Source: Thomasclavelia ramosa DSM 1402 (GTDB taxonomy: Bacteria > Bacillota_I > Bacilli_A > Erysipelotrichales > Coprobacillaceae). From it: DNA of 64,000 bases. How positions within the stretch are numbered: position 1 is the first letter of the stretch; every line of letters begins with the position of its first letter. The stretch lies in assembly GCF_014131695.1 (NCBI RefSeq), contig NZ_CP036346.1:558001-622000 (forward strand), in the 5' to 3' direction. The translations under genes were made by a program, and so were the position numbers. The notes below the pieces were generated by a model. It did not search any database. It was not told the origin of the DNA and saw nothing but the letters and a program-made list of their open reading frames with translations. Shown here in pieces: positions 1 through 64,000 of this stretch.

Positions 1-1278
1 ATTAATGAAATTGATGGAGTATTGGGCTCAACCTTTGGTGCCGGTCAATTTCAAATAATTATGGGGAAAAATTTATCTGCGACATTTACTCAAGTAGTTA
101 AAAATTATAATTTTGAAGTAGCAGAAATTATTGATGAAATTTTGGATGAAGATATTAAAGAAAAAGATGATTCGCCAATTTGGAAAAGAGGAATAAAAAA
201 TATTTTCAATTTCTTATCTGCATGTGTTACACCAATGATTCCTGGGCTTACTGTAGCTGGATTAATAAAAGTATTTTTGGTACTAACCTCATTAGCGTGG
301 CCGGAAATTGTTGATAATCAAACATATCTAGTTATAAATGGTATTGTTAATACTTCTTTCTACTTTATGCCTGTTTTTGTAGCATACGGTGCAGCAATCA
401 GATTAGGAAGTACACCTATTTATTCAATGATAGTAGCTTGTCTACTGATCCATCCAGATATTATTGGGATGTTAAGTGCTGAAGAGCCCTTAAAAATATT
501 AGGCTTCACAGCTTATTCAGCAAGTTATGCTTCATCTTTTTTACCAGCAATATTATCAACTGTAGCAGTTGCAAATATTGAAAAGCTTTTGAATAAGTAT
601 TTACCGGGAATGTTTAAAGGAATTTTTGTTGGTGGATTAACACTTGTTCTTGCAAGTCTTTTAACCCTTACTGTATTAGGCCCAATTGGTTTTTTTGCTG
701 GTGAATATTTTATTAATTTCTTAGTTTGGATGCAAAGCACGATTGGTCCATTTGCGCTTGGAGCTCTCGGTGGTGTATTGCCATTTGTAATAATGTCAGG
801 AATGCATACTGTTTTTGGCCCTGTAATGATGCAAAGTATTGCATCATTAGGTTATGAAGGTTTTTTAAGGCCAACACAATTTGTTCATAATGTTGCTGAG
901 GGAGGAGCTTGTTTTGGGGTAGCACTAAAAACTAAGAATCCAGAATTACGTTCACAAGCGATTAGTAGTGGTGTCGGGGCTATTCTAGCCGGGGTATCAG
1001 AGCCGGCTATCTACGGAATCAATCTGCGTCTAAAAAAGCCAATGTATGGTGTTATGGCTGGTGGTGCAGTTGGCGGTTGTATTGCTGGATTTTTTGGAGT
1101 AAAGGCATTTGCTTATGGTAATCCTAGTATTTTGGCACTTCCTATTTATGGGGAAACGATTATTGGCGTCATTATCGCAATTATTGCGGCATTTGTTGTA
1201 TCTAGTGTGGTGAGTTATTTCTCAGGATTTGAAGATGTTCCAGTAAAAAATAAAAACTTCCAACAAAATAGTCATTAG
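1..1278 (+). CDS. PTS EIIBC, glucose/beta-glucoside family (5' end missing)
   Basis: Sugar-specific permease that imports and phosphorylates a sugar, taking phosphate from an EIIA. The reading frame is open from base 1, so the start lies outside the window. The first ~45 visible codons are the tail of an EIIB domain (EIDGV...GQFQIIMG), whose active Cys is therefore not visible. The rest is a polytopic EIIC of about 370 residues with the family signature GVSEPAIYGINLRLKKP near nt 990-1040 and GMHTVFGP before it. EIIA follows 20 bases downstream, as in sucrose, trehalose and beta-glucoside systems. The substrate cannot be named from this fragment. Confidence 0.9.
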   Translation: MNEIDGVLGSTFGAGQFQIIMGKNLSATFTQVVKNYNFEVAEIIDEILDEDIKEKDDSPIWKRGIKNIFNFLSACVTPMIPGLTVAGLIKVFLVLTSLAWPEIVDNQTYLVINGIVNTSFYFMPVFVAYGAAIRLGSTPIYSMIVACLLIHPDIIGMLSAEEPLKILGFTAYSASYASSFLPAILSTVAVANIEKLLNKYLPGMFKGIFVGGLTLVLASLLTLTVLGPIGFFAGEYFINFLVWMQSTIGPFALGALGGVLPFVIMSGMHTVFGPVMMQSIASLGYEGFLRPTQFVHNVAEGGACFGVALKTKNPELRSQAISSGVGAILAGVSEPAIYGINLRLKKPMYGVMAGGAVGGCIAGFFGVKAFAYGNPSILALPIYGETIIGVIIAIIAAFVVSSVVSYFSGFEDVPVKNKNFQQNSH

Positions 1279-1298
1279 CAAATTTAGGAGTTAATACT

Positions 1299-1787
1299 AT
1301 GATAAAGATATTTAAATCATTAAAAAATAATCAAAAAAATACAAATAATGTATATGCAGTTGTAAATGGAGTCAGTTTTAATCTTGAATATGTTGATGAC
1401 AATGTATTTTCAAAAAAAGTAATGGGAGAAGGGGTTGCTATTGTTCCGACCTCGTCAGAGGTCTGTGCCCCTTGCGCAGGAGTATTAACGACATTATTTC
1501 CTACTGGTCATGCTTTTGGAATTACACGAGATGACGGTGTTGAAATCTTGGTTCATATTGGACTAGATACCGTTAATTTAAAAGGAAAAGGATTTACAAT
1601 ATTAAAAAAGAAAAATCAAAAAGTTGGAGCTGGTGAAAAAATTATTAAACTAGATCTTAATTATTTAAGAAATGAAAATATTGACTATACAATTATGATT
1701 GTTTTTCTAGATACTAAAGGAAAAACATTAAAATTAGAAAAATATGGTAAAGTAACGGCTGGAAAGTCGATTATCACGGTTATGTAG
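1299..1787 (+). CDS. PTS EIIA, glucose (Crr) family
   Basis: Cytoplasmic phosphocarrier of 162 residues that passes phosphate from HPr to the EIIB of the preceding permease. The Crr fold is shown by VCAPCAGVLTTLFPTGHAFGI, shortened here to its key parts: the first conserved His in GHAFGI and the phosphorylated His in ILVHIGLDTV. Length matches free-standing EIIA proteins of this family. An AGGAG ribosome site sits 9 bases before the ATG, and the gene ends at a hairpin terminator, so it closes the EIIBC-EIIA operon. Confidence 0.93.
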   Translation: MIKIFKSLKNNQKNTNNVYAVVNGVSFNLEYVDDNVFSKKVMGEGVAIVPTSSEVCAPCAGVLTTLFPTGHAFGITRDDGVEILVHIGLDTVNLKGKGFTILKKKNQKVGAGEKIIKLDLNYLRNENIDYTIMIVFLDTKGKTLKLEKYGKVTAGKSIITVM

Positions 1788-1795
1788 GAATAAAG

Positions 1796-1826
1796 AGAAA
1801 CAAGGCGGTAGCTTTGTTTCTTTTAA
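1796..1826 (+). terminator. Rho-independent terminator after EIIA
   Basis: Stem AGAAACAA (1796-1803) pairs with TTGTTTCT (1814-1821), followed by a short T run. Confidence 0.7.
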
Positions 1827-1951
1827 TAGTTGCCAAAATTAATGTTTAATTATGATTTTTATAAAGATTAAATTGGAGATTAAAAAGAAATTTATTTCTT
1901 TTTATCCTTTTTTTATATTAAATTGAAAAATTATTATCAGAATAACGGCAA

Positions 1952-1979
1952 TTGGTCTCTTTTCTATGAATTTTATAAT
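1952..1979 (+). promoter_or_regulatory. Promoter for the first EIIB-ROK gene
   Basis: TTGGTC at 1952-1957 and TATAAT at 1974-1979, with a 16-base spacer, lie 60 bases before the start codon. The surrounding 1788-2040 gap holds nothing else recognisable. Confidence 0.55.
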
Positions 1980-2040
1980 ATAATAAAGGTATGTATAATC
2001 AGGGACTATTAAAATCATTAGAAGATAAAGGAGTGAAAAA

Positions 2041-3438
2041 ATGGATGAATTCTTGAGTGAAATTTATATAGAGGTATTTAAACAGTGGATCTTAATGCAA
2101 AGTAATAAAAATTTAGCTATAAGTCTATCGGATGATTATAAAACGATTGCTATTAAGAATAAATATAGTACTAGCCAGGTTAATTTTTATAATATGAATA
2201 TAGTTGAATTTTCGGTTGAAAATTTAATAAAAAAAGAAGTTGAATTTTATCTCCATTTCCAAATTAAAAATATCAAACATGCAATTCAATTATTTGATGA
2301 AATGTTAGAAACGATCAAGCAATTAACAAATAAACCAGCTTTAAAAGTTTTACTTTGTTGTACTGGTGGGTTAACGACAGGTTATTTTGCTGATCGGATC
2401 AATCAAATAACAAAGTTACTTAATATCGATGTTCAAGTGTCTGCGGTTAGCTATAATAATCTTTATAAGGCTAGTGAAGATTATGACATGATTATGTTGG
2501 CACCACAAATCTCATATATGTATGCAAAGGTATGTGAGATTTTAAAAAATAAAATCGTTTTAAATATCCCGCCTGCTATATTTGCTAAATATGATGTAAA
2601 AAAGATGTTATCGATTATTGAAGAGGAGCGTAATTATAAACGAACCTTGGCAAAAGGAATGCATAAACCGTTGAAAGCTAAAAATATGCAGCCTAGTGGT
2701 GTTAAAACATTGTGTCTTGCTTTAATTAGGAATAGTAATCGTGTTCATATTGTGTACCGTTTATATGATGAAAATAATAGTATTTTAGAAAATAATGAAA
2801 TTATCAAACCTACTTTATCAATCCAAGATTATTATGATGTAATCGATAGCATGCTGGCTAAATATGTAGATATTAAAGTTATTGGATTATCGACTCCGGG
2901 AATTATACGTGGTGATCAGATTATCTCAATGAGTATAAAGGGGCTAGAGAAAATTTCAATTACTCATGATTTTACTTTGAAATATTCGCAAAAATTTGTT
3001 TTTAGTAATGATGCTAATACAATTGCTTTAGGCTATTATAGTTCTAAAGAAAACTGTTCATCACTGTCATTTGTTTTTCAACCGGTTAGTTCGAACTCAG
3101 GGGCAGGACATATTGTAAATGATCGTTTGATTGCTGGACACCATCATGTAGCTGGAGAAATACAATATTTGCCATTATCATATTCAAAAGATGTTTTAGA
3201 ATTACATCAAACACCAGAAGGAGCCATTGAAGCAATGGCTAAAACTGTTACATCAATAATCAGTTTTTTAGATCCGCAAATTATTGTTATATGTTGTTTT
3301 TTAATTACTAATATTGAAGAATTGAAAAAAGAGGTAGCTAAATATATTCCTAAAGATTATATTCCTGAAATTGTTTTAATTGATTATCTCCAAGAATATA
3401 TGTTATTAGGTACGCTATTATTATGTCATCAAGATTAA
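2041..3438 (+). CDS. EIIB-like domain fused to a ROK-like domain, copy 1
   Basis: 465-residue protein with three parts. Residues 1-98 are an unknown N-terminal domain carrying FYLHF and HAIQLFDEMLET. Residues 102-200 resemble a lactose/cellobiose-type PTS EIIB: VLLCCTGGLTT keeps the phosphorylatable Cys (C107), and DYDMIMLAPQISYM matches the EIIB core. Residues ~220-465 form a ROK-like fold (IGLSTPGI, SNDANTIAL, AGEIQYLP) but lack the GH and CxCGxxGC zinc motif of ROK kinases. No helix-turn-helix is seen. A homologue collinear over its full length lies at 58408-59814 and a broken one near 22.1-22.8 kb. I infer a PTS-linked sensor rather than a kinase; the function is unknown. Confidence 0.75.
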   Translation: MDEFLSEIYIEVFKQWILMQSNKNLAISLSDDYKTIAIKNKYSTSQVNFYNMNIVEFSVENLIKKEVEFYLHFQIKNIKHAIQLFDEMLETIKQLTNKPALKVLLCCTGGLTTGYFADRINQITKLLNIDVQVSAVSYNNLYKASEDYDMIMLAPQISYMYAKVCEILKNKIVLNIPPAIFAKYDVKKMLSIIEEERNYKRTLAKGMHKPLKAKNMQPSGVKTLCLALIRNSNRVHIVYRLYDENNSILENNEIIKPTLSIQDYYDVIDSMLAKYVDIKVIGLSTPGIIRGDQIISMSIKGLEKISITHDFTLKYSQKFVFSNDANTIALGYYSSKENCSSLSFVFQPVSSNSGAGHIVNDRLIAGHHHVAGEIQYLPLSYSKDVLELHQTPEGAIEAMAKTVTSIISFLDPQIIVICCFLITNIEELKKEVAKYIPKDYIPEIVLIDYLQEYMLLGTLLLCHQD

Positions 3439-3499
3439 AAGATAGTAGTTTTATATGAAGAAAAATTAATTATTTATTATTAGCAGCGATGCTGATTTA

Positions 3500-3544
3500 A
3501 AAAAATAGAATTTATGCTCTAGTTGAGTTTAAATTCTATTTTTT
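3500..3544 (+). terminator. Strong hairpin terminator
   Basis: A perfect 15-base-pair stem, 3500-3514 against 3530-3544, with an A run on one side and a T run on the other, so it could act in both directions. Confidence 0.85.
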
Positions 3545-3635
3545 CTTAATCAACAATAGGGTGCAATTTTTGTAACTTTTTCTTTCATTTGTTTTATCTT
3601 ATGTCATTGTGACTAATTGAATATGATATATGTGT

Positions 3636-3657
3636 AGATAGAAACAAATACCTATCT
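3636..3657. promoter_or_regulatory. Inverted repeat upstream of the GatZ-like operon
   Basis: AGATAG and CTATCT are separated by 10 bases, 56 bases before the first start codon of the operon. A candidate operator for the operon's own PRD regulator; this assignment is only positional. Confidence 0.35.
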
Positions 3658-3712
3658 CATAAATCAAAAGTCGACATTTGATTAATTGCTAAATGATGAG
3701 GAGAAGATAAAA

Positions 3713-4981
3713 ATGAATAAAAAAGTTACAATTAGAGAAGCAGTTAATTATGTAATTAATTCAAAAGGAGAAAAACATACATTACTTGGGATTGGACCTA
3801 TGTCTGAAAATTTTTTACGGGCATCTTTAGAAATTTCAAAAGAAAAAGATTTTCCATTAATGTATATTGCAAGTCGTAATCAAGTTGATGCATATAAATT
3901 TGGTGGTGGATATGTATTCAACAGTGATCAAAAGTTATTCAAAGAAAAAATCGAAGAGATTGCGCAAGAAATTAATTATGATAATGTCTATTATTTATGC
4001 CGTGATCATGGTGGACCATGGCAAAGAGATAAAGAAAGAGCAGATCATTTACCGGAAGATGAAGCTATGGCAATTGCCAAAGAGTCATATAAAGAAGATA
4101 TTTTAAATGGTTTTGATTTATTACATATTGATCCAACTAAGGATCCTGATGAATATTGTAAAGTAGTGGATATAGATGTTGTCTTTAATCGTACTATAGA
4201 ATTAATTGAGTATTGTGAGCAAGTTAGAAAAGAATATGGAATTGAACGTGAAATTGCATATGAAGTAGGGACAGAAGAAACAAGTGGTGGTTTAACTTCG
4301 ATGGATCGCTATGAAAATTTTATCCAAAGAATTGAATCTTATACTCAAGAACATGATTTACCAATGCCAATTTTTATCGTTGGTCAAACTGGAACGTTAA
4401 CACGTTTAACTAAAAATGTTGGGAATTTCAGTTATGAAAATTCTTTAGAATTAAGTGCAATATCAACTAAATATGGAGTAGGATTAAAGGAACATAATGG
4501 TGATTATTTAAGTGAAGCTAAATTACTAGCACATTTACCTTTAAATATCACAGCAATGAATGTTGCTCCAGCTTTTGGAACGATTGAAACGATGGCTTTA
4601 TTAGAGTTAATTGAAGTAGAAAAACAGTTTGCTAAATTTAATATGATTAAAGAGCCATCAAATTTAGAAAATGTTATTAAGTATGAATCAATTCATTCAA
4701 TGAAATGGAAAAAATGGCTTACTGATGAAGTAGATATGTCGGATTTAGATAATTTAGATGAGCAAACAACATTACAAATTACAGAATTATGCGGTCATTA
4801 TACTTATTCTAAACCTAAAGTAGCATTAGAAATTAATAAATTATATGAAAACTTAGCAAGCATTAAAATTGATGGAAAAAGATTTGTTATTGAAAAACTA
4901 AAAGAAGAAATGCAAAAACATGTTAGATGTTTTAATATGGAAGGATTAACATCAAAGATGCTTGCTTGTAAAAAAGGATAA
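3713..4981 (+). CDS. GatZ/KbaZ-like sugar-bisphosphate aldolase family protein
   Basis: 422-residue TIM-barrel-type protein related to the D-tagatose-1,6-bisphosphate aldolase subunit GatZ/KbaZ. Family-like motifs are CRDHGGPW (96-103), EVGTEETSGG (174-183), KEHNGDY (259-265) and NVAPAFGTIET (283-293). It is divergent from E. coli GatZ, and no GatY/KbaY partner is present. The ATG at 3713 is preferred because GAGGAGAA lies 8 bases before it; an in-frame start at 3686 has no such site. It leads an operon with fructose-type PTS genes, a PRD regulator, tal and tkt, so it probably cleaves the imported sugar after phosphorylation. The exact substrate is not known. Confidence 0.7.
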   Translation: MNKKVTIREAVNYVINSKGEKHTLLGIGPMSENFLRASLEISKEKDFPLMYIASRNQVDAYKFGGGYVFNSDQKLFKEKIEEIAQEINYDNVYYLCRDHGGPWQRDKERADHLPEDEAMAIAKESYKEDILNGFDLLHIDPTKDPDEYCKVVDIDVVFNRTIELIEYCEQVRKEYGIEREIAYEVGTEETSGGLTSMDRYENFIQRIESYTQEHDLPMPIFIVGQTGTLTRLTKNVGNFSYENSLELSAISTKYGVGLKEHNGDYLSEAKLLAHLPLNITAMNVAPAFGTIETMALLELIEVEKQFAKFNMIKEPSNLENVIKYESIHSMKWKKWLTDEVDMSDLDNLDEQTTLQITELCGHYTYSKPKVALEINKLYENLASIKIDGKRFVIEKLKEEMQKHVRCFNMEGLTSKMLACKKG

Positions 4982-4992
4982 GGGGAATGATT

Positions 4993-5454
4993 ATGCAGGA
5001 AAAAGCAATTCATAAGGAAATGGTCTTCTTAAAGCAAGCTTTATCGACTAAAGATGATGTTATTGAATTATTATCAGATCAGGCTATTAAACTAGATTTA
5101 ATTAATAGTAAAAAAGATTTTAAAGAAGCGGTTTATAAACGAGAAGAAATGGCTTCAACTTCAATTGGTTACCAAATTGCAATTCCTCATGGAATTAGTC
5201 ATACTGTTAATCGTGCTTTTATTGGATTTGTTCAAATAAAGGATGCATTTCATTGGAATCATGATGAGAAACAATCAGTCCAATTGATTTTCCTTATAGG
5301 CGTGCCCCAAGATAATCAAAATAATATTCATCTTAAATTTATTTCTTTATTAAGTAGAAGACTTTTAGATGATAATTTTAGAAAGCAATTGATTGAAGTA
5401 GAAGATGTTGAAGATGCATATCGTGCATTAAATGCAATCAATGAACAATTATAG
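4993..5454 (+). CDS. PTS EIIA, fructose/mannitol family
   Basis: Cytoplasmic phosphocarrier of 153 residues. The phosphorylated His is H66 in IAIPHGISH. The second of two close ATGs (4993) is chosen because AGGGG sits 7 bases before it, whereas the ATG at 4987 almost touches that site. It follows the GatZ-like gene by 11 bases and precedes EIIB by 12, so the three PTS domains are separate polypeptides here, unlike the fused EIIABC at 43933. Domain identity is clear; the sugar is not. Confidence 0.9.
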   Translation: MQEKAIHKEMVFLKQALSTKDDVIELLSDQAIKLDLINSKKDFKEAVYKREEMASTSIGYQIAIPHGISHTVNRAFIGFVQIKDAFHWNHDEKQSVQLIFLIGVPQDNQNNIHLKFISLLSRRLLDDNFRKQLIEVEDVEDAYRALNAINEQL

Positions 5455-5466
5455 GAGGAAATGAAT

Positions 5467-5781
5467 ATGAAAATTGTTGCAGTTACAGCATGCCCAACCG
5501 GTATTGCGCATACGTACATGGCTCAAGAAGCAATTGAAAAAGAATGTCGTAATCGTGGTTACGAAGTAAAAGTAGAAACTCAAGGAAGTATGGGGATTGA
5601 AAACGAATTAGAACAAGAGGAAATTGATGAAGCGGATGCTGTTATTTTGGCAATTGCAGTGGGGATCGATGGTGAAGAACGTTTTGAAGAAAAACAAGAT
5701 GCTGGTAAAGTAATTCAAGTCGAACCTGGGGATGTAATTAAAGATGCCGTTAGGGTTATAGATCAAGCAGAAAACTTATAG
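5467..5781 (+). CDS. PTS EIIB, fructose family
   Basis: 104-residue phosphotransfer protein with the hallmark N-terminus MKIVAVTACPTGIAHT, in which C9 is the phosphorylated Cys. It accepts phosphate from the EIIA just upstream and passes it to sugar bound by the EIIC just downstream. The ATG at 5467 is chosen over 5461 because AGGAGG lies 8 bases before it and the family begins at this Met. ADAVILAIAVGID and EERFEEK are further family positions. Confidence 0.92.
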   Translation: MKIVAVTACPTGIAHTYMAQEAIEKECRNRGYEVKVETQGSMGIENELEQEEIDEADAVILAIAVGIDGEERFEEKQDAGKVIQVEPGDVIKDAVRVIDQAENL

Positions 5782-5792
5782 GAGAAGAAGTT

Positions 5793-6848
5793 ATGAAAAA
5801 TAATAAAGTATGGAAAGATATTCAAAAAGCCTTTAATACTGGGGTTTCGTATATGCTTCCTTCAGTTGTGGTTGGTGGGATTCTATTAGCGGTTGCTTTA
5901 GCAACAGGGACAGCAACGGATACTGGAATGGAAGTAACTAATCCTTTCATGAAAAATTTAAATGATTTAGGATCAGCTGGTTTTGCTATGATGATTCCAA
6001 TTTTATCTGGGTATATCGCTTATTCATTGGCTGGAAAACCTGGGATAGCTCCAGGGATGATCTTAGGATATGTAGCAAATAATCCAATTGGTGAATCAGA
6101 GGTTAAAACAGGATTCTTAGGCGCAATGATTTTAGGGTTAGCAACTGGTTATTTAGTTCGTTGGTGTAAAACATGGAAAGTTTCAAATACGATTAAAACA
6201 ATCATGCCTATTTTAATTGTTCCTATTTTTACAACATTTATTTTAGGAATTATCTATATTTACGTTATTTCTGTTCCGATTGGAGCTTGTATGGACTGGC
6301 TTGTTAAATTTTTAAGTGGAATGCAAGGAGGAAATGCAGTTCTCTTAGGTGCAATCATTGGTGCAATGACAGCAGTTGATATGGGTGGACCAATTAATAA
6401 GACGGCAACGGCATTTACTCTTGCGTTGATGGCAGAAGGTGTTTATGCTCCAAATGGTGCTCATCGAATTGCTTGTGCAATTCCGCCATTAGCATTAGCT
6501 TTATCTACTTTTATTGATCGTAAAAAATATAGTGCAGATGATAAGAATTTAGGAATATCGGCATTATTCATGGGAACGATTGGAATTACTGAAGCAGCGA
6601 TTCCTTTTGCGGTAAAAGATATGAAAAGAGTTTTACCAGCAATTATTATTGGTAGTGCAGTAGGTGGGGCACTAGGGATGATGAATGGAGTCGAAGCATT
6701 AGTTCCTCATGGTGGTTTGATTATTTTACCAGTAGTCAATGGCAAATTATGGTATGTATTAGCGATGCTGGTAGGAGTATTAGTATCCGCAGCAATCTTA
6801 CATTTTACAAAGCCAAATTTAGATATAGCAGAAAAAGAAGAAAAATAA
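5793..6848 (+). CDS. PTS EIIC, fructose family permease
   Basis: 351-residue integral membrane channel with about eight to ten hydrophobic segments. Family landmarks are GKPGIAPGM (81-89) and VDMGGPINKTA (195-205), with GITEAAIPFAV nearer the C-terminus. It moves the sugar that EIIB phosphorylates. An AGGAGAAG ribosome site precedes the ATG, 11 bases after the EIIB stop. Membership of the fructose family is clear, but that family also serves mannosylglycerate and other hexoses or polyols. Confidence 0.92.
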   Translation: MKNNKVWKDIQKAFNTGVSYMLPSVVVGGILLAVALATGTATDTGMEVTNPFMKNLNDLGSAGFAMMIPILSGYIAYSLAGKPGIAPGMILGYVANNPIGESEVKTGFLGAMILGLATGYLVRWCKTWKVSNTIKTIMPILIVPIFTTFILGIIYIYVISVPIGACMDWLVKFLSGMQGGNAVLLGAIIGAMTAVDMGGPINKTATAFTLALMAEGVYAPNGAHRIACAIPPLALALSTFIDRKKYSADDKNLGISALFMGTIGITEAAIPFAVKDMKRVLPAIIIGSAVGGALGMMNGVEALVPHGGLIILPVVNGKLWYVLAMLVGVLVSAAILHFTKPNLDIAEKEEK

Positions 6849-6863
6849 ACGGAGGAAATTGGG

Positions 6864-8891
6864 ATGATTAGTGCTAGAATGTTTAAAATTATTAGATTTT
6901 TAAATCAAAAAAAAGAATCTAGTTATAAAGAAATCGGCAATGCTTTAGATCTTAAAGAACGTAATGTACGTTACGACATAGATTGTATTAACGATGCTTT
7001 GAGTTTAAAAGGATTGTCTGAAATTGAAAAGCGTTCTAAAGGACAATTAATTGTCCCAATTGATTTAGATTTAAATATTTTATTAGAAGATAGTGAATTT
7101 ATTTTTTCAGCTGATGAGAGGATGCAATTATTACGTTTTATTATTATGTTTGATGTTCATAGTCTAAATATTAAAAAGTTAAGTGAAAAATTTCAAGTAT
7201 CGCGTCGTTCAATTCAAAATGATTTGGATACTCTTATTAAAGAATTTAATCAGTATGGTCTATCGCTAGTCTATAATCGTCATTTTCATTTAATTGAAGA
7301 TGATCATAAGGGATATCCTTTAAGGGTCAATGAGTTAAAAAAATATATCTATTTATTTAGTAATAAACTTTCTGAATATAATACATTTGAATTAGAATTA
7401 ATGAAATTGTTATATAGAATCTATAATTTTGATATTCTTCATATTTATGACTGGATCACTAATAAAATGAAAATGATGAGTTGGACTTTTAGTGATGATT
7501 CGTTTGATTGGTATGTAGCAAATATATTAACTACTTGCTGGTATATTATAAAAGAGAAGCAATTGCCATCTTGTCCTAAAAAAATTGATGTAGAAGATTA
7601 TTCACTCCAAGAACTGGAAATGATAATTAATAAACAATTAGATGATAATCAAAAAAAACTAATTATGAGTTATTCTAGTTATACTAATAAATATGGTGAG
7701 GTTGATATCAATTTGGATTTAATAATGACTGAAGATATTATAATTCAACTTGTGACAATGATGTCTGATGAGTTAGGAGTATTTTTTTTACGGGATATGA
7801 TTTTAATAAAAGGATTATTGAATCATGTGGCACCGATGTTGGAACGAATAAAAAATAATATTCGAGTTTATGAGTTAAGTCAAACAGTGATTCCACAAAG
7901 TTATGAATATGTATTTGAAGTTTTAAAATCAATTGTATTGAGTATTCAACCGTTACAAGAGATCAGTCAAGAAGAATTAATTTATATTACTATTCATTTT
8001 ATTGCAAGTATTCAAAGATTAAGAGCAAATGACTATAAAAATATTTTACTAATATGTGGCTTAGGTTTTGGCGCTACAGCACTTTTAAAAGATACTCTAA
8101 GAAATGAATATCAGGTTCAAGTGATTGATAGTATTCCAGCGTATGATCTAGAGCATTATCAGAAATGGGAGCAAATAGATATTGTTATTTCAACGTCAAA
8201 GTTAATCCTCCCAGTAAAAAAAACTTTGATTGTTGTAAATGCAATTTTTGATAATCATGATCATAATAAATTAGAAGCGGTGGGAATTAGAAAAAAGAAT
8301 GTTTTAACGAATTATATTGCAATTGAAAAAAGATTGGGATTTTTAAATTCTCCTGAGCGTGAAAAAGTACTTGAAATAATTAAAGAAGAACTTGGCTATA
8401 AAGATGTTAGGATTCCTAAGAAATACTATAATATAAGTGATTTATTAGGTGAAAATTGTATTCGTTATGTTAAATCATTTAGCAATTGGAAAGATGCAAT
8501 CAAACTTTCAACTGATATTTTAATACAACATGGATGTATTAAATCTGAATATTATGAAGGCTTGATGAGTGTCATTAAGGAATCAGGGTTTTATGCTGTA
8601 ACAGATAGTAAATTTGCGTTATTTCATAGTGGGAACACATCATCGGTTAAAATAAGTTCAATGAGTCTGATTGTAACTGATGAACCCGTATGGTTCGATA
8701 ATAAACAAGTTAGGGTTATCTTTTGTTTAGCGAGTAAAGATAAAAAAGAACATATTCCTGCAATTGTTAAATTAATGCGAATGGTCAATGATGCAAAGCT
8801 GATTGAAAAGCTGGAATCATGTAATAACCAGAATAATATTATAAAAGTTATTAATGAATGTGAAAAAGAAGTGTTATCACAATATATATAA
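6864..8891 (+). CDS. PRD-domain, MtlR/ManR-like transcriptional regulator
   Basis: 675-residue PTS-controlled regulator. An HTH of the HTH_11 type occupies about 1-55 ([19 protein letters not shown]). A second Mga-type HTH ([19 protein letters not shown]) lies near 105-130. PRD regions span roughly 180-390, an EIIB-like domain carries a Cys near 398 ([10 protein letters not shown]), and an EIIA-like domain ends the protein. In that last domain the usual PHG reads FHSG, near residue 587. The domain order is that of MtlR/ManR-type activators. It sits inside the operon, 15 bases after EIIC, so phosphorylation by HPr and the cognate EIIs probably adjusts transcription of this sugar operon. Confidence 0.85.
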
Positions 8892-8904
8892 GGAGAAAAA
8901 TAAA

Positions 8905-9558
8905 ATGAGATTTTTTTTAGATACGGCTAATGTCGAAGAAATAAAAAAAGCAAATGATATGGGGGTTATTTGTGGTGTTACTACCAATCCCTCTATTATT
9001 GCTAAAGAAGGTCGAGACTTTAATGAGGTAATTAAGGAGATTGCTGCAATTGTTGACGGTCCTATCAGCGGAGAAGTCAAAGCCACAACTGTTGATGCTG
9101 AAGGCATGATCAAAGAAGGCCGGGAAATTGCAAAAATCCATAAGAATATGGTTGTTAAGCTTCCAACTACTGCTGAGGGCTTGAAGGCATGCCGGGTACT
9201 GTCCGGTGAAGGGATCAAAACAAATCTGACATTGATTTTTAATGTTCCGCAGGCAATCCTGGCAGCCAGAGCCGGAGCAACCTATGTTTCTCCATTTGTT
9301 GGAAGAATCGATGATATCTCGATGGACGGACTGCAGCTGATCAGAGATATTGCCGCAATATTCAAAACGCATGATATCAAAGCGCAGATCATCTCAGCCA
9401 GTGTCAGAAACGCCTGTCATGTTATCGAATGTGCTAAAGCCGGAGCGGATCTGGCAACTGTTCCTTACAGTGTTATTGAACAAATGCTGAAACATCCTTT
9501 GACTGCTGAGGGGATTGAAAAATTCCAAAAAGACTATCGAGCAGTATTTGGAGGCTAA
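8905..9558 (+). CDS. Transaldolase, FSA/TalC type
   Basis: 217-residue member of the small transaldolase/fructose-6-phosphate aldolase family, which moves dihydroxyacetone units in the non-oxidative pentose phosphate pathway. The Schiff-base Lys is K85 in [15 protein letters not shown] and [12 protein letters not shown] are typical. AAGGAG stands before the ATG at 8905. The gene overlaps nothing and abuts tkt with one base between. From about nt 9050 onward it uses more G- and C-rich codons than its neighbours, while its first ~140 bases look native. Whether it acts as transaldolase or aldolase cannot be told from the sequence. Confidence 0.9.
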
Positions 9559-9559
9559 T

Positions 9560-11530
9560 ATGGAAGCAGTTGATAGAAAAACAGTCAGTACCATTAGAGC
9601 ATTATGCGCTGATACTGTTGAAAAGGCAAATTCAGGACATCCGGGACTACCTTTGGGTTCAGCGGCGGCGGCCTATATCTTATGGGGAAAGGTCATGAAA
9701 CATAGTGGAACACATCGGAAGTGGGTCAACCGGGATCGCTTTATCTTGTCGGGAGGACATGGATCATCACTGCTTTATAGTCTGCTTCATTTGTATAACT
9801 ATGGATTAACGATAGAGGATCTAAGACAGTTTAGACAGCTTGATTCACTGACTCCGGGGCATCCTGAATACGGACATACTGTAGGGGTCGAGGCAACGAC
9901 AGGACCATTGGGAGCAGGGATGGCGATGGCAACAGGAATGGCAATGGCCCAGGCACACTTGGCAGCGATTTTTAATAGACCGGGATATCCAGTATTTGAC
10001 AGCTTTACTTATGTACTAGGCGGTGACGGCTGTCTGATGGAAGGAATCTCGTCAGAGGCATTTTCACTTGCAGGCACTTTAAAACTGGAGAAACTGATCG
10101 TTTTATACGATTCAAATAATATTTCGATTGAAGGAAGCACGGATATTGCCTTTAGAGAAGATGTTCAGGGAAGAATGAAGGCATTTGGTTTTGATACATT
10201 CACGGTTGAAGATGGAGACGATCTTGACGAAATATTAAGTGCGATAAATCAAGCTAGGGTATCTCAAAAGCCGGCCTTTATTGAAGTGAAAACCAGAATT
10301 GGAAAAGGATGTCCGGCTAAAGAGGGAAAAGCCAGTGCACATGGAGAGCCACTGGGTGAAGAAAATGTCAGGGAATTAAAAAGGACACTGGGACTTGATG
10401 AGGATAGGACATTTGCGATAGATGAGGAAGTTTATCTCAATACAGCAAAACAGCAGGAACGCAGCGAGGTAATCTATAAGATTTGGAAGGATATGTTTGA
10501 TGACTATCTGGTAACATATCCAGAGATGAAAAAATTATGGAAGCAGTATTTTGAGGTGGACTATAATAAAGTACTTGAAAACGATGTGGAATTCTGGAAA
10601 TTTGAAAATAAACCTGAATCAACAAGAAATTCGTCGGGAACTGCGATGAACCGGATAAAGGAACTATTTCCAAATTTCATGGGTGGTTCAGCAGACTTAG
10701 CACCATCTACAAAAACATATTTAAATAAAGTAGGAGACTTTAGTGCCGAGAATTACAGGGGAAGGAATTTACACTACGGAGTAAGAGAGCAGGCGATGAC
10801 AGGGATTGGAAACGGAATAATGCTTTATGGTGGATTGAAGACTTTTGTATCAACGTTCTTTGTATTCAGCGACTATGTCAAACCGATGGCTAGATTGTCA
10901 GCTTTGATGAATCTGCCACTGATATATGTATTGACGCATGACAGTATCGGTGTAGGTGAAGACGGACCAACTCATGAACCGGTAGAACAGCTGACGATGC
11001 TGAGAGCGATGCCGAACTTCAATGTATTTAGACCGTGCGATGCACAGGAGACTAATGCTGGATGGTATCTGGCGATGACATCAAAAACAACACCAACAGC
11101 ACTGGTTTTATCAAGACAAAATCTACCACAGATCAAAGGATCTAGCCGAGAAGCATTAAAAGGAGGATATGTTATTGATGAGTGTGAAGGAACACCGGAA
11201 ATAATCATCATAGCCTCAGGATCAGAAGTGACACTGGCAGTAGAAGCAAAGAAACGGATCAGAGGCAAAGCGATAAGGGTAGTAAGTATGCCGAGTATGG
11301 ATATATTTAAACAGCAGAGCCGGGAATATAGAGAAAGTATCCTGCCGCCAGGTATAGAAAAGAGAATCGCAATTGAAGCGGGTTCAAGAATGTCCTGGGG
11401 AGAGTTTGTTGGCTTAAAAGGCAAATATATAACAATGGATAGCTTCGGAGCTTCAGCACCTGCTGATGAACTGTTTAAAAGATATGGTTTTACAGTAGAT
11501 AATGTTGTAAAAATGATTAATAAATTATAA
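9560..11530 (+). CDS. tkt: Transketolase
   Basis: Thiamine-diphosphate enzyme of 656 residues that transfers two-carbon units between pentose and hexose phosphates. Full family length. GHPGLPLG and ILSGGHGS lie near the N-terminus, with the ThDP motif GDGCLMEGISSEA near 155-167. The central domain shows GIGNGIMLYGGLKTFVSTFF and SIGVGEDGPTHEP. The ATG at 9560 is chosen because GGAGG (9550-9554) overlaps the end of tal, giving tight coupling; the in-frame start at 9515 would lie inside tal. Codon choice (CTG, CCG, AGG/AGA) is richer in GC than the flanking genes until the last ~40 bases. Confidence 0.95.
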   Translation: MEAVDRKTVSTIRALCADTVEKANSGHPGLPLGSAAAAYILWGKVMKHSGTHRKWVNRDRFILSGGHGSSLLYSLLHLYNYGLTIEDLRQFRQLDSLTPGHPEYGHTVGVEATTGPLGAGMAMATGMAMAQAHLAAIFNRPGYPVFDSFTYVLGGDGCLMEGISSEAFSLAGTLKLEKLIVLYDSNNISIEGSTDIAFREDVQGRMKAFGFDTFTVEDGDDLDEILSAINQARVSQKPAFIEVKTRIGKGCPAKEGKASAHGEPLGEENVRELKRTLGLDEDRTFAIDEEVYLNTAKQQERSEVIYKIWKDMFDDYLVTYPEMKKLWKQYFEVDYNKVLENDVEFWKFENKPESTRNSSGTAMNRIKELFPNFMGGSADLAPSTKTYLNKVGDFSAENYRGRNLHYGVREQAMTGIGNGIMLYGGLKTFVSTFFVFSDYVKPMARLSALMNLPLIYVLTHDSIGVGEDGPTHEPVEQLTMLRAMPNFNVFRPCDAQETNAGWYLAMTSKTTPTALVLSRQNLPQIKGSSREALKGGYVIDECEGTPEIIIIASGSEVTLAVEAKKRIRGKAIRVVSMPSMDIFKQQSREYRESILPPGIEKRIAIEAGSRMSWGEFVGLKGKYITMDSFGASAPADELFKRYGFTVDNVVKMINKL

Positions 11531-11541
11531 ACGGTAAAAAG

Positions 11542-12237
11542 ATGAAATTCTATTTTGATGTTGATGACACGCTATATGATCAGTTCATTCCATTTAAAAA
11601 GGCATTTATTGAAATATTTCCTAAAATAAAGACTTTGCCTATATATCAAATTTTTATCAAATTTCGTAAATATAGTGATAAAATATTTGAGGCAAGCCAG
11701 TCTGGTCAAGTTACAATAAATGAAATGTATATCTATCGTATCCAAGCAGCCTTAAAAGAATATTATCTTGAAATTGATGAAGCACATGCTTTAGCATTTC
11801 AAACAAAATATTATGTATATCAACAAGACATTACAACTAGTAATGCAATCAAAGATATATTAGATTTATTAAAAGATAATCATATAGGAATAGGGATAAT
11901 TACTAATGGACCTGCTTGTCATCAAATGGAAAAATTACGTAGACTAAAGATGAGCAACTGGGTTGCTCTCGAGGATATCTACATTTCATCGGTTGTTGGT
12001 TATTCAAAACCAGATCCACAGATATTTAATTTAATTACGGATAAAGATTGTATCTATGTCGGTGATTCTTATGAAAATGATGTGATTGGGGCCAAAAATG
12101 CTAATTGGAAATGTATTTGGTTAAATAAAAAGGGACTTAAAGCAATGGATATTAAACCTGATTATGAAGTTAATGACGAAGAAGCTTTGTTAAATTTGAT
12201 TTCTAAAATAGTAAAAGAATATGCACAAAAAATGTAG
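11542..12237 (+). CDS. HAD-superfamily hydrolase (YjjG/PhoE-like)
   Basis: 231-residue cytoplasmic phosphatase. Motif I is YFDVDDTLY (nucleophile D6), motif II is IITNGP, the conserved Lys lies in YSKPDPQIF, and motif IV is VGDSYENDVIGA. It begins 11 bases after tkt with a weak ribosome site, so it is probably read from the same transcript. It could remove phosphate from a sugar-phosphate intermediate or a nucleotide. Its AT-rich codons match the host, unlike tkt. Confidence 0.85.
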   Translation: MKFYFDVDDTLYDQFIPFKKAFIEIFPKIKTLPIYQIFIKFRKYSDKIFEASQSGQVTINEMYIYRIQAALKEYYLEIDEAHALAFQTKYYVYQQDITTSNAIKDILDLLKDNHIGIGIITNGPACHQMEKLRRLKMSNWVALEDIYISSVVGYSKPDPQIFNLITDKDCIYVGDSYENDVIGAKNANWKCIWLNKKGLKAMDIKPDYEVNDEEALLNLISKIVKEYAQKM

Positions 12238-12260
12238 GCAAACAATGGTCTGCATTTTTT
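12227..12260 (+). terminator. Terminator overlapping the HAD stop codon
   Basis: AAAAAATGTAG (12227-12237) pairs with CTGCATTTTTT (12250-12260). The left arm contains the stop codon. Confidence 0.75.
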
Positions 12261-12359
12261 AGTTAGTAGATAATATTAGTTTGGTCATGAAATAAATATT
12301 TCACTGATTAAACTAATAAGTTGATTTTCTATTGCTGTTTTAGTATCTAAAAGAACCAT

Positions 12360-12640
12360 CGATCGATATATTTAGCGCACTGTCAATATTGATAATTTAT
12401 TTATATTTATATTCTGGTAAAAATAAACCGAAGTACCTAATAATATTTCAACTAAAATAGTATCTTCATTAGGAATAAAATATTGAATGGAAAGTGAAAT
12501 ACCAATTAAACGATGGTCAATCTATCTTACTGTTTTAACAAATTCTAGTTGGATTAACGATATTACAACAATAAAGGTTTTTAGCTAAAAAATACTGTCA
12601 CCATCATTGCTAAAGCAAGCCCTAATGATATACGAAACAT
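12360..12640 (-). pseudogene. Possible remnant of a membrane protein gene
   Basis: The 560-base stretch between the HAD gene and carD has no intact gene. On the minus strand, between stops and frame changes, it reads peptides with coding character, such as RISLGLALAMMVTVFF and EDTILVEILLGTSVYF. These look like broken transmembrane segments. I cannot name the family, and chance hydrophobic reading in AT-rich DNA is possible. Confidence 0.3.
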
Positions 12641-12819
12641 GTAAAACTGTTGAAATTATTAACAAGATTTAAATAGTAAAATCAAATATAAAAAGATGTA
12701 GTCTTTAGCTGCATAAAAAAGAAAATTTAGTATATTTTAATTACTTTTGCATATAGTAACTAATAGTGCGGTATAATAGATATATTAAGCATATACTTAA
12801 TAGAAAGCTAGGTGGTTAT

Positions 12820-13326
12820 GTGTATGAAAAAGGAGATTTGATTATATATGGTAATCAAAGTGTTTGTAGGATTGAAAATATTGGAGTAATTAGTATTGGT
12901 AAGCAGCCCAATTCCCGAAAGTATTATACTTTAAATCCTATTTTTATGGACGGTAAGACGTATGTGCCAATTGATACGCAAGTATATATGCGTCATTTGA
13001 TTTCGATAGAGGAGTTAGAACGATTATTGACCAGACATCCTAAAGTACAAAAAGAGATTATTGAAAATCAAAATTTAAGACAATTAACAGATTATTACAA
13101 AGAAACGATAAGTCAATATACTTGTGATGGCTTGATTCAATTGATTTGTAATCTTCAAGCAAAGCAAAAAAATTTATTGTTACAAAATAAGCGATTGAGT
13201 CAAACTGATGAGCGGTACAAAAAAGAAGCAGAAGATCTACTGCATCAAGAATTTGCAGCGGTATTAAATATCCCTAAAGAAGCAGTAATGGCATATATTG
13301 AAAATAAAATAAAAGTAGCAGGATAA
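12820..13326 (+). CDS. CarD-like transcriptional regulator
   Basis: 168-residue protein whose first ~60 residues are a CarD/TRCF RNA-polymerase-interacting domain: YEKGDLIIYGNQSVCRIENIG, then YYTLNPIF and TYVPID. The rest is helical, including a charged stretch likely to pack against DNA or polymerase. CarD proteins bind the polymerase beta subunit and tune promoter opening. The GTG at 12820 is preferred: AGGTGG precedes it and the conserved domain starts there. A TATAAT at 12772-12777 may be the promoter. It stands alone between terminators. Confidence 0.8.
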   Translation: MYEKGDLIIYGNQSVCRIENIGVISIGKQPNSRKYYTLNPIFMDGKTYVPIDTQVYMRHLISIEELERLLTRHPKVQKEIIENQNLRQLTDYYKETISQYTCDGLIQLICNLQAKQKNLLLQNKRLSQTDERYKKEAEDLLHQEFAAVLNIPKEAVMAYIENKIKVAG

Positions 13327-13353
13327 AAATTTAGGGCTGTTAATTTGGTAAAG

Positions 13354-13390
13354 AAACATTATTGAAGATAATAATGTTTTTTATTTTTTA
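13354..13390 (+). terminator. Terminator after the CarD-like gene
   Basis: AAACATTATT (13354-13363) pairs with AATAATGTTT (13370-13379), followed by a T-rich run. Confidence 0.75.
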
Positions 13391-13528
13391 ATAAAGATAC
13401 TCTAGTATTAGTCAGATTTGAAAAATTTATAAGTAGAAAATAAAAAATATTTTTATTTTAATCTTTTGTATATGATTATGCATAATTGTTTTATAAAAGA
13501 ACCAAAATATTATTGAAGGAGGAATTTT

Positions 13529-13729
13529 ATGAATCAACCACCAAAAATGATATCTACTAAAGATAGTGGCTCTTTTAATGATCAATTGAATAGTTTATAT
13601 GTATTATCGAAGAAGTTAAAAGCTTACGAAGAAAGTGTTGAAGATAATGATATTAAGATGACTTTAGGACGTGTTAATAGCACAATTAAAAATCATTATA
13701 GTGAATTATTGGGGTGTTTAAATGGATAA
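13529..13729 (+). CDS. Small hypothetical protein upstream of cotF-like gene
   Basis: 66-residue soluble, helical, charged protein. GGAGG lies 9 bases before the ATG. Its last 8 bases overlap the start of the CotF-like gene, so the two are very likely translated together. I recognise no family. By position it is probably a partner in spore coat assembly, but that is inference only. Confidence 0.65.
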   Translation: MNQPPKMISTKDSGSFNDQLNSLYVLSKKLKAYEESVEDNDIKMTLGRVNSTIKNHYSELLGCLNG

Positions 13730-14042
13730 TCAAAATTATTCAAATCCAACGAAACAACCAATTTTACCAAATGAAAATACGTTTAATGATTATGATAGAA
13801 TCAATGATGTTCTATTATGTTTAAAATCATTATTAAGTGATTATACGACTTTTATCATTGAATGCTCTCATCAACAACTAGCAAATAAATTAATAGATAT
13901 TCAAAAAGAGGTATATCAGATTCAACGTGAGGTCTTTGATCTTATGTATTCTAAAGGCTGGTATCCATTAGAACCAGAAACTCCACAAAAGATTCAAAAA
14001 GTAGTTCAAGAATACACAACCAAAGAATCACATTTAATGTAA
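13722..14042 (+). CDS. CotF-family spore coat protein
   Basis: 106-residue protein matching the coat protein F domain: a helical bundle (NDVLLCLKSLLSDYTTFIIE) followed by QIQREVFDLMYSKGWYPLE, the characteristic C-terminal block. CotF-like proteins are deposited in the outer spore layers, so this implies the organism sporulates. A short, proline-containing N-terminal tail precedes the domain. A clear terminator follows within 10 bases. Confidence 0.8.
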   Translation: MDNQNYSNPTKQPILPNENTFNDYDRINDVLLCLKSLLSDYTTFIIECSHQQLANKLIDIQKEVYQIQREVFDLMYSKGWYPLEPETPQKIQKVVQEYTTKESHLM

Positions 14043-14048
14043 TCCTTT

Positions 14049-14073
14049 AAAGACTGGTAAAACCAGTCTTTTT
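14049..14073 (+). terminator. Terminator after the cotF-like gene
   Basis: AAAGACTGGT (14049-14058) pairs perfectly with ACCAGTCTTT (14062-14071) around a 3-base loop, with T's after it. Confidence 0.9.
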
Positions 14074-14129
14074 ATGATTGTTTGCAACATTGGTTATTAT
14101 TTGATAGAATGATACCTGAGGTGATTTTT

Positions 14130-14591
14130 GTGGATCAAGAGCGATTTGATAATATGATTAAAGTAATTGACGAAAGTTATGATTTAATACAAGAATATGA
14201 TAGTAAACCTCGACAATTTGGCAAAGTGATGCTTTATCCAGTAGAAACTCACACTCTTGCAATAATTGGAAATCACCCTGGAATAAATGCTTCGATGATT
14301 GCTAAAGAATTAAAAAAAACATTAAGTGCCAGCAGTCAAATTTTAAAGAAGCTAGAACAAAAAGGATTAATTTCAAGAACCAAGAATCCTCATAATAATC
14401 GTGAGTATAATTTATACTTAACGGTTGGCGGGAGGCAGATTTTTGATTTACATGGTCAGTTTGATAAGAAAATTATGAAACGTTATTTTAAGAATTTAAT
14501 TAGTTTTAGCAATGAAGAAATAGATATTTATATTAAGGTTCAAAGAGCTTTAAATAAAGAATATGCACAAGACAATGAAGAATCGTTATGA
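14130..14591 (+). CDS. MarR-family transcriptional regulator
   Basis: 153-residue winged-helix repressor. The recognition region is GINASMIAKELKKTLSASSQILKKLEQKGLI with the wing RTKNPHNNREYNLYLT, near residues 50-100. The GTG at 14130 is chosen because GAGGTGA ends 5 bases before it. The next gene, a PatB/MalY aminotransferase, has an inverted repeat just below its -10 box, so this protein is the obvious candidate to control it. The ligand is unknown. Confidence 0.8.
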   Translation: MDQERFDNMIKVIDESYDLIQEYDSKPRQFGKVMLYPVETHTLAIIGNHPGINASMIAKELKKTLSASSQILKKLEQKGLISRTKNPHNNREYNLYLTVGGRQIFDLHGQFDKKIMKRYFKNLISFSNEEIDIYIKVQRALNKEYAQDNEESL

Positions 14592-14601
14592 TTCTTTTTA
14601 T

Positions 14602-14662
14602 TTGACTTTATAAATTGTGAGAGTATACTATTATTAAGGTACTTAACTATATAGGTGCTTAA
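14602..14662 (+). promoter_or_regulatory. Promoter and candidate MarR operator of the malY-like gene
   Basis: TTGACT (14602-14607) and TATACT (14624-14629) have a 16-base spacer. Just downstream is the perfect inverted repeat TTAAG-GTA-CTTAA (14634-14646). A related half, AGGTGCTTAA, follows at 14653-14662, one and a half helical turns on. This is the usual place for a repressor site. Confidence 0.65.
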
Positions 14663-14678
14663 TAATGGAGGTAGAGAA

Positions 14679-15872
14679 ATGAAATATGATTTTGAAACAT
14701 TAGTTGATCGGAGTCAAAATGGTTCTGCTAAATGGAACGGGATGAAAGATCATAATCCTGCAGTTGCTAAAAATATAGCTCCACTTTCAGTCGCTGATTT
14801 AGATTTGAAATTAGCACCAGAGATTGCTGAAGGGATGCTTGAATTTATGCAGAATAATCCTGTATTTGGCTATACAAATGGAACAGCAGCTTATTACGAT
14901 GCAGTAATTAACTGGATGAAGGATAAACACAATTATCAAGTTGAAAAAGAATGGATCGTTTTATCTAATGGTGTAGTACCAGCGTTAAGCGATGGGGTAA
15001 CTGCATTTACTGAAGAAAATGACGGAGTAATTATTTTTACGCCAGTTTATTATCCTTTCTATCGGGCAATTGAGTTAAATAATCGTCGAGTACAAAGATG
15101 TCCTTTAATAAATCATGAAAATAGTTACCAAATTGATTTTGATAAATTTGAAGAACTTGCAAAACAAGCAAATACAAAGTTATTGATTCTTTGTAATCCT
15201 CATAATCCTGTAGGGCGTGTATGGAAAAAAGAAGAGCTAGAAAAAATTGCGGATATTTGCTTAAATAATGGAATTATAATTCTTAGTGATGAGATTCATG
15301 AAGATTTAACTATGCCGGGGTATACACATTATCCAATTGCTGTTTTAAGTGAAGTGATTGGAGATATTACTGTAACATGTACAGCACCAAGTAAAAGTTT
15401 TAATATTGCAGGTTTGCAAGGATCTAATATTATTATTAAGAATAAAGAATTAAGAGCTAAATTTATTGCGCAACAAGAGAAAAAAGGATTTTTTACATTA
15501 AACACATTATCTTTTGAAGCAACACGGTTAGCTTATACTAAAGGAGATGCATGGTTAGCTGAATTTAAGACATTGATTCATCATAACTATGACATACTGG
15601 TAGACTTTATCAAGAAAAATTTTCCATCAGTTACAGTATATCCATTAGAAGGAACATATTTAGCTTGGCTAGACTTTAGAAATTTAGGTTATGACTATCT
15701 AGAATTAGAGAAGAAAATGATTGCTGCTGATCTATATTTAGATGAGGGATATGTCTTCGGTCAAGAAGGAGAAGGGTTTGAAAGAATTAATATCGCTTGC
15801 CCTACTTGGGTCTTAAAAGAAGCTTTAGAACGATTAAAAAATGCCTTTAGTGGACCACAAGTATCAAAATAA
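14679..15872 (+). CDS. MalY/PatB-type PLP aminotransferase (cystathionine beta-lyase)
   Basis: 397-residue fold-type I PLP enzyme. Motifs are PLSVADLDL near the N-terminus (the family's variant of the PMWVADMDF block), ILCNPHNPVGRVW for substrate and cofactor binding, and the PLP Lys in TAPSKSFNIAGLQ near residue 239. Members split cystathionine or other cysteine S-conjugates to thiols, pyruvate and ammonia. GGAGG precedes the ATG at 14679. It stands behind its own regulated-looking promoter and ends before a hairpin. Confidence 0.88.
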   Translation: MKYDFETLVDRSQNGSAKWNGMKDHNPAVAKNIAPLSVADLDLKLAPEIAEGMLEFMQNNPVFGYTNGTAAYYDAVINWMKDKHNYQVEKEWIVLSNGVVPALSDGVTAFTEENDGVIIFTPVYYPFYRAIELNNRRVQRCPLINHENSYQIDFDKFEELAKQANTKLLILCNPHNPVGRVWKKEELEKIADICLNNGIIILSDEIHEDLTMPGYTHYPIAVLSEVIGDITVTCTAPSKSFNIAGLQGSNIIIKNKELRAKFIAQQEKKGFFTLNTLSFEATRLAYTKGDAWLAEFKTLIHHNYDILVDFIKKNFPSVTVYPLEGTYLAWLDFRNLGYDYLELEKKMIAADLYLDEGYVFGQEGEGFERINIACPTWVLKEALERLKNAFSGPQVSK

Positions 15873-15904
15873 ATTATAAAAATAATATATAAATGAAACA
15901 CTGG

Positions 15905-15938
15905 AACAACAGTTTACGAGCCTGTTGTTTCTTTTATT
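15905..15938 (+). terminator. Terminator after the malY-like gene
   Basis: AACAACAG (15905-15912) pairs with CTGTTGTT (15922-15929), followed by a T-rich tail. Confidence 0.8.
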
Positions 15939-15990
15939 TTCTGATGTTAAATTAAAAGTGTAGAAAAAAGGATTTGAAAGGAGCAAACAG

Positions 15991-16335
15991 ATGTCTAAGT
16001 GTAAAATTACGGTATTACGAAGAGAGTATTATCAAGATTTAGCGGATCAATATTTAGCGGATCCGCAAGTTGGTAAATGTCCATTGTTTAAAGAGGGACA
16101 GGAATTTATTTTGGAGCGTGGTAATGGCAAAGATGATTTTTGGAATATGATGAATGGAAAGTTTTGCAGTGAGGCTTGGGATGCCGTCAGTCGCTATATT
16201 TATGCAGCTTTGCAAGGTGGCTCAATTATGAAAGGCTGGACTAATGATGAAAAGATGATGATTGCTTGTTGTAGTGATGGGACAAGACCAGTAATTTTTA
16301 AAATTGAAAGAATTGATGAGATGGAGGAAAATTAA
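15991..16335 (+). CDS. TIGR04076-family small protein
   Basis: 114-residue protein with the Cys-containing pattern of this poorly characterised family: CKITVLRREYYQDLA at the start, GKCPLFKEGQEF, FCSEAWDA and MIACCSDGTRPVIF near the end. Four to six conserved Cys suggest a metal or redox site. It opens the operon with a cellobiose-type EIIB and a phospho-beta-glucosidase, one base upstream of the former. Function unknown. Confidence 0.75.
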   Translation: MSKCKITVLRREYYQDLADQYLADPQVGKCPLFKEGQEFILERGNGKDDFWNMMNGKFCSEAWDAVSRYIYAALQGGSIMKGWTNDEKMMIACCSDGTRPVIFKIERIDEMEEN

Positions 16336-16336
16336 A

Positions 16337-18072
<1,736 letters not shown>

Positions 18073-18088
18073 CTGTTTTGTAAAATGG

Positions 18089-18114
18089 AGGAGGATTTTC
18101 AATCTCCTTTATTT
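18089..18114 (+). terminator. Weak terminator after the GH1 gene
   Basis: GGAGGATT (18090-18097) pairs with AATCTCC (18101-18107) with one bulged G, followed by a T-rich run. Confidence 0.5.
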
Positions 18115-18198
18115 TAATTAATAAAAAGATAATTGATTAGTTCAAATTTGTTTCATCTTGATATCTATGTCATAATAGGAAAAGATGAGGTGATAGTG

Positions 18199-19035
18199 AT
18201 GATCTTAGAGAAGCTAAGGGAGAGGAAACGCTTTACTAATAGCGAAAAGCTAATTGCAGAGTATGTTTTAAAACATACTGAACAGTTATATCAATTATCA
18301 GTGGAAGAATTAGGAAAAGAAACTTATACGAGTAAGGCTACAGTAATACGTCTTTGTAAAAAGCTGGAGGTTAATAGTTATCAAGAATTTAAACGCCAGG
18401 TTGAATTTGAGTATAATGAATTAAGTCGAATTAGTAGTCTTTTAAAAGATGAACCGGTTGATGAAAACAGTACATATCAAGATATTGTTAAAGTTATCCC
18501 AACTATTTATGATAAATCAATAGTACAGACAAGGCTGGATTTAGATCAAAATAAAATGATTCAGGTGATTAATCGTTTATCTCAAGCTAAACGTATTTCT
18601 ATTTATGGAACAGGAATTAGTTATACGATTGCCAGTCAAGCTGCTTTTAAAATCATGACTTTAGGAAAAGAGTGCGATGCACATAGTGGAATCAATGAAC
18701 ATTTCATTTTATCACAAAAAAATAGTCGTCAATGTGTAGCCATACTTATTTCTTTTACTGGCAATAATAGTGAGATGATCAAGATTGCTAAATATTTAAA
18801 AAAGGCAGGAATCTATGTTATTGCAATTGGTGGTAAAAAGGGTGAATTACAAAACTATTGTGATATTTACCTCAATGTTTACTCGTCACAAGATATCCTT
18901 AGTTTAGAAGTGATTACATCATTTACTGCAACAATGTATGTTCTAGATGTCATTTTTGTGTCTTTACTTGTAAAGGATTATCAAAGTAATGTTACTACTG
19001 CTTTAAAAGTAATTGACTTTGAAAATAAAAAATAA
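18199..19035 (+). CDS. RpiR-family sugar-phosphate regulator 1
   Basis: 278-residue regulator. The N-terminal HTH_6 domain covers ~1-75 (FTNSEKLIAEYVLKH, SKATVIRLCKKLEVNSYQEFK). A SIS sugar-phosphate-binding domain covers ~120-250 (ISIYGTGISYTIASQAAFK, ILISFTGNNSEMIKIA). GAGGTGA precedes the ATG at 18199. It follows the bglucosidase operon and precedes a second RpiR gene, so it probably responds to a phosphorylated disaccharide or hexose and controls one of these flanking units. Confidence 0.88.
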   Translation: MILEKLRERKRFTNSEKLIAEYVLKHTEQLYQLSVEELGKETYTSKATVIRLCKKLEVNSYQEFKRQVEFEYNELSRISSLLKDEPVDENSTYQDIVKVIPTIYDKSIVQTRLDLDQNKMIQVINRLSQAKRISIYGTGISYTIASQAAFKIMTLGKECDAHSGINEHFILSQKNSRQCVAILISFTGNNSEMIKIAKYLKKAGIYVIAIGGKKGELQNYCDIYLNVYSSQDILSLEVITSFTATMYVLDVIFVSLLVKDYQSNVTTALKVIDFENKK

Positions 19036-19147
19036 ATTATGTAAAAAATTTTCATAATTTAATATTTAAAATTGCTAATTTTGAAAATACTATCCTGAAT
19101 TATATAAATTTATATTTTTTTATAAAACAATGGAGTATTATATTTCC

Positions 19148-19266
19148 ACAGGCTAGTTGGCTTGTAGAAATAGTCGCTACTCTCATAAGATATCTATTGA
19201 CAGTTCATATTTTAATTTAGTGACTATTTAATCTAAATGATGAAAAGTCCAAAAGGGCTTTTTTAT
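19148..19266 (+). ncRNA. Candidate structured small RNA, copy 1
   Basis: In a 352-base gene-free stretch. A -10-like TTATAT lies at 19138-19143. Then follow hairpin ACAGGC (19148-19153)/GCTTGT (19160-19165) and a long-range stem AAATAGTCGCT (19168-19178)/AGTGACTATTT (19219-19229). The loop contains CUACUCUC and AUAUCUAUUGACA, and terminator AAAAGTCC/GGGCTTTT (19243-19262) ends it. The same order, with sequence changes that mostly keep pairing, recurs at 21855-21966. I know no named RNA family that fits. It could be a stand-alone sRNA or a leader. Confidence 0.5.
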
Positions 19267-19287
19267 TTTAGAAAAATCAAAAAAGAA

Positions 19288-19340
19288 TAGTGTTAAAATA
19301 GTGTTAAAAAAGACTAACATGCCCTTATTAGTGTTATAAT
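19288..19340 (+). promoter_or_regulatory. Extended -10 promoter with three TAGTGTTA repeats
   Basis: TAGTGTTAAAA occurs at 19288 and 19299 (11-base period). TAGTGTTATAA at 19329 contains the extended -10 TGTTATAAT (19332-19340), 48 bases before the second RpiR start. The repeats are candidate binding sites, perhaps autoregulatory. Confidence 0.5.
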
Positions 19341-19387
19341 GGAAAAAAATTTGGGACAATATTTATAAAGTAATTCGGGGGTAGTTT

Positions 19388-20245
19388 ATGAGTTTATTAT
19401 CAAAACTGGAATACAAAAAAGGATTTAGTGACATTGAAAAAGGGATTGCTAATTATATAATTGATCATAAAGAAGAAGTGGCTAATATGCGTTTAGTTGA
19501 GTTAGCTGAGGCGACTTTTACTTCAACAGCGACGATCAGTCGTTTTTGCAAGAAACTGGGTGAAAAAAACTACAATAGCTTTAAGATCAATTTTGCTTCA
19601 TCAGTTTTAACTAGTTATCAAACTGATGTTGATTACAATCGACCTTTTAAAGAGAATGATAGTATTCAAGAAGTCACAAATCAGTTAGGCGAGTTATATA
19701 AAGATACGATTGAGGCGACTAAAGCATTACTCGACTATGATGTACTTAATCAAGTAATTGAAAAGTTATTAAAAACATCAGTTATTGATATTTTTGCTGT
19801 TGGAGCTTCGTATCTTTCGGGACTATTATTCGAGCATCGGATGATTTCGATCGATCACTTTGTTAATTTTAAATCTTCACCAAATGATCAAGATAAGCGT
19901 TCTTTATTTGTAAATAAAAATACAGTTGCAATCGTGATATCTTATTCTGGTGAGAGTCATGAAATAAAAACGATAGTTGATCGGATTGTGGATAATAAGG
20001 GAACTATTATTGCAATTACTTCAATAAATGATAGTTATTTAAGAAAACGGGCGAATTATTGCTTAACAATGTGTAGTAAAGAAAATATTGTTTCGAAAAT
20101 AGAAACCTATTCTTCAAAGTTAAGTAGTGATTATTTAATGGATCTAATCTTTTCAATCTTATTTCAAAAAGACTATTATCCTAACTTAATTAGAAAGATA
20201 AATTGTGAACAAAAATATGAAAAAAAGACAGATCATGATATGTAA
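19388..20245 (+). CDS. RpiR-family sugar-phosphate regulator 2
   Basis: 285-residue regulator with an N-terminal HTH (FSDIEKGIANYIIDH, STATISRFCKKLGEKNYNSFK) and a C-terminal SIS domain (FAVGASYLSGLLFEHRM, VIVISYSGESHEIKTIV). It has its own promoter below the terminator of RNA candidate 1, and lies directly upstream of the cellobiose-type EIIC. It is therefore the likely regulator of that permease gene. About 30% identical by eye to the preceding RpiR, so not a recent duplicate. Confidence 0.88.
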   Translation: MSLLSKLEYKKGFSDIEKGIANYIIDHKEEVANMRLVELAEATFTSTATISRFCKKLGEKNYNSFKINFASSVLTSYQTDVDYNRPFKENDSIQEVTNQLGELYKDTIEATKALLDYDVLNQVIEKLLKTSVIDIFAVGASYLSGLLFEHRMISIDHFVNFKSSPNDQDKRSLFVNKNTVAIVISYSGESHEIKTIVDRIVDNKGTIIAITSINDSYLRKRANYCLTMCSKENIVSKIETYSSKLSSDYLMDLIFSILFQKDYYPNLIRKINCEQKYEKKTDHDM

Positions 20246-20282
20246 TAAATTTACATATCATTTTTAAATATTTTAAAAAAAT

Positions 20283-20342
20283 TGTAAGACTCTTACAGAA
20301 TGTGGGGAAAGCGTTTCCAAGTATTTCACCCTTTGCTATTAT
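20283..20342 (+). promoter_or_regulatory. Promoter of EIIC with palindrome and cre-like site
   Basis: TTTCCA (20314-20319) and TATTAT (20337-20342) have a 17-base spacer. A cre-like GGAAAGCGTTTCCA (20306-20319, 12 of 14 consensus positions) overlaps the -35 box, a repressing position for CcpA. Above it, TGTAAGA-C-TCTTACA (20283-20297) is a perfect palindrome, a candidate RpiR site. Confidence 0.65.
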
Positions 20343-20371
20343 TAGGTAGTCAATAAGGGAGGAAAAGAATT

Positions 20372-21730
20372 ATGGACAAAATGGCAGATGTCCTTGGCCG
20401 CGTTGGTGCGTGGTGTGGGCAAAATAAGTATTTATCTGCAATTAAAAATGCGTTCCAAACATTCATGCCTTTGACTATCGCAGGTGCGATCGGGGTTTTA
20501 TGGTGTAACGTATTAGTTAATGCAGATTCAGGGTTAGGTATGTTCTGGAAACCTATCATGGCTTTAGAAGTAATTAACCCAGCGTTTGCAGCAATGCAAT
20601 TCGCAACAATTTCTTGTATCACAGTTGGGATTACTTTTGGTATCGCTCAAGAAATCGGTGAAGCTAATGGTGAAACTGGATACTTCGCAGGTTTATTAGG
20701 ACTTGCTTGCTGGCTAGCAGTAACTCAAAGTGGATGGGCTAACTATGCATTAGTAGACACTGCTAAACAAACATTAGAATTAACAGCTGATGGAGCATTA
20801 CAAACATTTACAGGTGTTGCTGGTGGTGCTTTAGGAGCAACAGGTTTATTTACAGGGATGATCGTTGGGGTTGTTTCAGTAGAAATCTTCTGTGCATTAC
20901 GTAAAGTAGAAGGATTAAAATTAAAAATGCCTGAAACAGTACCTCCAGGTGTTGCTCGTGCATTCGAAGTTTTAATTCCAGCTGTAATTACTTTAGCAAT
21001 CATTGCGTTAATTGGACGTGGATGTGAATTAGTTACTGGATTATATTTAAATGACGTAATTTCAACTTATATCCAAGGACCTTTAGGTGCAATTGGATCA
21101 ACTATTCCAGGGGTAATCATTATTTATATCATTATCGGATTATTCTGGTTAGTAGGTATTCATGGTAACAACATGTTAGCTGCAGTAAAAGAAGCATTAT
21201 TTACACCATTAATGTTAGAAAATATCGAAACATTCTCTAAAACAAATAATGCTAAAGGTGATGATTTACACATCTTCGCAATGGCATGGTTACAAATGTT
21301 CGGTGAATTTGGTGGTTCTGGGGTTACAATCGGTTTAGTAATTTCTATCTTAGTTTTCTCAAAACGTGAAGATAACCGTACAATCGCAGGTATCTCATTA
21401 GTACCAGGTTTATTCAACATCAATGAAACAGTTACATTTGGTATCCCAATGGTATTAAACCCAATCTTAGGTATTCCATTTGTATTAGCACCAATCGTTA
21501 CTTTAATGCTTGGTTATGTATTAACTGTAATTGGATTCTGTCCAAAAGCTGTAATCAATACACCTTGGACAACACCACCTATCTTACATGGTTTCTTAAC
21601 TACAGGAGCTAATATCATGGGTGCTGTATCTCAAGCAATTGCAATCGTAGCATCTATCTTAATTTATGCACCATTCTTAATTGCTTATGAAAGATATCAA
21701 AACAAACAAGCTGCAGAAGCTGCTGAATAA
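20372..21730 (+). CDS. PTS EIIC, lactose/cellobiose family permease
   Basis: 452-residue integral membrane permease with about ten hydrophobic segments. Family motifs are LFWLVGIHGNNML and GLFNINETVTFGIPMVLNP. It lacks EIIA and EIIB domains and stands alone between terminators; its EIIB partner is probably the one at 16337. Codon choice differs from neighbours: ATC, TTC, AAC and CGT are frequent, the pattern of highly expressed genes. GGGAGG precedes the ATG. Regulation by carbon catabolite repression is suggested by the overlapping cre-like site. Confidence 0.92.
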   Translation: MDKMADVLGRVGAWCGQNKYLSAIKNAFQTFMPLTIAGAIGVLWCNVLVNADSGLGMFWKPIMALEVINPAFAAMQFATISCITVGITFGIAQEIGEANGETGYFAGLLGLACWLAVTQSGWANYALVDTAKQTLELTADGALQTFTGVAGGALGATGLFTGMIVGVVSVEIFCALRKVEGLKLKMPETVPPGVARAFEVLIPAVITLAIIALIGRGCELVTGLYLNDVISTYIQGPLGAIGSTIPGVIIIYIIIGLFWLVGIHGNNMLAAVKEALFTPLMLENIETFSKTNNAKGDDLHIFAMAWLQMFGEFGGSGVTIGLVISILVFSKREDNRTIAGISLVPGLFNINETVTFGIPMVLNPILGIPFVLAPIVTLMLGYVLTVIGFCPKAVINTPWTTPPILHGFLTTGANIMGAVSQAIAIVASILIYAPFLIAYERYQNKQAAEAAE

Positions 21731-21739
21731 TTTGATAAT

Positions 21740-21773
21740 AAAAAGTGTATCTTTAAAAAGATGCACTTTTTTA
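21740..21773 (+). terminator. Terminator after EIIC
   Basis: AAAAAGTGTATCTTT (21740-21754) pairs with AAAGATGCACTTTTT (from 21757) with one G-T pair and a 2-base loop. Confidence 0.85.
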
Positions 21774-21854
21774 AATTTCAAAAATAAATAAAATAATTTA
21801 TAAAAAGGTTGATTAATTCATATTAAATTAACATTCATGAGAGATTATAATAGT

Positions 21855-21966
21855 GCAAGGTAGATAACTTGTATAAATAGTCACTACTCCCTAAAATATC
21901 TATTGACACTATTTGTTTTAATCAGTGACTATTTTTATTTTTTTATTAAGCCGTATAGGCTTTTTT
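21855..21966 (+). ncRNA. Candidate structured small RNA, copy 2
   Basis: In a 350-base gene-free stretch. TATAAT lies at 21846-21851. Then hairpin GCAAG (21855-21859)/CTTGT (21868-21872), long-range stem AAATAGTCACT (21875-21885)/AGTGACTATTT (21924-21934), loop with CUACUCCC and AUAUCUAUUGACA, and terminator AAGCC/GGCTT (21948-21962) with a T run. It matches the element at 19148-19266 in order and in 13 consecutive loop bases. The stem base that differs (A here, G there) still pairs with the same U. Confidence 0.5.
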
Positions 21967-22089
21967 ATTTTAGTAAAATAATCTTTTCTTGGCTTTTAAT
22001 AAACTGAGTTGTTATAATTCGAATAATCAAGTAACAGTAATGTGTAAATCTAGATATTGGGTTTGCGCATTTTTTATTTGCATTTTCAA

Positions 22090-22806
22090 GTGAGGACGCT
22101 TAAGCAAACGATTGGGGTATTTGAAAAAATAGTAGAGAGTATAAAAACTGGTTATACGGCCACTAATTAGAGTACTGCTCAGTTGTACTGGTGGATTAAC
22201 AACTAGTTCTTTACGATATCTTATAGTAAGCTATTTGCAGTAGGAAATCACTATGATGTAATTGTTTTAAGCACCACAAATTTTTACTAAATATGATGCT
22301 AGACATGCTCTTACATTGATTGAAGATAAGATTGATCATATTGAGGGAAAAAGTTATATCACTTGAACCCTTGTCATTGAAAATGGCAACCCATAAAGGT
22401 GTTAAGATCTTATGTATCTCAGTCATTAGAATCAGTGAGCGGGTTTGGTTGATGCATCGTATTTATGATGAACAAAATATTATTATTCTTGATGAAGAAC
22501 TTACTAAGAATTGAACCATTTTAGAAGATATATATGATATTTTAAATGTTATATTAATAAAATACCAAGATATTAGAAAAATTGGGATAAGTATGCCAGA
22601 TATAATTAATCATGGCAGTCTTCTCTTATTTCTGGAAGATTTTGATTGTTAGTGTCTTAGAGCCGGGGATTATTGCTTTTTCGTGTTAACTTACATTATA
22701 GGTAGATAAGTTAGTTTATGAAATGGAAAAATATATCTTGGAAATTGTGAAAATCGTTAGTTTAAAGGAGTGTATTTTATTAGGAAAAATGATTTTATAT
22801 GTATAA
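22090..22806 (+). pseudogene. Decayed third copy of the EIIB-ROK fusion gene
   Basis: Frameshifts, stops and at least two deletions break this gene, but fragments in order match copy 1. RVLLSCTGGLTTS (near 22172) is the EIIB active-site strand, YDVIVL (near 22255) the EIIB core, and FTKYDARHALTLIED (near 22290) follows. GVKILCISVIRISERV then MHRIYDEQN (near 22400-22480) and IRKIGISMPDII (near 22590) are the ROK start. EKYILEIVKIVSLKECILLG (near 22720-22780) is the C-terminus. A promoter-like TTGGCT with TATAAT survives near 21990-22020. Confidence 0.75.
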
Positions 22807-22882
22807 GCAATGAATAAAAATGAGATTACTAAGTATTATTAAAGTAATTGTGGTAATGATAGATGCAAGGAGTGAATGGAAT

Positions 22883-23119
22883 GTGAAAGATGGACAAACT
22901 AAGTTTTATGAATATTATTTAAAAAGAGTGAAACCTGAGTATCAAGATGCAGCACAGCATTTATTAAAAGAAAGTTTCAAAAGACAAGCTGATGGAAATT
23001 TTGATGATAATTTTATTAATAAATTTGTTAAAGAGACTCAAGTTTATATTGAAACAGATAAATTAACAGAAGTTTTAGAAATAATTGAACATTTTTGTAC
23101 TGGACATTTTAATAACTGA
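22883..23119 (+). CDS. Small hypothetical protein
   Basis: About 78 residues if the GTG at 22883 is used, which AAGGAG precedes by 10 bases. The same frame is open from an ATG at 22820 without a ribosome site. Acidic and helical, with no membrane segment and no family I recognise (KFYEYYLKRVKPEYQDAAQHL). It lies between the EIIB-ROK relic and a convergent SDR gene and ends at a strong terminator, which favours it being expressed. Confidence 0.55.
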   Translation: MKDGQTKFYEYYLKRVKPEYQDAAQHLLKESFKRQADGNFDDNFINKFVKETQVYIETDKLTEVLEIIEHFCTGHFNN

Positions 23120-23123
23120 ATCA

Positions 23124-23157
23124 AAGTAAAGCCTCCGGTTATTAGGAGGCTTTACTT
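23124..23157. terminator. Bidirectional terminator between convergent genes
   Basis: Perfect 13-base-pair stem, AAGTAAAGCCTCC (23124-23136) with GGAGGCTTTACTT (23145-23157), exactly filling the gap between two convergent genes. Confidence 0.85.
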
Positions 23158-23985
23158 CTATTCAAAATCTGATTGACTACTAATATTTTTCCAAGTTTCG
23201 ATTTCTTGAATTCTTTCTTCTAAAGCACTAGCTACGATCTTGGTAGCATCACTACCTAAGAGAAGACGGAAAGGATAGTTGTCTTTTTCAATTGTATCAA
23301 CAATAACTTGACCACCTTTATCAGGATCACCAGGTTGATTTTTATGATTAACGACATTCTCTTTACGAGTTTTCCCAGCTGTTTCGTTATAATCATCGAT
23401 CTTATTTTTAGTCCCTTTTAGTGAAGTATCATAAAAATTAGTTCGGAAAGAACCTGGTTGTGCTATCATGACCTTGATTCCTAGCGGTTTTAATTCTTTA
23501 GCTAGACCATCAGTCATTAATTCTAAAGCAGCCTTACTAGCAGCATAATAACCAGAACCTACACCCGATCTAACCGCTGCAATTGATGATACGTTGACAA
23601 TAGCACCGTTTTTGTTAGCTCGCATTTGTGGTAATACTTCTTTAATTAGTTCGATTGGCCCAAAGAAGTTAGTATTAAATAAAAGATTAACATCATCTAT
23701 GTCACCTTCTTCAACTGAAGAACGATATCCATATCCAGCATTATTGATCAATACATCAATTGTTCCAAATCTTTCTTGTGCTTGTTTTACTGCAGCACTA
23801 ATACTCTCTTTTTTGGTAATATCTAGAGCCACTCCTAAAGCTGTATTTGGATATTGATCGACTAGATCGGCAATTTTACTTGTATCACGAGCAGTAACAA
23901 CAGCATTATCCCCTTTCTTTAATACCGCTTTAGCAATGCCGCGTCCAATTCCGCTAGAGCATCCTGTAATTAACCATGTTTTCAT
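23158..23985 (-). CDS. Short-chain dehydrogenase/reductase
   Basis: 275-residue classical SDR oxidoreductase. NAD(P) motif TGCSSGIG (8-15), NNAG (81-84), catalytic Ser in NVSS (133-134) and YAASK with Y147 and K151. An Arg in TARD after the second strand suggests NADP. GGAGG precedes the ATG at 23985. Its promoter carries a MerR-type operator that recurs upstream of the aldo-keto reductase cluster at 53 kb, so it likely belongs to an electrophile or redox stress response. The substrate is unknown. Confidence 0.88.
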   Translation of the reverse strand: MKTWLITGCSSGIGRGIAKAVLKKGDNAVVTARDTSKIADLVDQYPNTALGVALDITKKESISAAVKQAQERFGTIDVLINNAGYGYRSSVEEGDIDDVNLLFNTNFFGPIELIKEVLPQMRANKNGAIVNVSSIAAVRSGVGSGYYAASKAALELMTDGLAKELKPLGIKVMIAQPGSFRTNFYDTSLKGTKNKIDDYNETAGKTRKENVVNHKNQPGDPDKGGQVIVDTIEKDNYPFRLLLGSDATKIVASALEERIQEIETWKNISSQSDFE

Positions 23986-24025
23986 TTTAAGTCCTCCTTC
24001 ATGTATTTATCTTTTCTACATTTAT

Positions 24026-24056
24026 AGTATAGAACTTAGAGTTAACTATAAGTCAA
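24026..24056 (-). promoter_or_regulatory. MerR-type promoter of the SDR gene
   Basis: On the minus strand TTGACT (24056-24051) and TATACT (24031-24026) are 19 bases apart. The long spacer holds a dyad, ACTTA-T-AGTTAACT-C-TAAGT. Long-spacer promoters with a dyad are typical of MerR activators. The regulator is not adjacent. Confidence 0.7.
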
Positions 24057-24094
24057 TATAAAAATAAAAAAATTAAATATTCTCTTTTTGTCAG

Positions 24095-24204
24095 TTGCCC
24101 AAAAGACATTTTTATCATATAATAATGAATGTGTTAATGACGTACTTGAATTAAAAGCCCTTTGGAGACAAAGGGTATTTTTCTTTTAAAAATACTGATA
24201 TAAT
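24095..24204 (+). promoter_or_regulatory. Leader with internal terminator, two promoters
   Basis: TTGCCC (24095-24100) and TATAAT (24118-24123) have a 17-base spacer. A short leader then ends at hairpin CCCTTT/AAAGGG (24158-24175) followed by T's. A second, extended -10 box TGATATAAT (24196-24204) follows, just before the HTH-ROK gene. This may be a transcription attenuator or a very short RNA. Confidence 0.5.
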
Positions 24205-24232
24205 CAAAAATAATTGAAAAGGGCTGATAAAT

Positions 24233-25222
24233 GTGAATAGAATTGGAACTGGAAAACTACGAGATTTAAATGATCAAATCATTTTGAAATTGTTATTAAG
24301 ACATCAAGAAGTGACAAAAAAAGAACTAGCTAATTATTCAAGATTGACAGTAGCTACAGTAGGAACGATTCTTAATGATTTTTTGGATAATGGAACTGTT
24401 GTTGAAAAAGAAATTATTTATTTAAAAAAAGGTCGTCCTACTAAAAAATATGGATTGAATCCAGAATATTTTCATTCATTGTGTTTATTTGTACAAAGAA
24501 AAAGAGGCAGAGATTATCTTTGCTGGCAAATCATTGATGCCCTTGCAAGTGTACTAAAACAGGGTAAAGAATTAGTAAATGATTTAAAATTAGAGGATAT
24601 TTTAAAATTCATTAAATATCTTTTATCACAAGATTCGAGAATCCAAATAATTGGTTTAGGGGTACCGGCAATAATTTCTAAAGAGATAGTAATTGAATCA
24701 GATATTCCTAATTTAAAAAATGTAAATCTTAAAGCTGAAATCGAGAAGGCTACAGGATTAAAGACAGTTGTTAAAAATGATATGAATTATACTGCTTATG
24801 GCTGCTATTTACATAATAATAAAAAGGATCTTTGTTATGTGACGTTTCCATTAAATTCTGGACCTGGCTGTGGGAGTGTTATTAATGGTAAATTAATAGA
24901 AGGAGAAAATAGTATTGCTGGTGAAATCTTATATTTACCATTTTTTAAATACCTAAAACAAGAACAGTTATGCTTTGATTATTCACCAGAAGATGTGGCT
25001 TTATCATTATGTTGTGTAGCATCGATAATAAATCCTTCAATCGTGATTTTAACAGGTGAAGCTATTGAGGCTGATGATATATTAAAAATCAAGAAGATTT
25101 GTTTAGAGTATTTACCAAGTGAATTTATGCCTGAATTAACGTATTGTGCTAATTATGAAAATGATTATTTATTGGGAATACAGGAAGTTATTAGAGAAAG
25201 TTTCATTAAACAAGACAAATAA
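24233..25222 (+). CDS. ROK-family transcriptional regulator (NagC/XylR-like)
   Basis: 329 residues. The N-terminal winged HTH, about 15-70, reads VTKKELANYSRLTVATVGTILNDFL. The C-terminal ROK domain has IIGLGVPAII, VKNDMNYTAYG with the Asp of the kinase motif kept, and AGEILYLPF in place of the AGExGH zinc region; the CxCGxxGC motif is absent. GTG start at 24233. The ROK half resembles the ROK halves of the EIIB fusion proteins (AGEIxYLP, the C-terminal LPSEFMPEL block). Likely a sugar-responsive repressor. Confidence 0.82.
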   Translation: MNRIGTGKLRDLNDQIILKLLLRHQEVTKKELANYSRLTVATVGTILNDFLDNGTVVEKEIIYLKKGRPTKKYGLNPEYFHSLCLFVQRKRGRDYLCWQIIDALASVLKQGKELVNDLKLEDILKFIKYLLSQDSRIQIIGLGVPAIISKEIVIESDIPNLKNVNLKAEIEKATGLKTVVKNDMNYTAYGCYLHNNKKDLCYVTFPLNSGPGCGSVINGKLIEGENSIAGEILYLPFFKYLKQEQLCFDYSPEDVALSLCCVASIINPSIVILTGEAIEADDILKIKKICLEYLPSEFMPELTYCANYENDYLLGIQEVIRESFIKQDK

Positions 25223-25292
25223 AACAACTGTTATTGATATAAAAACCTCCTAGATAGTGTAAATAATTAAACACTGAATAGGAACTTTTATA

Positions 25293-25475
25293 TTGTTGAG
25301 GGGACAAAAGTATGCTAAAGCGTATAAATTAGAAATTGTCAAAGAACATCTAAATAATCATAAATCTTTCCTTGAATTGAAAGAGAAATATGGATTTATA
25401 TGTTTGTTGGACGAACAGTATTATCATCAGATTTATCAGTTTGATGTTCAATACCAGAAAATAAAAAGATTATGA
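25293..25475 (+). pseudogene. Truncated transposase fragment (IS3-type HTH)
   Basis: 60 codons beginning with KYAKAYKLEIVKEHLNNHKS, the N-terminal helix-turn-helix of IS3-family OrfA proteins. The match stops after KEKYGF and the rest is unrelated. No partner ORF or inverted repeats were seen. The following 230 bases hold a hairpin near 25540-25570 and the promoter of the next gene. Confidence 0.55.
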
Positions 25476-25636
25476 AATATGAGACTGAACACTATAGTAA
25501 TAATATTTGCATAGCTTAACCTGTTTATTTCTAAATAATAAATGAAGTTATTATTTTTGATAACTTCAAATCTAATAATTTGATTGTTTCATCTATTTAT
25601 TTGATTAGGACGGTTCAAGGACAGTTGTTTTATTTG

Positions 25637-25664
25637 TTGACTTTTTTATTAGATAACTTATAAT
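25637..25664 (+). promoter_or_regulatory. Promoter of the RbsD/FucU-like gene
   Basis: TTGACT (25637-25642) and TATAAT (25659-25664), 16-base spacer. Confidence 0.65.
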
Positions 25665-25705
25665 TATTAATTAATAAAAGACTTTTAATAAATAAGGAGA
25701 TAAGT

Positions 25706-26176
25706 GTGAAACCAAAAAAGAGAATTCTTCATGAACGTTTGGCAGCAGTTGTTGCTAGTCTGCGTCATGGTGAGATGTTATTTATTGCTGATGCTGGCAG
25801 TGGAACATCTAGTAAAGCCCTATACCCACTGGATTCAAGTGTTGAATATATAGATGTAGAAGTAGTGACCGGTTCACCAAGTTTTGAGGATATAGTAACT
25901 ACACTAGTTGCTTGTGGTGATTTTGAAGGAGCAATCGTCACAGAAGATATGATTGAAGTAAATCAAAAAGATTATCAGTTACTGGTTGATTTGTTGGGAA
26001 AGAAAAATATTCATTCGATGCATTACATTCCTGAATATTATGAAATGCGTGATCGTTGTAAAGCAGTGGTACAAACAGGTGATTATGGTGTACATGCACA
26101 GGCAATTTTAATTGCAGGGTATCCTAGTGCAGAGATTAGTATGAAATGGTTAAAAGAAGGAATAAAGGGGAAATAA
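25706..26176 (+). CDS. RbsD/FucU-family sugar mutarotase-like protein
   Basis: 156-residue protein of the family that interconverts pyranose and furanose or anomeric forms of ribose or fucose. The N-terminal block [20 protein letters not shown] corresponds to the active-site His region, followed by FIADAGSG. The C-terminal block [18 protein letters not shown] matches the conserved AVIRTGE...ANIIL strand. The GHTD motif reads RHGE here, so substrate use may differ. GTG start at 25706 after AAGGAGA. Probably co-transcribed with the acetyltransferase 2 bases downstream. Confidence 0.8.
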
Positions 26177-26178
26177 AA

Positions 26179-26739
26179 ATGACAGAACGTGAAAAAATGG
26201 AATTAGGAATGTGGTATGATGCAAATAATGATGAAGAATTATTAAAACAAAGAGTATTAGCTAAAGATTTGTGTTTTGATCTAGATCACATAAAACCTAG
26301 CAGTTATGAAAAAAGATTAGAAGTGATTACAAGTTTGTTAGGTTATCAACCTATAAACATAGAGCTTATAAGTCCCTTTATGTGTGATTATGGAAATAAG
26401 ATTAAAATTGGTAAAAATGCTTTTATTAATAGTAATTGTTATTTTATGGATGGTGGTGGAATTGAATTAGGAGATAATGTTTATATAGGACCTTCATGTG
26501 GTCTATATACTGCTATTCATCCTACCGAATATAAAATTAGAAATACTGGTTTAGAACAAGCGCTACCAATTAAAATTGGTAATAATGTGTGGTTAGGTGG
26601 TAATGTAGTTATTTTACCAGGGGTAACGATTGGCGATGGCTGTGTAATTGGAGCAGGCAGTGTTGTGACTAAAGATATTGCTCCTAATAGTGTTGCTTGT
26701 GGAAATCCCTGTAAAGTAATAAGATCAATCGAAAATTAA
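26179..26739 (+). CDS. maa: Maltose/galactoside O-acetyltransferase (hexapeptide repeat)
   Basis: 186-residue acetyl-CoA-dependent sugar acetyltransferase. The N-terminal Maa domain contains [19 protein letters not shown]. Left-handed beta-helix repeats follow ([31 protein letters not shown]), with the catalytic His in YTAIHPT. The ATG at 26179 starts 2 bases after the RbsD-like gene, and an AAAGGGG site serves it. Such enzymes are thought to tag excess sugars for export. Ends before a clear hairpin. Confidence 0.9.
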
Positions 26740-26755
26740 AATATCTGTTTTAGAG

Positions 26756-26785
26756 GTTATAGTGAGAAGTCATTATAACTTTTTA
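26756..26785 (+). terminator. Terminator after maa
   Basis: GTTATAGTGA (26756-26765) pairs with TCATTATAAC (26770-26779), one G-T pair, then five T's. Confidence 0.85.
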
Positions 26786-26817
26786 TTATGAAATAATCTG
26801 ATGAAAGTATTTGTTTA

Positions 26818-26866
26818 TTGACAGATTGGTAACTAGTTACTATAATAAAAATAAGTAACTAGTTAC
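26818..26866 (+). promoter_or_regulatory. Promoter with two identical palindromic operators
   Basis: TTGACA (26818-26823) and TATAAT (26841-26846) with a 17-base spacer. The palindrome GTAACTAGTTAC lies inside the spacer (26829-26840) and again just below the -10 box (26855-26866). It precedes a MarR gene, so autorepression is the natural reading. Confidence 0.85.
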
Positions 26867-26882
26867 GGATATGGAGAGAATG

Positions 26883-27380
26883 ATGAAAAAATCAAGTTAT
26901 GAATTATTAGGACAGGATCCTAAATGGGTCAAAAAACTGTTATTTGCGGGTGTGTTTATTCAGGAGAATAAGTTACATGCGATATTTGATCGTTACAATG
27001 AAATGACGAGTAAACAATGGTTATTAATGGCTACGATGACTTCATTTACTGATGCTCCTGATTTAAGCATGTTAGCAAAAGTGATGGGGTGTTCACGACA
27101 AAATGTAAAAAAATTAGCACTGAGTTTGGAAAAGCAGGGATATGTGATTTTAGAGAAGTCACCCAAAGATGCACGTTCGTTATGTGTGGTAATGAGTAAA
27201 CAGGGATTGCGCTTTAGAAAAGATATGGAAGAATTAACAGATGAGGTACATCAAGCTTTATTTAGTGAATTTAGTAATGAAGAAATCACTCAGTATTATC
27301 AGTTATCAATTAAATTAATGCATGGGATCGATCATTTAGAAGTATTTTTTAAAAATCGTCAAAAGGGGGCAGAAGGATGA
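26883..27380 (+). CDS. MarR-family transcriptional regulator (autoregulated)
   Basis: 165-residue winged-helix repressor with recognition region DLSMLAKVMGCSRQNVKKLALSLEKQGYV and wing SPKDARSLCVVMS. Of several Mets, the ATG at 26883 suits the GGAGAG site. The promoter carries two copies of a 12-base palindrome. It overlaps the flavodoxin gene by 4 bases (ATGA), and a pseudouridine synthase follows. The set may respond to oxidative or xenobiotic stress. Confidence 0.85.
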   Translation: MKKSSYELLGQDPKWVKKLLFAGVFIQENKLHAIFDRYNEMTSKQWLLMATMTSFTDAPDLSMLAKVMGCSRQNVKKLALSLEKQGYVILEKSPKDARSLCVVMSKQGLRFRKDMEELTDEVHQALFSEFSNEEITQYYQLSIKLMHGIDHLEVFFKNRQKGAEG

Positions 27381-27787
27381 TTGAAGTAATATATAAAAGT
27401 AAAAAGAATAATAAGAAAATTGCGAAGGCAATTGCTGACGAACTTCAAGTCGATGCTAAAAATATTAAACAAGTGCAAGATGTTAAAGCAGATATTTTAT
27501 TTTTAGGATGTCCAATTTTAGGAGGAAATATTCCTGAACAAGTAACTAGGTTTGTAGCACAACTTGATGCTAATAAAGTTAAGAAGGTTATTTTATTTTC
27601 TGCTAACGGTTTTGGAACAGATCAATTTACTAATGTTAAAGCACAGCTTAAAGAAAAGGGAATAATTTATGGACCGGTGTTTTCATGTAAAGGAAGTGCT
27701 TTTATTTTTAAAAACTTTGGACATCCTGATAAAAAGGATATCCAGGCAGCTAAAAAGTTTGCTAAAGAAGTTCTAAAATGGAGGTGA
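27377..27787 (+). CDS. Flavodoxin-like protein
   Basis: 136-residue flavodoxin-fold protein (MIEVIYKSKKNNKKIAKAIA, LFLGCPILGGNIPEQV, VILFSANGFGTDQF). The phosphate loop is degenerate: KSKKNNKK replaces the T/SxTGNT pattern, so FMN may be held differently. It is translationally coupled to the MarR gene by a 4-base overlap and overlaps the next gene by 10 bases. Likely a small electron carrier or a menaquinone-type reductase controlled by that MarR. Confidence 0.78.
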   Translation: MIEVIYKSKKNNKKIAKAIADELQVDAKNIKQVQDVKADILFLGCPILGGNIPEQVTRFVAQLDANKVKKVILFSANGFGTDQFTNVKAQLKEKGIIYGPVFSCKGSAFIFKNFGHPDKKDIQAAKKFAKEVLKWR

Positions 27788-28485
27788 GTCGAATTAAAGA
27801 TCTATATTATGTTTTAATGAAGAATAAACTAGGGAATCACAAGATATGTAAAACCTTGATTAGGCATGGGGAAATTAGGGTGAACGATCAAGTAATTACA
27901 GATGTTCGTTATCCAGTAAAGGCGGATGATATTATTATGTATCATCATATTCAATTAAATGCCCAGCCATTTGTTTATTATATGATGAATAAACCGGCTG
28001 ACTATCTTTGTGCAAATCATGATAAATATCATCAGTGTGTAATTGATCTGATTGGGCGAGAAGATTGCTATTGTTTAGGGCGTTTAGATATTGATACAAC
28101 AGGGCTATTGATAATTACTAATGACACTTCACTATCAAAAAAATTATTATTACCACAAAATCATGTTAATAAAAAATATTATGTGACTACTAAATTTCCG
28201 CTTAAAGATGAATTGATTAAAAAATTCTTTGATGGTGTAGTGATTGATCACAAGGTTCAATGTTTACCTAGTTTATTGGAAATACTTGATGAATACCATT
28301 GTTTAGTAACTATCAATGAGGGGAGGTATCATCAAATTAAAAAAATGTTTAAATCATGTCAAAATGAAGTGTGTACACTTAAACGAATTGCTTTTGCAGG
28401 TATAGAACTTGATCAAAAATTAGCTTTAGGGGAATATCGAGACTTGACCTCAACAGAATTGATAACTTTGTTTAAGCATTGTTAG
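27778..28485 (+). CDS. RsuA-family 16S rRNA pseudouridine synthase
   Basis: Enzyme that converts a uridine in rRNA to pseudouridine. An N-terminal S4 RNA-binding domain spans ~5-50 (KICKTLIRHGEIRVNDQVI). The catalytic domain has the Asp in GRLDIDTTGLLIITND, then KKYYV and INEGRYHQIKKMF. The start is unsure: the ATG at 27778 overlaps the flavodoxin gene, but a near-perfect GGAGGTGA at 27780-27787 sits just after it and would better serve a start near 27793 (ATT), where the S4 domain normally begins. Confidence 0.88.
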   Translation: MEVSRIKDLYYVLMKNKLGNHKICKTLIRHGEIRVNDQVITDVRYPVKADDIIMYHHIQLNAQPFVYYMMNKPADYLCANHDKYHQCVIDLIGREDCYCLGRLDIDTTGLLIITNDTSLSKKLLLPQNHVNKKYYVTTKFPLKDELIKKFFDGVVIDHKVQCLPSLLEILDEYHCLVTINEGRYHQIKKMFKSCQNEVCTLKRIAFAGIELDQKLALGEYRDLTSTELITLFKHC

Positions 28486-28504
28486 ACTAATAATTTGTTT
28501 TTAG

Positions 28505-28527
28505 ACCTCATTTGTGAGGTTTTTTTG
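28505..28527 (+). terminator. Terminator after the RsuA gene
   Basis: ACCTCA (28505-28510) pairs with TGAGGT (28515-28520), then seven T's. Confidence 0.85.
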
Positions 28528-28602
28528 CTTTTCCAGAAAATGAAATTTACTTTGTTCAAAAGAATATGGGCGTATAATAGGTAACTGTAGGGGGCGTGAG
28601 GA

Positions 28603-29931
28603 ATGTTATTTGATAACAAAGCATTAAAAAAATTAATTATTCCCTTGGTTGTGGAACAATTATTAGTAATTACTGTAGGTTTTGCAGATACTGTTATGGT
28701 TGCTAGCGTCGGCGAAGCAGCAGTATCAGCAGTTTCGCTGGTTGATGCAATTAATATTTTATTAATCAATATTTTTGCTGCATTAGGAACAGGGGGAGCA
28801 GTAGTTGCAGCCCAGTTTATTGGACAGGGTTCTAAAGATAAGGCAAAGTATTCAGCAAAACAGTTGATTTTGATTACAGCATTATTGTCAGTAATTATCA
28901 TGGTGATAGTTATTGCATTTAATGTGCCATTATTACACATGGTTTTTGGAAATGTTGAAGTAGATGTAATGAAAAATGCAGAAATCTATTTTTTATTTTC
29001 AGCAATGTCGTATCCTTTTATTGCATTATATAACTCTGGAGCAGCATTATTTAGGGCAATTGGTAACTCTAAAATATCGATGATTAATAGTGCAGTCATG
29101 AATGTTATTAATATTATTTTAAATGCAATTTTTATTTTCGTTTTTAGATGGGGGGTATTTGGTGCCGTATTAGCAACGCTGATTGCCAGAGCAGTAGCTT
29201 GTATCGTAATTTTAAAGATGTTAAGTCATCGGGATAATGATGTATGTGTAAATGATTATCTTCATTGGAAATTTGACTTTATGTATATAAAAAAGATTTT
29301 AGCAATTGGGATACCTTCGGGATTAGAAAATGGGATGTTTCAGCTAGGGAAAATCTTAGTACAAAGTTTAATTGCAACTTTTGGGACATATTCAATTGCA
29401 GCTAATGCTGTTTCGAATAACTTGGCTCAAATGCAGATTATTCCTGGGATGGCAATGTCTTTGGCGATGGTGACGGTTGTAGGTCAATGTGTAGGTGCAA
29501 ATGATTATAAACAAGCAAAATATTATGTTAAAAAGTTATTAAAAATTACTTATCTTTCAATGGCTGGATTAATTGTAGTTTTAATTATTGCAACACCTTC
29601 AATTTTAACATTCTATTCATTATCAAAAGAAACGACGGACCTTGCATACCAATGTATCTTTTTACATGCAATTATTGCAGCATTAATCTGGCCTACGTCA
29701 TTCACATTTCCAAATGCTTTAAGAGCAGCAAATGATGCTAAGTTTACGATGATAGTTTCAGCTGCATCAATGCTAATATTTAGATTATGCTTTAGTTATG
29801 TTTTGGGACAATATATGAATCTTGGATTAATTGGTGTTTGGATTGCAATGTTTATTGATTGGGGAGTTCGTTGTATTTTCTTTATCTGGCGCTATTTTAG
29901 TGGAAAATGGATGAATCGGCAATTAGTTTAA
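28603..29931 (+). CDS. MATE-family multidrug efflux transporter
   Basis: 442-residue integral membrane protein with about twelve hydrophobic segments in two similar halves, exporting drugs or cationic compounds in exchange for Na+ or H+. MATE landmarks are LVVEQLLVITVGFADTVMV at the start, AALGTGGAVVAAQFIGQ, and GIPSGLENGMFQLGK starting the second half. A GGGG ribosome site precedes the ATG. A TATAAT at about 28575 is the likely promoter. It stands alone. Confidence 0.92.
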   Translation: MLFDNKALKKLIIPLVVEQLLVITVGFADTVMVASVGEAAVSAVSLVDAINILLINIFAALGTGGAVVAAQFIGQGSKDKAKYSAKQLILITALLSVIIMVIVIAFNVPLLHMVFGNVEVDVMKNAEIYFLFSAMSYPFIALYNSGAALFRAIGNSKISMINSAVMNVINIILNAIFIFVFRWGVFGAVLATLIARAVACIVILKMLSHRDNDVCVNDYLHWKFDFMYIKKILAIGIPSGLENGMFQLGKILVQSLIATFGTYSIAANAVSNNLAQMQIIPGMAMSLAMVTVVGQCVGANDYKQAKYYVKKLLKITYLSMAGLIVVLIIATPSILTFYSLSKETTDLAYQCIFLHAIIAALIWPTSFTFPNALRAANDAKFTMIVSAASMLIFRLCFSYVLGQYMNLGLIGVWIAMFIDWGVRCIFFIWRYFSGKWMNRQLV

Positions 29932-29941
29932 TAAAAAAAGA

Positions 29942-29972
29942 TTGACTTAAAGTAATGTTTAAGGAGTATAGT
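29942..29972 (+). promoter_or_regulatory. MerR-type promoter in front of an RNA candidate
   Basis: TTGACT (29942-29947) and TATAGT (29967-29972) have a 19-base spacer containing CTTAAA...TTTAAG. No protein gene follows on this strand before a terminator at 30081-30103. Confidence 0.55.
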
Positions 29973-29978
29973 ACTATC

Positions 29979-30103
29979 GTAGCAAAGTAAGTGATCATGT
30001 AGATTATTTTTCTCTCCCAATATAAAATATTACATGATCATTTCATTTGCTGCTAAAAATGAGAGTTATATTGTTGTTTGAAAAGGAAGAAATTCCTTTT
30101 TTT
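29979..30103 (+). ncRNA. Candidate small RNA with C-rich loop
   Basis: Starts about 7 bases after a -10 box, exactly at the base of a hairpin. Stem 1 is 29979-29986 with 30046-30053 (8 pairs); stem 2 is 29990-30001 with 30031-30042 (12 pairs). The apical loop carries TCTCTCCC, complementary to a Shine-Dalgarno sequence. It ends at terminator AAAAGGAA/TTCCTTTT (30081-30100) with T's. No homologue known to me. Confidence 0.55.
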
Positions 30104-30119
30104 AGTAAAAAACAATTCA

Positions 30120-30608
30120 TTATGATAGTTGTTTAGGTAGTTTGGCTAAAATAATTTGGCCTAAGATACCAATGACACTACCTGTAATAAGTGATAAGAT
30201 TATTAAATAAGGTAGATAATAAATAATATTAAAACCATAGAAAATTAAGGCTACTAGGATTTGTCCTAGATTATGAAAGATTGCGCCGGAAATACTAATG
30301 ATCAAAGTTGAAAAGAGTTTGGTTTTTTTTAAAAGAACCATAATGACTAAACTTAATAAAGCACCGCTTAAACTATATAAAAACATATAGTAGTTAGTAA
30401 AAACACTGGCAATAATAAAAACTCGCAGGAGAGTGATGATTAAAGCGTCTCTAAATCCAAAGCGATATAGTGCAATTAATCCGATGAGGTTAGCAAGGCC
30501 GAGTTTTGCACCAGGAATTCCAAAGTTAATAGGAATAAAGGTTTCAAGATAACCGAGAATAATTGCGATTGCGATTAGTAAAGATAAATAGGTAATTCTT
30601 TTAGTCAT
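30120..30608 (-). CDS. Gx transporter family / heptaprenyl diphosphate synthase component I-like protein
   Basis: 162-residue membrane protein with five to six hydrophobic segments. It contains IPINFGIPGAKLGLANLIGL, the signature block of this family (Pfam Hpre_diP_synt_I), and FGFRDALIITLLR. These resemble ECF-type S components. It lies 9 bases after the NusG-II gene on the same strand, with ApbE divergent, a grouping common in anaerobic Firmicutes and linked to flavin-dependent redox systems. The transported molecule is not established. Confidence 0.85.
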   Translation of the reverse strand: MTKRITYLSLLIAIAIILGYLETFIPINFGIPGAKLGLANLIGLIALYRFGFRDALIITLLRVFIIASVFTNYYMFLYSLSGALLSLVIMVLLKKTKLFSTLIISISGAIFHNLGQILVALIFYGFNIIYYLPYLIILSLITGSVIGILGQIILAKLPKQLS

Positions 30609-30617
30609 TGGGGCCTC

Positions 30618-30977
30618 CTATTTGGATGATGAATCAACATCGTTATATTGATTAGAAACAATTGCAATAACAACTTGATTAGGCAAACAAATAATTTGTT
30701 CACCATTTTTAGATATCGTTCCTTGTTTGATACATAATTTATCAGGGCAAGTAGCATCTTTCATATGTACACTTCCGTGATTGATCACGATCATATTTTT
30801 ATCACTAATCTTAATTGTCTGATCAATCTCTAGAGGAACAGTACGATATACTTGATTATTAACGGTGATTTTCACGTAAGCAGCTTTTTGACTGAAATAA
30901 AAATGATTAAAAAGCAGTGCCCCGATAATAACGACAAAAATTATGAAAATAATAATGAAGTCTTTCTTCTTAAACAT
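30618..30977 (-). CDS. NusG domain II-containing membrane-anchored protein
   Basis: 119 residues: one N-terminal transmembrane segment (FIIIFIIFVVIIGALLF), then an extracytoplasmic NusG_II beta-barrel with VKITVNNQVYRTVPL and the Cys pair in MKDATCPDKLCIKQG. The ATG at 30977 is chosen because GGAGG lies 7 bases before it. Not a transcription factor despite the name. Stands only 28 bases from the divergent ApbE start, so the promoters must overlap or lie inside the opposite gene. Confidence 0.85.
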   Translation of the reverse strand: MFKKKDFIIIFIIFVVIIGALLFNHFYFSQKAAYVKITVNNQVYRTVPLEIDQTIKISDKNMIVINHGSVHMKDATCPDKLCIKQGTISKNGEQIICLPNQVVIAIVSNQYNDVDSSSK

Positions 30978-31005
30978 AGCTACCTCCAGAATGAAAGGAA
31001 ATGAC

Positions 31006-31980
31006 ATGAAAAAACGTTGGTTTATAAAAATTTTAATAATCTTAATTATATTTTGTGGATGTACGAATAAACAGCCTCTAAGTCAAACGCAGCTTCTTTT
31101 AGATACGCAAGTTACGATTACTTTATATGATCGTGCTTCGTCTAATATTCTAGATGAATGTTTTGCTATTTGCAAGGACTACGAGCTTCTCTTTTCCCGG
31201 ACTAATCCCAAAAGTGAATTATATCAGCTCAATCATCAAGATAAAACTAAACTAATTAAAATATCCAAGGAACTTGCTAAAGTTATAAATATTGGTTTGG
31301 AATATAGTAAGTTATCTAATGGTACTTTTGATATTACAGTAGGACAATTGATTGATTTGTGGGATTTTAAAGCTGATACTCCAAAATTGCCGGAAACTTC
31401 AGCAATAGCCGGTGCTTTGACGTCGATTGGATATAGGGGAATTACTTTAAATGATAGTACAATTAGTTTTAGTAATCCTAATACTATAATAGATCTAGGG
31501 GCTGTTGCAAAGGGATATATTGCTGATAAAATTAAGGAATACTTAATTGAGCAGGGAGTAGACAGTGCAATTATCAATTTAGGTGGTAATGTTCTTTGTG
31601 TAGGGAAAAAGAATAGTGATGATTTTACAATTGGTATTACTGATCCTAAAGGAAGTAGTGATATTTTAAAATTAAAAATTAATGATCAGTCGGTTGTAAC
31701 TTCAGGAATTTATCAACGTTATTTTGAAGTTGAAGGGAAGTATTATCATCATATCTTAAATCCGAAGACGGGATATAGTTATGATAATGGGTTAGCTTCA
31801 GTTACGATTATTAGTAATCATTCAGTTGATGGTGATGCATTAAGCACAGTATGTTTTACTTTAGGTAAAGAGCAGGGGTTAGCATTAGTAAATCAATTAG
31901 CGGGGATAGAAGCCGTGTTTATTGATACAAACAATGCTCTTTATTACAGTGATCATGCAAAAGATTATGTGATTCAGTAA
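31006..31980 (+). CDS. apbE: ApbE-family FAD:protein FMN transferase (lipoprotein)
   Basis: 324-residue exported enzyme that attaches FMN to Ser/Thr of target flavoproteins. A signal peptide with lipobox IIFCGC near residue 20 makes it a lipoprotein. Family motifs: TFDITVGQLIDLWDF, IDLGAVAKGYIADK, NLGGNVLCVG, HHILNPKTGY and VDGDALSTVCFTLG with the Mg-binding Asp. ATG at 31006 is preferred over upstream in-frame Mets inside the divergent gene. Divergent from the NusG-II and Gx genes. Confidence 0.92.
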   Translation: MKKRWFIKILIILIIFCGCTNKQPLSQTQLLLDTQVTITLYDRASSNILDECFAICKDYELLFSRTNPKSELYQLNHQDKTKLIKISKELAKVINIGLEYSKLSNGTFDITVGQLIDLWDFKADTPKLPETSAIAGALTSIGYRGITLNDSTISFSNPNTIIDLGAVAKGYIADKIKEYLIEQGVDSAIINLGGNVLCVGKKNSDDFTIGITDPKGSSDILKLKINDQSVVTSGIYQRYFEVEGKYYHHILNPKTGYSYDNGLASVTIISNHSVDGDALSTVCFTLGKEQGLALVNQLAGIEAVFIDTNNALYYSDHAKDYVIQ

Positions 31981-32051
31981 TTATTTTCATAATATTAAAA
32001 TATCTCATAAAAGATATGAATTTCTTTATACTTAAAAGAAGGAGGAGCATT

Positions 32052-32852
32052 ATGAATACGAAAATAGCGTTTTTTGATATTGATGGGACATTAGTTAATG
32101 TACCTAATGGGATGTTACATCCAACTGATGAGACAATAAGGGTTTTAAATGAATTTAAAAATCAAGGTAATAAGATCGTCATTGCAACAGCTCGGGGTGA
32201 AGTACCTGAAAGTGTGGCAAACATTGAATTTGATGGGTATATTTGTAATGATGGACATTATATTCGTTTTAATAATGAGATTTTGATTGATGAACAATTT
32301 GATAATGGAATGGTGCAGAAGCAATTAGATGTATATGCAAAATATAATGGTCGTTCAATGTTTAATGGTCGCGGTGGTGCATGGTGCAGTTTTCTTGATG
32401 ATGAATTGGTTATAAAACATCGTGCTATGTTTCAGGGAACAACTGAAAGACCAACTGATGTTAATGAGGTATTTAAAACTAGTGATGTTAAAGCGGTAAG
32501 CTGTTGTGTTTTATTTGATAGTGCAGCACAGTTGTGGGCAGCTTATCATGAATTAGAAGATGAATTTACGATGATTCCGTATGATACAGGTTTGATTCGA
32601 ATGGATGTTTATTGCAAAGGGTTCACTAAGGGAACTGCTTGTGAATATTTATATCAAAAATTAGGAATTGATTATGAAAACACGTATGCTTTTGGTGACG
32701 GTATCAACGATGTAGAGATGTTACAATTGGTTAAACATGGTATTGCTATGGGGAATGCTATTCCTAAATTAAAAAGTGTAGCAAGTGAAATAACTGATAG
32801 TGTTGATAATGATGGGATTGCTCAAAGTTTTAAAAAGCATTTTAATATTTAA
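32052..32852 (+). CDS. HAD-superfamily (Cof-type) sugar phosphatase
   Basis: 266-residue class IIB HAD phosphatase. Motif I FFDIDGTLV, motif II IATARG, and motif IV FGDGINDVEML with GIAMGNA are all present. The large cap between motifs II and III is typical of Cof/YidA proteins acting on sugar phosphates. GGAGGAG precedes the ATG at 32052. Single gene, ending at a hairpin. Confidence 0.9.
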   Translation: MNTKIAFFDIDGTLVNVPNGMLHPTDETIRVLNEFKNQGNKIVIATARGEVPESVANIEFDGYICNDGHYIRFNNEILIDEQFDNGMVQKQLDVYAKYNGRSMFNGRGGAWCSFLDDELVIKHRAMFQGTTERPTDVNEVFKTSDVKAVSCCVLFDSAAQLWAAYHELEDEFTMIPYDTGLIRMDVYCKGFTKGTACEYLYQKLGIDYENTYAFGDGINDVEMLQLVKHGIAMGNAIPKLKSVASEITDSVDNDGIAQSFKKHFNI

Positions 32853-32860
32853 CAGTAAAG

Positions 32861-32882
32861 TCAGCAGAATGCTGATTTTTTT
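32861..32882 (+). terminator. Terminator after the Cof-type gene
   Basis: TCAGCA (32861-32866) pairs with TGCTGA (32870-32875), then seven T's. Confidence 0.85.
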
Positions 32883-32901
32883 GTAAGAAAAATGTAAGAA
32901 A
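32882..32901 (+). promoter_or_regulatory. Tandem direct repeat upstream of the VanG-like operon
   Basis: TGTAAGAAA occurs at 32882-32890 and 32893-32901, an 11-base period like OmpR-family response-regulator sites. It lies about 63 bases above a TATTAT (32964-32969). Candidate VanR-type site; no VanR gene is in the window. Confidence 0.35.
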
Positions 32902-33004
32902 TAAGTGGGAATTTTGTGATTTTTTCTTATGAAGAAATTAAAAAATGAAGAGCGTTTTTTTTATATTATAGATTTATCGAAGGAGTAGTAAGGAAGGATA
33001 TAAT

Positions 33005-34054
33005 ATGAAAAGAAAAACAATAGCTATTTTATTTGGAGGAAAATCAAGTGAATATGAAGTGTCGCTACAATCAGCAGCTGCGATTATAAAGAATTTTCCG
33101 CAAGAAAAATATGATCTTTATTTAATCGGGATTACGAGAGCAGGACAGTGGTTTCATTATGATGGGGAAATTGAAAAAATTAGTAATGATACTTGGAATC
33201 AAGAACTGCTTAATCCAGTGACGGTATGTTTAGAACCAGAAAGACAAGCAGTGATGGAAATAGTTGATAATAAAATAATCTATCAGCAAATTGATGCGGT
33301 TTTACCGGTCTTGCATGGAAAAAATGGTGAGGATGGTACTGTTCAAGGATTAATGGAGCTTGCAAAAATACCAGTACTTGGCTGCGGATTATTAGCATCA
33401 GCATTATGTATGGATAAATATCGAGCTCACCAGTTAGTCAAAGCAGCAGGGATAAAGGTTACTAGGTCTGTGCTTGTACATAATATAAATGATTTTAATG
33501 TTAAAGCATTGAATTTTCCATTATTTGTTAAACCATTAAAAGCTGGATCATCATATGGAATTAGTAAAGTTGTCAAAATGGAAGAATTAACAAAAGCACT
33601 TGAATATGCCTTTAATTACGATAATGAAGTAATTGTAGAGGAAGCTGTTGAAGGGTTTGAGGTAGGTTGTGCGATTATTGGCAACGATGAATTGACTGTT
33701 GGTGAGGTAGATGAAATAGAATTATCGGGAGGTTTTTTTGATTATGATGAAAAGTATACTTTGAAAACTTCAACAATTCATATGCCCGCTAGAATTGATG
33801 AAGTAACGGCAAGGAAAATTCAAGAAACTGCAAAAATTATTTATCAGACATTAGCTTGTCAGAATTTTGCTAGGGTAGACATGTTTTTAACGCCAAACAA
33901 TGAAATAGTTTTTAATGAGGTTAATACGATTCCTGGTTTTACTGATCATAGCCGTTTTCCCCAGATGATGAAAGGAGTAGGTTTTGAATTTAGTGAATTA
34001 ATAGATAAAATTGTTGCGATAGGGCTTAAGTATGCAGATGGTAACTTTAAATAA
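33005..34054 (+). CDS. vanG: VanG-like D-alanine--D-serine ligase
   Basis: 349-residue ATP-grasp ligase joining D-Ala to a D-amino acid for peptidoglycan precursors. It follows VanG over its length: GGKSSEYEVSLQSA, LPVLHGKNGEDGTVQG, KPLKAGSSYGISKV, and the omega-loop region GGFFDYDEKYTLKTS, then NEVNTIPGFTDHSRFPQMM. That VanG-like loop and the VanXY and racemase genes behind it point to D-Ala-D-Ser rather than D-Ala-D-Ala. It overlaps the VanXY gene by about 20 bases. Substrate choice is inferred from homology and context. Confidence 0.88.
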   Translation: MKRKTIAILFGGKSSEYEVSLQSAAAIIKNFPQEKYDLYLIGITRAGQWFHYDGEIEKISNDTWNQELLNPVTVCLEPERQAVMEIVDNKIIYQQIDAVLPVLHGKNGEDGTVQGLMELAKIPVLGCGLLASALCMDKYRAHQLVKAAGIKVTRSVLVHNINDFNVKALNFPLFVKPLKAGSSYGISKVVKMEELTKALEYAFNYDNEVIVEEAVEGFEVGCAIIGNDELTVGEVDEIELSGGFFDYDEKYTLKTSTIHMPARIDEVTARKIQETAKIIYQTLACQNFARVDMFLTPNNEIVFNEVNTIPGFTDHSRFPQMMKGVGFEFSELIDKIVAIGLKYADGNFK

Positions 34055-34784
34055 AGATGATATTTACCAAGGTCCATTAGTATTGGTTAATCATAATTAT
34101 CCAATTGCAAATAACTATCAAATTACTAACTGTTCGACTGCCAAGGATTCAACAATATCATTAGAAAAAACGGCTATGGAGATGCTAACAAAAGCATTAC
34201 AGGAAATTAAAGCAGAAGATAAGATTGTTTTAGTCAGTGGTTTAAGAAGCGGTCAAGAACAAGCTATGATCTATAATCAGGCTATTCAAAATCATGGAAA
34301 AGAGTTTGTTGATAAGTTTGTTGCTAGAGTGAACTGTAGTGAGCATCAAACAGGTCTAGCCATTGATTTAGCAGTAAAAAATGAAACAATTGATATCTTT
34401 TGTCCTGATTTTACAAGTCAGGAAATCTGTCAACAATTTCGTGATATTGCAAGTGATTATGGCTTTATTCAGAGATATTCTAAAAATAAAATTGATTTTA
34501 CCAAAATTAGTGAGGAACCATGGCATTTTCGCTATGTTGGGATTGTTCATGCAAAAATTATGGAAGAAAATCAGTGGTGTTTTGAAGAATATCATTTATA
34601 TATAAAAAATCATTCTATTTTCAATCCATATGTTTTAGACTGCCAAGGAAAGTTAGTTGAAGTATTTTATGTTCCAGCAGTTAATGAACAGACTAAGTTA
34701 AACTTAAGTGATCATGGTAGTTATCAAATATCGGGAAATAATTGTGATGGTTTTATTATTACATCATGGAGGCCATATGTCTAA
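34032..34784 (+). CDS. vanXY: VanXY-like D,D-dipeptidase/carboxypeptidase
   Basis: 250-residue soluble zinc peptidase of family M15 that removes D-Ala-ending dipeptides and pentapeptides so only the modified precursor is used. Zinc ligands are H105 and D112 in SEHQTGLAIDL and H165 in EEPWHFRYVG, with E162 as base; GLRSGQEQ holds the conserved Arg. The start is the ATG at 34032 or 34038, both inside the end of vanG, so translation is coupled. No signal peptide. A C-terminal extension of about 60 residues follows the domain. Confidence 0.85.
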   Translation: MQMVTLNKDDIYQGPLVLVNHNYPIANNYQITNCSTAKDSTISLEKTAMEMLTKALQEIKAEDKIVLVSGLRSGQEQAMIYNQAIQNHGKEFVDKFVARVNCSEHQTGLAIDLAVKNETIDIFCPDFTSQEICQQFRDIASDYGFIQRYSKNKIDFTKISEEPWHFRYVGIVHAKIMEENQWCFEEYHLYIKNHSIFNPYVLDCQGKLVEVFYVPAVNEQTKLNLSDHGSYQISGNNCDGFIITSWRPYV

Positions 34785-35811
34785 AGTAAAAGGTTATCCC
34801 TTAATCGACTGTTTTAGGATAATTGCTGCAATTTTAGTTGTCACGATTCATACTTCACCATTAGATACAATTAGCCCAACTTTAGATTTTTATTTAACTC
34901 GTGGATTAGGACGTATTGCAGTACCATTCTTTTTTATCACAACTGCTTATTTCTATTTTCTTAATCCCAGTAAAAAACGACTATATAAGATTATTAAACA
35001 GACACTATTGATTTATTTAGCAGCAATAATTATTTATTTACCATTAAATCTTTATAATCATTATTTTAATCAAAGTAATCTGATTTATGAAATAATTAAA
35101 GATGTTTTGTTCGATGGAACTTTCTATCATTTGTGGTATTTACCAGCAACAGTTCTAGGATTGATCACTGTTGCAGTATTAGATAAACGGGTATCTTTAT
35201 TAACGAGTTTTTCAATTGTGGTACTACTTTATTTAATTGGATTAGGTGGTGATTCGTATTATGGTTTGATACACCCATATTGTAAATGGGGGTATGACTT
35301 GATTTTTTTAATAAGTGATTATACACGAAATGGTATTTTCTTTGCACCGTTATTCATTTGGATTGGAAAACTTCTTGCGGTAAAGCAATTTAACTTTAGT
35401 TTAAGAGTAATCGTTATTAGCACGATATTAGCAATAAGTTTGATGTTTATAGAAATATCACTGTTGAAAGGTTATCAAGATGCAGCAGATTATGTTTTTG
35501 TACGTCATGATTCAATGAATATCTTATTGCCGGTAGTAATGTTTTGGCTATATCAGGGACTTTTACGAATATCAGGCAAACGAATATCTAAATGTAAAGA
35601 TCTATCGTTAGCTATTTATCTTTTTCATCCCTTGATGATTGTTGTTGTTCGTGGAATAGGTAAATTATTGAAGTGTGATCATTTAGTTGTTGACCCGCTG
35701 ATTCAGTTTATTAGTGTATTGATAATAACTGTTTTATTTTCAGAGATTTTATTGAAAGGAAAAGAGAAGTATGGTGAATATTCGCACAAGTCGCAGTTGG
35801 ATCGAAGTTGA
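34777..35811 (+). CDS. VanT membrane domain: acyltransferase-3-like protein
   Basis: 344 residues with about ten transmembrane segments, starting RIIAAILVVTIHTSPLD, the acyltransferase-3 hallmark with its His. In VanTC/VanTG this domain is the N-terminal half of the membrane-bound serine racemase and is thought to handle L-serine uptake. Here it is a separate gene. It overlaps vanXY by 8 bases and the racemase gene by 41 bases in another frame. TGGAGG precedes the ATG at 34777. Confidence 0.82.
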   Translation: MSKVKGYPLIDCFRIIAAILVVTIHTSPLDTISPTLDFYLTRGLGRIAVPFFFITTAYFYFLNPSKKRLYKIIKQTLLIYLAAIIIYLPLNLYNHYFNQSNLIYEIIKDVLFDGTFYHLWYLPATVLGLITVAVLDKRVSLLTSFSIVVLLYLIGLGGDSYYGLIHPYCKWGYDLIFLISDYTRNGIFFAPLFIWIGKLLAVKQFNFSLRVIVISTILAISLMFIEISLLKGYQDAADYVFVRHDSMNILLPVVMFWLYQGLLRISGKRISKCKDLSLAIYLFHPLMIVVVRGIGKLLKCDHLVVDPLIQFISVLIITVLFSEILLKGKEKYGEYSHKSQLDRS

Positions 35812-36901
35812 TCTAGATGCAATCACGCATAATCTTGATGAATTGAGTTCATTATTAAATAAAAATAGTTCATTAATGGTAGTTGTTAAAGCAGAAGGAT
35901 ATGGTCATGGGTTAGTAGAAGTTGCGAAACATTGTCAAAAAATGGGAATTGAAGCTTTTGCAGTTGCTACTATCGATGAAGGTATCAAACTTCGAGAACA
36001 TGGGATATATGGCGAAATTTTAGTACTTGGTTATAGTCATCCCATTCGTGCAATTGAATTACATAATTATCGTTTGATTCAAACCATTGTAAATCGTGAG
36101 CATGCTCGGCAATTAAATGAAAGTGGGCATATGATCAATGTTCATATTAAGATTGATACTGGAATGCATCGTTTAGGTTTTGATTTAAGCGATTATGAGA
36201 GTATTAAAGAAATATATGATTACCAGTTTATTCATATTCAGGGTTATTTTACACATCTTTGTGTTTGTGATAGTAAAAGGAAAGTTGATCAAGAATACAC
36301 CCAAAAACAAATAGCTGCTTTTTATGATTTAATTAATGAATTAAAATTAAGACATTATGATATAGGAAAGGTTCATCTTCAAAGTAGTTATGGATTAGTA
36401 AATTATCCTGAAATCAATGCCGATTATGCTCGGGTTGGGATTTTAATGTATGGAGTGTACTCAACGTTCAATGATTATTCAAAAGTACAATTAGATTTAA
36501 AACCAGCTTTAACAATTAAAGCACAAATTGCAATGCTGCATTATTTGACTAAAGGCGCGAGTCTTGGTTATGGCTTGACTTATAAGGTTAATCGTGATAG
36601 TGTAATTGCCGTTATTCCAATTGGCTATGGTGATGGATTGCCACGTATACTTTCTTCAAATGGAAGTGTTTTGATCAAAGGTCAAAAGTGTCCAATAGTT
36701 GGAAGAATTTGTATGGATCAAATGCTTGTAGATGTTAGCGAGATTAGTGATATCAGTGATAATGATCTAGTCACCGTAATTGGTCAAGATGGTACAGAAG
36801 AAATTAGGGTAGAAGAAATTGCACTTGAAGCTAATACAATTAGTAATGAGATTTTGAGTCGTTTAGGAAGTCGACTGCCAAGAATATATCGAGGAGGATA
36901 A
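35771..36901 (+). CDS. vanT: VanT racemase domain: alanine/serine racemase
   Basis: 376-residue PLP racemase of the alanine racemase family. The PLP Lys is K40 in VVKAEGYGHG, and the second catalytic base is the Tyr in SLGYGLTY near residue 267; GRICMDQMLVDV is conserved. It starts inside the membrane gene, with AAAGGAAAAGAG before the ATG. In VanG/VanC operons the racemase supplies D-Ser to the ligase, which is the likely role here, although alanine racemase activity cannot be excluded. Confidence 0.85.
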   Translation: MVNIRTSRSWIEVDLDAITHNLDELSSLLNKNSSLMVVVKAEGYGHGLVEVAKHCQKMGIEAFAVATIDEGIKLREHGIYGEILVLGYSHPIRAIELHNYRLIQTIVNREHARQLNESGHMINVHIKIDTGMHRLGFDLSDYESIKEIYDYQFIHIQGYFTHLCVCDSKRKVDQEYTQKQIAAFYDLINELKLRHYDIGKVHLQSSYGLVNYPEINADYARVGILMYGVYSTFNDYSKVQLDLKPALTIKAQIAMLHYLTKGASLGYGLTYKVNRDSVIAVIPIGYGDGLPRILSSNGSVLIKGQKCPIVGRICMDQMLVDVSEISDISDNDLVTVIGQDGTEEIRVEEIALEANTISNEILSRLGSRLPRIYRGG

Positions 36902-36905
36902 TAGG

Positions 36906-38114
36906 TTGAAAAGAAGCAGTTACATGTCGTACAATGAAAAGAAAAAAATCCCTTATAAAGTAATCATTAGTGTATTAATCGCTATGTTAATACTTGGGAC
37001 ATTGATTGCATTTAATTTTACAAGAATTCGGTTAATGACGAAGGGCTATGGTTGGTCTGAACAAAGCATTATTTTACAGCTAAATGATAATGAGATTGAG
37101 CGTTATTTGGATGCGGAAAAGGTCAGTGATTTAAGTTCCTGGAATGAATATAAAAATAAAAAACATTATTTAGAGTATCAGACATATCAAAAAGAACATC
37201 AAGATTATTCAAAAAAAGAAGTAATAAAATATATTGATACTTTCTATCAGGATTATTATCAAGATCTCAAGGATTTAAAATATAGTTATAAACAAGTATT
37301 ATCTTTAATGAAAGTTGCAGAGCTGTCTGATTTTAAGGTAATCGTCGATAATAAATATACATATTCGCAAATTAAATCTTATTTAAAGATTAATGGAATG
37401 GTCTTTGAGGATCTGCCTAAGTATCTTGCAAGTAATCAAGAGCCAATAACAGCTGTACTTACGGTTACTTACCCATTTATTGATGCTAATAATGCTGTTG
37501 GATCAGAATATGAAGTTTTAGATCCTAGTAATACACTTCTGTTGATTAAAAAGGGTTTTGTGTTACCTAAAGATTATGTCCCTGCTGATCTTGTTGTACC
37601 TGATATACCAATTGCTCCTGATAATAACCATAATAAACTTCGAAAAGATGCAGCTAAAGCATTAGAAGATATGAATAAAGATGCTTTAAAAGAAGATTAT
37701 CATTTAGTTTTAAATAGTGGATATCGCTCATATGATGAACAAGTAGAAATTTATAATGATTATTTTAACCGTTATGATGAAGTCACTGCTAGTGGTTTAG
37801 TTGCGAAACCTGGCTCAAGTGAACATCAATTAGGGTTAGGAGTAGATTTAACTAGCCAAAGTGTAATTGATAAAAAGAGAATGGTTTTTGGTGATACGGA
37901 TGAGTATAAATGGGTTGCTAAAAATGCTTATAAATATGGCTTTATTCTTCGTTATCCTAAAAATCGTTCGGATATTACTGGAACTGCTAATGAGCCATGG
38001 CATTTACGTTATGTTGGTAAGAAAGCAGCTAAAATAATTTATGATAATAATTGGACTCTAGAAGAATATATTTTAAAATATGGTTTTGATTATGAATTAA
38101 AGAAAATTGATTAA
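36906..38114 (+). CDS. vanY: VanY-like membrane-anchored D,D-carboxypeptidase
   Basis: 402 residues: an N-terminal membrane anchor near 17-40 (VIISVLIAMLILGTLIAF), an extracellular linker region, and a C-terminal M15 peptidase. Zinc site residues lie in SSEHQLGLGVDLT near 303-315 and NEPWHLRYVG near 363-372, with SGYRSYDEQ carrying the Arg. It trims the terminal D-Ala from pentapeptides at the cell surface. A TTG start is chosen because GAGGAGG sits 7 bases before it. Closes the Van-type operon. Confidence 0.85.
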   Translation: MKRSSYMSYNEKKKIPYKVIISVLIAMLILGTLIAFNFTRIRLMTKGYGWSEQSIILQLNDNEIERYLDAEKVSDLSSWNEYKNKKHYLEYQTYQKEHQDYSKKEVIKYIDTFYQDYYQDLKDLKYSYKQVLSLMKVAELSDFKVIVDNKYTYSQIKSYLKINGMVFEDLPKYLASNQEPITAVLTVTYPFIDANNAVGSEYEVLDPSNTLLLIKKGFVLPKDYVPADLVVPDIPIAPDNNHNKLRKDAAKALEDMNKDALKEDYHLVLNSGYRSYDEQVEIYNDYFNRYDEVTASGLVAKPGSSEHQLGLGVDLTSQSVIDKKRMVFGDTDEYKWVAKNAYKYGFILRYPKNRSDITGTANEPWHLRYVGKKAAKIIYDNNWTLEEYILKYGFDYELKKID

Positions 38115-38135
38115 GCATCCTTTGGATGCTTTTAT
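38113..38135 (+). terminator. Terminator of the VanG-like operon
   Basis: AAGCATCC (38113-38120) pairs with GGATGCTT (38124-38131), 3-base loop, T-rich tail. It overlaps the vanY stop codon. Confidence 0.85.
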
Positions 38136-38193
38136 TATTTTCAATTAAACTTTTAATATGTTAAAATCATTATCATAAAAAGAGGAGTTAACA

Positions 38194-38655
38194 ATGGATA
38201 TATATAAATTTTTAACACAGTTAGGTATTGATTATCAAAAAATTAATCACCAATCAGTTAGCACTGTTGAAGAAGCAATGTTTATTAATGAGCAAATTGA
38301 TGGAGTAGCATGTAAAAATCTATTTTTAAAAAGTAGTGATAAACAATTCTTCATTTATATGATGACGGTTGAAAGGCGTGCTGACTTGAAATATATAGCT
38401 AAACAAATTGGTAGTAAGCGGCTAAGCTTTGCTAGTGATGAAGAACTTGTAGAATTGTTAAAGCTAATTCCAGGATCAGTGACACCATTAGGAATAATTA
38501 ATGATAATAAGCGAGTAAAAATATTGATTGATCGTGAATTAAGAGCACAACGATTATTAATTCACCCTAATATTAATACAGCAACAATATCAATTACCTA
38601 TGATGATTTGTTATTGTTTATTAATGCTTGTGGAAATGAGTATTTAATTATTTAA
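38194..38655 (+). CDS. Prolyl-tRNA editing protein (PrdX/YbaK family)
   Basis: 153-residue stand-alone aminoacyl-tRNA deacylase that hydrolyses mischarged tRNA-Pro (usually Ala-tRNA-Pro). Family blocks: ACKNLFLKSSDKQFFIYMM with the conserved Lys, LLKLIPGSVTPLGIIND, VKILIDREL, and the closing HPNINTATISITYDDLL. Single gene with GAGGAG before the ATG. The 170 bases after it contain nothing I recognise. Confidence 0.88.
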   Translation: MDIYKFLTQLGIDYQKINHQSVSTVEEAMFINEQIDGVACKNLFLKSSDKQFFIYMMTVERRADLKYIAKQIGSKRLSFASDEELVELLKLIPGSVTPLGIINDNKRVKILIDRELRAQRLLIHPNINTATISITYDDLLLFINACGNEYLII

Positions 38656-38826
38656 AAATTTGATTATGGCAGTAATAAGAAATTTATTGAAATAAATACT
38701 TGCTGCAAGATTACATCTTTATAACTCTATGTATTTAGTTTAGTCATAATGGTTAGAGTCGTAATATTAATGAATATTATTCGATATATGCTATAATTTT
38801 AAAGAAAATTAGGAGGTGACTGGTAA

Positions 38827-41800
38827 GTGCTTGTAACTGACAAAGAATTACATAGAATCGTAAGCAGTGTTAGAAATCTAAGAACAGGACGAATATATTA
38901 TCAAAAAGATTATGTTAGAGAAATCACAATTACTTATGATCGACTTTTTGATGATTATACAATTGAAGGCATTGTTGATAATGGTAGTTATGAAAATGTG
39001 TGTAAAATCGTTATTGATCAAGATAATAAGATTACTGACTATAGTTGTAATTGTTATTGGTGTGATGAACTCTCGGCTTGCGGTCATATTGGGGCTGTTT
39101 TGCTGAAGGTTCAAGAGTTATCACCTGATGATTTTCCATTTAAATATAAAAGTAAAAATGGTAAGATAAGTTATTTCGACAAGTTAGTACAAATTCGTCA
39201 GCAGCAGGAAGAAGAACTGCTAAAAAATGAATTAGCAGTAACAAAAAACCTAATAGCATCATTTAAGACTGCTAAAGCAATTGATTTTAATCAGGTTAAA
39301 CTAAATCAAAAGTATGATCTTGAAGTCCAGATCAAGATTAATTATGGGCACCCATGTTTAAAATTCAAAGTAGGAAGTGATAAAAAGTATATAATAAAAA
39401 ATATTCCTAATTTTTTAAGTGCATTAGCAAATAATGAATATGTTGAATATGGTAAACAATTAGCGTTTGTTCATAATCAAAAAGTATTTAGTGATGAAGC
39501 ACTGAAGATTATTGAATTAATGAAATTTTGTATGATCACTTATGAGCGGTATCAACAGGAATATTATTACGATATATCGCATGTGACAAATGAGATAAAG
39601 ATTATTCCCGAAAGTATTGAATATATCTATGAAGTATTAAAAGATTTAGAAAAAACTAATCAACATTTATCAATTTATCAATACAATTATCAGCCTACTT
39701 TACATATAAGGAAACTTGAAAAATATTATTCGCTTGAATTAAAGGATTTTGATGAATTTTGTGGTTATAAAAATCTTTATAAGATTACTGAAAATGAAAT
39801 AGGTATGGTTAAGCTGGATGATGAAGGAAAAGCAATCAAATTTATTCATAATTGCGAAAGTAAAGACAAATTATTATTAGCAAAAGAAGATGTAAATGAC
39901 TTTGTTAAATATATTTTAAATGATATTAAGCAATATTTTAATTATACTGGGGACTTATTAACAAGTGAAGTTGTCGAAACAGAAATATTGACACTCTATG
40001 GCGATATTAATGAATTGGAACAAATCAAAGTTTATCTTGAAAGTAAACAAGGCCTAGAAACGATTTATTCATTTCAACAGTCGAGAAAGCAAACATCAAT
40101 TAATTTTGATTTAATTGAAGATTATTTAAAAGAGATTGGTGATGTAGTTGATTTTGAAAAACATTGTATGTATTTGAATTTAGAAAGTGAAAAAACTTAC
40201 TCCTTTTTAAATGAAGGTTTGCCTTTTTTAGCTAATTATTGTGAAGTGATGGTTAGTGATGCACTTAAAAAGATTGGGAAGAAAAGTCAATTTAGTATTA
40301 ATGTAGGAGTGACTTTAGAAAATGACTTATTGGCAATTGACATTGAAAGTATTGATATTCCTAAAGATGAATTAGCGTTAGTCTTAAACTCATATCAAAA
40401 GAAGAAGAAATTTCATCGGTTAAAAAATGGTCAACTATTATATCTTGATTCTGATGAGCTGGAAGAATTAAATGAATTTATGACTGATTATCAAATTAGA
40501 CCAAAGATGCTTGAGGATGGACATTTAGAAATGGATGTCTATCGGGCTTTTAGTCTTGATAATAAAGCCGAAACAAGCAATTATTTAGTATATGATCGTA
40601 GTACCGTATTTAAAGAAATTATTGATAATTTTAAAGATATAGCTAAACAGAGTTATCCCTTAACGCCTAATTATCAAGAAATTTTACGCGATTATCAGAA
40701 ATTTGGATATCAATGGCTTCAATCAATTAGTTCTTATGGCTTTGGAGGAATTTTGGCCGATGATATGGGGCTTGGTAAAACCTTACAAATGATTGTTTTA
40801 CTGGATCAAAATCGGGATGATAAAAAAACTAGTTTAGTTGTTTGTCCATCATCATTGCTATTGAATTGGCAAGATGAGATACATAAATTTTCTAATTCTT
40901 TATCTTGTACTTGTATTCACGGCAGTCTAAAACGACGAAAAGAAGCAATTAGAAAATTTAATGAGGTTGATGTGCTAATTACTACTTATGATTATATGCG
41001 TCGTGATGCTAATCTTTATGATGGTTATCAATTTGAAAATATTATTTTGGATGAAGCGCAATATATTAAAAATCCTAAAACTAAGAATGCGATAACAGTA
41101 AAATCGTTAAAAGCTAAACATCGTTTTGCTTTAACCGGAACTCCTATAGAAAATTCTTTGGCGGAGTTATGGTCAATTTTTGATTTTTTAATGCCAGAGT
41201 ATTTGTATAGCTATCATTATTTCAAAACTAATTATGAAACACCGATTGTTAAAAATCATGATGAAAACAAACAGCAGGAACTAAAAAAATTAATTACACC
41301 ATTTATCTTAAGACGTAATAAAAAAGATGTATTGACTGAATTACCGGAGAAGATTGAAAAAACATTATCAATTGAATTTAATGAAGAAGAAAATAAGTTG
41401 TATTTAGCTAATTTAATTCAGGTCAATAAAGAACTGCAAGAACAGCTTAATTATGATAATGTAGATCGTATTGCTATTTTAGCAATGTTGACAAGATTAA
41501 GACAAATTTGTTGTGAACCACGGATAATATATGATAATATTTCGAATATTTCATCAAAATTATCGGGATGTCTTGATTTAATCCGAAATTTCCTGGGAAA
41601 TAATCAAAAAGTGCTATTATTTTCTTCTTTTACTTCCGTGCTTGATTTAATTGCTAAAGAATTGGAGAAAGAAAGTATTACTTATTATCAATTAACAGGT
41701 GATACAAAAAAAGAAGAACGTCATCGATTAGTTAATCAATTTCAAAATGATGATACAACAGTATTTTTGATTTCATTAAAAGCTGGGGGAACAGGATTGA

Positions 41801-42063
41801 ATTTGACTGCTGCTGAAGCAGTTATTCATTTTGATCCTTGGTGGAATATGTCAGCACAAAATCAGGCGACTGATCGTGCTTATCGAATCGGGCAAGAAAA
41901 TGTTGTAACGGTTTATAAATTGGTAATGAAGGATAGTGTTGAAGAAAAGATCTTAGAACTGCAAAATAAAAAGAAAAACTTAGCTGATAGTTTTGTGGAA
42001 AATAATGAAGGTAGTATAACAACAATGTCTACTAATGACATTATTGAGTTATTTAAAGTATAA
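38827..42063 (+). CDS. SWIM-domain SNF2/SWI2 helicase-like ATPase
   Basis: 1078-residue DNA-translocating ATPase. An N-terminal SWIM zinc finger has ligands C74, C76, C85 and H87 (CNCYWC, ACGH). A long middle region fits the bacterial SNF2-associated domain. The SNF2 motor follows, with Walker A DDMGLGKT near 645 and LDEAQYIKN near 743. The C-terminal helicase lobe near 900-1050 has SLKAGGTGLNLT, HFDPWWN and QATDRAYRIGQ. GTG start after AGGAGGTGA. Monocistronic; role in DNA repair or transcription is likely but unproved. Confidence 0.93.
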   Translation: MLVTDKELHRIVSSVRNLRTGRIYYQKDYVREITITYDRLFDDYTIEGIVDNGSYENVCKIVIDQDNKITDYSCNCYWCDELSACGHIGAVLLKVQELSPDDFPFKYKSKNGKISYFDKLVQIRQQQEEELLKNELAVTKNLIASFKTAKAIDFNQVKLNQKYDLEVQIKINYGHPCLKFKVGSDKKYIIKNIPNFLSALANNEYVEYGKQLAFVHNQKVFSDEALKIIELMKFCMITYERYQQEYYYDISHVTNEIKIIPESIEYIYEVLKDLEKTNQHLSIYQYNYQPTLHIRKLEKYYSLELKDFDEFCGYKNLYKITENEIGMVKLDDEGKAIKFIHNCESKDKLLLAKEDVNDFVKYILNDIKQYFNYTGDLLTSEVVETEILTLYGDINELEQIKVYLESKQGLETIYSFQQSRKQTSINFDLIEDYLKEIGDVVDFEKHCMYLNLESEKTYSFLNEGLPFLANYCEVMVSDALKKIGKKSQFSINVGVTLENDLLAIDIESIDIPKDELALVLNSYQKKKKFHRLKNGQLLYLDSDELEELNEFMTDYQIRPKMLEDGHLEMDVYRAFSLDNKAETSNYLVYDRSTVFKEIIDNFKDIAKQSYPLTPNYQEILRDYQKFGYQWLQSISSYGFGGILADDMGLGKTLQMIVLLDQNRDDKKTSLVVCPSSLLLNWQDEIHKFSNSLSCTCIHGSLKRRKEAIRKFNEVDVLITTYDYMRRDANLYDGYQFENIILDEAQYIKNPKTKNAITVKSLKAKHRFALTGTPIENSLAELWSIFDFLMPEYLYSYHYFKTNYETPIVKNHDENKQQELKKLITPFILRRNKKDVLTELPEKIEKTLSIEFNEEENKLYLANLIQVNKELQEQLNYDNVDRIAILAMLTRLRQICCEPRIIYDNISNISSKLSGCLDLIRNFLGNNQKVLLFSSFTSVLDLIAKELEKESITYYQLTGDTKKEERHRLVNQFQNDDTTVFLISLKAGGTGLNLTAAEAVIHFDPWWNMSAQNQATDRAYRIGQENVVTVYKLVMKDSVEEKILELQNKKKNLADSFVENNEGSITTMSTNDIIELFKV

Positions 42064-42066
42064 ATG

Positions 42067-42100
42067 AAATACTCCAGTAAAAACTTACTAGAGTATTTTT
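42067..42100 (+). terminator. Terminator after the SNF2 gene
   Basis: AAATACTC-C-AGTAA pairs with TTACT-A-GAGTATTT around loop AAAC, one mismatch, then T's. Confidence 0.85.
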
Positions 42101-42237
42101 ATCGTTGTGCTTTATTAGATAATTATGAACTAACAATTTATAATCATAAGGATAAAAGCAGTAATATAAACTATTTGATTACATAAGGAAACATACTTGA
42201 TTTATATAATATTTCATTTATTTACAAAGTTTAGTAC

Positions 42238-42253
42238 TTCAAGTATACTTGAA
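42238..42253. promoter_or_regulatory. Perfect 16-base palindrome upstream of alkA-like gene
   Basis: TTCAAGTATACTTGAA is its own reverse complement, 98 bases before the start codon. The rest of the 42101-42350 gap shows nothing else clear. Confidence 0.4.
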
Positions 42254-42350
42254 ATTAATAAAGCTAATCAATATAGTCAAAAAAGTTATTTGATTGTTTT
42301 AAAATGATGGTATTGTAACTATGCGATAAGATTATAGGTTGGAGTATATA

Positions 42351-43007
42351 ATGGAATATTTTGAATATAGCGATATTGAAATTGAATATTTGAAAAGTAG
42401 GGATCCTGTTTTAAAACAAGTAATCGAGCAGATTGGTATAATTAAACGTGCGGTAATACCTGATTTATTTGCAGCTTTAATTAATTCGATTGTTGGTCAA
42501 CAAATTTCTACTAAAGCCCATCAAACAATTTGGCAGAGAATCAACAATTCTTTTAGTCCGATTACCCCAGCAAATTTTAAATCACTTTCAGCTGAGGAAT
42601 TACAAAAATGTGGCATTACGATGAAAAAAGCACATTATATCAAAGAAATAACGAGACGGATCATTAGTGATCAATTGGATTTGGAGCGATTAGCTGATCT
42701 ATCAAATGAAGAGGTTATAGAACAGCTTTGTGAGTTACCTGGAATCGGGAGATGGACAGCAGAGATGATTTTAACATTTTCATTACAACGTAAAGATATA
42801 ATTAGTTATAGCGATTTAGCAATTTTACGGGGAATGCGCATGGTCTATCATCATCGGCGAATTACACCTCAACTATTCACTAAATATAAACGTCGCTATG
42901 GACCATATGCAACAATTGCCAGTTTGTATTTATGGGCAGTTGCTGCGGGAGCAATTCCAGAATTGAAAGATTATGCACCGAAATCAAAAAATAATGTTAG
43001 AATATAA
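42351..43007 (+). CDS. DNA-3-methyladenine glycosylase II (AlkA-like, HhH-GPD)
   Basis: 218-residue base-excision repair enzyme that removes alkylated bases. The helix-hairpin-helix is LPGIGRWTAEMIL near 130-143 and the catalytic Asp lies in SYSDLAI near 157. VGQQIS(T)KAH is a typical early motif. It lacks the N-terminal AlkA domain of E. coli, as short Firmicute versions do. The ATG at 42351 is chosen over an upstream TTG because GGAG precedes it by 6 bases. Confidence 0.88.
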   Translation: MEYFEYSDIEIEYLKSRDPVLKQVIEQIGIIKRAVIPDLFAALINSIVGQQISTKAHQTIWQRINNSFSPITPANFKSLSAEELQKCGITMKKAHYIKEITRRIISDQLDLERLADLSNEEVIEQLCELPGIGRWTAEMILTFSLQRKDIISYSDLAILRGMRMVYHHRRITPQLFTKYKRRYGPYATIASLYLWAVAAGAIPELKDYAPKSKNNVRI

Positions 43008-43054
43008 GTTATATTGAGAGAGTTGATATTTATCTTGTCATGGAGGATAATATA

Positions 43055-43786
43055 ATGAAATTTGAAGAACGGGTCTTACAACAAGAGTTTACACTAAACG
43101 ATACAGATGATCTAATTGTTGATTATATTCGTAAAAATAAAGCAAATTTGGAACATTTATCAATTCAAAAGGTAGCCGAAGATCTTTATCTTGTTCCCAA
43201 CTCAATCATGCGTCTTTGTAAAAAGTTAGGGTATAAAGGCTTTGCAGAGATGAAATTTTTAGTTAATAACGAAGTATCAGAAAATTTAGATATTCAAAAA
43301 TTATTATCAAAGAATTTGTATAAATCAATGGAACTAATTAATTATAAAACGTTAGAAGAAGTTGCCGCTAAGATCAAGAATGCCCGAACATGTCACTTTA
43401 TTGGTGTCGGTGAGTCATTATATTTTTGTGAAATGATGGTCGATAATTTGCGATGTTATGATTATCGAGCTGAATATTATCAAACTTATCGTGAAATTGA
43501 ATATCGAATCAAGCATTGTGAAGAAAAAGATATTTTGTTTGTAATTAGTGCAAGTGGTGAGAATGGTCGTTTGAATAATTGGGTAGAAGAAGCAAAACAG
43601 AATGGAATTTTTGTTATTTCGGTTACCCATTTTAATGAAAATCGATTGGCTGGTTTAGCACATATTCCATTATATTATTGGGGTGATGAACAAAAATTGA
43701 ATGGCTATAATGTTGCGGATCGAACAGGGATGATGATGCTGCTTCGAGAGTTGACAGAGGTATTTTGGAGGATGTACTGTGTATAA
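43055..43786 (+). CDS. RpiR-family regulator 3 (mannosylglycerate locus)
   Basis: 243-residue regulator with an N-terminal HTH (LSIQKVAEDLYLVPNSIMRLCKKLGYKGFAEMK) and a SIS domain (CHFIGVGESLYFCEMMVDNL, LFVISASGENGRLNNWV). GGAGG precedes the ATG at 43055. It lies upstream of the mngA- and mngB-like genes and is separated from them by a terminator and a candidate operator. It probably senses phosphorylated mannosylglycerate or mannose 6-phosphate. E. coli uses a GntR protein for the same job, so this would be a replacement. Confidence 0.85.
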   Translation: MKFEERVLQQEFTLNDTDDLIVDYIRKNKANLEHLSIQKVAEDLYLVPNSIMRLCKKLGYKGFAEMKFLVNNEVSENLDIQKLLSKNLYKSMELINYKTLEEVAAKIKNARTCHFIGVGESLYFCEMMVDNLRCYDYRAEYYQTYREIEYRIKHCEEKDILFVISASGENGRLNNWVEEAKQNGIFVISVTHFNENRLAGLAHIPLYYWGDEQKLNGYNVADRTGMMMLLRELTEVFWRMYCV

Positions 43787-43808
43787 ATACACGGTACATC
43801 CATTTTTT
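43770..43808 (+). terminator. Terminator spanning the rpiR stop codon
   Basis: A 14-pair stem, 43770-43783 with 43788-43801, encloses the stop codon in its loop; T's follow. Confidence 0.85.
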
Positions 43809-43847
43809 ATTTAAAAATAAGTGTATGATTTTCCAAATTGAAAAGGG

Positions 43848-43879
43848 TTACAAAATAATATGCTATGATATTTTTGTAA
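43848..43879. promoter_or_regulatory. Inverted repeat upstream of the mngA-like gene
   Basis: TTACAAAA (43848-43855) and TTTTGTAA (43872-43879) flank a TATGAT -10-like box. A candidate RpiR operator. Confidence 0.45.
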
Positions 43880-43932
43880 TCAGGGAAAGACATGTCAGTG
43901 ATTAATAAAATTAAAAGAAGAGGGCAGAAGAA

Positions 43933-45819
43933 ATGGAATTATCTAAATTAACAAGTGAGCAGCTTATTACTTTAAATAGTGATTTGTCATCAAAAGATGA
44001 AATAATTAAATTCTTAGTTTCTAAATTATATCAGGCAGGAAAAATTAGTAATGAGGAAGATTTTTATCAAGCAGTATTAGAACGTGAAAGCTTAACACCA
44101 ACAGGGATTGATAATGGTCTGGCCATTCCTCATGGAAAAGATGGAGTAGTTAGAGAAGCAGCTTTTGCGGTTGTAACTTTAAAGAAACCTGTGAAGGATT
44201 GGGAAAGTGTTGTTGAAGGTAACAAAGTACAATATGTTTTTTTACTTGCAATTCCCCAAAATGATAAGAATTCGGTTCAAATGCAATTATTAGCAGAAAT
44301 GATGACGAAGATGGCTAATCATACATATACAGAAAAATTATATGCTTCTAAAACAGTAAAAGAATTTTATCAAAATCTGGATAATGGGGTTAATAGTGAT
44401 GAAATAAAATCCTTTGATCGCTCAATCGTTGCGGTTACTGCGTGTGCCGCTGGTATTGCCCATACTTACATGGCAGCAGAAGCATTAACAAAAGCTGGGC
44501 AAGAGTTGGGAGTAAATGTATATGTAGAAAAGCAGGGGGCTAATGGAATTGAAGATCGTCATACTAATGAGATGTTAAAAAATGCAAGTGCAGCTATTTT
44601 TGCTGTCGATGTAGCGGTTAAAGAGGAGGAACGTTTTAGTCATTTACCAACGATTAAAACAAAAGTATCTGCACCATTAAAGGATGCTAAAAAGATTATC
44701 GAAACAGCGTTAGTTAAAGCAGAACAAACTGCTCGTGGTGAGTATGTAGAACATTCACGACATCAAGAAGCCGGATTTTTAGAAACAGTTAAGGAAGCGG
44801 TTATGACAGGAATTAGTCATGTTATTCCATTGATCGTGGCTGGCGGAATGATTGCAGCAATTTGTGTAATCTTTGCAAGAACCTTTGGTTTTACAGATTT
44901 GATGAATACCGAAGGAAGTTGGCTTTATTTGATCAAATCAATGGGAAGTGGATTGTTAGGAACCTTGATGGTACCGGTATTATCAGCTTATATGGCTTAT
45001 TCAATCGGGGATAAACCAGCTTTAGCTTCAGGGTTTGCGGCTGGATTTTGTGCTAATACCGTTGGCGGTGGATTCTTACTCGGGATGCTTGGTGGGATCA
45101 TTGCTGGGTATTCAATACGCTATTTAAAGAAATGGATTCCAGCTAAAGGAACATTTGCCGGTTTTGTGAGTTTTGTAATTTATCCTGTATTGTCTTGTTT
45201 GATTGTTGGAGTCTTATTGTTAGTCGTATTAGGTAAACCAGTTGCAATGATCAATACAGCATTAGTTGACTTTTTAGGATCAATGGCAGGAACAAATGCT
45301 GCTTTACTAGGGGCTGTTTTAGGAATCATGGTTTCTTTTGATTTAGGTGGACCAGTAAATAAAGCTGCATATGCTTTCTGTGTTGCTGCAATGGCGGAAG
45401 GAGTTTTAATGCCATATTGTGCTTTTGCTTCAATTAAAATGGTTAGTGCATTTGGGGTGACATTTGCGACAAAGTTTAGAAAAGATTTATTTACACCAGA
45501 AGAACGTGAAGTAGGAAATTCAACCTGGCTATTAGGTTTAGCAGGAATCACAGAAGGGGCAATTCCGTTTATGATGGCAGATCCAATTCGTGTAATTATA
45601 TCCCTATGTACTGGTTCTGCAGTTTGTGGAGCGATTGTAGCGATGTTTAATATTGGTCTTGATGTACCTGGGGCAGGAATATTCTCTATTTTCGTATTAA
45701 CTGCTGATAATATTCCATTAGCGATGATCGTCTGGTTTGGAGCGGCAGTAATTGGAGCGATTATTTCAGCGGTGCTACTTGTAATTACTCGAAAACAGAA
45801 ATTAGCTAAGGCAAAATAG
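43933..45819 (+). CDS. mngA: PTS fructose-family EIIABC, likely 2-O-mannosylglycerate-specific
   Basis: 628-residue fused permease. EIIA spans 1-150 with the phosphorylated His H67 in LAIPHGKD; EIIB has its Cys near 171 in VTACAAGIAHT; EIIC spans about 285-620 with GDKPALASGF and FDLGGPVNKAAYAF. Substrate assignment rests on the MngB-type hydrolase 10 bases downstream, which acts on the phosphorylated product. GAGGGCAGAAG is the ribosome site region. The same domains appear as three separate genes in the operon at 5 kb. Confidence 0.88.
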   Translation: MELSKLTSEQLITLNSDLSSKDEIIKFLVSKLYQAGKISNEEDFYQAVLERESLTPTGIDNGLAIPHGKDGVVREAAFAVVTLKKPVKDWESVVEGNKVQYVFLLAIPQNDKNSVQMQLLAEMMTKMANHTYTEKLYASKTVKEFYQNLDNGVNSDEIKSFDRSIVAVTACAAGIAHTYMAAEALTKAGQELGVNVYVEKQGANGIEDRHTNEMLKNASAAIFAVDVAVKEEERFSHLPTIKTKVSAPLKDAKKIIETALVKAEQTARGEYVEHSRHQEAGFLETVKEAVMTGISHVIPLIVAGGMIAAICVIFARTFGFTDLMNTEGSWLYLIKSMGSGLLGTLMVPVLSAYMAYSIGDKPALASGFAAGFCANTVGGGFLLGMLGGIIAGYSIRYLKKWIPAKGTFAGFVSFVIYPVLSCLIVGVLLLVVLGKPVAMINTALVDFLGSMAGTNAALLGAVLGIMVSFDLGGPVNKAAYAFCVAAMAEGVLMPYCAFASIKMVSAFGVTFATKFRKDLFTPEEREVGNSTWLLGLAGITEGAIPFMMADPIRVIISLCTGSAVCGAIVAMFNIGLDVPGAGIFSIFVLTADNIPLAMIVWFGAAVIGAIISAVLLVITRKQKLAKAK

Positions 45820-45829
45820 GAGGAATAGC

Positions 45830-48397
45830 ATGGCAAATCAAGTACACATTGTCCCCCATATGCATTGGGATCGTGAGTGGTATTTTTCAGCCGAAGAATC
45901 AAAGTTATTATTACTAAACAATATGGAAGAAATATTAGAAATGTTAGAAAATAATGAGGATTATCCTTATTATGTTCTCGATGGACAAACAGCTGTACTT
46001 GAGGATTATCTAGCATTAAAACCAAAAAATTTATCACGAATAGTTAATTTAGTGAAAAAAGGTAAATTAATTATTGGGCCTTGGTACACTCAAACTGATG
46101 AGATGGTTGTAGGTGGAGAGTCGATTGTTCGTAATTTATTATACGGTCATAAAGATAGTCAGACTTTTGGAGAACCTATGAATATTGGTTATTTACCAGA
46201 TTCATTTGGTCAGTCAGGCCAAATGCCAATGATTTTAAACGGTTTTGGAATTACAAGAAGCATATTCTGGCGGGGAACGAGTGAGCGAATGGGTTCAAAT
46301 AAGACAGAGTTTTATTGGACTAGTGACGATGGTTCAAAAGTCTTAACTCAACTATTACCACTTGGTTATGCAATTGGAAAATATTTACCCACAGATCTTG
46401 ATGAATTAAAAAAACGTTGTGATAAATATATGCCAGTGTTACAAAAAGGAGCAACTAGTGAACATATATTAATTCCTAATGGTCACGACCAAATGCCATT
46501 ACAAAAAAATATATTTGATGTCATTGAGCAGTTAAAAAGACTTTATCCAGATAAAAACTTCTTTTTAAGTAACTATGATCAGATATTTAAAGAATTAGAG
46601 AAAAAAGATAACTATGATATCCTTCATGGTGAACTGCTGGATGGTAAATATATGCGTGTACATCGTTCGATTTTTTCATCACGGGCAGATATCAAAACAA
46701 TGAATACCGTAATTGAAAATAAAATTACCAATCTGCTAGAGCCATTGGCTTCCATTGCTTTTAAATTAGGGTTTGAGTATTTTGATGGGATGATGGAATC
46801 GATATGGAAAGAGATAATGAAAAATCATGCCCATGATTCAATTGGATGTTGTTGTAGTGATAAAGTACATCAAGAAATAAGCAGCCGTTTTACGATTGCT
46901 AATGAGAAAGTAGAGCGAATGATTGACTTTTATAAACGAAAGATTACTGATGCAATGCCTAAAGATATTGCGCTTGATAAACTAACGGTCTTTAATTTAC
47001 TCCCTTATCCAAGAAATCGAGTGGTTCGCAGTGAAGTTATCACGAGAATGAAAAGTTTTAAAATTGTTACTAGTGAGGGTCATGAAATAGATTATCAAGT
47101 TATTAATAAAGAAATCATTGATGCTGGGTTAATTGATCGTCAGATTGTTCATTATGGGAATTATGATCCATTTATAAAATATACAATTGAATTTAAAGAT
47201 AATTTTCCTGCGATGGGGTATCAGGCTTATTTAATTCAAGAAGCAGTAGAGCCAAAAGAAATTTTATTAGATAAAGTGGACTTTCTGGAAAATGAATACT
47301 ATCAGATTAAAATTAATAGTAATGGAACTTTAAAAATATATGATTTAGTTAATGATCATACTTATGATTCCGTTTTATTGATTGAAGATGGTAGTGATGA
47401 GGGTGATGGTTATGATTATTCACCATTATTGGAAGATTATATCATAACTTCTAAAGATGCTAAGGCAGATTATCAAATCAATAGATCCAGGTATTCTACT
47501 ACAGCTCATATAATTGTCGAAATGAAAGTACCAAAAGATTTAACAAGTCGTAAACAAAAGAAATGTGATACAAGTTTAAAAATTGAATTTCAAATAGAAT
47601 TAAAACAAGGGGAACGAAATCTTGACATTACAACTAATATTGATAATACAGCTAAAGATCATCGACTTAGAGTACTTCTTCCAACTGATATTTGGGCTCA
47701 GGCCTCAGTTAGTGATAATCAGTTTGGGATAATTGAACGCCCAGTAAAAGATATGGCGATAGAATCATGGCAAGAAGATAATTGGAGCGAGCGGCCAGAT
47801 AGTATTTATCCAATGCTTAGTTACGTTGCAATCAAGGGTTGTCCATTAGCTTTACTCACTAATTCAGTTAGAGAATATGAAGTAATTGGGGATAATTATA
47901 ATACCCTGGCAATTACGTTATTTCGATCAGTTGGCTATTTAGGTAAAGAAGAATTAGTTCGGCGTCCGGGACGACCATCAGGAATTAAGATGCCTACACC
48001 AGATTCACAATTATTAAAACCATTAGAGTTTAGATTTGCGCTTGTTATTGAAAATGATCACGCTAAATTATCACGTTTAGCTAAAGATTATTTAACGCCA
48101 TTAATTAGTTATAATAAAATGCCGTACAATGCGATGAAGTTAAATGAGGTTGATTTTAACACTCCATATACTTTCTCTCTGCTTCATGAAAATAATGAAC
48201 TTACTACACTAAGTGTTTTAAAAAAGGCAGAATCTTCAAATAAATTAATTTATCGAACTTTTAATACTAATAATAAAGAGGTTTTAATTTCTTTAAATCA
48301 TGATCTTAAAGATTTTGTTGATTTAAAAGAAGAGATAGTTAAGACTAATAATAAACTAAAAAAGAATCAAGTAAAGTCATTTATTTTAGATGATTAA
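45830..48397 (+). CDS. mngB: Mannosylglycerate hydrolase, GH38 alpha-mannosidase
   Basis: 855-residue enzyme that splits 2-O-(6-phospho-mannosyl)-glycerate into mannose 6-phosphate and glycerate. The GH38 zinc site begins with HMHWDREWY (H12, D14), and the nucleophile Asp lies in GYLPDSFGQSGQMP near residue 124. The later zinc ligands are in HAHDSIGCC-like NHAHDSIG near 335-345. Length and N-terminus match MngB. AGGAGG precedes the ATG. Co-transcribed with the PTS gene, ending at a strong hairpin. Confidence 0.9.
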   Translation: MANQVHIVPHMHWDREWYFSAEESKLLLLNNMEEILEMLENNEDYPYYVLDGQTAVLEDYLALKPKNLSRIVNLVKKGKLIIGPWYTQTDEMVVGGESIVRNLLYGHKDSQTFGEPMNIGYLPDSFGQSGQMPMILNGFGITRSIFWRGTSERMGSNKTEFYWTSDDGSKVLTQLLPLGYAIGKYLPTDLDELKKRCDKYMPVLQKGATSEHILIPNGHDQMPLQKNIFDVIEQLKRLYPDKNFFLSNYDQIFKELEKKDNYDILHGELLDGKYMRVHRSIFSSRADIKTMNTVIENKITNLLEPLASIAFKLGFEYFDGMMESIWKEIMKNHAHDSIGCCCSDKVHQEISSRFTIANEKVERMIDFYKRKITDAMPKDIALDKLTVFNLLPYPRNRVVRSEVITRMKSFKIVTSEGHEIDYQVINKEIIDAGLIDRQIVHYGNYDPFIKYTIEFKDNFPAMGYQAYLIQEAVEPKEILLDKVDFLENEYYQIKINSNGTLKIYDLVNDHTYDSVLLIEDGSDEGDGYDYSPLLEDYIITSKDAKADYQINRSRYSTTAHIIVEMKVPKDLTSRKQKKCDTSLKIEFQIELKQGERNLDITTNIDNTAKDHRLRVLLPTDIWAQASVSDNQFGIIERPVKDMAIESWQEDNWSERPDSIYPMLSYVAIKGCPLALLTNSVREYEVIGDNYNTLAITLFRSVGYLGKEELVRRPGRPSGIKMPTPDSQLLKPLEFRFALVIENDHAKLSRLAKDYLTPLISYNKMPYNAMKLNEVDFNTPYTFSLLHENNELTTLSVLKKAESSNKLIYRTFNTNNKEVLISLNHDLKDFVDLKEEIVKTNNKLKKNQVKSFILDD

Positions 48398-48399
48398 AT

Positions 48400-48429
48400 A
48401 AAACCGTAGTCCAAATGACTACGGTTTTG
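48400..48429 (+). terminator. Terminator after mngB
   Basis: AAAACCGTAGTC (48400-48411) pairs perfectly with GACTACGGTTTT (48417-48428). Confidence 0.88.
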
Positions 48430-48501
48430 ACAGTTACCTAAAGGTGCCTACTATTAAAAGACTAGATAATCAATATAATGATATATAAGGAGGAATAAGC
48501 A

Positions 48502-49752
48502 ATGTTAGGTGAAGAAAAGTTAATTAATTTTACGAAAACAAACTATCAAAAGAAAATTACTAAAGTTAATGAACGGGTATATCATTTTTTGGGCTATGGA
48601 CATAGTAATGCAATTGCGATTATTGGGGAAACTTCAATTATATTAATTGATACTCTTGATTCTGATTATCGTGCAAAAGTGATGAAAGATGAACTAGCGA
48701 AAATTAGTGATAAACCGGTTAAAACAATTATTTATACTCATGGACATCCTGATCATTTAGGAGGAGCAGGTACTTTTCGGGATACAGTTGTAGAAGTAAT
48801 AGCATTTAAACCTCGAAAACCAATTTTAAAATACTACGATAGAATTAGTAAACTACTAAATCAACGAGGGATTTATCAGCATGGTTATGGATTAACAGAT
48901 CAGGAAGCGATTAGTCAAGGAATTGGAATCCGTGAAGGAAAAGAAATTAAAGAAGGAAAATATGATTTTATAAAACCGACGACATATTATGAGCAAAAAG
49001 TGGTTGAACGAGTAATTGATGGAATTAAATTAAAGATGGTTAGTGCTGTAGGTGAAGCAGATGATGAAATCTATGTTTGGTTAGAAGATGATCAGATAAT
49101 GTGTTGTGGAGATAATTATTATGGATGCTGGCCTAATCTTTATGCAATAAGAGGAACCATGTATCGCGATGTTGCGACATGGATTGATACTTTAAATGAG
49201 ATTTTAAATTATCCAGCTGTTGCATTATTACCAGGACATACACGAGTTTTATGGCAAAATGAGATTAAAGCAATAGTGGGAACTTTTAGGGATGCCATCG
49301 AGGATATTTTATTTAAAACATTAGATTGTATGAATCAGGGAATGTCTTTGGAAGAAACTGTTAAAAATGTTAAATTAGCACCAATATATCAGGATAAAGA
49401 ATATTTAGGTGAGTATTATGGTACTGTAGAATGGTCAGTGAAAAGTATTTATAATGGTTATGTAGGATGGTTTGATGGGGATCCTGTGAAGTTATTGCCA
49501 CATCCAACTGAGGCTTATAATCAGGCGGTACTTGCTTTAATTGGTGATAATGATAAACTAATATTAGCTATTAAAAATTATATGGCACAAGAAGATTATC
49601 AAATGGCATTGCAATTAATTGAGTTATTGATGGTGCAAGATAATTCATTACAAATTATAGAACTGAAAAAACAAGCCTTATTGATGCGGGCTAAACAAGT
49701 GACATCTGCTAATGCTCGTCATTATTTAATTGCATGTGCTAAATCATTATAA
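48502..49752 (+). CDS. MBL-fold hydrolase (alkylsulfatase-like)
   Basis: 416-residue metallo-beta-lactamase-fold protein. Metal motif THGHPDHLGG near residues 82-91 (HxHxDH), later metal ligands in CCGDNYYG and LLPGHTR. The C-terminal half (YLGEYYGTVEWSVKSIYNGYVGWFDGDP) matches the dimerisation region of linear alkylsulfatases of the SdsA1/BDS1 type. No signal peptide is seen, unlike many secreted members. It is followed 14 bases later by an NAD-dependent epimerase. Actual substrate unknown. Confidence 0.82.
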   Translation: MLGEEKLINFTKTNYQKKITKVNERVYHFLGYGHSNAIAIIGETSIILIDTLDSDYRAKVMKDELAKISDKPVKTIIYTHGHPDHLGGAGTFRDTVVEVIAFKPRKPILKYYDRISKLLNQRGIYQHGYGLTDQEAISQGIGIREGKEIKEGKYDFIKPTTYYEQKVVERVIDGIKLKMVSAVGEADDEIYVWLEDDQIMCCGDNYYGCWPNLYAIRGTMYRDVATWIDTLNEILNYPAVALLPGHTRVLWQNEIKAIVGTFRDAIEDILFKTLDCMNQGMSLEETVKNVKLAPIYQDKEYLGEYYGTVEWSVKSIYNGYVGWFDGDPVKLLPHPTEAYNQAVLALIGDNDKLILAIKNYMAQEDYQMALQLIELLMVQDNSLQIIELKKQALLMRAKQVTSANARHYLIACAKSL

Positions 49753-49766
49753 AGTAAGGAGAGAAT

Positions 49767-50672
49767 ATGACAAAAAAGATTTTGGTAACTGGAGGAACAG
49801 TTTTTGTAAGTAAATTTGTTGCAACTTATTTTAAAAATCATGATTATGATGTTTATGTTTTGAATCGTGGAAATCGAAAACAGATTGAAGGAGTAAAATT
49901 AATTAAAGGTGATCGACATCATTTGGGAAATTTGTTAAAGGGATATGATTTTGATGTGGTTTTTGATGTTACTGCTTATACTAAACAAGATGTCAAAGAT
50001 TTGTTAGAAGGTCTAAATGGGGTCAAAGATTATATTTTGATTAGTTCCAGTGCTGTTTATCCGGAAAGTTTATCACAACCGTTCAAAGAGGAGCAGAAGG
50101 TTGGAAGAAATTCTATCTGGGGAGATTATGGAAGTAATAAAATTGAAGCTGAAAACTATTTACTAAGTCATATTCCTCAAGCATATATTTTAAGGCCACC
50201 ATATTTATATGGACCAATGCAAAATGTTTATCGCGAACCTTTTGTGTTTGAATGTGCATTAAAGAAACGTTCTTTCTATCTACCTAATGATGGTAAAATG
50301 TTATTACAGTTTTTTCATGTTGAAGATCTATGCAAGTTAATGGAAACCATTATTAAAAAGCACCCTCATGATCATATCATGAATGTTGGAAATAGCGAAA
50401 TTGTTGATATAAATAAATTTGTTGAGTTATGTTATCAAGTTGTAGGAGTACCGCTAAATAAAGTATATGTAACTAAGCATGATAATCAACGTGATTATTT
50501 TAGTTTTCATAACTATAATTATGTTCTTGATGTAACTAAGCAAAATCAGCTGTTGCCAAGTCAAAAAAGTCTTTTCGAAGGATTAGAGGAATCATATCAG
50601 TGGTACCTTGATCATCCAGATGAAGTTGTTAAGAAAAATTATATAGAGTTTATTGATCAAGAGCTTATTTAA
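49767..50672 (+). CDS. NAD-dependent epimerase/dehydratase family protein
   Basis: 301-residue extended SDR. The Rossmann motif is LVTGGTVFVSKF, where the usual second and third glycines are replaced (GGTxFVGxx in the family). The active-site YxxxK appears as YGSNK, and ISSSAVYPE supplies the Ser. ILRPPYLYGP is a family landmark. It may modify a nucleotide sugar or bind RNA like CSP41 relatives. GGAG precedes the ATG. Probably co-transcribed with the MBL gene. Confidence 0.82.
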   Translation: MTKKILVTGGTVFVSKFVATYFKNHDYDVYVLNRGNRKQIEGVKLIKGDRHHLGNLLKGYDFDVVFDVTAYTKQDVKDLLEGLNGVKDYILISSSAVYPESLSQPFKEEQKVGRNSIWGDYGSNKIEAENYLLSHIPQAYILRPPYLYGPMQNVYREPFVFECALKKRSFYLPNDGKMLLQFFHVEDLCKLMETIIKKHPHDHIMNVGNSEIVDINKFVELCYQVVGVPLNKVYVTKHDNQRDYFSFHNYNYVLDVTKQNQLLPSQKSLFEGLEESYQWYLDHPDEVVKKNYIEFIDQELI

Positions 50673-50710
50673 AATAATCTTAAATTTTATATCTAGGAGA
50701 ATAATGTAGT

Positions 50711-51034
50711 ATGTGGATTATCTTTGGAAGCTTGAGTATTATCTGTACTTTGATGAGCTGTCTGTCTATATTTAAAAGTCAAGAGAAGCTGAGGGCTTAT
50801 TGGTTTTCGATTTTAGGACTTGTTTTTACCGTGCTTACTCTTTTAGCAGGGTATCAATTAGTAAGTAATTGGGTAAAGCATGAAGATTGGTCAGCATTAT
50901 TGGATGTAGTACCGTCAATGTTTACAATTCTTACAATATATGTAATTACGATGTTGACTGCAAATATTATTGCACTTATATTAATAAGAGGTAAATCAAA
51001 AAATACAAATGATAACTTAATGAAAAAAAGATAG
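50711..51034 (+). CDS. Small membrane protein, unknown function
   Basis: 107 residues with three predicted transmembrane segments (WIIFGSLSIICTLMSCLSIF, FSILGLVFTVLTLLAGY, MFTILTIYVITMLTANIIALIL) and a basic tail. AGGAG lies upstream of the ATG. It follows the epimerase by 38 bases and ends in a perfect terminator, so it is probably the last gene of that unit. No family recognised. Confidence 0.7.
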   Translation: MWIIFGSLSIICTLMSCLSIFKSQEKLRAYWFSILGLVFTVLTLLAGYQLVSNWVKHEDWSALLDVVPSMFTILTIYVITMLTANIIALILIRGKSKNTNDNLMKKR

Positions 51035-51060
51035 TTATTAATTAAATAACTATCTTTTTT
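51024..51060 (+). terminator. Terminator after the small membrane protein
   Basis: Perfect 16-base-pair stem, 51024-51039 with 51045-51060, ending in six T's. The left arm contains the gene's last codons and stop. Confidence 0.9.
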
Positions 51061-51257
51061 ACGTGATTATAGTAAAATAAAGTAAATAATAACTATTTAT
51101 ATATTGAAAGAAATAATGATAAATCATTTTAACAAATGTTGGAATTGAAAAGATTATGAAAAAATATATTAAACGTGTAGTTGCTATGGATGTTTAAAAA
51201 ATTTATAATGCAGTATATTTATTTAAAGGATTTCTTTGAGTAATAAAGGAGGAGCTA

Positions 51258-51698
51258 ATGGAAATAAAAAGAGTATTTGAACGAGACGAACAGTTAATTA
51301 GTTCACTTGTTACGGTTTGGGAAAGTTCGATTAGAGCAACTCATGATTTTTTTAGTGAAACTAATATTCGAGAAATAAAAAAGTATGTTTTTCAAGCAAT
51401 TGAAGAAATTCCAATTTTAGTAGTTGCTGTTGATAATAAAGAAACATTGGCTTTTATGGGGATTGCTGAGGATAAATTAGAGATGTTATTTATTACAGCA
51501 CAACGTCGAGGACAAGGTATTGGTAGGAATTTATTAGAGATAGGAATAAATGATTATGAGATCACTGAAGTCTGTGTAAATGAGCAAAATCCTCAAGCTC
51601 TAGCTTTTTATGAATATATGGGGTTTACTATTTATCGGCGAAGTGAATTAGATGAACAAGGGAATCCATTTCCAATTTTGTTCTTACATCGTCAATAA
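51258..51698 (+). CDS. GNAT-family N-acetyltransferase
   Basis: 146-residue acetyltransferase. The acetyl-CoA motif A is RRGQGIGRNLLEIG, and the closing block is VNEQNPQALAFYEYMGFTIYRR, as in YjaB/putative N-acyltransferases. GGAGG precedes the ATG. The upstream 200 bases show nothing identifiable. The acceptor substrate cannot be deduced. Confidence 0.88.
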   Translation: MEIKRVFERDEQLISSLVTVWESSIRATHDFFSETNIREIKKYVFQAIEEIPILVVAVDNKETLAFMGIAEDKLEMLFITAQRRGQGIGRNLLEIGINDYEITEVCVNEQNPQALAFYEYMGFTIYRRSELDEQGNPFPILFLHRQ

Positions 51699-51731
51699 GA
51701 ATTATAAATAGATATTTAGAAAGGACAAATT

Positions 51732-52901
51732 ATGAAGTTGTTGTCATTAACTGAAAAGATAAAGCTAACTAAACAGCAAGAACTTGAATTTATTGATGTT
51801 CTCGAAGATGATATTAAGAAGTATTTTAGGATCCCGATATTTTTTATTATGTTATTTCAAATCTATAATATGGTCTATGTAAGTGTATATACGGATTTTA
51901 CCTATTATACCAAGTCAAGTAAGATTTATATGCTTTTATACACACTCATGTTTATCATCTGTGTCTTAGGGTTGATTTTATTGCATAAAAAGAATGTTAA
52001 AAAGGGTTTATTGTTGAAAGTTCAAAATTACTATATTGTTTTTTTAATCATGTGGTCGCTAGCAGTAACGATATATGATAATCGTGTTTCTAATAACATT
52101 AGTGTGCATATTATTACAATGTTGAGTATTGCTATTCTTGTTTATTTACCGCCAAAATTATTTGTTCCTCTGTATTTGTTCTCTGATATTATTTTGATTA
52201 CTGGAATTGAATTAGTGAAACATGGTGAACCATTGGGGAGTCATTATAGTATTTATGTTAATAGTACCTGGTTAACGATTATGGCTCTATTTGTTGGATA
52301 TTATCATTATCAATCAATGCGACAAACTTTTTTAAATCAGAGTATCATTCTAGAAAAAAATAGGATGATTGAAGAAAAAAGTGCGGAATTAGATTTTATT
52401 GCCCATCATGATTCTTTAACGGGGCTTCAAAATCGACGTTATTTAGCTAATTGTTTAAATAATATTTATTTAGAGAGTCGCGATAGTCAGCTTAAAACAG
52501 GTGTTTTTATAATTGATATCGATGATTTTAAATCTTATAATGATACTTTTGGGCACATTAAAGGTGATGAATGTCTAAAGAGAGTTTCTAATGCTTTAAA
52601 TTTATGTTTGAGTGAAGGGTTTTTGATTCGTTATGGTGGAGAAGAATTTGTTTATTTATTAAAAAATACAGATTTAGAAGAAATGCAAAGAATTGGTACA
52701 GAACTTTGTCATACTGTTGAACGTCTGCATTTATTAATGCCAAATACTTCAAGTCGTGAATATTTAACTGTAAGTATTGGTGGGGCAATAGGTGTTTTAA
52801 ATGGAGAAGAAAGTTGGCAAGCAGTTTTAGAGCAGGCGGATCAAGCCTTATATAAAGCTAAAAATACTAATAAAAATAAATGTATATGTGCAGTCGAGTA
52901 A
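51732..52901 (+). CDS. Membrane-bound diguanylate cyclase (GGDEF)
   Basis: 389 residues. The first ~195 form six hydrophobic segments (FRIPIFFIMLFQIYNMVYVS to LTIMALFVGYYHY). A short helix leads to the GGDEF domain, ~225-385, with HHDSLTGLQNRR, FIIDIDDFKSYNDTFGH and the active-site signature YGGEEF. The RxxD inhibitory site is not apparent before the signature. It makes the messenger c-di-GMP in response to an unknown signal. AGAAAGGA precedes the ATG. Confidence 0.9.
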   Translation: MKLLSLTEKIKLTKQQELEFIDVLEDDIKKYFRIPIFFIMLFQIYNMVYVSVYTDFTYYTKSSKIYMLLYTLMFIICVLGLILLHKKNVKKGLLLKVQNYYIVFLIMWSLAVTIYDNRVSNNISVHIITMLSIAILVYLPPKLFVPLYLFSDIILITGIELVKHGEPLGSHYSIYVNSTWLTIMALFVGYYHYQSMRQTFLNQSIILEKNRMIEEKSAELDFIAHHDSLTGLQNRRYLANCLNNIYLESRDSQLKTGVFIIDIDDFKSYNDTFGHIKGDECLKRVSNALNLCLSEGFLIRYGGEEFVYLLKNTDLEEMQRIGTELCHTVERLHLLMPNTSSREYLTVSIGGAIGVLNGEESWQAVLEQADQALYKAKNTNKNKCICAVE

Positions 52902-52959
52902 TATATTTTATAGTTGGGTTATAGATTTGTTTATTAAAAATAGTTTTATGATTGGATAG

Positions 52960-52985
52960 GAGGTTTGAAAGAGACCTCTTTTTTT
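52960..52985 (+). terminator. Terminator after the GGDEF gene
   Basis: GAGGTTT (52960-52966) pairs with AGACCTC (52972-52978), then seven T's. Confidence 0.8.
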
Positions 52986-53023
52986 ATTTAGTGATATTTT
53001 AAATTAATAACATTAAGTTTTTA

Positions 53024-53099
53024 TTGACTTATAGTTAACTCTAAGATTTATACTATGTTTAAAGATAAATAAGGTGAGATGGAAATTTTAATTATTTAA
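53024..53099 (+). promoter_or_regulatory. MerR-type promoter followed by a seven-codon ORF
   Basis: TTGACT (53024-53029) and TATACT (53049-53054), 19-base spacer, with the dyad CTTA-T-AGTTAACT-C-TAAG shared with the SDR promoter at 24 kb. AAGGTGAG and ATG (53079) follow, but the frame stops after six residues (MEILII). The remaining ~200 bases to the first aldo-keto reductase hold no clear promoter, so this one may drive the cluster after a deletion. Confidence 0.6.
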
Positions 53100-53269
53100 A
53101 AAACCATATTTAACTTTTTATTCTTATCGATACAAGTGCATAATTTATAGTGCACTGTTAATCAGATAAAGATTTTTAGTATATAAACTAAATATATTTA
53201 AATGTAAAAGATTATGATTGAATCTTGAATTTAAAAATCAAATTATTAAAACAAGATTATTGAGACTAA

Positions 53270-54145
<876 letters not shown>

Positions 54146-54225
54146 ATTATTAAAGCAAGATGAAAGCTAGATAGCTTTATAGTGAACTAGTCAGAATCTA
54201 CAATATACTAGGAGGTAAAATATTA

Positions 54226-55071
54226 ATGAGAATAATTGAATTGAGTAATGGTGTGAAGATGCCGATCATTGGTTTTGGAACAATTGGACAGTTTGGTAAA
54301 CAAGTAGAAGATAATGTTTCTTTTGCTTTACAAAATGGGTATCGTTTGATCGATACAGCTAATCGCTATACTAATGAAAAAAGTGTAGGTAGAGGTATTA
54401 GTAAAAGTGGATTGGATAGAAAAGAAATTTTTATTGAGACAAAATTAGCTCCGACGTTTTATGAAAAAAGTAATGCTGTTGAGCAAACATTAGAACGGTT
54501 GGGAGTTGAATATATTGATCTGATGCTGTTGCATCACCCTTTAAATAATTATATTGCGGGTTATCAAATGATGGAAAAAGCTTATAAGGAGGGGAAAATC
54601 AAAGCACTAGGGTTATCTAATTTTAAGGTTGAACAAATTCAAGAAATTTTGGATATTTGTGAAATTAAACCAGTAGTAATGCAAATTGAATGTCATCCTT
54701 ATTATCCGGCTGAAAAGGTAAAAGATTTTTGTTTTGAAAATGGGATTATTCTACAATCATGGTATCCTTTAGGGCATGGTAGTAATGAATTGTTAAATGA
54801 ACCGTTATTTAAAGCATTAGCAATTAAATATCATAAGACAACGTCTCAAATTATTTTGAAATGGCACACGCAAATGGGGTTTAGTGCAGTACCGGGAAGT
54901 AGAAGTGCTAATCACATTTTAGAAAATATCGAGTTATTTGATTTTGTACTAACAAATGAAGAAATGTATGAAATAGCAAAACTAAATAAACATTGTCCAT
55001 TTTATCAAATAACTGAAAAATCACAGCATATACTGGCAACAACAATTCCAGATGTTGACGGTGAGGAATAA
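54226..55071 (+). CDS. Aldo/keto reductase 2
   Basis: 281-residue reductase of the same superfamily but more divergent: MPIIGFGTIGQ, LIDTANRYTNE with the catalytic Asp, LMLLHHPLNN, LGLSNFKVEQI and AVPGSRSANHILEN. AGGAGGT precedes the ATG. It lies 80 bases after the first reductase and 16 bases before the third. Substrate unknown; likely reactive aldehydes or sugar-derived carbonyls. Confidence 0.9.
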   Translation: MRIIELSNGVKMPIIGFGTIGQFGKQVEDNVSFALQNGYRLIDTANRYTNEKSVGRGISKSGLDRKEIFIETKLAPTFYEKSNAVEQTLERLGVEYIDLMLLHHPLNNYIAGYQMMEKAYKEGKIKALGLSNFKVEQIQEILDICEIKPVVMQIECHPYYPAEKVKDFCFENGIILQSWYPLGHGSNELLNEPLFKALAIKYHKTTSQIILKWHTQMGFSAVPGSRSANHILENIELFDFVLTNEEMYEIAKLNKHCPFYQITEKSQHILATTIPDVDGEE

Positions 55072-55087
55072 TAAGGGGGATAAGATT

Positions 55088-55957
55088 ATGGAATATATTA
55101 TTTTAAATAATCAAATAGAAATGCCAATTTTAGGTTTAGGGGTATTTCAAGTACCGGATAAAAAAGAATGTCAAGAAACTGTATTTCAAGCAATTAAAGC
55201 GGGGTATCGATTAATTGATACAGCAGCTTCTTATATGAATGAAGATGCTGTAGGAAATGCTGTTAAGCAAGCTATTGAAGCGGGAATCTGTACGAGAGAA
55301 GAGCTGTTTATTACATCAAAATTATGGGTGCAAGATATGCGAACATATGAAACAGCAAAACAGGGAATTGAAAATTCATTGAAAAAAAGTGGATTGGAAT
55401 ATTTTGATTTATATTTACTTCATCAAGCAATGGGAGATTACTTTGCTGCATGGCGGGCTATGGAAGATGCATATCATAAAGGAAAGTTAAGAGCTATAGG
55501 TGTTTCTAATTTCTATCCAAATATATTAACGAATTTTTGTGAAATTGTAGAAATTAAGCCAATGGTTAACCAGATAGAACTGCATCCATATTTTACTCAG
55601 GAGCAAGCAATAGAGACAATGAAATATTATGATGTTGTTCCTGAAGCATGGGCACCATTAGGAGGCGGTAGATATAATCCTTTTGAAGATGAGATGTTAA
55701 AAGGAATTGCTGAAAAATATCATAAGACAGTGGGTCAAGTATTACTTCGGTGGAATATTCAAAGAGATGTTGTTGTAATCCCTAAATCAACTCATATAGA
55801 GAGAATTATTGAAAATATTAATGTATTTGATTTTGAGTTGAATAATGATGAGATGAAAAAAATTTCATCCTTAGATATGGGATATAGTGGTTCACGGGCT
55901 AAACACTTTGAACCTGATTTTGTAAGGATGGTTGTTCATAGGAAAATCCATGAATAA
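55088..55957 (+). CDS. Aldo/keto reductase 3
   Basis: 289-residue reductase: MPILGLGVFQVPD, the catalytic Asp in LIDTAASYMNED, LYLLHQAMGD with the catalytic His, IGVSNFYPNIL and VIPKSTHIERIIEN for NADP(H) binding. The ATG at 55088 follows AAGGGGG; an earlier in-frame Met lies inside the previous gene. Closest in the window to reductase 1, consistent with tandem duplication. Confidence 0.92.
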   Translation: MEYIILNNQIEMPILGLGVFQVPDKKECQETVFQAIKAGYRLIDTAASYMNEDAVGNAVKQAIEAGICTREELFITSKLWVQDMRTYETAKQGIENSLKKSGLEYFDLYLLHQAMGDYFAAWRAMEDAYHKGKLRAIGVSNFYPNILTNFCEIVEIKPMVNQIELHPYFTQEQAIETMKYYDVVPEAWAPLGGGRYNPFEDEMLKGIAEKYHKTVGQVLLRWNIQRDVVVIPKSTHIERIIENINVFDFELNNDEMKKISSLDMGYSGSRAKHFEPDFVRMVVHRKIHE

Positions 55958-55985
55958 AAAATAGATTATTAAAGGAGTGAAAAAA

Positions 55986-56402
55986 ATGAGTATATTATTT
56001 ATTAACGGAAGTCCTAATAAAAATGGTAATACGGTTGCTTTAAGTGAGCAATTTCTAAAGGGTAAAAATTATCAGACATTGCATTTAGTAGATTATAAGA
56101 TTTATAGTTATGGTCAGCATTTTACAGATGATCAATTTGATGAAGTTGTTTTAGCGATGAGTAAAGCTGATACAATTGTAATTGGCTCACCGCTTTATTG
56201 GCATAGTATGTCTGGAGCTGTTCGTAATCTATTAGACCGGTTTTATCAACATGTTGATGAAAGTTTATTAAAGGGTAAAAACATGTATTTTATCTTCCAA
56301 GGTTATGCTCCAACGAAACAACAATTAGAAGCAGGGGAATATACAATGCAGCGTTTTGCAAATTTATATGGAATGAATTATCGTGGGATGATTACTGAAT
56401 AA
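55986..56402 (+). CDS. Flavodoxin-like NAD(P)H reductase family protein
   Basis: 138-residue flavodoxin-fold protein. The FMN phosphate loop is INGSPNKNGNT near residues 6-16 and the second loop is IGSPLYWHSMSGAVRNLLDRF. The ATG at 55986 is preferred over a GTG at 55977 because AAAGGAG stands 8 bases before it. Shorter than most quinone reductases. It lies between aldo-keto reductases, consistent with a shared redox detoxification operon. Confidence 0.85.
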   Translation: MSILFINGSPNKNGNTVALSEQFLKGKNYQTLHLVDYKIYSYGQHFTDDQFDEVVLAMSKADTIVIGSPLYWHSMSGAVRNLLDRFYQHVDESLLKGKNMYFIFQGYAPTKQQLEAGEYTMQRFANLYGMNYRGMITE

Positions 56403-56416
56403 GAAAGGATAATGCT

Positions 56417-57394
56417 ATGATGATAAAAAGACAGTTAGGGAAAACGAATATGTATGTCAGTCCGATAGGATTAGGCTGTATGGGATTTTCTCATGCTTAT
56501 GGCTTAGCTGAAGATAAAGAGAGAGCAATTCAAACTATTAAGCAGGCTTATAAAATGGGTTATAATTTTTTTGATACGGCTGAATGTTATACTGGTGAGA
56601 ATACTGATGGAACTATTTCTTATAATGAAGAGCTTGTAGGTGAAGCATTAAAGGAGGTAAGAGAACAGGTTGTTATTGCAACTAAATTTGGAGTTGAACA
56701 TAAAGGGGATCATTTAGAATTAGATTCCTCACCAGAAAAAATATATGCATCGATAGAAGGATCATTAAAGAAATTACAGACTGATTATATTGATTTATAT
56801 TATCAACATAGGATAGATCCTAAAGTTGAACCTGAAGTAGTGGCTGGAGTTATGAAGGAATTGATTGCAGCGGGTAAAATTAAAGCATGGGGAATTTCGG
56901 AGACAACAGAAGAATATTTAAGAAGAGCACATGCTGTTTGCCCAGTTACAGCTATTCAAAATAGATATTCAATGATGGCTAGATGGTATGAAGATTTATT
57001 CGTTGTTTGTAAAGAGTTAGGAATAACTTATGTAGCTTTTTCTCCAATGGCTAATGGATTACTTTCAGGGAAATTTACACCAGATTCTACCTTTGAAAAA
57101 GGGGATTTTAGAAATAATATGCCTCAATATCAAAAAGAAGGGTATGAAAAAGCAAAAAAATTATTGAATTTGTTAAAAGTATTATCAGAAAAGAAAAATT
57201 GTACTATGGCTCAACTTTCAATAGCATGGATGCTAAGAAAAAAGGATTTTATTGTGCCTATCCCGGGAAGCAGAAAATTAGAACGTTTAGAAGAAAATTT
57301 TAGAGCAGGGGAAATTGAAGTTACAATTGATGAAATCAAAGAAATTGATGCTTTATTAGATACAATTGATTTTGATGTCTTCGGCGGACATTAA
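56417..57394 (+). CDS. Aldo/keto reductase 4 (YakC/AKR13-like)
   Basis: 325-residue reductase of the longer type: QLGKTNMYVSPIGLGCMGFSHAYG, the catalytic Asp in FFDTAECY, DLYYQHRIDP with the catalytic His, WGISETTEEYLRRAHAV, FSPMANGLLSGKF and VPIPGSRKLERLEEN. This pattern fits stress- or pyridoxal-related aldo-keto reductases rather than the three short paralogues upstream. AAAGGA precedes the ATG. An esterase starts 2 bases after its stop. Confidence 0.92.
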   Translation: MMIKRQLGKTNMYVSPIGLGCMGFSHAYGLAEDKERAIQTIKQAYKMGYNFFDTAECYTGENTDGTISYNEELVGEALKEVREQVVIATKFGVEHKGDHLELDSSPEKIYASIEGSLKKLQTDYIDLYYQHRIDPKVEPEVVAGVMKELIAAGKIKAWGISETTEEYLRRAHAVCPVTAIQNRYSMMARWYEDLFVVCKELGITYVAFSPMANGLLSGKFTPDSTFEKGDFRNNMPQYQKEGYEKAKKLLNLLKVLSEKKNCTMAQLSIAWMLRKKDFIVPIPGSRKLERLEENFRAGEIEVTIDEIKEIDALLDTIDFDVFGGH

Positions 57395-57396
57395 AA

Positions 57397-58269
57397 ATGA
57401 ATATAAGTTCTAATACTACTATTCAAGAAGTATTAGAACTTCCAGCCTTTAAAACATGGGGAAGGTTACTATTTCCAATCAATAGACCGATAGCTCTAAA
57501 TATGACGATTAAAGAATTAAGTTCGTCTAAAATTTATTTATGGTATAATTATATAGATGTGAATAAGACAATTGAGATTATAAATACACTCAATCACGAT
57601 GCTCAAAATCATTCAATATTTTATAACATTTATTCTAAAGAAGAATTATTAAATGATGCTTCAAAAAGAGATGTAGGATTGTTCTTTTTTAAAGGAAGTA
57701 AAGATGCGCCTTTTGCAATATGCAATGCTGGTGGTGGTTTTGTATATGTAGGAGCAATGCATGATAGTTTTCCACATGCTTTAGAGTTAAGTAAGCGTGG
57801 GTACAATGCTTTTGCTTTGATTTATCGTGTTGAGCATCCGTATGAAGATTTAGCTAAGGCTATTTCGTTTATATATAATAATGCGAATATGCTGAAAATA
57901 GATAAAAGACACTATTCACTTTGGGGTGGGTCAGCTGGTGCTAGAATGGCAGCAGTATTGGGAAATAAAAAGTTTTTATCTTCATATAGTGAAATTGCTG
58001 TCCCTTCAGCCGAAGCTGTCATTATGCAGTATACAGGGTATGATTATGTTTCAAATGAAGATGCTCCAACTTATGCATGTATTGGAACAAACGATTATAT
58101 TGCAGATCATATTCTTATGAAAAAACGGTTAGAGCACCTAAATAAATTAAATATTCCAACTGAGTTTCATTGTTATAAGGGTCTATCACATGGATTTGGC
58201 TTAGGCACAGGAACAATAGCTGAAGGTTGGATAGATGATGCCATTTACTTTTGGCAAAGACAATCGTAA
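57397..58269 (+). CDS. Alpha/beta hydrolase (acetyl-esterase-like)
   Basis: 290-residue serine hydrolase. The nucleophile elbow is GGSAG in YSLWGGSAGARMA, near residue 178, and the oxyanion segment is NAGGGFVYVGAMHD. The catalytic Asp is in IGTNDYIAD and the His in GLSHGFG. This is the BD-FAE/esterase-lipase type that removes small acyl groups. The first ~75 residues are an extra N-terminal stretch without a known motif. Last gene of the redox cluster, followed by a terminator. Confidence 0.83.
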   Translation: MNISSNTTIQEVLELPAFKTWGRLLFPINRPIALNMTIKELSSSKIYLWYNYIDVNKTIEIINTLNHDAQNHSIFYNIYSKEELLNDASKRDVGLFFFKGSKDAPFAICNAGGGFVYVGAMHDSFPHALELSKRGYNAFALIYRVEHPYEDLAKAISFIYNNANMLKIDKRHYSLWGGSAGARMAAVLGNKKFLSSYSEIAVPSAEAVIMQYTGYDYVSNEDAPTYACIGTNDYIADHILMKKRLEHLNKLNIPTEFHCYKGLSHGFGLGTGTIAEGWIDDAIYFWQRQS

Positions 58270-58280
58270 ATATGTTGAAT

Positions 58281-58330
58281 AAAAAAGACTTTACAATTAA
58301 GTTAATTAATATTGTATCGTCTTTTTATTT
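58281..58330 (+). terminator. Terminator after the esterase
   Basis: AAAAAAGAC (58281-58289) pairs with GTCTTTTT (58319-58326); an inner ACAAT/ATTGT pair extends the hairpin; T's follow. Confidence 0.7.
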
Positions 58331-58407
58331 GGTCATAAAGATAATGTTATTTGATGTTCATTATTATGGATGTTAAAATAAAATTATAAAGAGAAAAGAG
58401 GGATAAA

Positions 58408-59814
58408 ATGACTGAAAAAAAGGCAGTTTTTGATTTTAAAGGTTGGATTCGAGAGCATCATAATACTCCATATGAGATTCGTTTAGAAAACGATGATCTT
58501 ATTAAATTAGTAACTGAATACGGTGAGGCATCGATTCAATTTACAGTAATTGAGGAATATACAATCGTTGAATTTAGTATTGTTTCAAATAAGGATCATT
58601 CTGTTAAATTCTATCTTCATTTTGAACTCAATGATGAAAATCATGCAAAGCAATTATATGATGAGATGGTTGAAACATTGATTGGGTTAAAAGAAGAAAA
58701 AACTTTGCGTGTTTTATTATCATGTTCGGCAGGACTTACAACTTCTATGTTTGCTGATAATTTAAATTCTGTAGCAGGAATGTTAGGGTTAGATTACCAT
58801 TTTGATGCAGTATCTTATATGAGTATTTATGAAGAAGCAGAAAAGTATGATGTAATTTTAATTGCACCACAAATTGGGTATATGCTCAAACGTTTAAAAG
58901 AGAGTATCACAGAAAAGCCGGTATTACAAATACCAACATCGGTATTTGCTTCGTATGATGCTTTAGCTGCTTTAAAGTTTATTCAAAGTGAGCTTGAGAT
59001 TTTCCGCCAAGAAAAAAGTAATGAGCAAGCGCATGAATGTACCCATTGTGCAGAATATGAAAATCGTATCTTATCAATTGTTATTTTGATTAGTAGAGAG
59101 CAGACACGTATTTATTATCGGTTAAATGATAAATGTGAAATAATTGATAGTAACCTTGTCATTAAACCTACAATGAATATATACGATCTCTACGATATTA
59201 TTGATACCATTTTATTAAAACATTCTTACATTGATATGATTGGAATTGCGACACCGGGTATTGTTAAAGATGAAAAGCAGTTGAAAGAACCAACAGATGG
59301 AAGAACTATTGATATAAAAGCTGATTTTGAAGATAAATATGGAATTGATGTTTTTGTTTATAATAATGCAAATGCAGCAGTTGTAGGTTTTTCTTTAGAA
59401 CATCCAGAGTATGATAATATTATTTTCCATTCACAGCCATTTGGATTTGGGGTAGGGGGACAAGGAATAATTTCTAATGGTAAAGTAATTAGAGGGAAAA
59501 ATGGTATAGCAGGTGAGATAAGATATTTTATCCGACGGATGCAATTATCTGATGATGTTCATAAACTGGCTTGGACACAGCATGGAGCCGTAGAGCTCGT
59601 AACAAAATCGTTACTTCCAACTATTTCGCTCATTGGACCCGAAGCTGTAGTGATAAGTTCACCAATGACACCGGATATGGATGAAGTAAAAAATGTGCTA
59701 TCCTCTTTTATTGATAAAGAATTTTTACCTGAATTTTATTATATTAAAGAAGCCAGCTCTTATATGTTAAGCGGAATTACAAAATTATGTGTTGATTTTA
59801 TTGAAGAAGAGTAG
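58408..59814 (+). CDS. EIIB-like domain fused to a ROK-like domain, copy 2
   Basis: 468-residue protein collinear with the one at 2041. The N-terminal domain carries FYLHFEL and HAKQLYDEMVET. The EIIB-like domain has RVLLSCSAGLTTS with the phosphorylatable Cys C106, then KYDVILIAPQIGYM. The ROK-like domain has IGIATPGI and AGEIRYF. The ROK Asp is replaced: NDAN reads NNAN here, and the zinc motif is absent, so kinase activity is very unlikely. No DNA-binding domain is seen. It has its own terminators on both sides and no adjacent PTS operon. Probably a sensor or adaptor; function unknown. Confidence 0.75.
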   Translation: MTEKKAVFDFKGWIREHHNTPYEIRLENDDLIKLVTEYGEASIQFTVIEEYTIVEFSIVSNKDHSVKFYLHFELNDENHAKQLYDEMVETLIGLKEEKTLRVLLSCSAGLTTSMFADNLNSVAGMLGLDYHFDAVSYMSIYEEAEKYDVILIAPQIGYMLKRLKESITEKPVLQIPTSVFASYDALAALKFIQSELEIFRQEKSNEQAHECTHCAEYENRILSIVILISREQTRIYYRLNDKCEIIDSNLVIKPTMNIYDLYDIIDTILLKHSYIDMIGIATPGIVKDEKQLKEPTDGRTIDIKADFEDKYGIDVFVYNNANAAVVGFSLEHPEYDNIIFHSQPFGFGVGGQGIISNGKVIRGKNGIAGEIRYFIRRMQLSDDVHKLAWTQHGAVELVTKSLLPTISLIGPEAVVISSPMTPDMDEVKNVLSSFIDKEFLPEFYYIKEASSYMLSGITKLCVDFIEEE

Positions 59815-59830
59815 GATATTTCTAATATAG

Positions 59831-59876
59831 AAATAAGTCTTTATCTTTTAGTGACAAAAGATAAAGACTTATTTTC
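59831..59876. terminator. Bidirectional terminator
   Basis: A perfect 19-base-pair stem, 59831-59849 with 59856-59874, between convergent genes. Confidence 0.92.
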
Positions 59877-59901
59877 TTAAAGTGGTAATTATCAAAGCTA
59901 T

Positions 59902-60300
59902 TTACTCATTTATTTCAATAAGATTACTTGTGTACCTGCATTTTCCTTCAAGTACGTCATCGTAAAAGCTTTGTTTATTATCGATATATTCAATACACTC
60001 ATTTATTTCTGCAATTCTTTTTAACAAATGTTCTTTTGTTTGGCTAAGCATATCTTTACGTTGGGGAATTGAAGTTGGCCCTTGTAAACAATAATTCATA
60101 TATATTTTTATTTCACTTACGCCTAATCCACATTTTCTTAAACATTGAATTCCTTTTAACCAGGCAATATTTTTCTCATCAAAATTACGATAATTATTTT
60201 TATCTCGTTTTACATTAGGAACAAGACCTTCTTTACAATAAAACTTTAATGTTTCATAATTCATACCAATTTCTTTACATACTTCTTTCATCGTACACAT
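59902..60300 (-). CDS. MerR-family transcriptional regulator
   Basis: 132 residues. The N-terminal HTH and wing read VCKEIGMNYETLKFYCKEGLV and NNYRNFDEKNIAWLKGIQCLRKCG, with a coiled-coil dimerisation helix after it. A Cys (C126-region variant GKC) near the C-terminus could sense thiols. It is divergent from an FMN reductase gene whose promoter has a 19-base spacer filled by a perfect palindrome, so it is very likely the activator of that gene. GAGGT precedes the ATG. Confidence 0.88.
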   Translation of the reverse strand: MCTMKEVCKEIGMNYETLKFYCKEGLVPNVKRDKNNYRNFDEKNIAWLKGIQCLRKCGLGVSEIKIYMNYCLQGPTSIPQRKDMLSQTKEHLLKRIAEINECIEYIDNKQSFYDDVLEGKCRYTSNLIEINE

Positions 60301-60338
60301 AATAAATACCTCTATTTTTGATTTATTTTAAAAAATTA

Positions 60339-60369
60339 TTGACCGGTAGTAACTACCGAGTATTACAAT
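60339..60369 (+). promoter_or_regulatory. MerR-type promoter of the FMN reductase gene
   Basis: TTGACC (60339-60344) and TACAAT (60364-60369) have a 19-base spacer containing the perfect dyad CGGTAGT-A-ACTACCG (60344-60358), the textbook layout for activation by MerR through DNA untwisting. It differs in sequence from the operators at 24, 30 and 53 kb. Confidence 0.85.
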
Positions 60370-60414
60370 ATAATTGTAAGATAAATAAAAAGAGAAATCA
60401 AGGAGGATAGAAAA

Positions 60415-61032
60415 ATGAAAGTTATTTTAATTAATGGAAGTCCAAATGCTAAAGGATGTACGTATACAGCCTTAGAGGAAGTATCAAAAACCTTAAAGAG
60501 TGAAGGGATTGAAACTGAGATTATTCATGTTGGTCATAAAGATATTCGTGGATGTATCGGTTGTCGTCAATGTAAGACGAAAGGGAAATGTGTATTTAAT
60601 GATATTGTTAATGATATTGCACCAAAATTTAAAGAATGTGATGGTATTGTTATTGGTTCACCAGTTTATTTTGCGTCGGCAAATGGAACCTTAGTATCAT
60701 TTATTGATCGGTTATTTTATAGTATGACTGCTGATAAAACAATGAAAGTTGGGGCGGCTGTAGTTAGTTGTCGTCGAGGGGGTAATAGTGCTACATTTGA
60801 TGAATTAAATAAATATTTTACTATTTCTCAAATGCCGATAGCCTCTAGCCAATATTGGAATATGGTACATGGTAATTCACCAGAAGAAGTACAGCAGGAC
60901 CTTGAAGGACTACAAACGATGAGAACTCTTGGTAAGAATATGGCTTTTTTAATTAAAAGTATTCAATTAGGTAAAAAGGAATTTGGATTACCGGAAAAAG
61001 AGGAGCATAAATTCACTAATTTTATTCGATAA
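60415..61032 (+). CDS. NAD(P)H-dependent FMN reductase (flavodoxin fold)
   Basis: 205-residue iron-sulfur-flavoprotein-like reductase. The FMN loop is INGSPNAKGCTYTAL, the Cys motif CIGCRQCKTKGKC lies near 47-60, and IGSPVYFASANGTLVSFIDR is the second FMN loop. The spacing of Cys resembles flavoproteins that bind a 4Fe-4S cluster, though the protein could also simply reduce quinones. AAGGAGG precedes the ATG. Controlled by the divergent MerR. Confidence 0.87.
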   Translation: MKVILINGSPNAKGCTYTALEEVSKTLKSEGIETEIIHVGHKDIRGCIGCRQCKTKGKCVFNDIVNDIAPKFKECDGIVIGSPVYFASANGTLVSFIDRLFYSMTADKTMKVGAAVVSCRRGGNSATFDELNKYFTISQMPIASSQYWNMVHGNSPEEVQQDLEGLQTMRTLGKNMAFLIKSIQLGKKEFGLPEKEEHKFTNFIR

Positions 61033-61043
61033 AAAGTAAGACG

Positions 61044-61083
61044 ACAGTATGGTAATGGATTTGTTCCCATATTGTTGTTTTTA
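61044..61083. terminator. Terminator between convergent genes
   Basis: ACAGTATGG (61044-61052) pairs with CCATATTGT (61067-61075), one G-T pair, then T's. It reaches the stop of the convergent DtxR-type gene. Confidence 0.75.
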
Positions 61084-61512
61084 TTGTAGATTGTGAAGTT
61101 CTTTAGTAAGCAAGGCTAAATTATCAATTGTTTTTTTATTAAGAAAGTGTTCAATTTTCTCAACTTGTTCTAGTTCGTTATGACTGTTATTGAGTAGACA
61201 GAGAAAGTTATTTAATACCTGATGACGATATATAAAATATTCACCCCATTGTTTACCTAATTCAGTTAACGTGATAATTCCATATTTTTGATATTCTAAA
61301 AAGCCTTCTTGACTTAATTTAGTTACCATTTTAGAGGCGGATGAGGGTCTAACATTAAGATTATTGGCCAATTCGTTGATTCTAACGAAGGGTTGTTTTT
61401 CTTTTAAGCGAATGATCATTTCTAAATAATCTTCCATTGAAGAAGTTAAGTTACTGTCATTATTCAATTGATAGCCCTTGAAAGTAAAATAGGCATTTTC
61501 ATCGTTATTCAT
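61081..61512 (-). CDS. DtxR/MntR-family metal-dependent regulator
   Basis: 143 residues. The winged HTH is near 25-80: MEDYLEMIIRLKEKQPFVRINELANNLNVRPSSASKMVTKLSQEGFL. A metal-binding and dimerisation region follows (YRHQVLNNFL, EQVEKIEHFLNKKT). It is shorter than full DtxR and lacks an SH3-like domain. A 20-residue N-terminal extension precedes the HTH. It is divergent from feoAB, so iron or manganese repression of that operon is the likely role. AAGGAG precedes the ATG. Confidence 0.87.
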   Translation of the reverse strand: MNNDENAYFTFKGYQLNNDSNLTSSMEDYLEMIIRLKEKQPFVRINELANNLNVRPSSASKMVTKLSQEGFLEYQKYGIITLTELGKQWGEYFIYRHQVLNNFLCLLNNSHNELEQVEKIEHFLNKKTIDNLALLTKELHNLQ

Positions 61513-61526
61513 TTTTTTCTCCTTTT

Positions 61527-61580
61527 TAGTAACGCTTTACTAGTAATTTAATATTATAGTATTAGGAAACAAAGTTTCCT
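61527..61580. promoter_or_regulatory. Two dyads between the DtxR-type gene and feoA
   Basis: TAGTAA-CGCT-TTACTA (61527-61542) lies near the regulator's start. AGGAAAC-AAA-GTTTCCT (61564-61580) lies 31 bases before feoA. The second resembles DtxR-type boxes in symmetry and position, but not closely in sequence. Confidence 0.6.
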
Positions 61581-61611
61581 TAATCTAATATACGATGAGG
61601 AGAAATTTATT

Positions 61612-61869
61612 ATGATAGAAAATAGATGTTTAAATGATTTACAAATGGGTGAAGTAGGAGTGATTACTTCATTAATGGCACAAGGGAGTATTAAAAGAAG
61701 ACTTTTAGATATTGGCTTAGTTGATGATACGGAAGTACAATGTATTTTGAATAGTCCAAGTCAAGATCCTAAAGCTTTTTTGATCAGGGGTGCAGTAATT
61801 GCTTTACGGAATGAAGATTGTCAAAATGTTTTAATTAGAAAAGATGATGTGAATTATGGGCTTAACTAA
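61612..61869 (+). CDS. feoA: Ferrous iron transport protein FeoA
   Basis: 85-residue SH3-like protein that assists FeoB. LNDLQMGEVGVITSL and IKRRLLDIGLVDDTEVQCI are the family blocks, and AFLIRGAVIALRNED matches the last strand. GAGGAG precedes the ATG. It overlaps feoB by 14 bases, so the two are translationally coupled. Confidence 0.92.
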   Translation: MIENRCLNDLQMGEVGVITSLMAQGSIKRRLLDIGLVDDTEVQCILNSPSQDPKAFLIRGAVIALRNEDCQNVLIRKDDVNYGLN

Positions 61870-63997
61870 CAAATCTACAGGAATTAATGCAAGTGAGACA
61901 AAGTTAGTAATAAAAAAACAAAGTAGAAATGATAAAGTTGTTGCCATTGCAGGTAATCCTAATGTTGGAAAAAGCACTGTTTTCAATGGGCTAACAGGCC
62001 TTCATCAACATACTGGTAACTGGCCTGGTAAAACAGTTACTAATGCTCAAGGCTATTGTCGAGGAAAAGAAAATTCATATGTTTTAGTAGATATTCCTGG
62101 GACATATTCATTATTAGCACATTCAGCGGAAGAAGAAGTAGCACGTAATTTTATTTGCTTTGAGCATCCAGATGTAATTGTTGTTGTATGTGATGCAACT
62201 TGTTTAGAACGTAACTTAAATTTAGTAATTCAGACAATTGAAATTCATACAAATGTAATAGTTTGTGTTAATTTGTTAGATGAAGCTAAGAAAAAAGGAA
62301 TTGATATTGATCTTGAGCAATTATCATCTTGCTTGGGAGTTCCTGTAATTGGGATTACTGCCAGAAAAAAGACAGATTTGCATAAAGTTATTGATTCTTT
62401 AGATCAAGCAATCGATAGACCAGTTAATTACAAATCCTTAAAAATAGCTTATAGTGATATTTTATTACAAGCAATAAGAATTGTTGAGGAAGTATTGCAA
62501 AAGAAAGTAACTACTTCTTTAAGTTATCAGTGGCTTAGCTTAAGATTGATTGAAAACGATCCTTCCTTAATGATTGAAATGTCAAATCAATTAGGACTGG
62601 ACTACGATGATCAAGAGCTTAAAGAAGCTATCGACCAAGCAAATGAATTATTAGCACAACATGATATAAATAAGGATAATTTACAAGACAAGATTGTTGT
62701 TTCATTTATTCACAGTGCTCATTTGATTTGTCAAAAAGTGGTTCACTATCAAAAGCAAGATTATAATCAAAGGGATCGTCAGATAGACAAGATTTTAACA
62801 AATCGCTGGACGGGGTATCCAATCATGATTTTATTACTTGCTTTAATATTTTGGATAACTATAACAGGGGCAAACTATCCATCGCAGTGGTTATCGGATT
62901 TCTTATTTGGATTAGAAGTACCTTTTAATCAGTTCTTTCATTTTATTGGGACGCCGCTATGGCTTAGTGATATGCTTGTATCTGGGGTATATAGGGTGTT
63001 AGCTTGGGTTGTAAGTGTTATGCTGCCACCAATGGCAATCTTTTTTCCATTGTTTACTTTGATGGAAGATTTAGGCTATTTACCAAGAATTGCTTTTAAT
63101 CTTGATCATGCATTTAAAAAATGCAGCGCTTGTGGTAAACAAGCTTTAACGATGTGTATGGGATTTGGATGTAATGCTGCTGGAATAGTAGGATGTCGGA
63201 TTATTGATTCACCACGAGAGAGATTAATTGCAATGATTACTAATAATTTTGTGCCATGTAATGGTCGTTTTCCAACCTTGATAGCAATCTTAACAATGTT
63301 CTTTATTGGAACCGAAGCAACTATGCAAAATTCTCTATTATCAGCAATATTTTTAACAATGTTAATTGTTTTAGGAATAACTATGACTTTGATTATTTCA
63401 AAGTTATTATCTAAAACTATATTAAAGGGAGTCCCATCTTCATTTACTTTAGAATTACCACCATATCGTAAACCTCAAGTTGGCAAAGTGATTGTTAGAT
63501 CAATTTTTGACCGAACATTATTTGTTTTATCTCGAGCTGTGGCAGTAGCTGCTCCTGCTGGTCTTATTATTTGGTTAATGGCAAACATTAGTGTTGATGG
63601 TATGACAATTTTAAATATTACTTCTAATTTTCTGGATCCCTTTGCTAAATGCATTGGTCTAGATGGCGTTATTTTGTTAGCATTTATTTTAGGGTTTCCC
63701 GCTAACGAAATAGTAATTCCTATCATGATTATGGCATACCTCGCTAGTGGTAGTTTGATTGAAATGGATAATTTAGTAATGTTAAAAAGTTTATTAGTAG
63801 AAAATGGCTGGACGTGGATCACTGCAATTAATGTAATGTTATTTTCATTAATGCACTGGCCTTGTTCGACAACACTTTTAACAATAAAAAAAGAAGCTAA
63901 TAGTTGGAAATGGGCGATTGTATCTTTCTTAGTTCCAGCTGTAACCGGAATCATAATTTGTTCTATCTTCACTATGTGTGCTAATCTGTTTATCTAA
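61856..63997 (+). CDS. feoB: Ferrous iron transporter FeoB
   Basis: 713-residue membrane protein importing Fe2+. The N-terminal GTPase domain has G1 GNPNVGKS (33-40), the conserved GNWPGKTVT switch, and G3 DIPGTYSLL near 79-87; G4 appears as VNLLDEAKK. A membrane part of eight or more segments includes KKCSACGKQALTMCMGFGCN and the two gate domains. A 30-residue basic N-terminal extension precedes G1. It ends at a stop just inside the window, so it is complete. Confidence 0.95.
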   Translation: MGLTNKSTGINASETKLVIKKQSRNDKVVAIAGNPNVGKSTVFNGLTGLHQHTGNWPGKTVTNAQGYCRGKENSYVLVDIPGTYSLLAHSAEEEVARNFICFEHPDVIVVVCDATCLERNLNLVIQTIEIHTNVIVCVNLLDEAKKKGIDIDLEQLSSCLGVPVIGITARKKTDLHKVIDSLDQAIDRPVNYKSLKIAYSDILLQAIRIVEEVLQKKVTTSLSYQWLSLRLIENDPSLMIEMSNQLGLDYDDQELKEAIDQANELLAQHDINKDNLQDKIVVSFIHSAHLICQKVVHYQKQDYNQRDRQIDKILTNRWTGYPIMILLLALIFWITITGANYPSQWLSDFLFGLEVPFNQFFHFIGTPLWLSDMLVSGVYRVLAWVVSVMLPPMAIFFPLFTLMEDLGYLPRIAFNLDHAFKKCSACGKQALTMCMGFGCNAAGIVGCRIIDSPRERLIAMITNNFVPCNGRFPTLIAILTMFFIGTEATMQNSLLSAIFLTMLIVLGITMTLIISKLLSKTILKGVPSSFTLELPPYRKPQVGKVIVRSIFDRTLFVLSRAVAVAAPAGLIIWLMANISVDGMTILNITSNFLDPFAKCIGLDGVILLAFILGFPANEIVIPIMIMAYLASGSLIEMDNLVMLKSLLVENGWTWITAINVMLFSLMHWPCSTTLLTIKKEANSWKWAIVSFLVPAVTGIIICSIFTMCANLFI

Positions 63998-64000
63998 ATG

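Follow-up and report, generated by a model that had tools for sequence, protein, structure and literature searches.

EIIB-ROK fusion proteins in the order Erysipelotrichales: putative PTS-linked signalling proteins without a helix-turn-helix

Two proteins encoded by Thomasclavelia ramosa DSM 1402 combine, in this order, an N-terminal domain, a lactose/cellobiose-type EIIB domain of the phosphotransferase system (PTS) and a ROK domain without a helix-turn-helix (HTH). Judged from their sequences and by analogy with known regulators, the fused proteins may be non-catalytic signalling proteins that respond to both PTS phosphorylation and sugar and act by protein contact, a reading to which we give an even chance. 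Both genes lie in the window, the whole stretch of DNA analysed here (64,000 nucleotides, C1:558001-622000 of the 3.25 Mb genome). The first-pass annotation of this DNA knew of no described family with such a domain order; no published description of an EIIB-ROK fusion family was found in the open-licence literature either, and the family is apparently undescribed.

The open reading frames, which are mechanical calls, are intact in both cases, copy 1 (2041..3438, plus strand) encoding 465 aa and copy 2 (58408..59814, plus strand) 468 aa, with 34% identity between the products over 456 aa (E 2e-85). In both proteins the N-terminal domain is followed by EIIB (residues about 100-196), a short linker and the ROK domain (about 220 to the end). 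In copy 1, with all parts on the plus strand, the N-terminal alpha-beta5-alpha domain (residues 1-98; 2041..2334; fold modelled on copy 2) is followed by the EIIB domain (residues 101-196; 2341..2628; Pfam match, fold from copy 2), in which the codon of Cys107, the presumed phosphorylation site, lies at 2359..2361. The linker (residues 197-221; 2629..2703), with a mean conservation of 25%, stands where the HTH of the proposed parental repressor would have been, and the ROK domain (residues 222-465; 2704..3435) carries the motif NDAN at residues 323-326 (3007..3018). The corresponding parts of copy 2, likewise on the plus strand, are the N-terminal domain (residues 1-97; 58408..58698), the EIIB domain (residues 100-192; 58705..58986; Pfam and fold match) with the codon of its presumed phosphorylation site, Cys106, at 58723..58725, and the ROK domain (residues 219-468; 59062..59811; fold match), in which NNAN (59362..59373) replaces NDAN.

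The two full-length fusions reported in the first-pass annotation were upheld in all three respects, the integrity of the genes, the EIIB-type middle region with its Cys and the ROK-like half. The Pfam PTS_IIB profile (PF02302; cut-off 23.6) matched copy 1 with 35.1 bits and copy 2 with 43.3 bits, and the ROK profile (PF00480; cut-off 22.9) matched them with 52.2 and 49.6 bits, respectively. In an AlphaFold model of full-length copy 2, built from an alignment of 4 sequences and with a mean pLDDT of 72, residues 99-201 matched the EIIB of the E. coli cellobiose system (1iib) with a Z of 18.0 and an rmsd of 1.3 over 103 residues, and Cys107 and Cys106 occupy the active-site position. A structure search on the middle region had been named beforehand as a possible refutation, and this match confirmed the EIIB fold. 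Residues 216-468 matched ROK structures at Z of about 20, among them 2hoe (Z 20.8, rmsd 2.8 over 232 residues), and 3bp8, the complex of Mlc with EIIB, was also among the fold matches. Since the model agrees with 1iib and with ROK structures, the middle region is an EIIB fold and the protein has no HTH.

The family was followed with a search profile covering the N-terminal domain and the start of EIIB, the two domains together being designated NB. All genomes (43/43) and all genera (20/20) of the family to which the window belongs have NB, as do 83/295 genomes of its order, Erysipelotrichales. In wider samples, drawn evenly and including incomplete metagenome bins, the class gave 20/395 and the phylum 20/392 positive genomes, every one of them inside the order, to which the NB family is restricted. 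No NB homologue was found in viral contigs, plasmids or phages, of which the plasmids and phages matched the ROK part only. NB occurs by itself, in a gene that overlaps the gene of an HTH-ROK repressor, or joined to ROK in one protein, and by length the reading frames form two classes, one of about 200-240 aa for NB and one of about 456-520 aa for the fusions. A coherent family with the three-domain order, which the first-pass annotation had proposed from two sequences, thus exists across the order. The genome of the window contains three fused copies, of which the third is 46% and copy 2 35% identical to copy 1, together with one copy with a decayed ROK, one pair of NB and HTH-ROK genes, the second starting 3 bases after the first, and three stand-alone NB genes. 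At L031:8910-9596 and downstream (G000:C1:276951-277898), an NB gene of intact appearance precedes a remnant of ROK that is interrupted by two in-frame TAA. Four other genomes of the same genus (G035, G037, G038 and G042) have one NB match each, in open frames of 210-232 aa that hold NB alone, and G042 has neither a fused copy nor a zinc-less HTH-ROK. A ROK partner thus seems dispensable for the working of NB.

The alignment of the fused proteins has 64 rows, 63 of them distinct, with a median pairwise identity of 34%. Cys107, T112, P155 and Q156 of EIIB are conserved in 100% of the rows, and mean conservation reaches 84% in the P-loop and 99% in the APQ segment as against 60% for EIIB overall. 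Among stand-alone or paired NB proteins the Cys is kept in 30/33 and lost in three, so that phosphorylation does not extend to every member of the wider family. EIIA-Lac was present in 27/27 and EI in 26/27 of the NB-bearing genomes checked, so phosphate donors exist. The co-occurrence of EIIA-Lac was considered as a diagnostic and dropped, because EIIA-Lac is common across the order (148/192), and its presence consequently supports the phosphorylation reading only weakly.

The ROK half has the fold of a sugar kinase with the catalytic apparatus removed, as had been suggested at first sight. DxGxT and GTGxGG (phosphate-1 and phosphate-2) and the adenosine GG are gone in essentially all fused members, and this loss is common to the fused proteins and their HTH-bearing relatives, the GG of DxGGT falling from 100% in kinases to about 0 and the adenosine GG from 100% to 0. 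An active sugar kinase coupled to the PTS, which the fold itself and the retention of the NDxN Asp in 53/64 rows might recall, is with these losses a most improbable reading. The ExGH His is also lost, and the Cys-bearing zinc lid is deleted in all fused rows, including both copies of the window, in which the zinc motif had already been noted as missing. The residues of the ROK sugar pocket are kept (PG 100%, Asn 98%, Asp about 80%, G 100%, E 98%), and P286, G287 and G372 are present in 100% of the 64 fused rows. With the ATP motifs lost and the PG, Asn, Asp and Glu of the pocket retained, the sequences suggest that the fused ROK domain cannot bind ATP in the usual way and yet may bind sugar. 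The replacement of NDAN by NNAN in copy 2, also seen in the first-pass annotation, is a trait of a subclade: Asn occurs at this position in 10/64 rows, nearly all of them close to copy 2. Since the ExGH His is lost and Asn stands for Asp in the clade of copy 2, proteins of this clade may bind sugar less well or not at all.

No winged HTH was found in the fused rows, which have a linker of about 25 aa where the HTH-ROK relatives have about 75 aa of HTH, and neither copy of the window gave a PRD or HTH match in Pfam or NCBIfam. The HTH is present in both the paired and the orphan ROK genes. A hidden HTH at the N-terminus was considered and rejected, the extra N-terminal segments in L114, L115 and L123 being read as upstream mis-called starts, and the N-terminal domain itself is alpha-beta5-alpha; the proteins therefore lack a DNA-binding HTH, as first described.

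The zinc-less ROK subfamily with an HTH occurs both as orphans and as the second gene of the NB and HTH-ROK pairs. One orphan regulator of this zinc-less and ATP-site-less subfamily, not part of a fusion, is encoded in the window itself (24233..25222, plus strand), and the pairs, mostly of overlapping genes, were found in the genome of the window, in a genus mate, and in G011, G007 and G027. In a tree of the ROK domains, the 52 from fused proteins cluster together with an SH-aLRT of 99, while the HTH-bearing ROKs branch outside this cluster and the kinases further out still; a more careful tree with fewer rows kept the fused grouping with an SH-aLRT of 100, but its ultrafast bootstrap was no higher than 48. 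In the NB tree, a single group (SH-aLRT 99) likewise unites the fused proteins with two that have a decayed ROK, the paired NBs lying outside, and in an unrooted tree of the joined halves the split between fused and paired forms is supported at 100/100. Because the trees of both halves group the fused proteins beside the paired ones, it is most likely that an operonic pair fused once and the HTH was lost in the event, NB having replaced the HTH of an operonic NagC/Mlc-like repressor; the direction of the change is given by the rooted single-half trees and by the HTH shared with the orphan ROK genes. A very divergent HTH-ROK of the zinc-less type (G000:C1:3088944-3089291; L139:1162-2157) sits on a long branch, and its place in the tree is unsure.

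This close ROK kinship, together with the four zinc-less HTH-ROK genes in the genome of the window and the operonic pairs, could also be taken to mean that the fused proteins, through their HTH-less ROK half, form pairs with zinc-less HTH-ROK paralogues, which would be blocked or released depending on the phosphorylation of EIIB. We regard such modulation as improbable, since fused proteins occur without any zinc-less HTH-ROK match in seven genomes (G025, G031, G051, G070, G102, G161 and G190) and it is thus not the general mechanism, unless canonical ROK repressors serve as partners. An obligate heterodimer with HTH-ROK was ruled out by the same observation, made in at least seven genomes.

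The N-terminal domain is shared by both copies, as the first-pass annotation had stated, but is not wholly without known relatives. Folded alone, that of copy 2 gave a confident AlphaFold model (alpha-beta5-alpha, pLDDT 86), whose best structural match is the TriTu immunity protein (7zhm_C; Z 9.4, rmsd 2.1, 80/87 residues), followed by CyaY/frataxin-like folds (Z 8.9). Foldseek with this domain gave no match below E 0.001, the PUR and Whirly folds standing at E 0.3-1.8, and a PDB profile search with it returned nothing significant. The Pfam TriTu model (PF24689) matched 6/30 N-terminal domains, all under the cut-off, over model positions 3-90 of 91; in a six-frame search of 60 genomes it gave nine matches, all on N-terminal domains of the NB family, the best at 26.3 bits against a cut-off of 27. 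From the fold match and these sub-threshold profile matches, the domain is either distantly related to the TriTu fold or structurally analogous to it; a distant kinship is likely, and a shared function is not implied. L71, H72, F73 and E87 are found in 100% of the 64 fused rows, and E56, H72 and E87 are highly conserved polar residues.

TriTu confers immunity against an Rhs ADP-ribosyltransferase. If the likeness extended to function, the N-terminal domain would neutralise a toxin under the control of EIIB and ROK, in keeping with the best fold match and with the fall of all nine profile matches on NB-family domains. Such a role is highly unlikely: all TriTu scores are under the cut-off, no toxin gene was recognised beside these genes, and the stand-alone NB genes lie in stable synteny in housekeeping surroundings. 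The N-terminal domain differs from TriTu also in being embedded in a PTS/ROK protein and in having no visible Rhs toxin context. A direct nucleic-acid-binding regulator deserves more weight, though it too is unlikely. According to this proposal, the N-terminal domain would bind DNA or RNA and be tuned by EIIB and ROK, making the protein an antiterminator or transcription factor whose binding domain would be new. The conserved polar residues, the weak Foldseek likeness to the PUR and Whirly nucleic-acid-binding folds and the diverse, operon-like neighbourhoods, as expected for local regulators, agree with it. However, the E-values for PUR and Whirly are poor and the TriTu and frataxin-like folds match better, while no HTH signature was found and no Rfam element was detected in the window.

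Copy 1 is located about 250 bases downstream of a bgl operon that comprises GH1, a BglG-type antiterminator, EIIBC and EIIA, and the EIIBC gene of which begins before the edge of the window, the frame listed from 22 (22-1278, plus strand) being an internal start. Ahead of copy 2 stands a series of aldo-keto reductase genes together with an esterase-like gene; just upstream (53276-57394, plus strand) are four aldo-keto reductase genes and one flavodoxin-like reductase, an arrangement that is similar in G033 (L085). Among 50 immediate neighbours of fused genes, no family recurred as a partner in more than 4/50 (Hydrolase_3). The intact EIIB active site and the proximity of some copies to EIIC or EIIB genes might suggest that the protein simply serves as the EIIB of a Lac-family EIIC, the ROK half being carried along. 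Such an accessory transport role is quite improbable, because the EIIBC ahead of copy 1 already carries its own Glc-superfamily EIIB, the transporters with small EIIB genes near L030, L031, L069 and L119 are self-supplied, most fused genes have no adjoining EIIC and none is a constant neighbour, and the residues of the ROK pocket are conserved.

Several local arrangements recur around subsets of these genes. Stand-alone NB has conserved surroundings at ten loci (L034, L071, L074, L076, L080, L086, L091, L097, L106 and L107), with a divergent metallophosphoesterase gene upstream, HflX, PerR and rubrerythrin genes downstream and often an RpiR-type regulator nearby; at L074 and L106 the EIIB Cys is lost. 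In six genomes (L068, L077, L083, L088, L093 and L098), the members of one orthologous group of fused genes have the gene of a 142-aa P-loop protein (GKPGSGKS) as their immediate downstream neighbour. In one genus of a second family (L108, L110, L112 and L113), three conserved genes (clusters c42, c43 and c44) are located directly upstream of the fused gene, with an overlap in L108; judging by their sequences, the products include an AAA-type ATPase and a repeat protein.

For the signalling reading, the following scheme is proposed. EIIB would take phosphate from the PTS, probably from EIIA-Lac, and in this way read sugar flux, while the ROK half would bind sugar without phosphorylating it, both inputs together setting the conformation of the protein, which would thus probably serve as a joint sensor of sugar and of the energy state of the cell. 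Its action would be exerted by binding another protein through the NB module. As NB also survives alone, it may be regarded as the output-bearing core and ROK as an added sugar input.

The nearest known parallel is the pair of Mlc and PtsG in E. coli. The EIIB that Mlc contacts is of the Glc type and not of the Lac type. Dephosphorylated EIICB(Glc) captures Mlc (PMC3901232), and contact with EIIB, reporting the state of PTS phosphorylation, sets the state of the ROK protein (3bp8; PMC3901232); the fused proteins would work like this Mlc-EIIB(Glc) contact within one chain. In contrast to that system, the EIIB is here Lac-type, soluble and covalently joined to ROK or encoded by an overlapping neighbour gene, so that the contact in cis is predicted from fusion and operon pairing, and the fused form has neither HTH nor zinc site. 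With HTH-ROK repressors of the NagC, XylR and Lmo0178 type the proteins share the ROK fold with its sugar pocket, and the split pairs keep the HTH, whereas in the fused proteins NB has replaced it and the zinc lid is deleted. The fold, active-site Cys and phosphate loop are those of lactose/cellobiose EIIBs (CelA and ChbB; 1iib), but this EIIB is fused on both sides, and nearby transporters have their own. In the PRD regulators MtlR, ManR and LicR, an EIIB-like domain serves regulation and not transport (PMC6148471), a role also proposed here, although PRD, HTH and EIIA are missing and a Lac-type EIIB is joined to ROK instead.

More tentatively, the family could represent a new class of PTS signal transducers confined to one order, in which the DNA-binding domain of a repressor was swapped for an EIIB module that can be phosphorylated and that brings along a TriTu-like interaction domain, giving two-input proteins that do not bind DNA, have many paralogues per genome and address a new class of targets. 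ROK and EIIB partners of the Mlc-PtsG type would have been joined by evolution and the DNA-binding part discarded, with the split intermediate alive in present genomes, and the fusion makes the integration of PTS phosphorylation and sugar binding in one chain testable. In this order, an annotation such as 'ROK family protein' or 'PTS IIB' does not necessarily denote a kinase, repressor or transporter, and the NB family may explain part of the sugar regulation in a group of gut bacteria whose PTS repertoires are large and in which the family has many paralogues.
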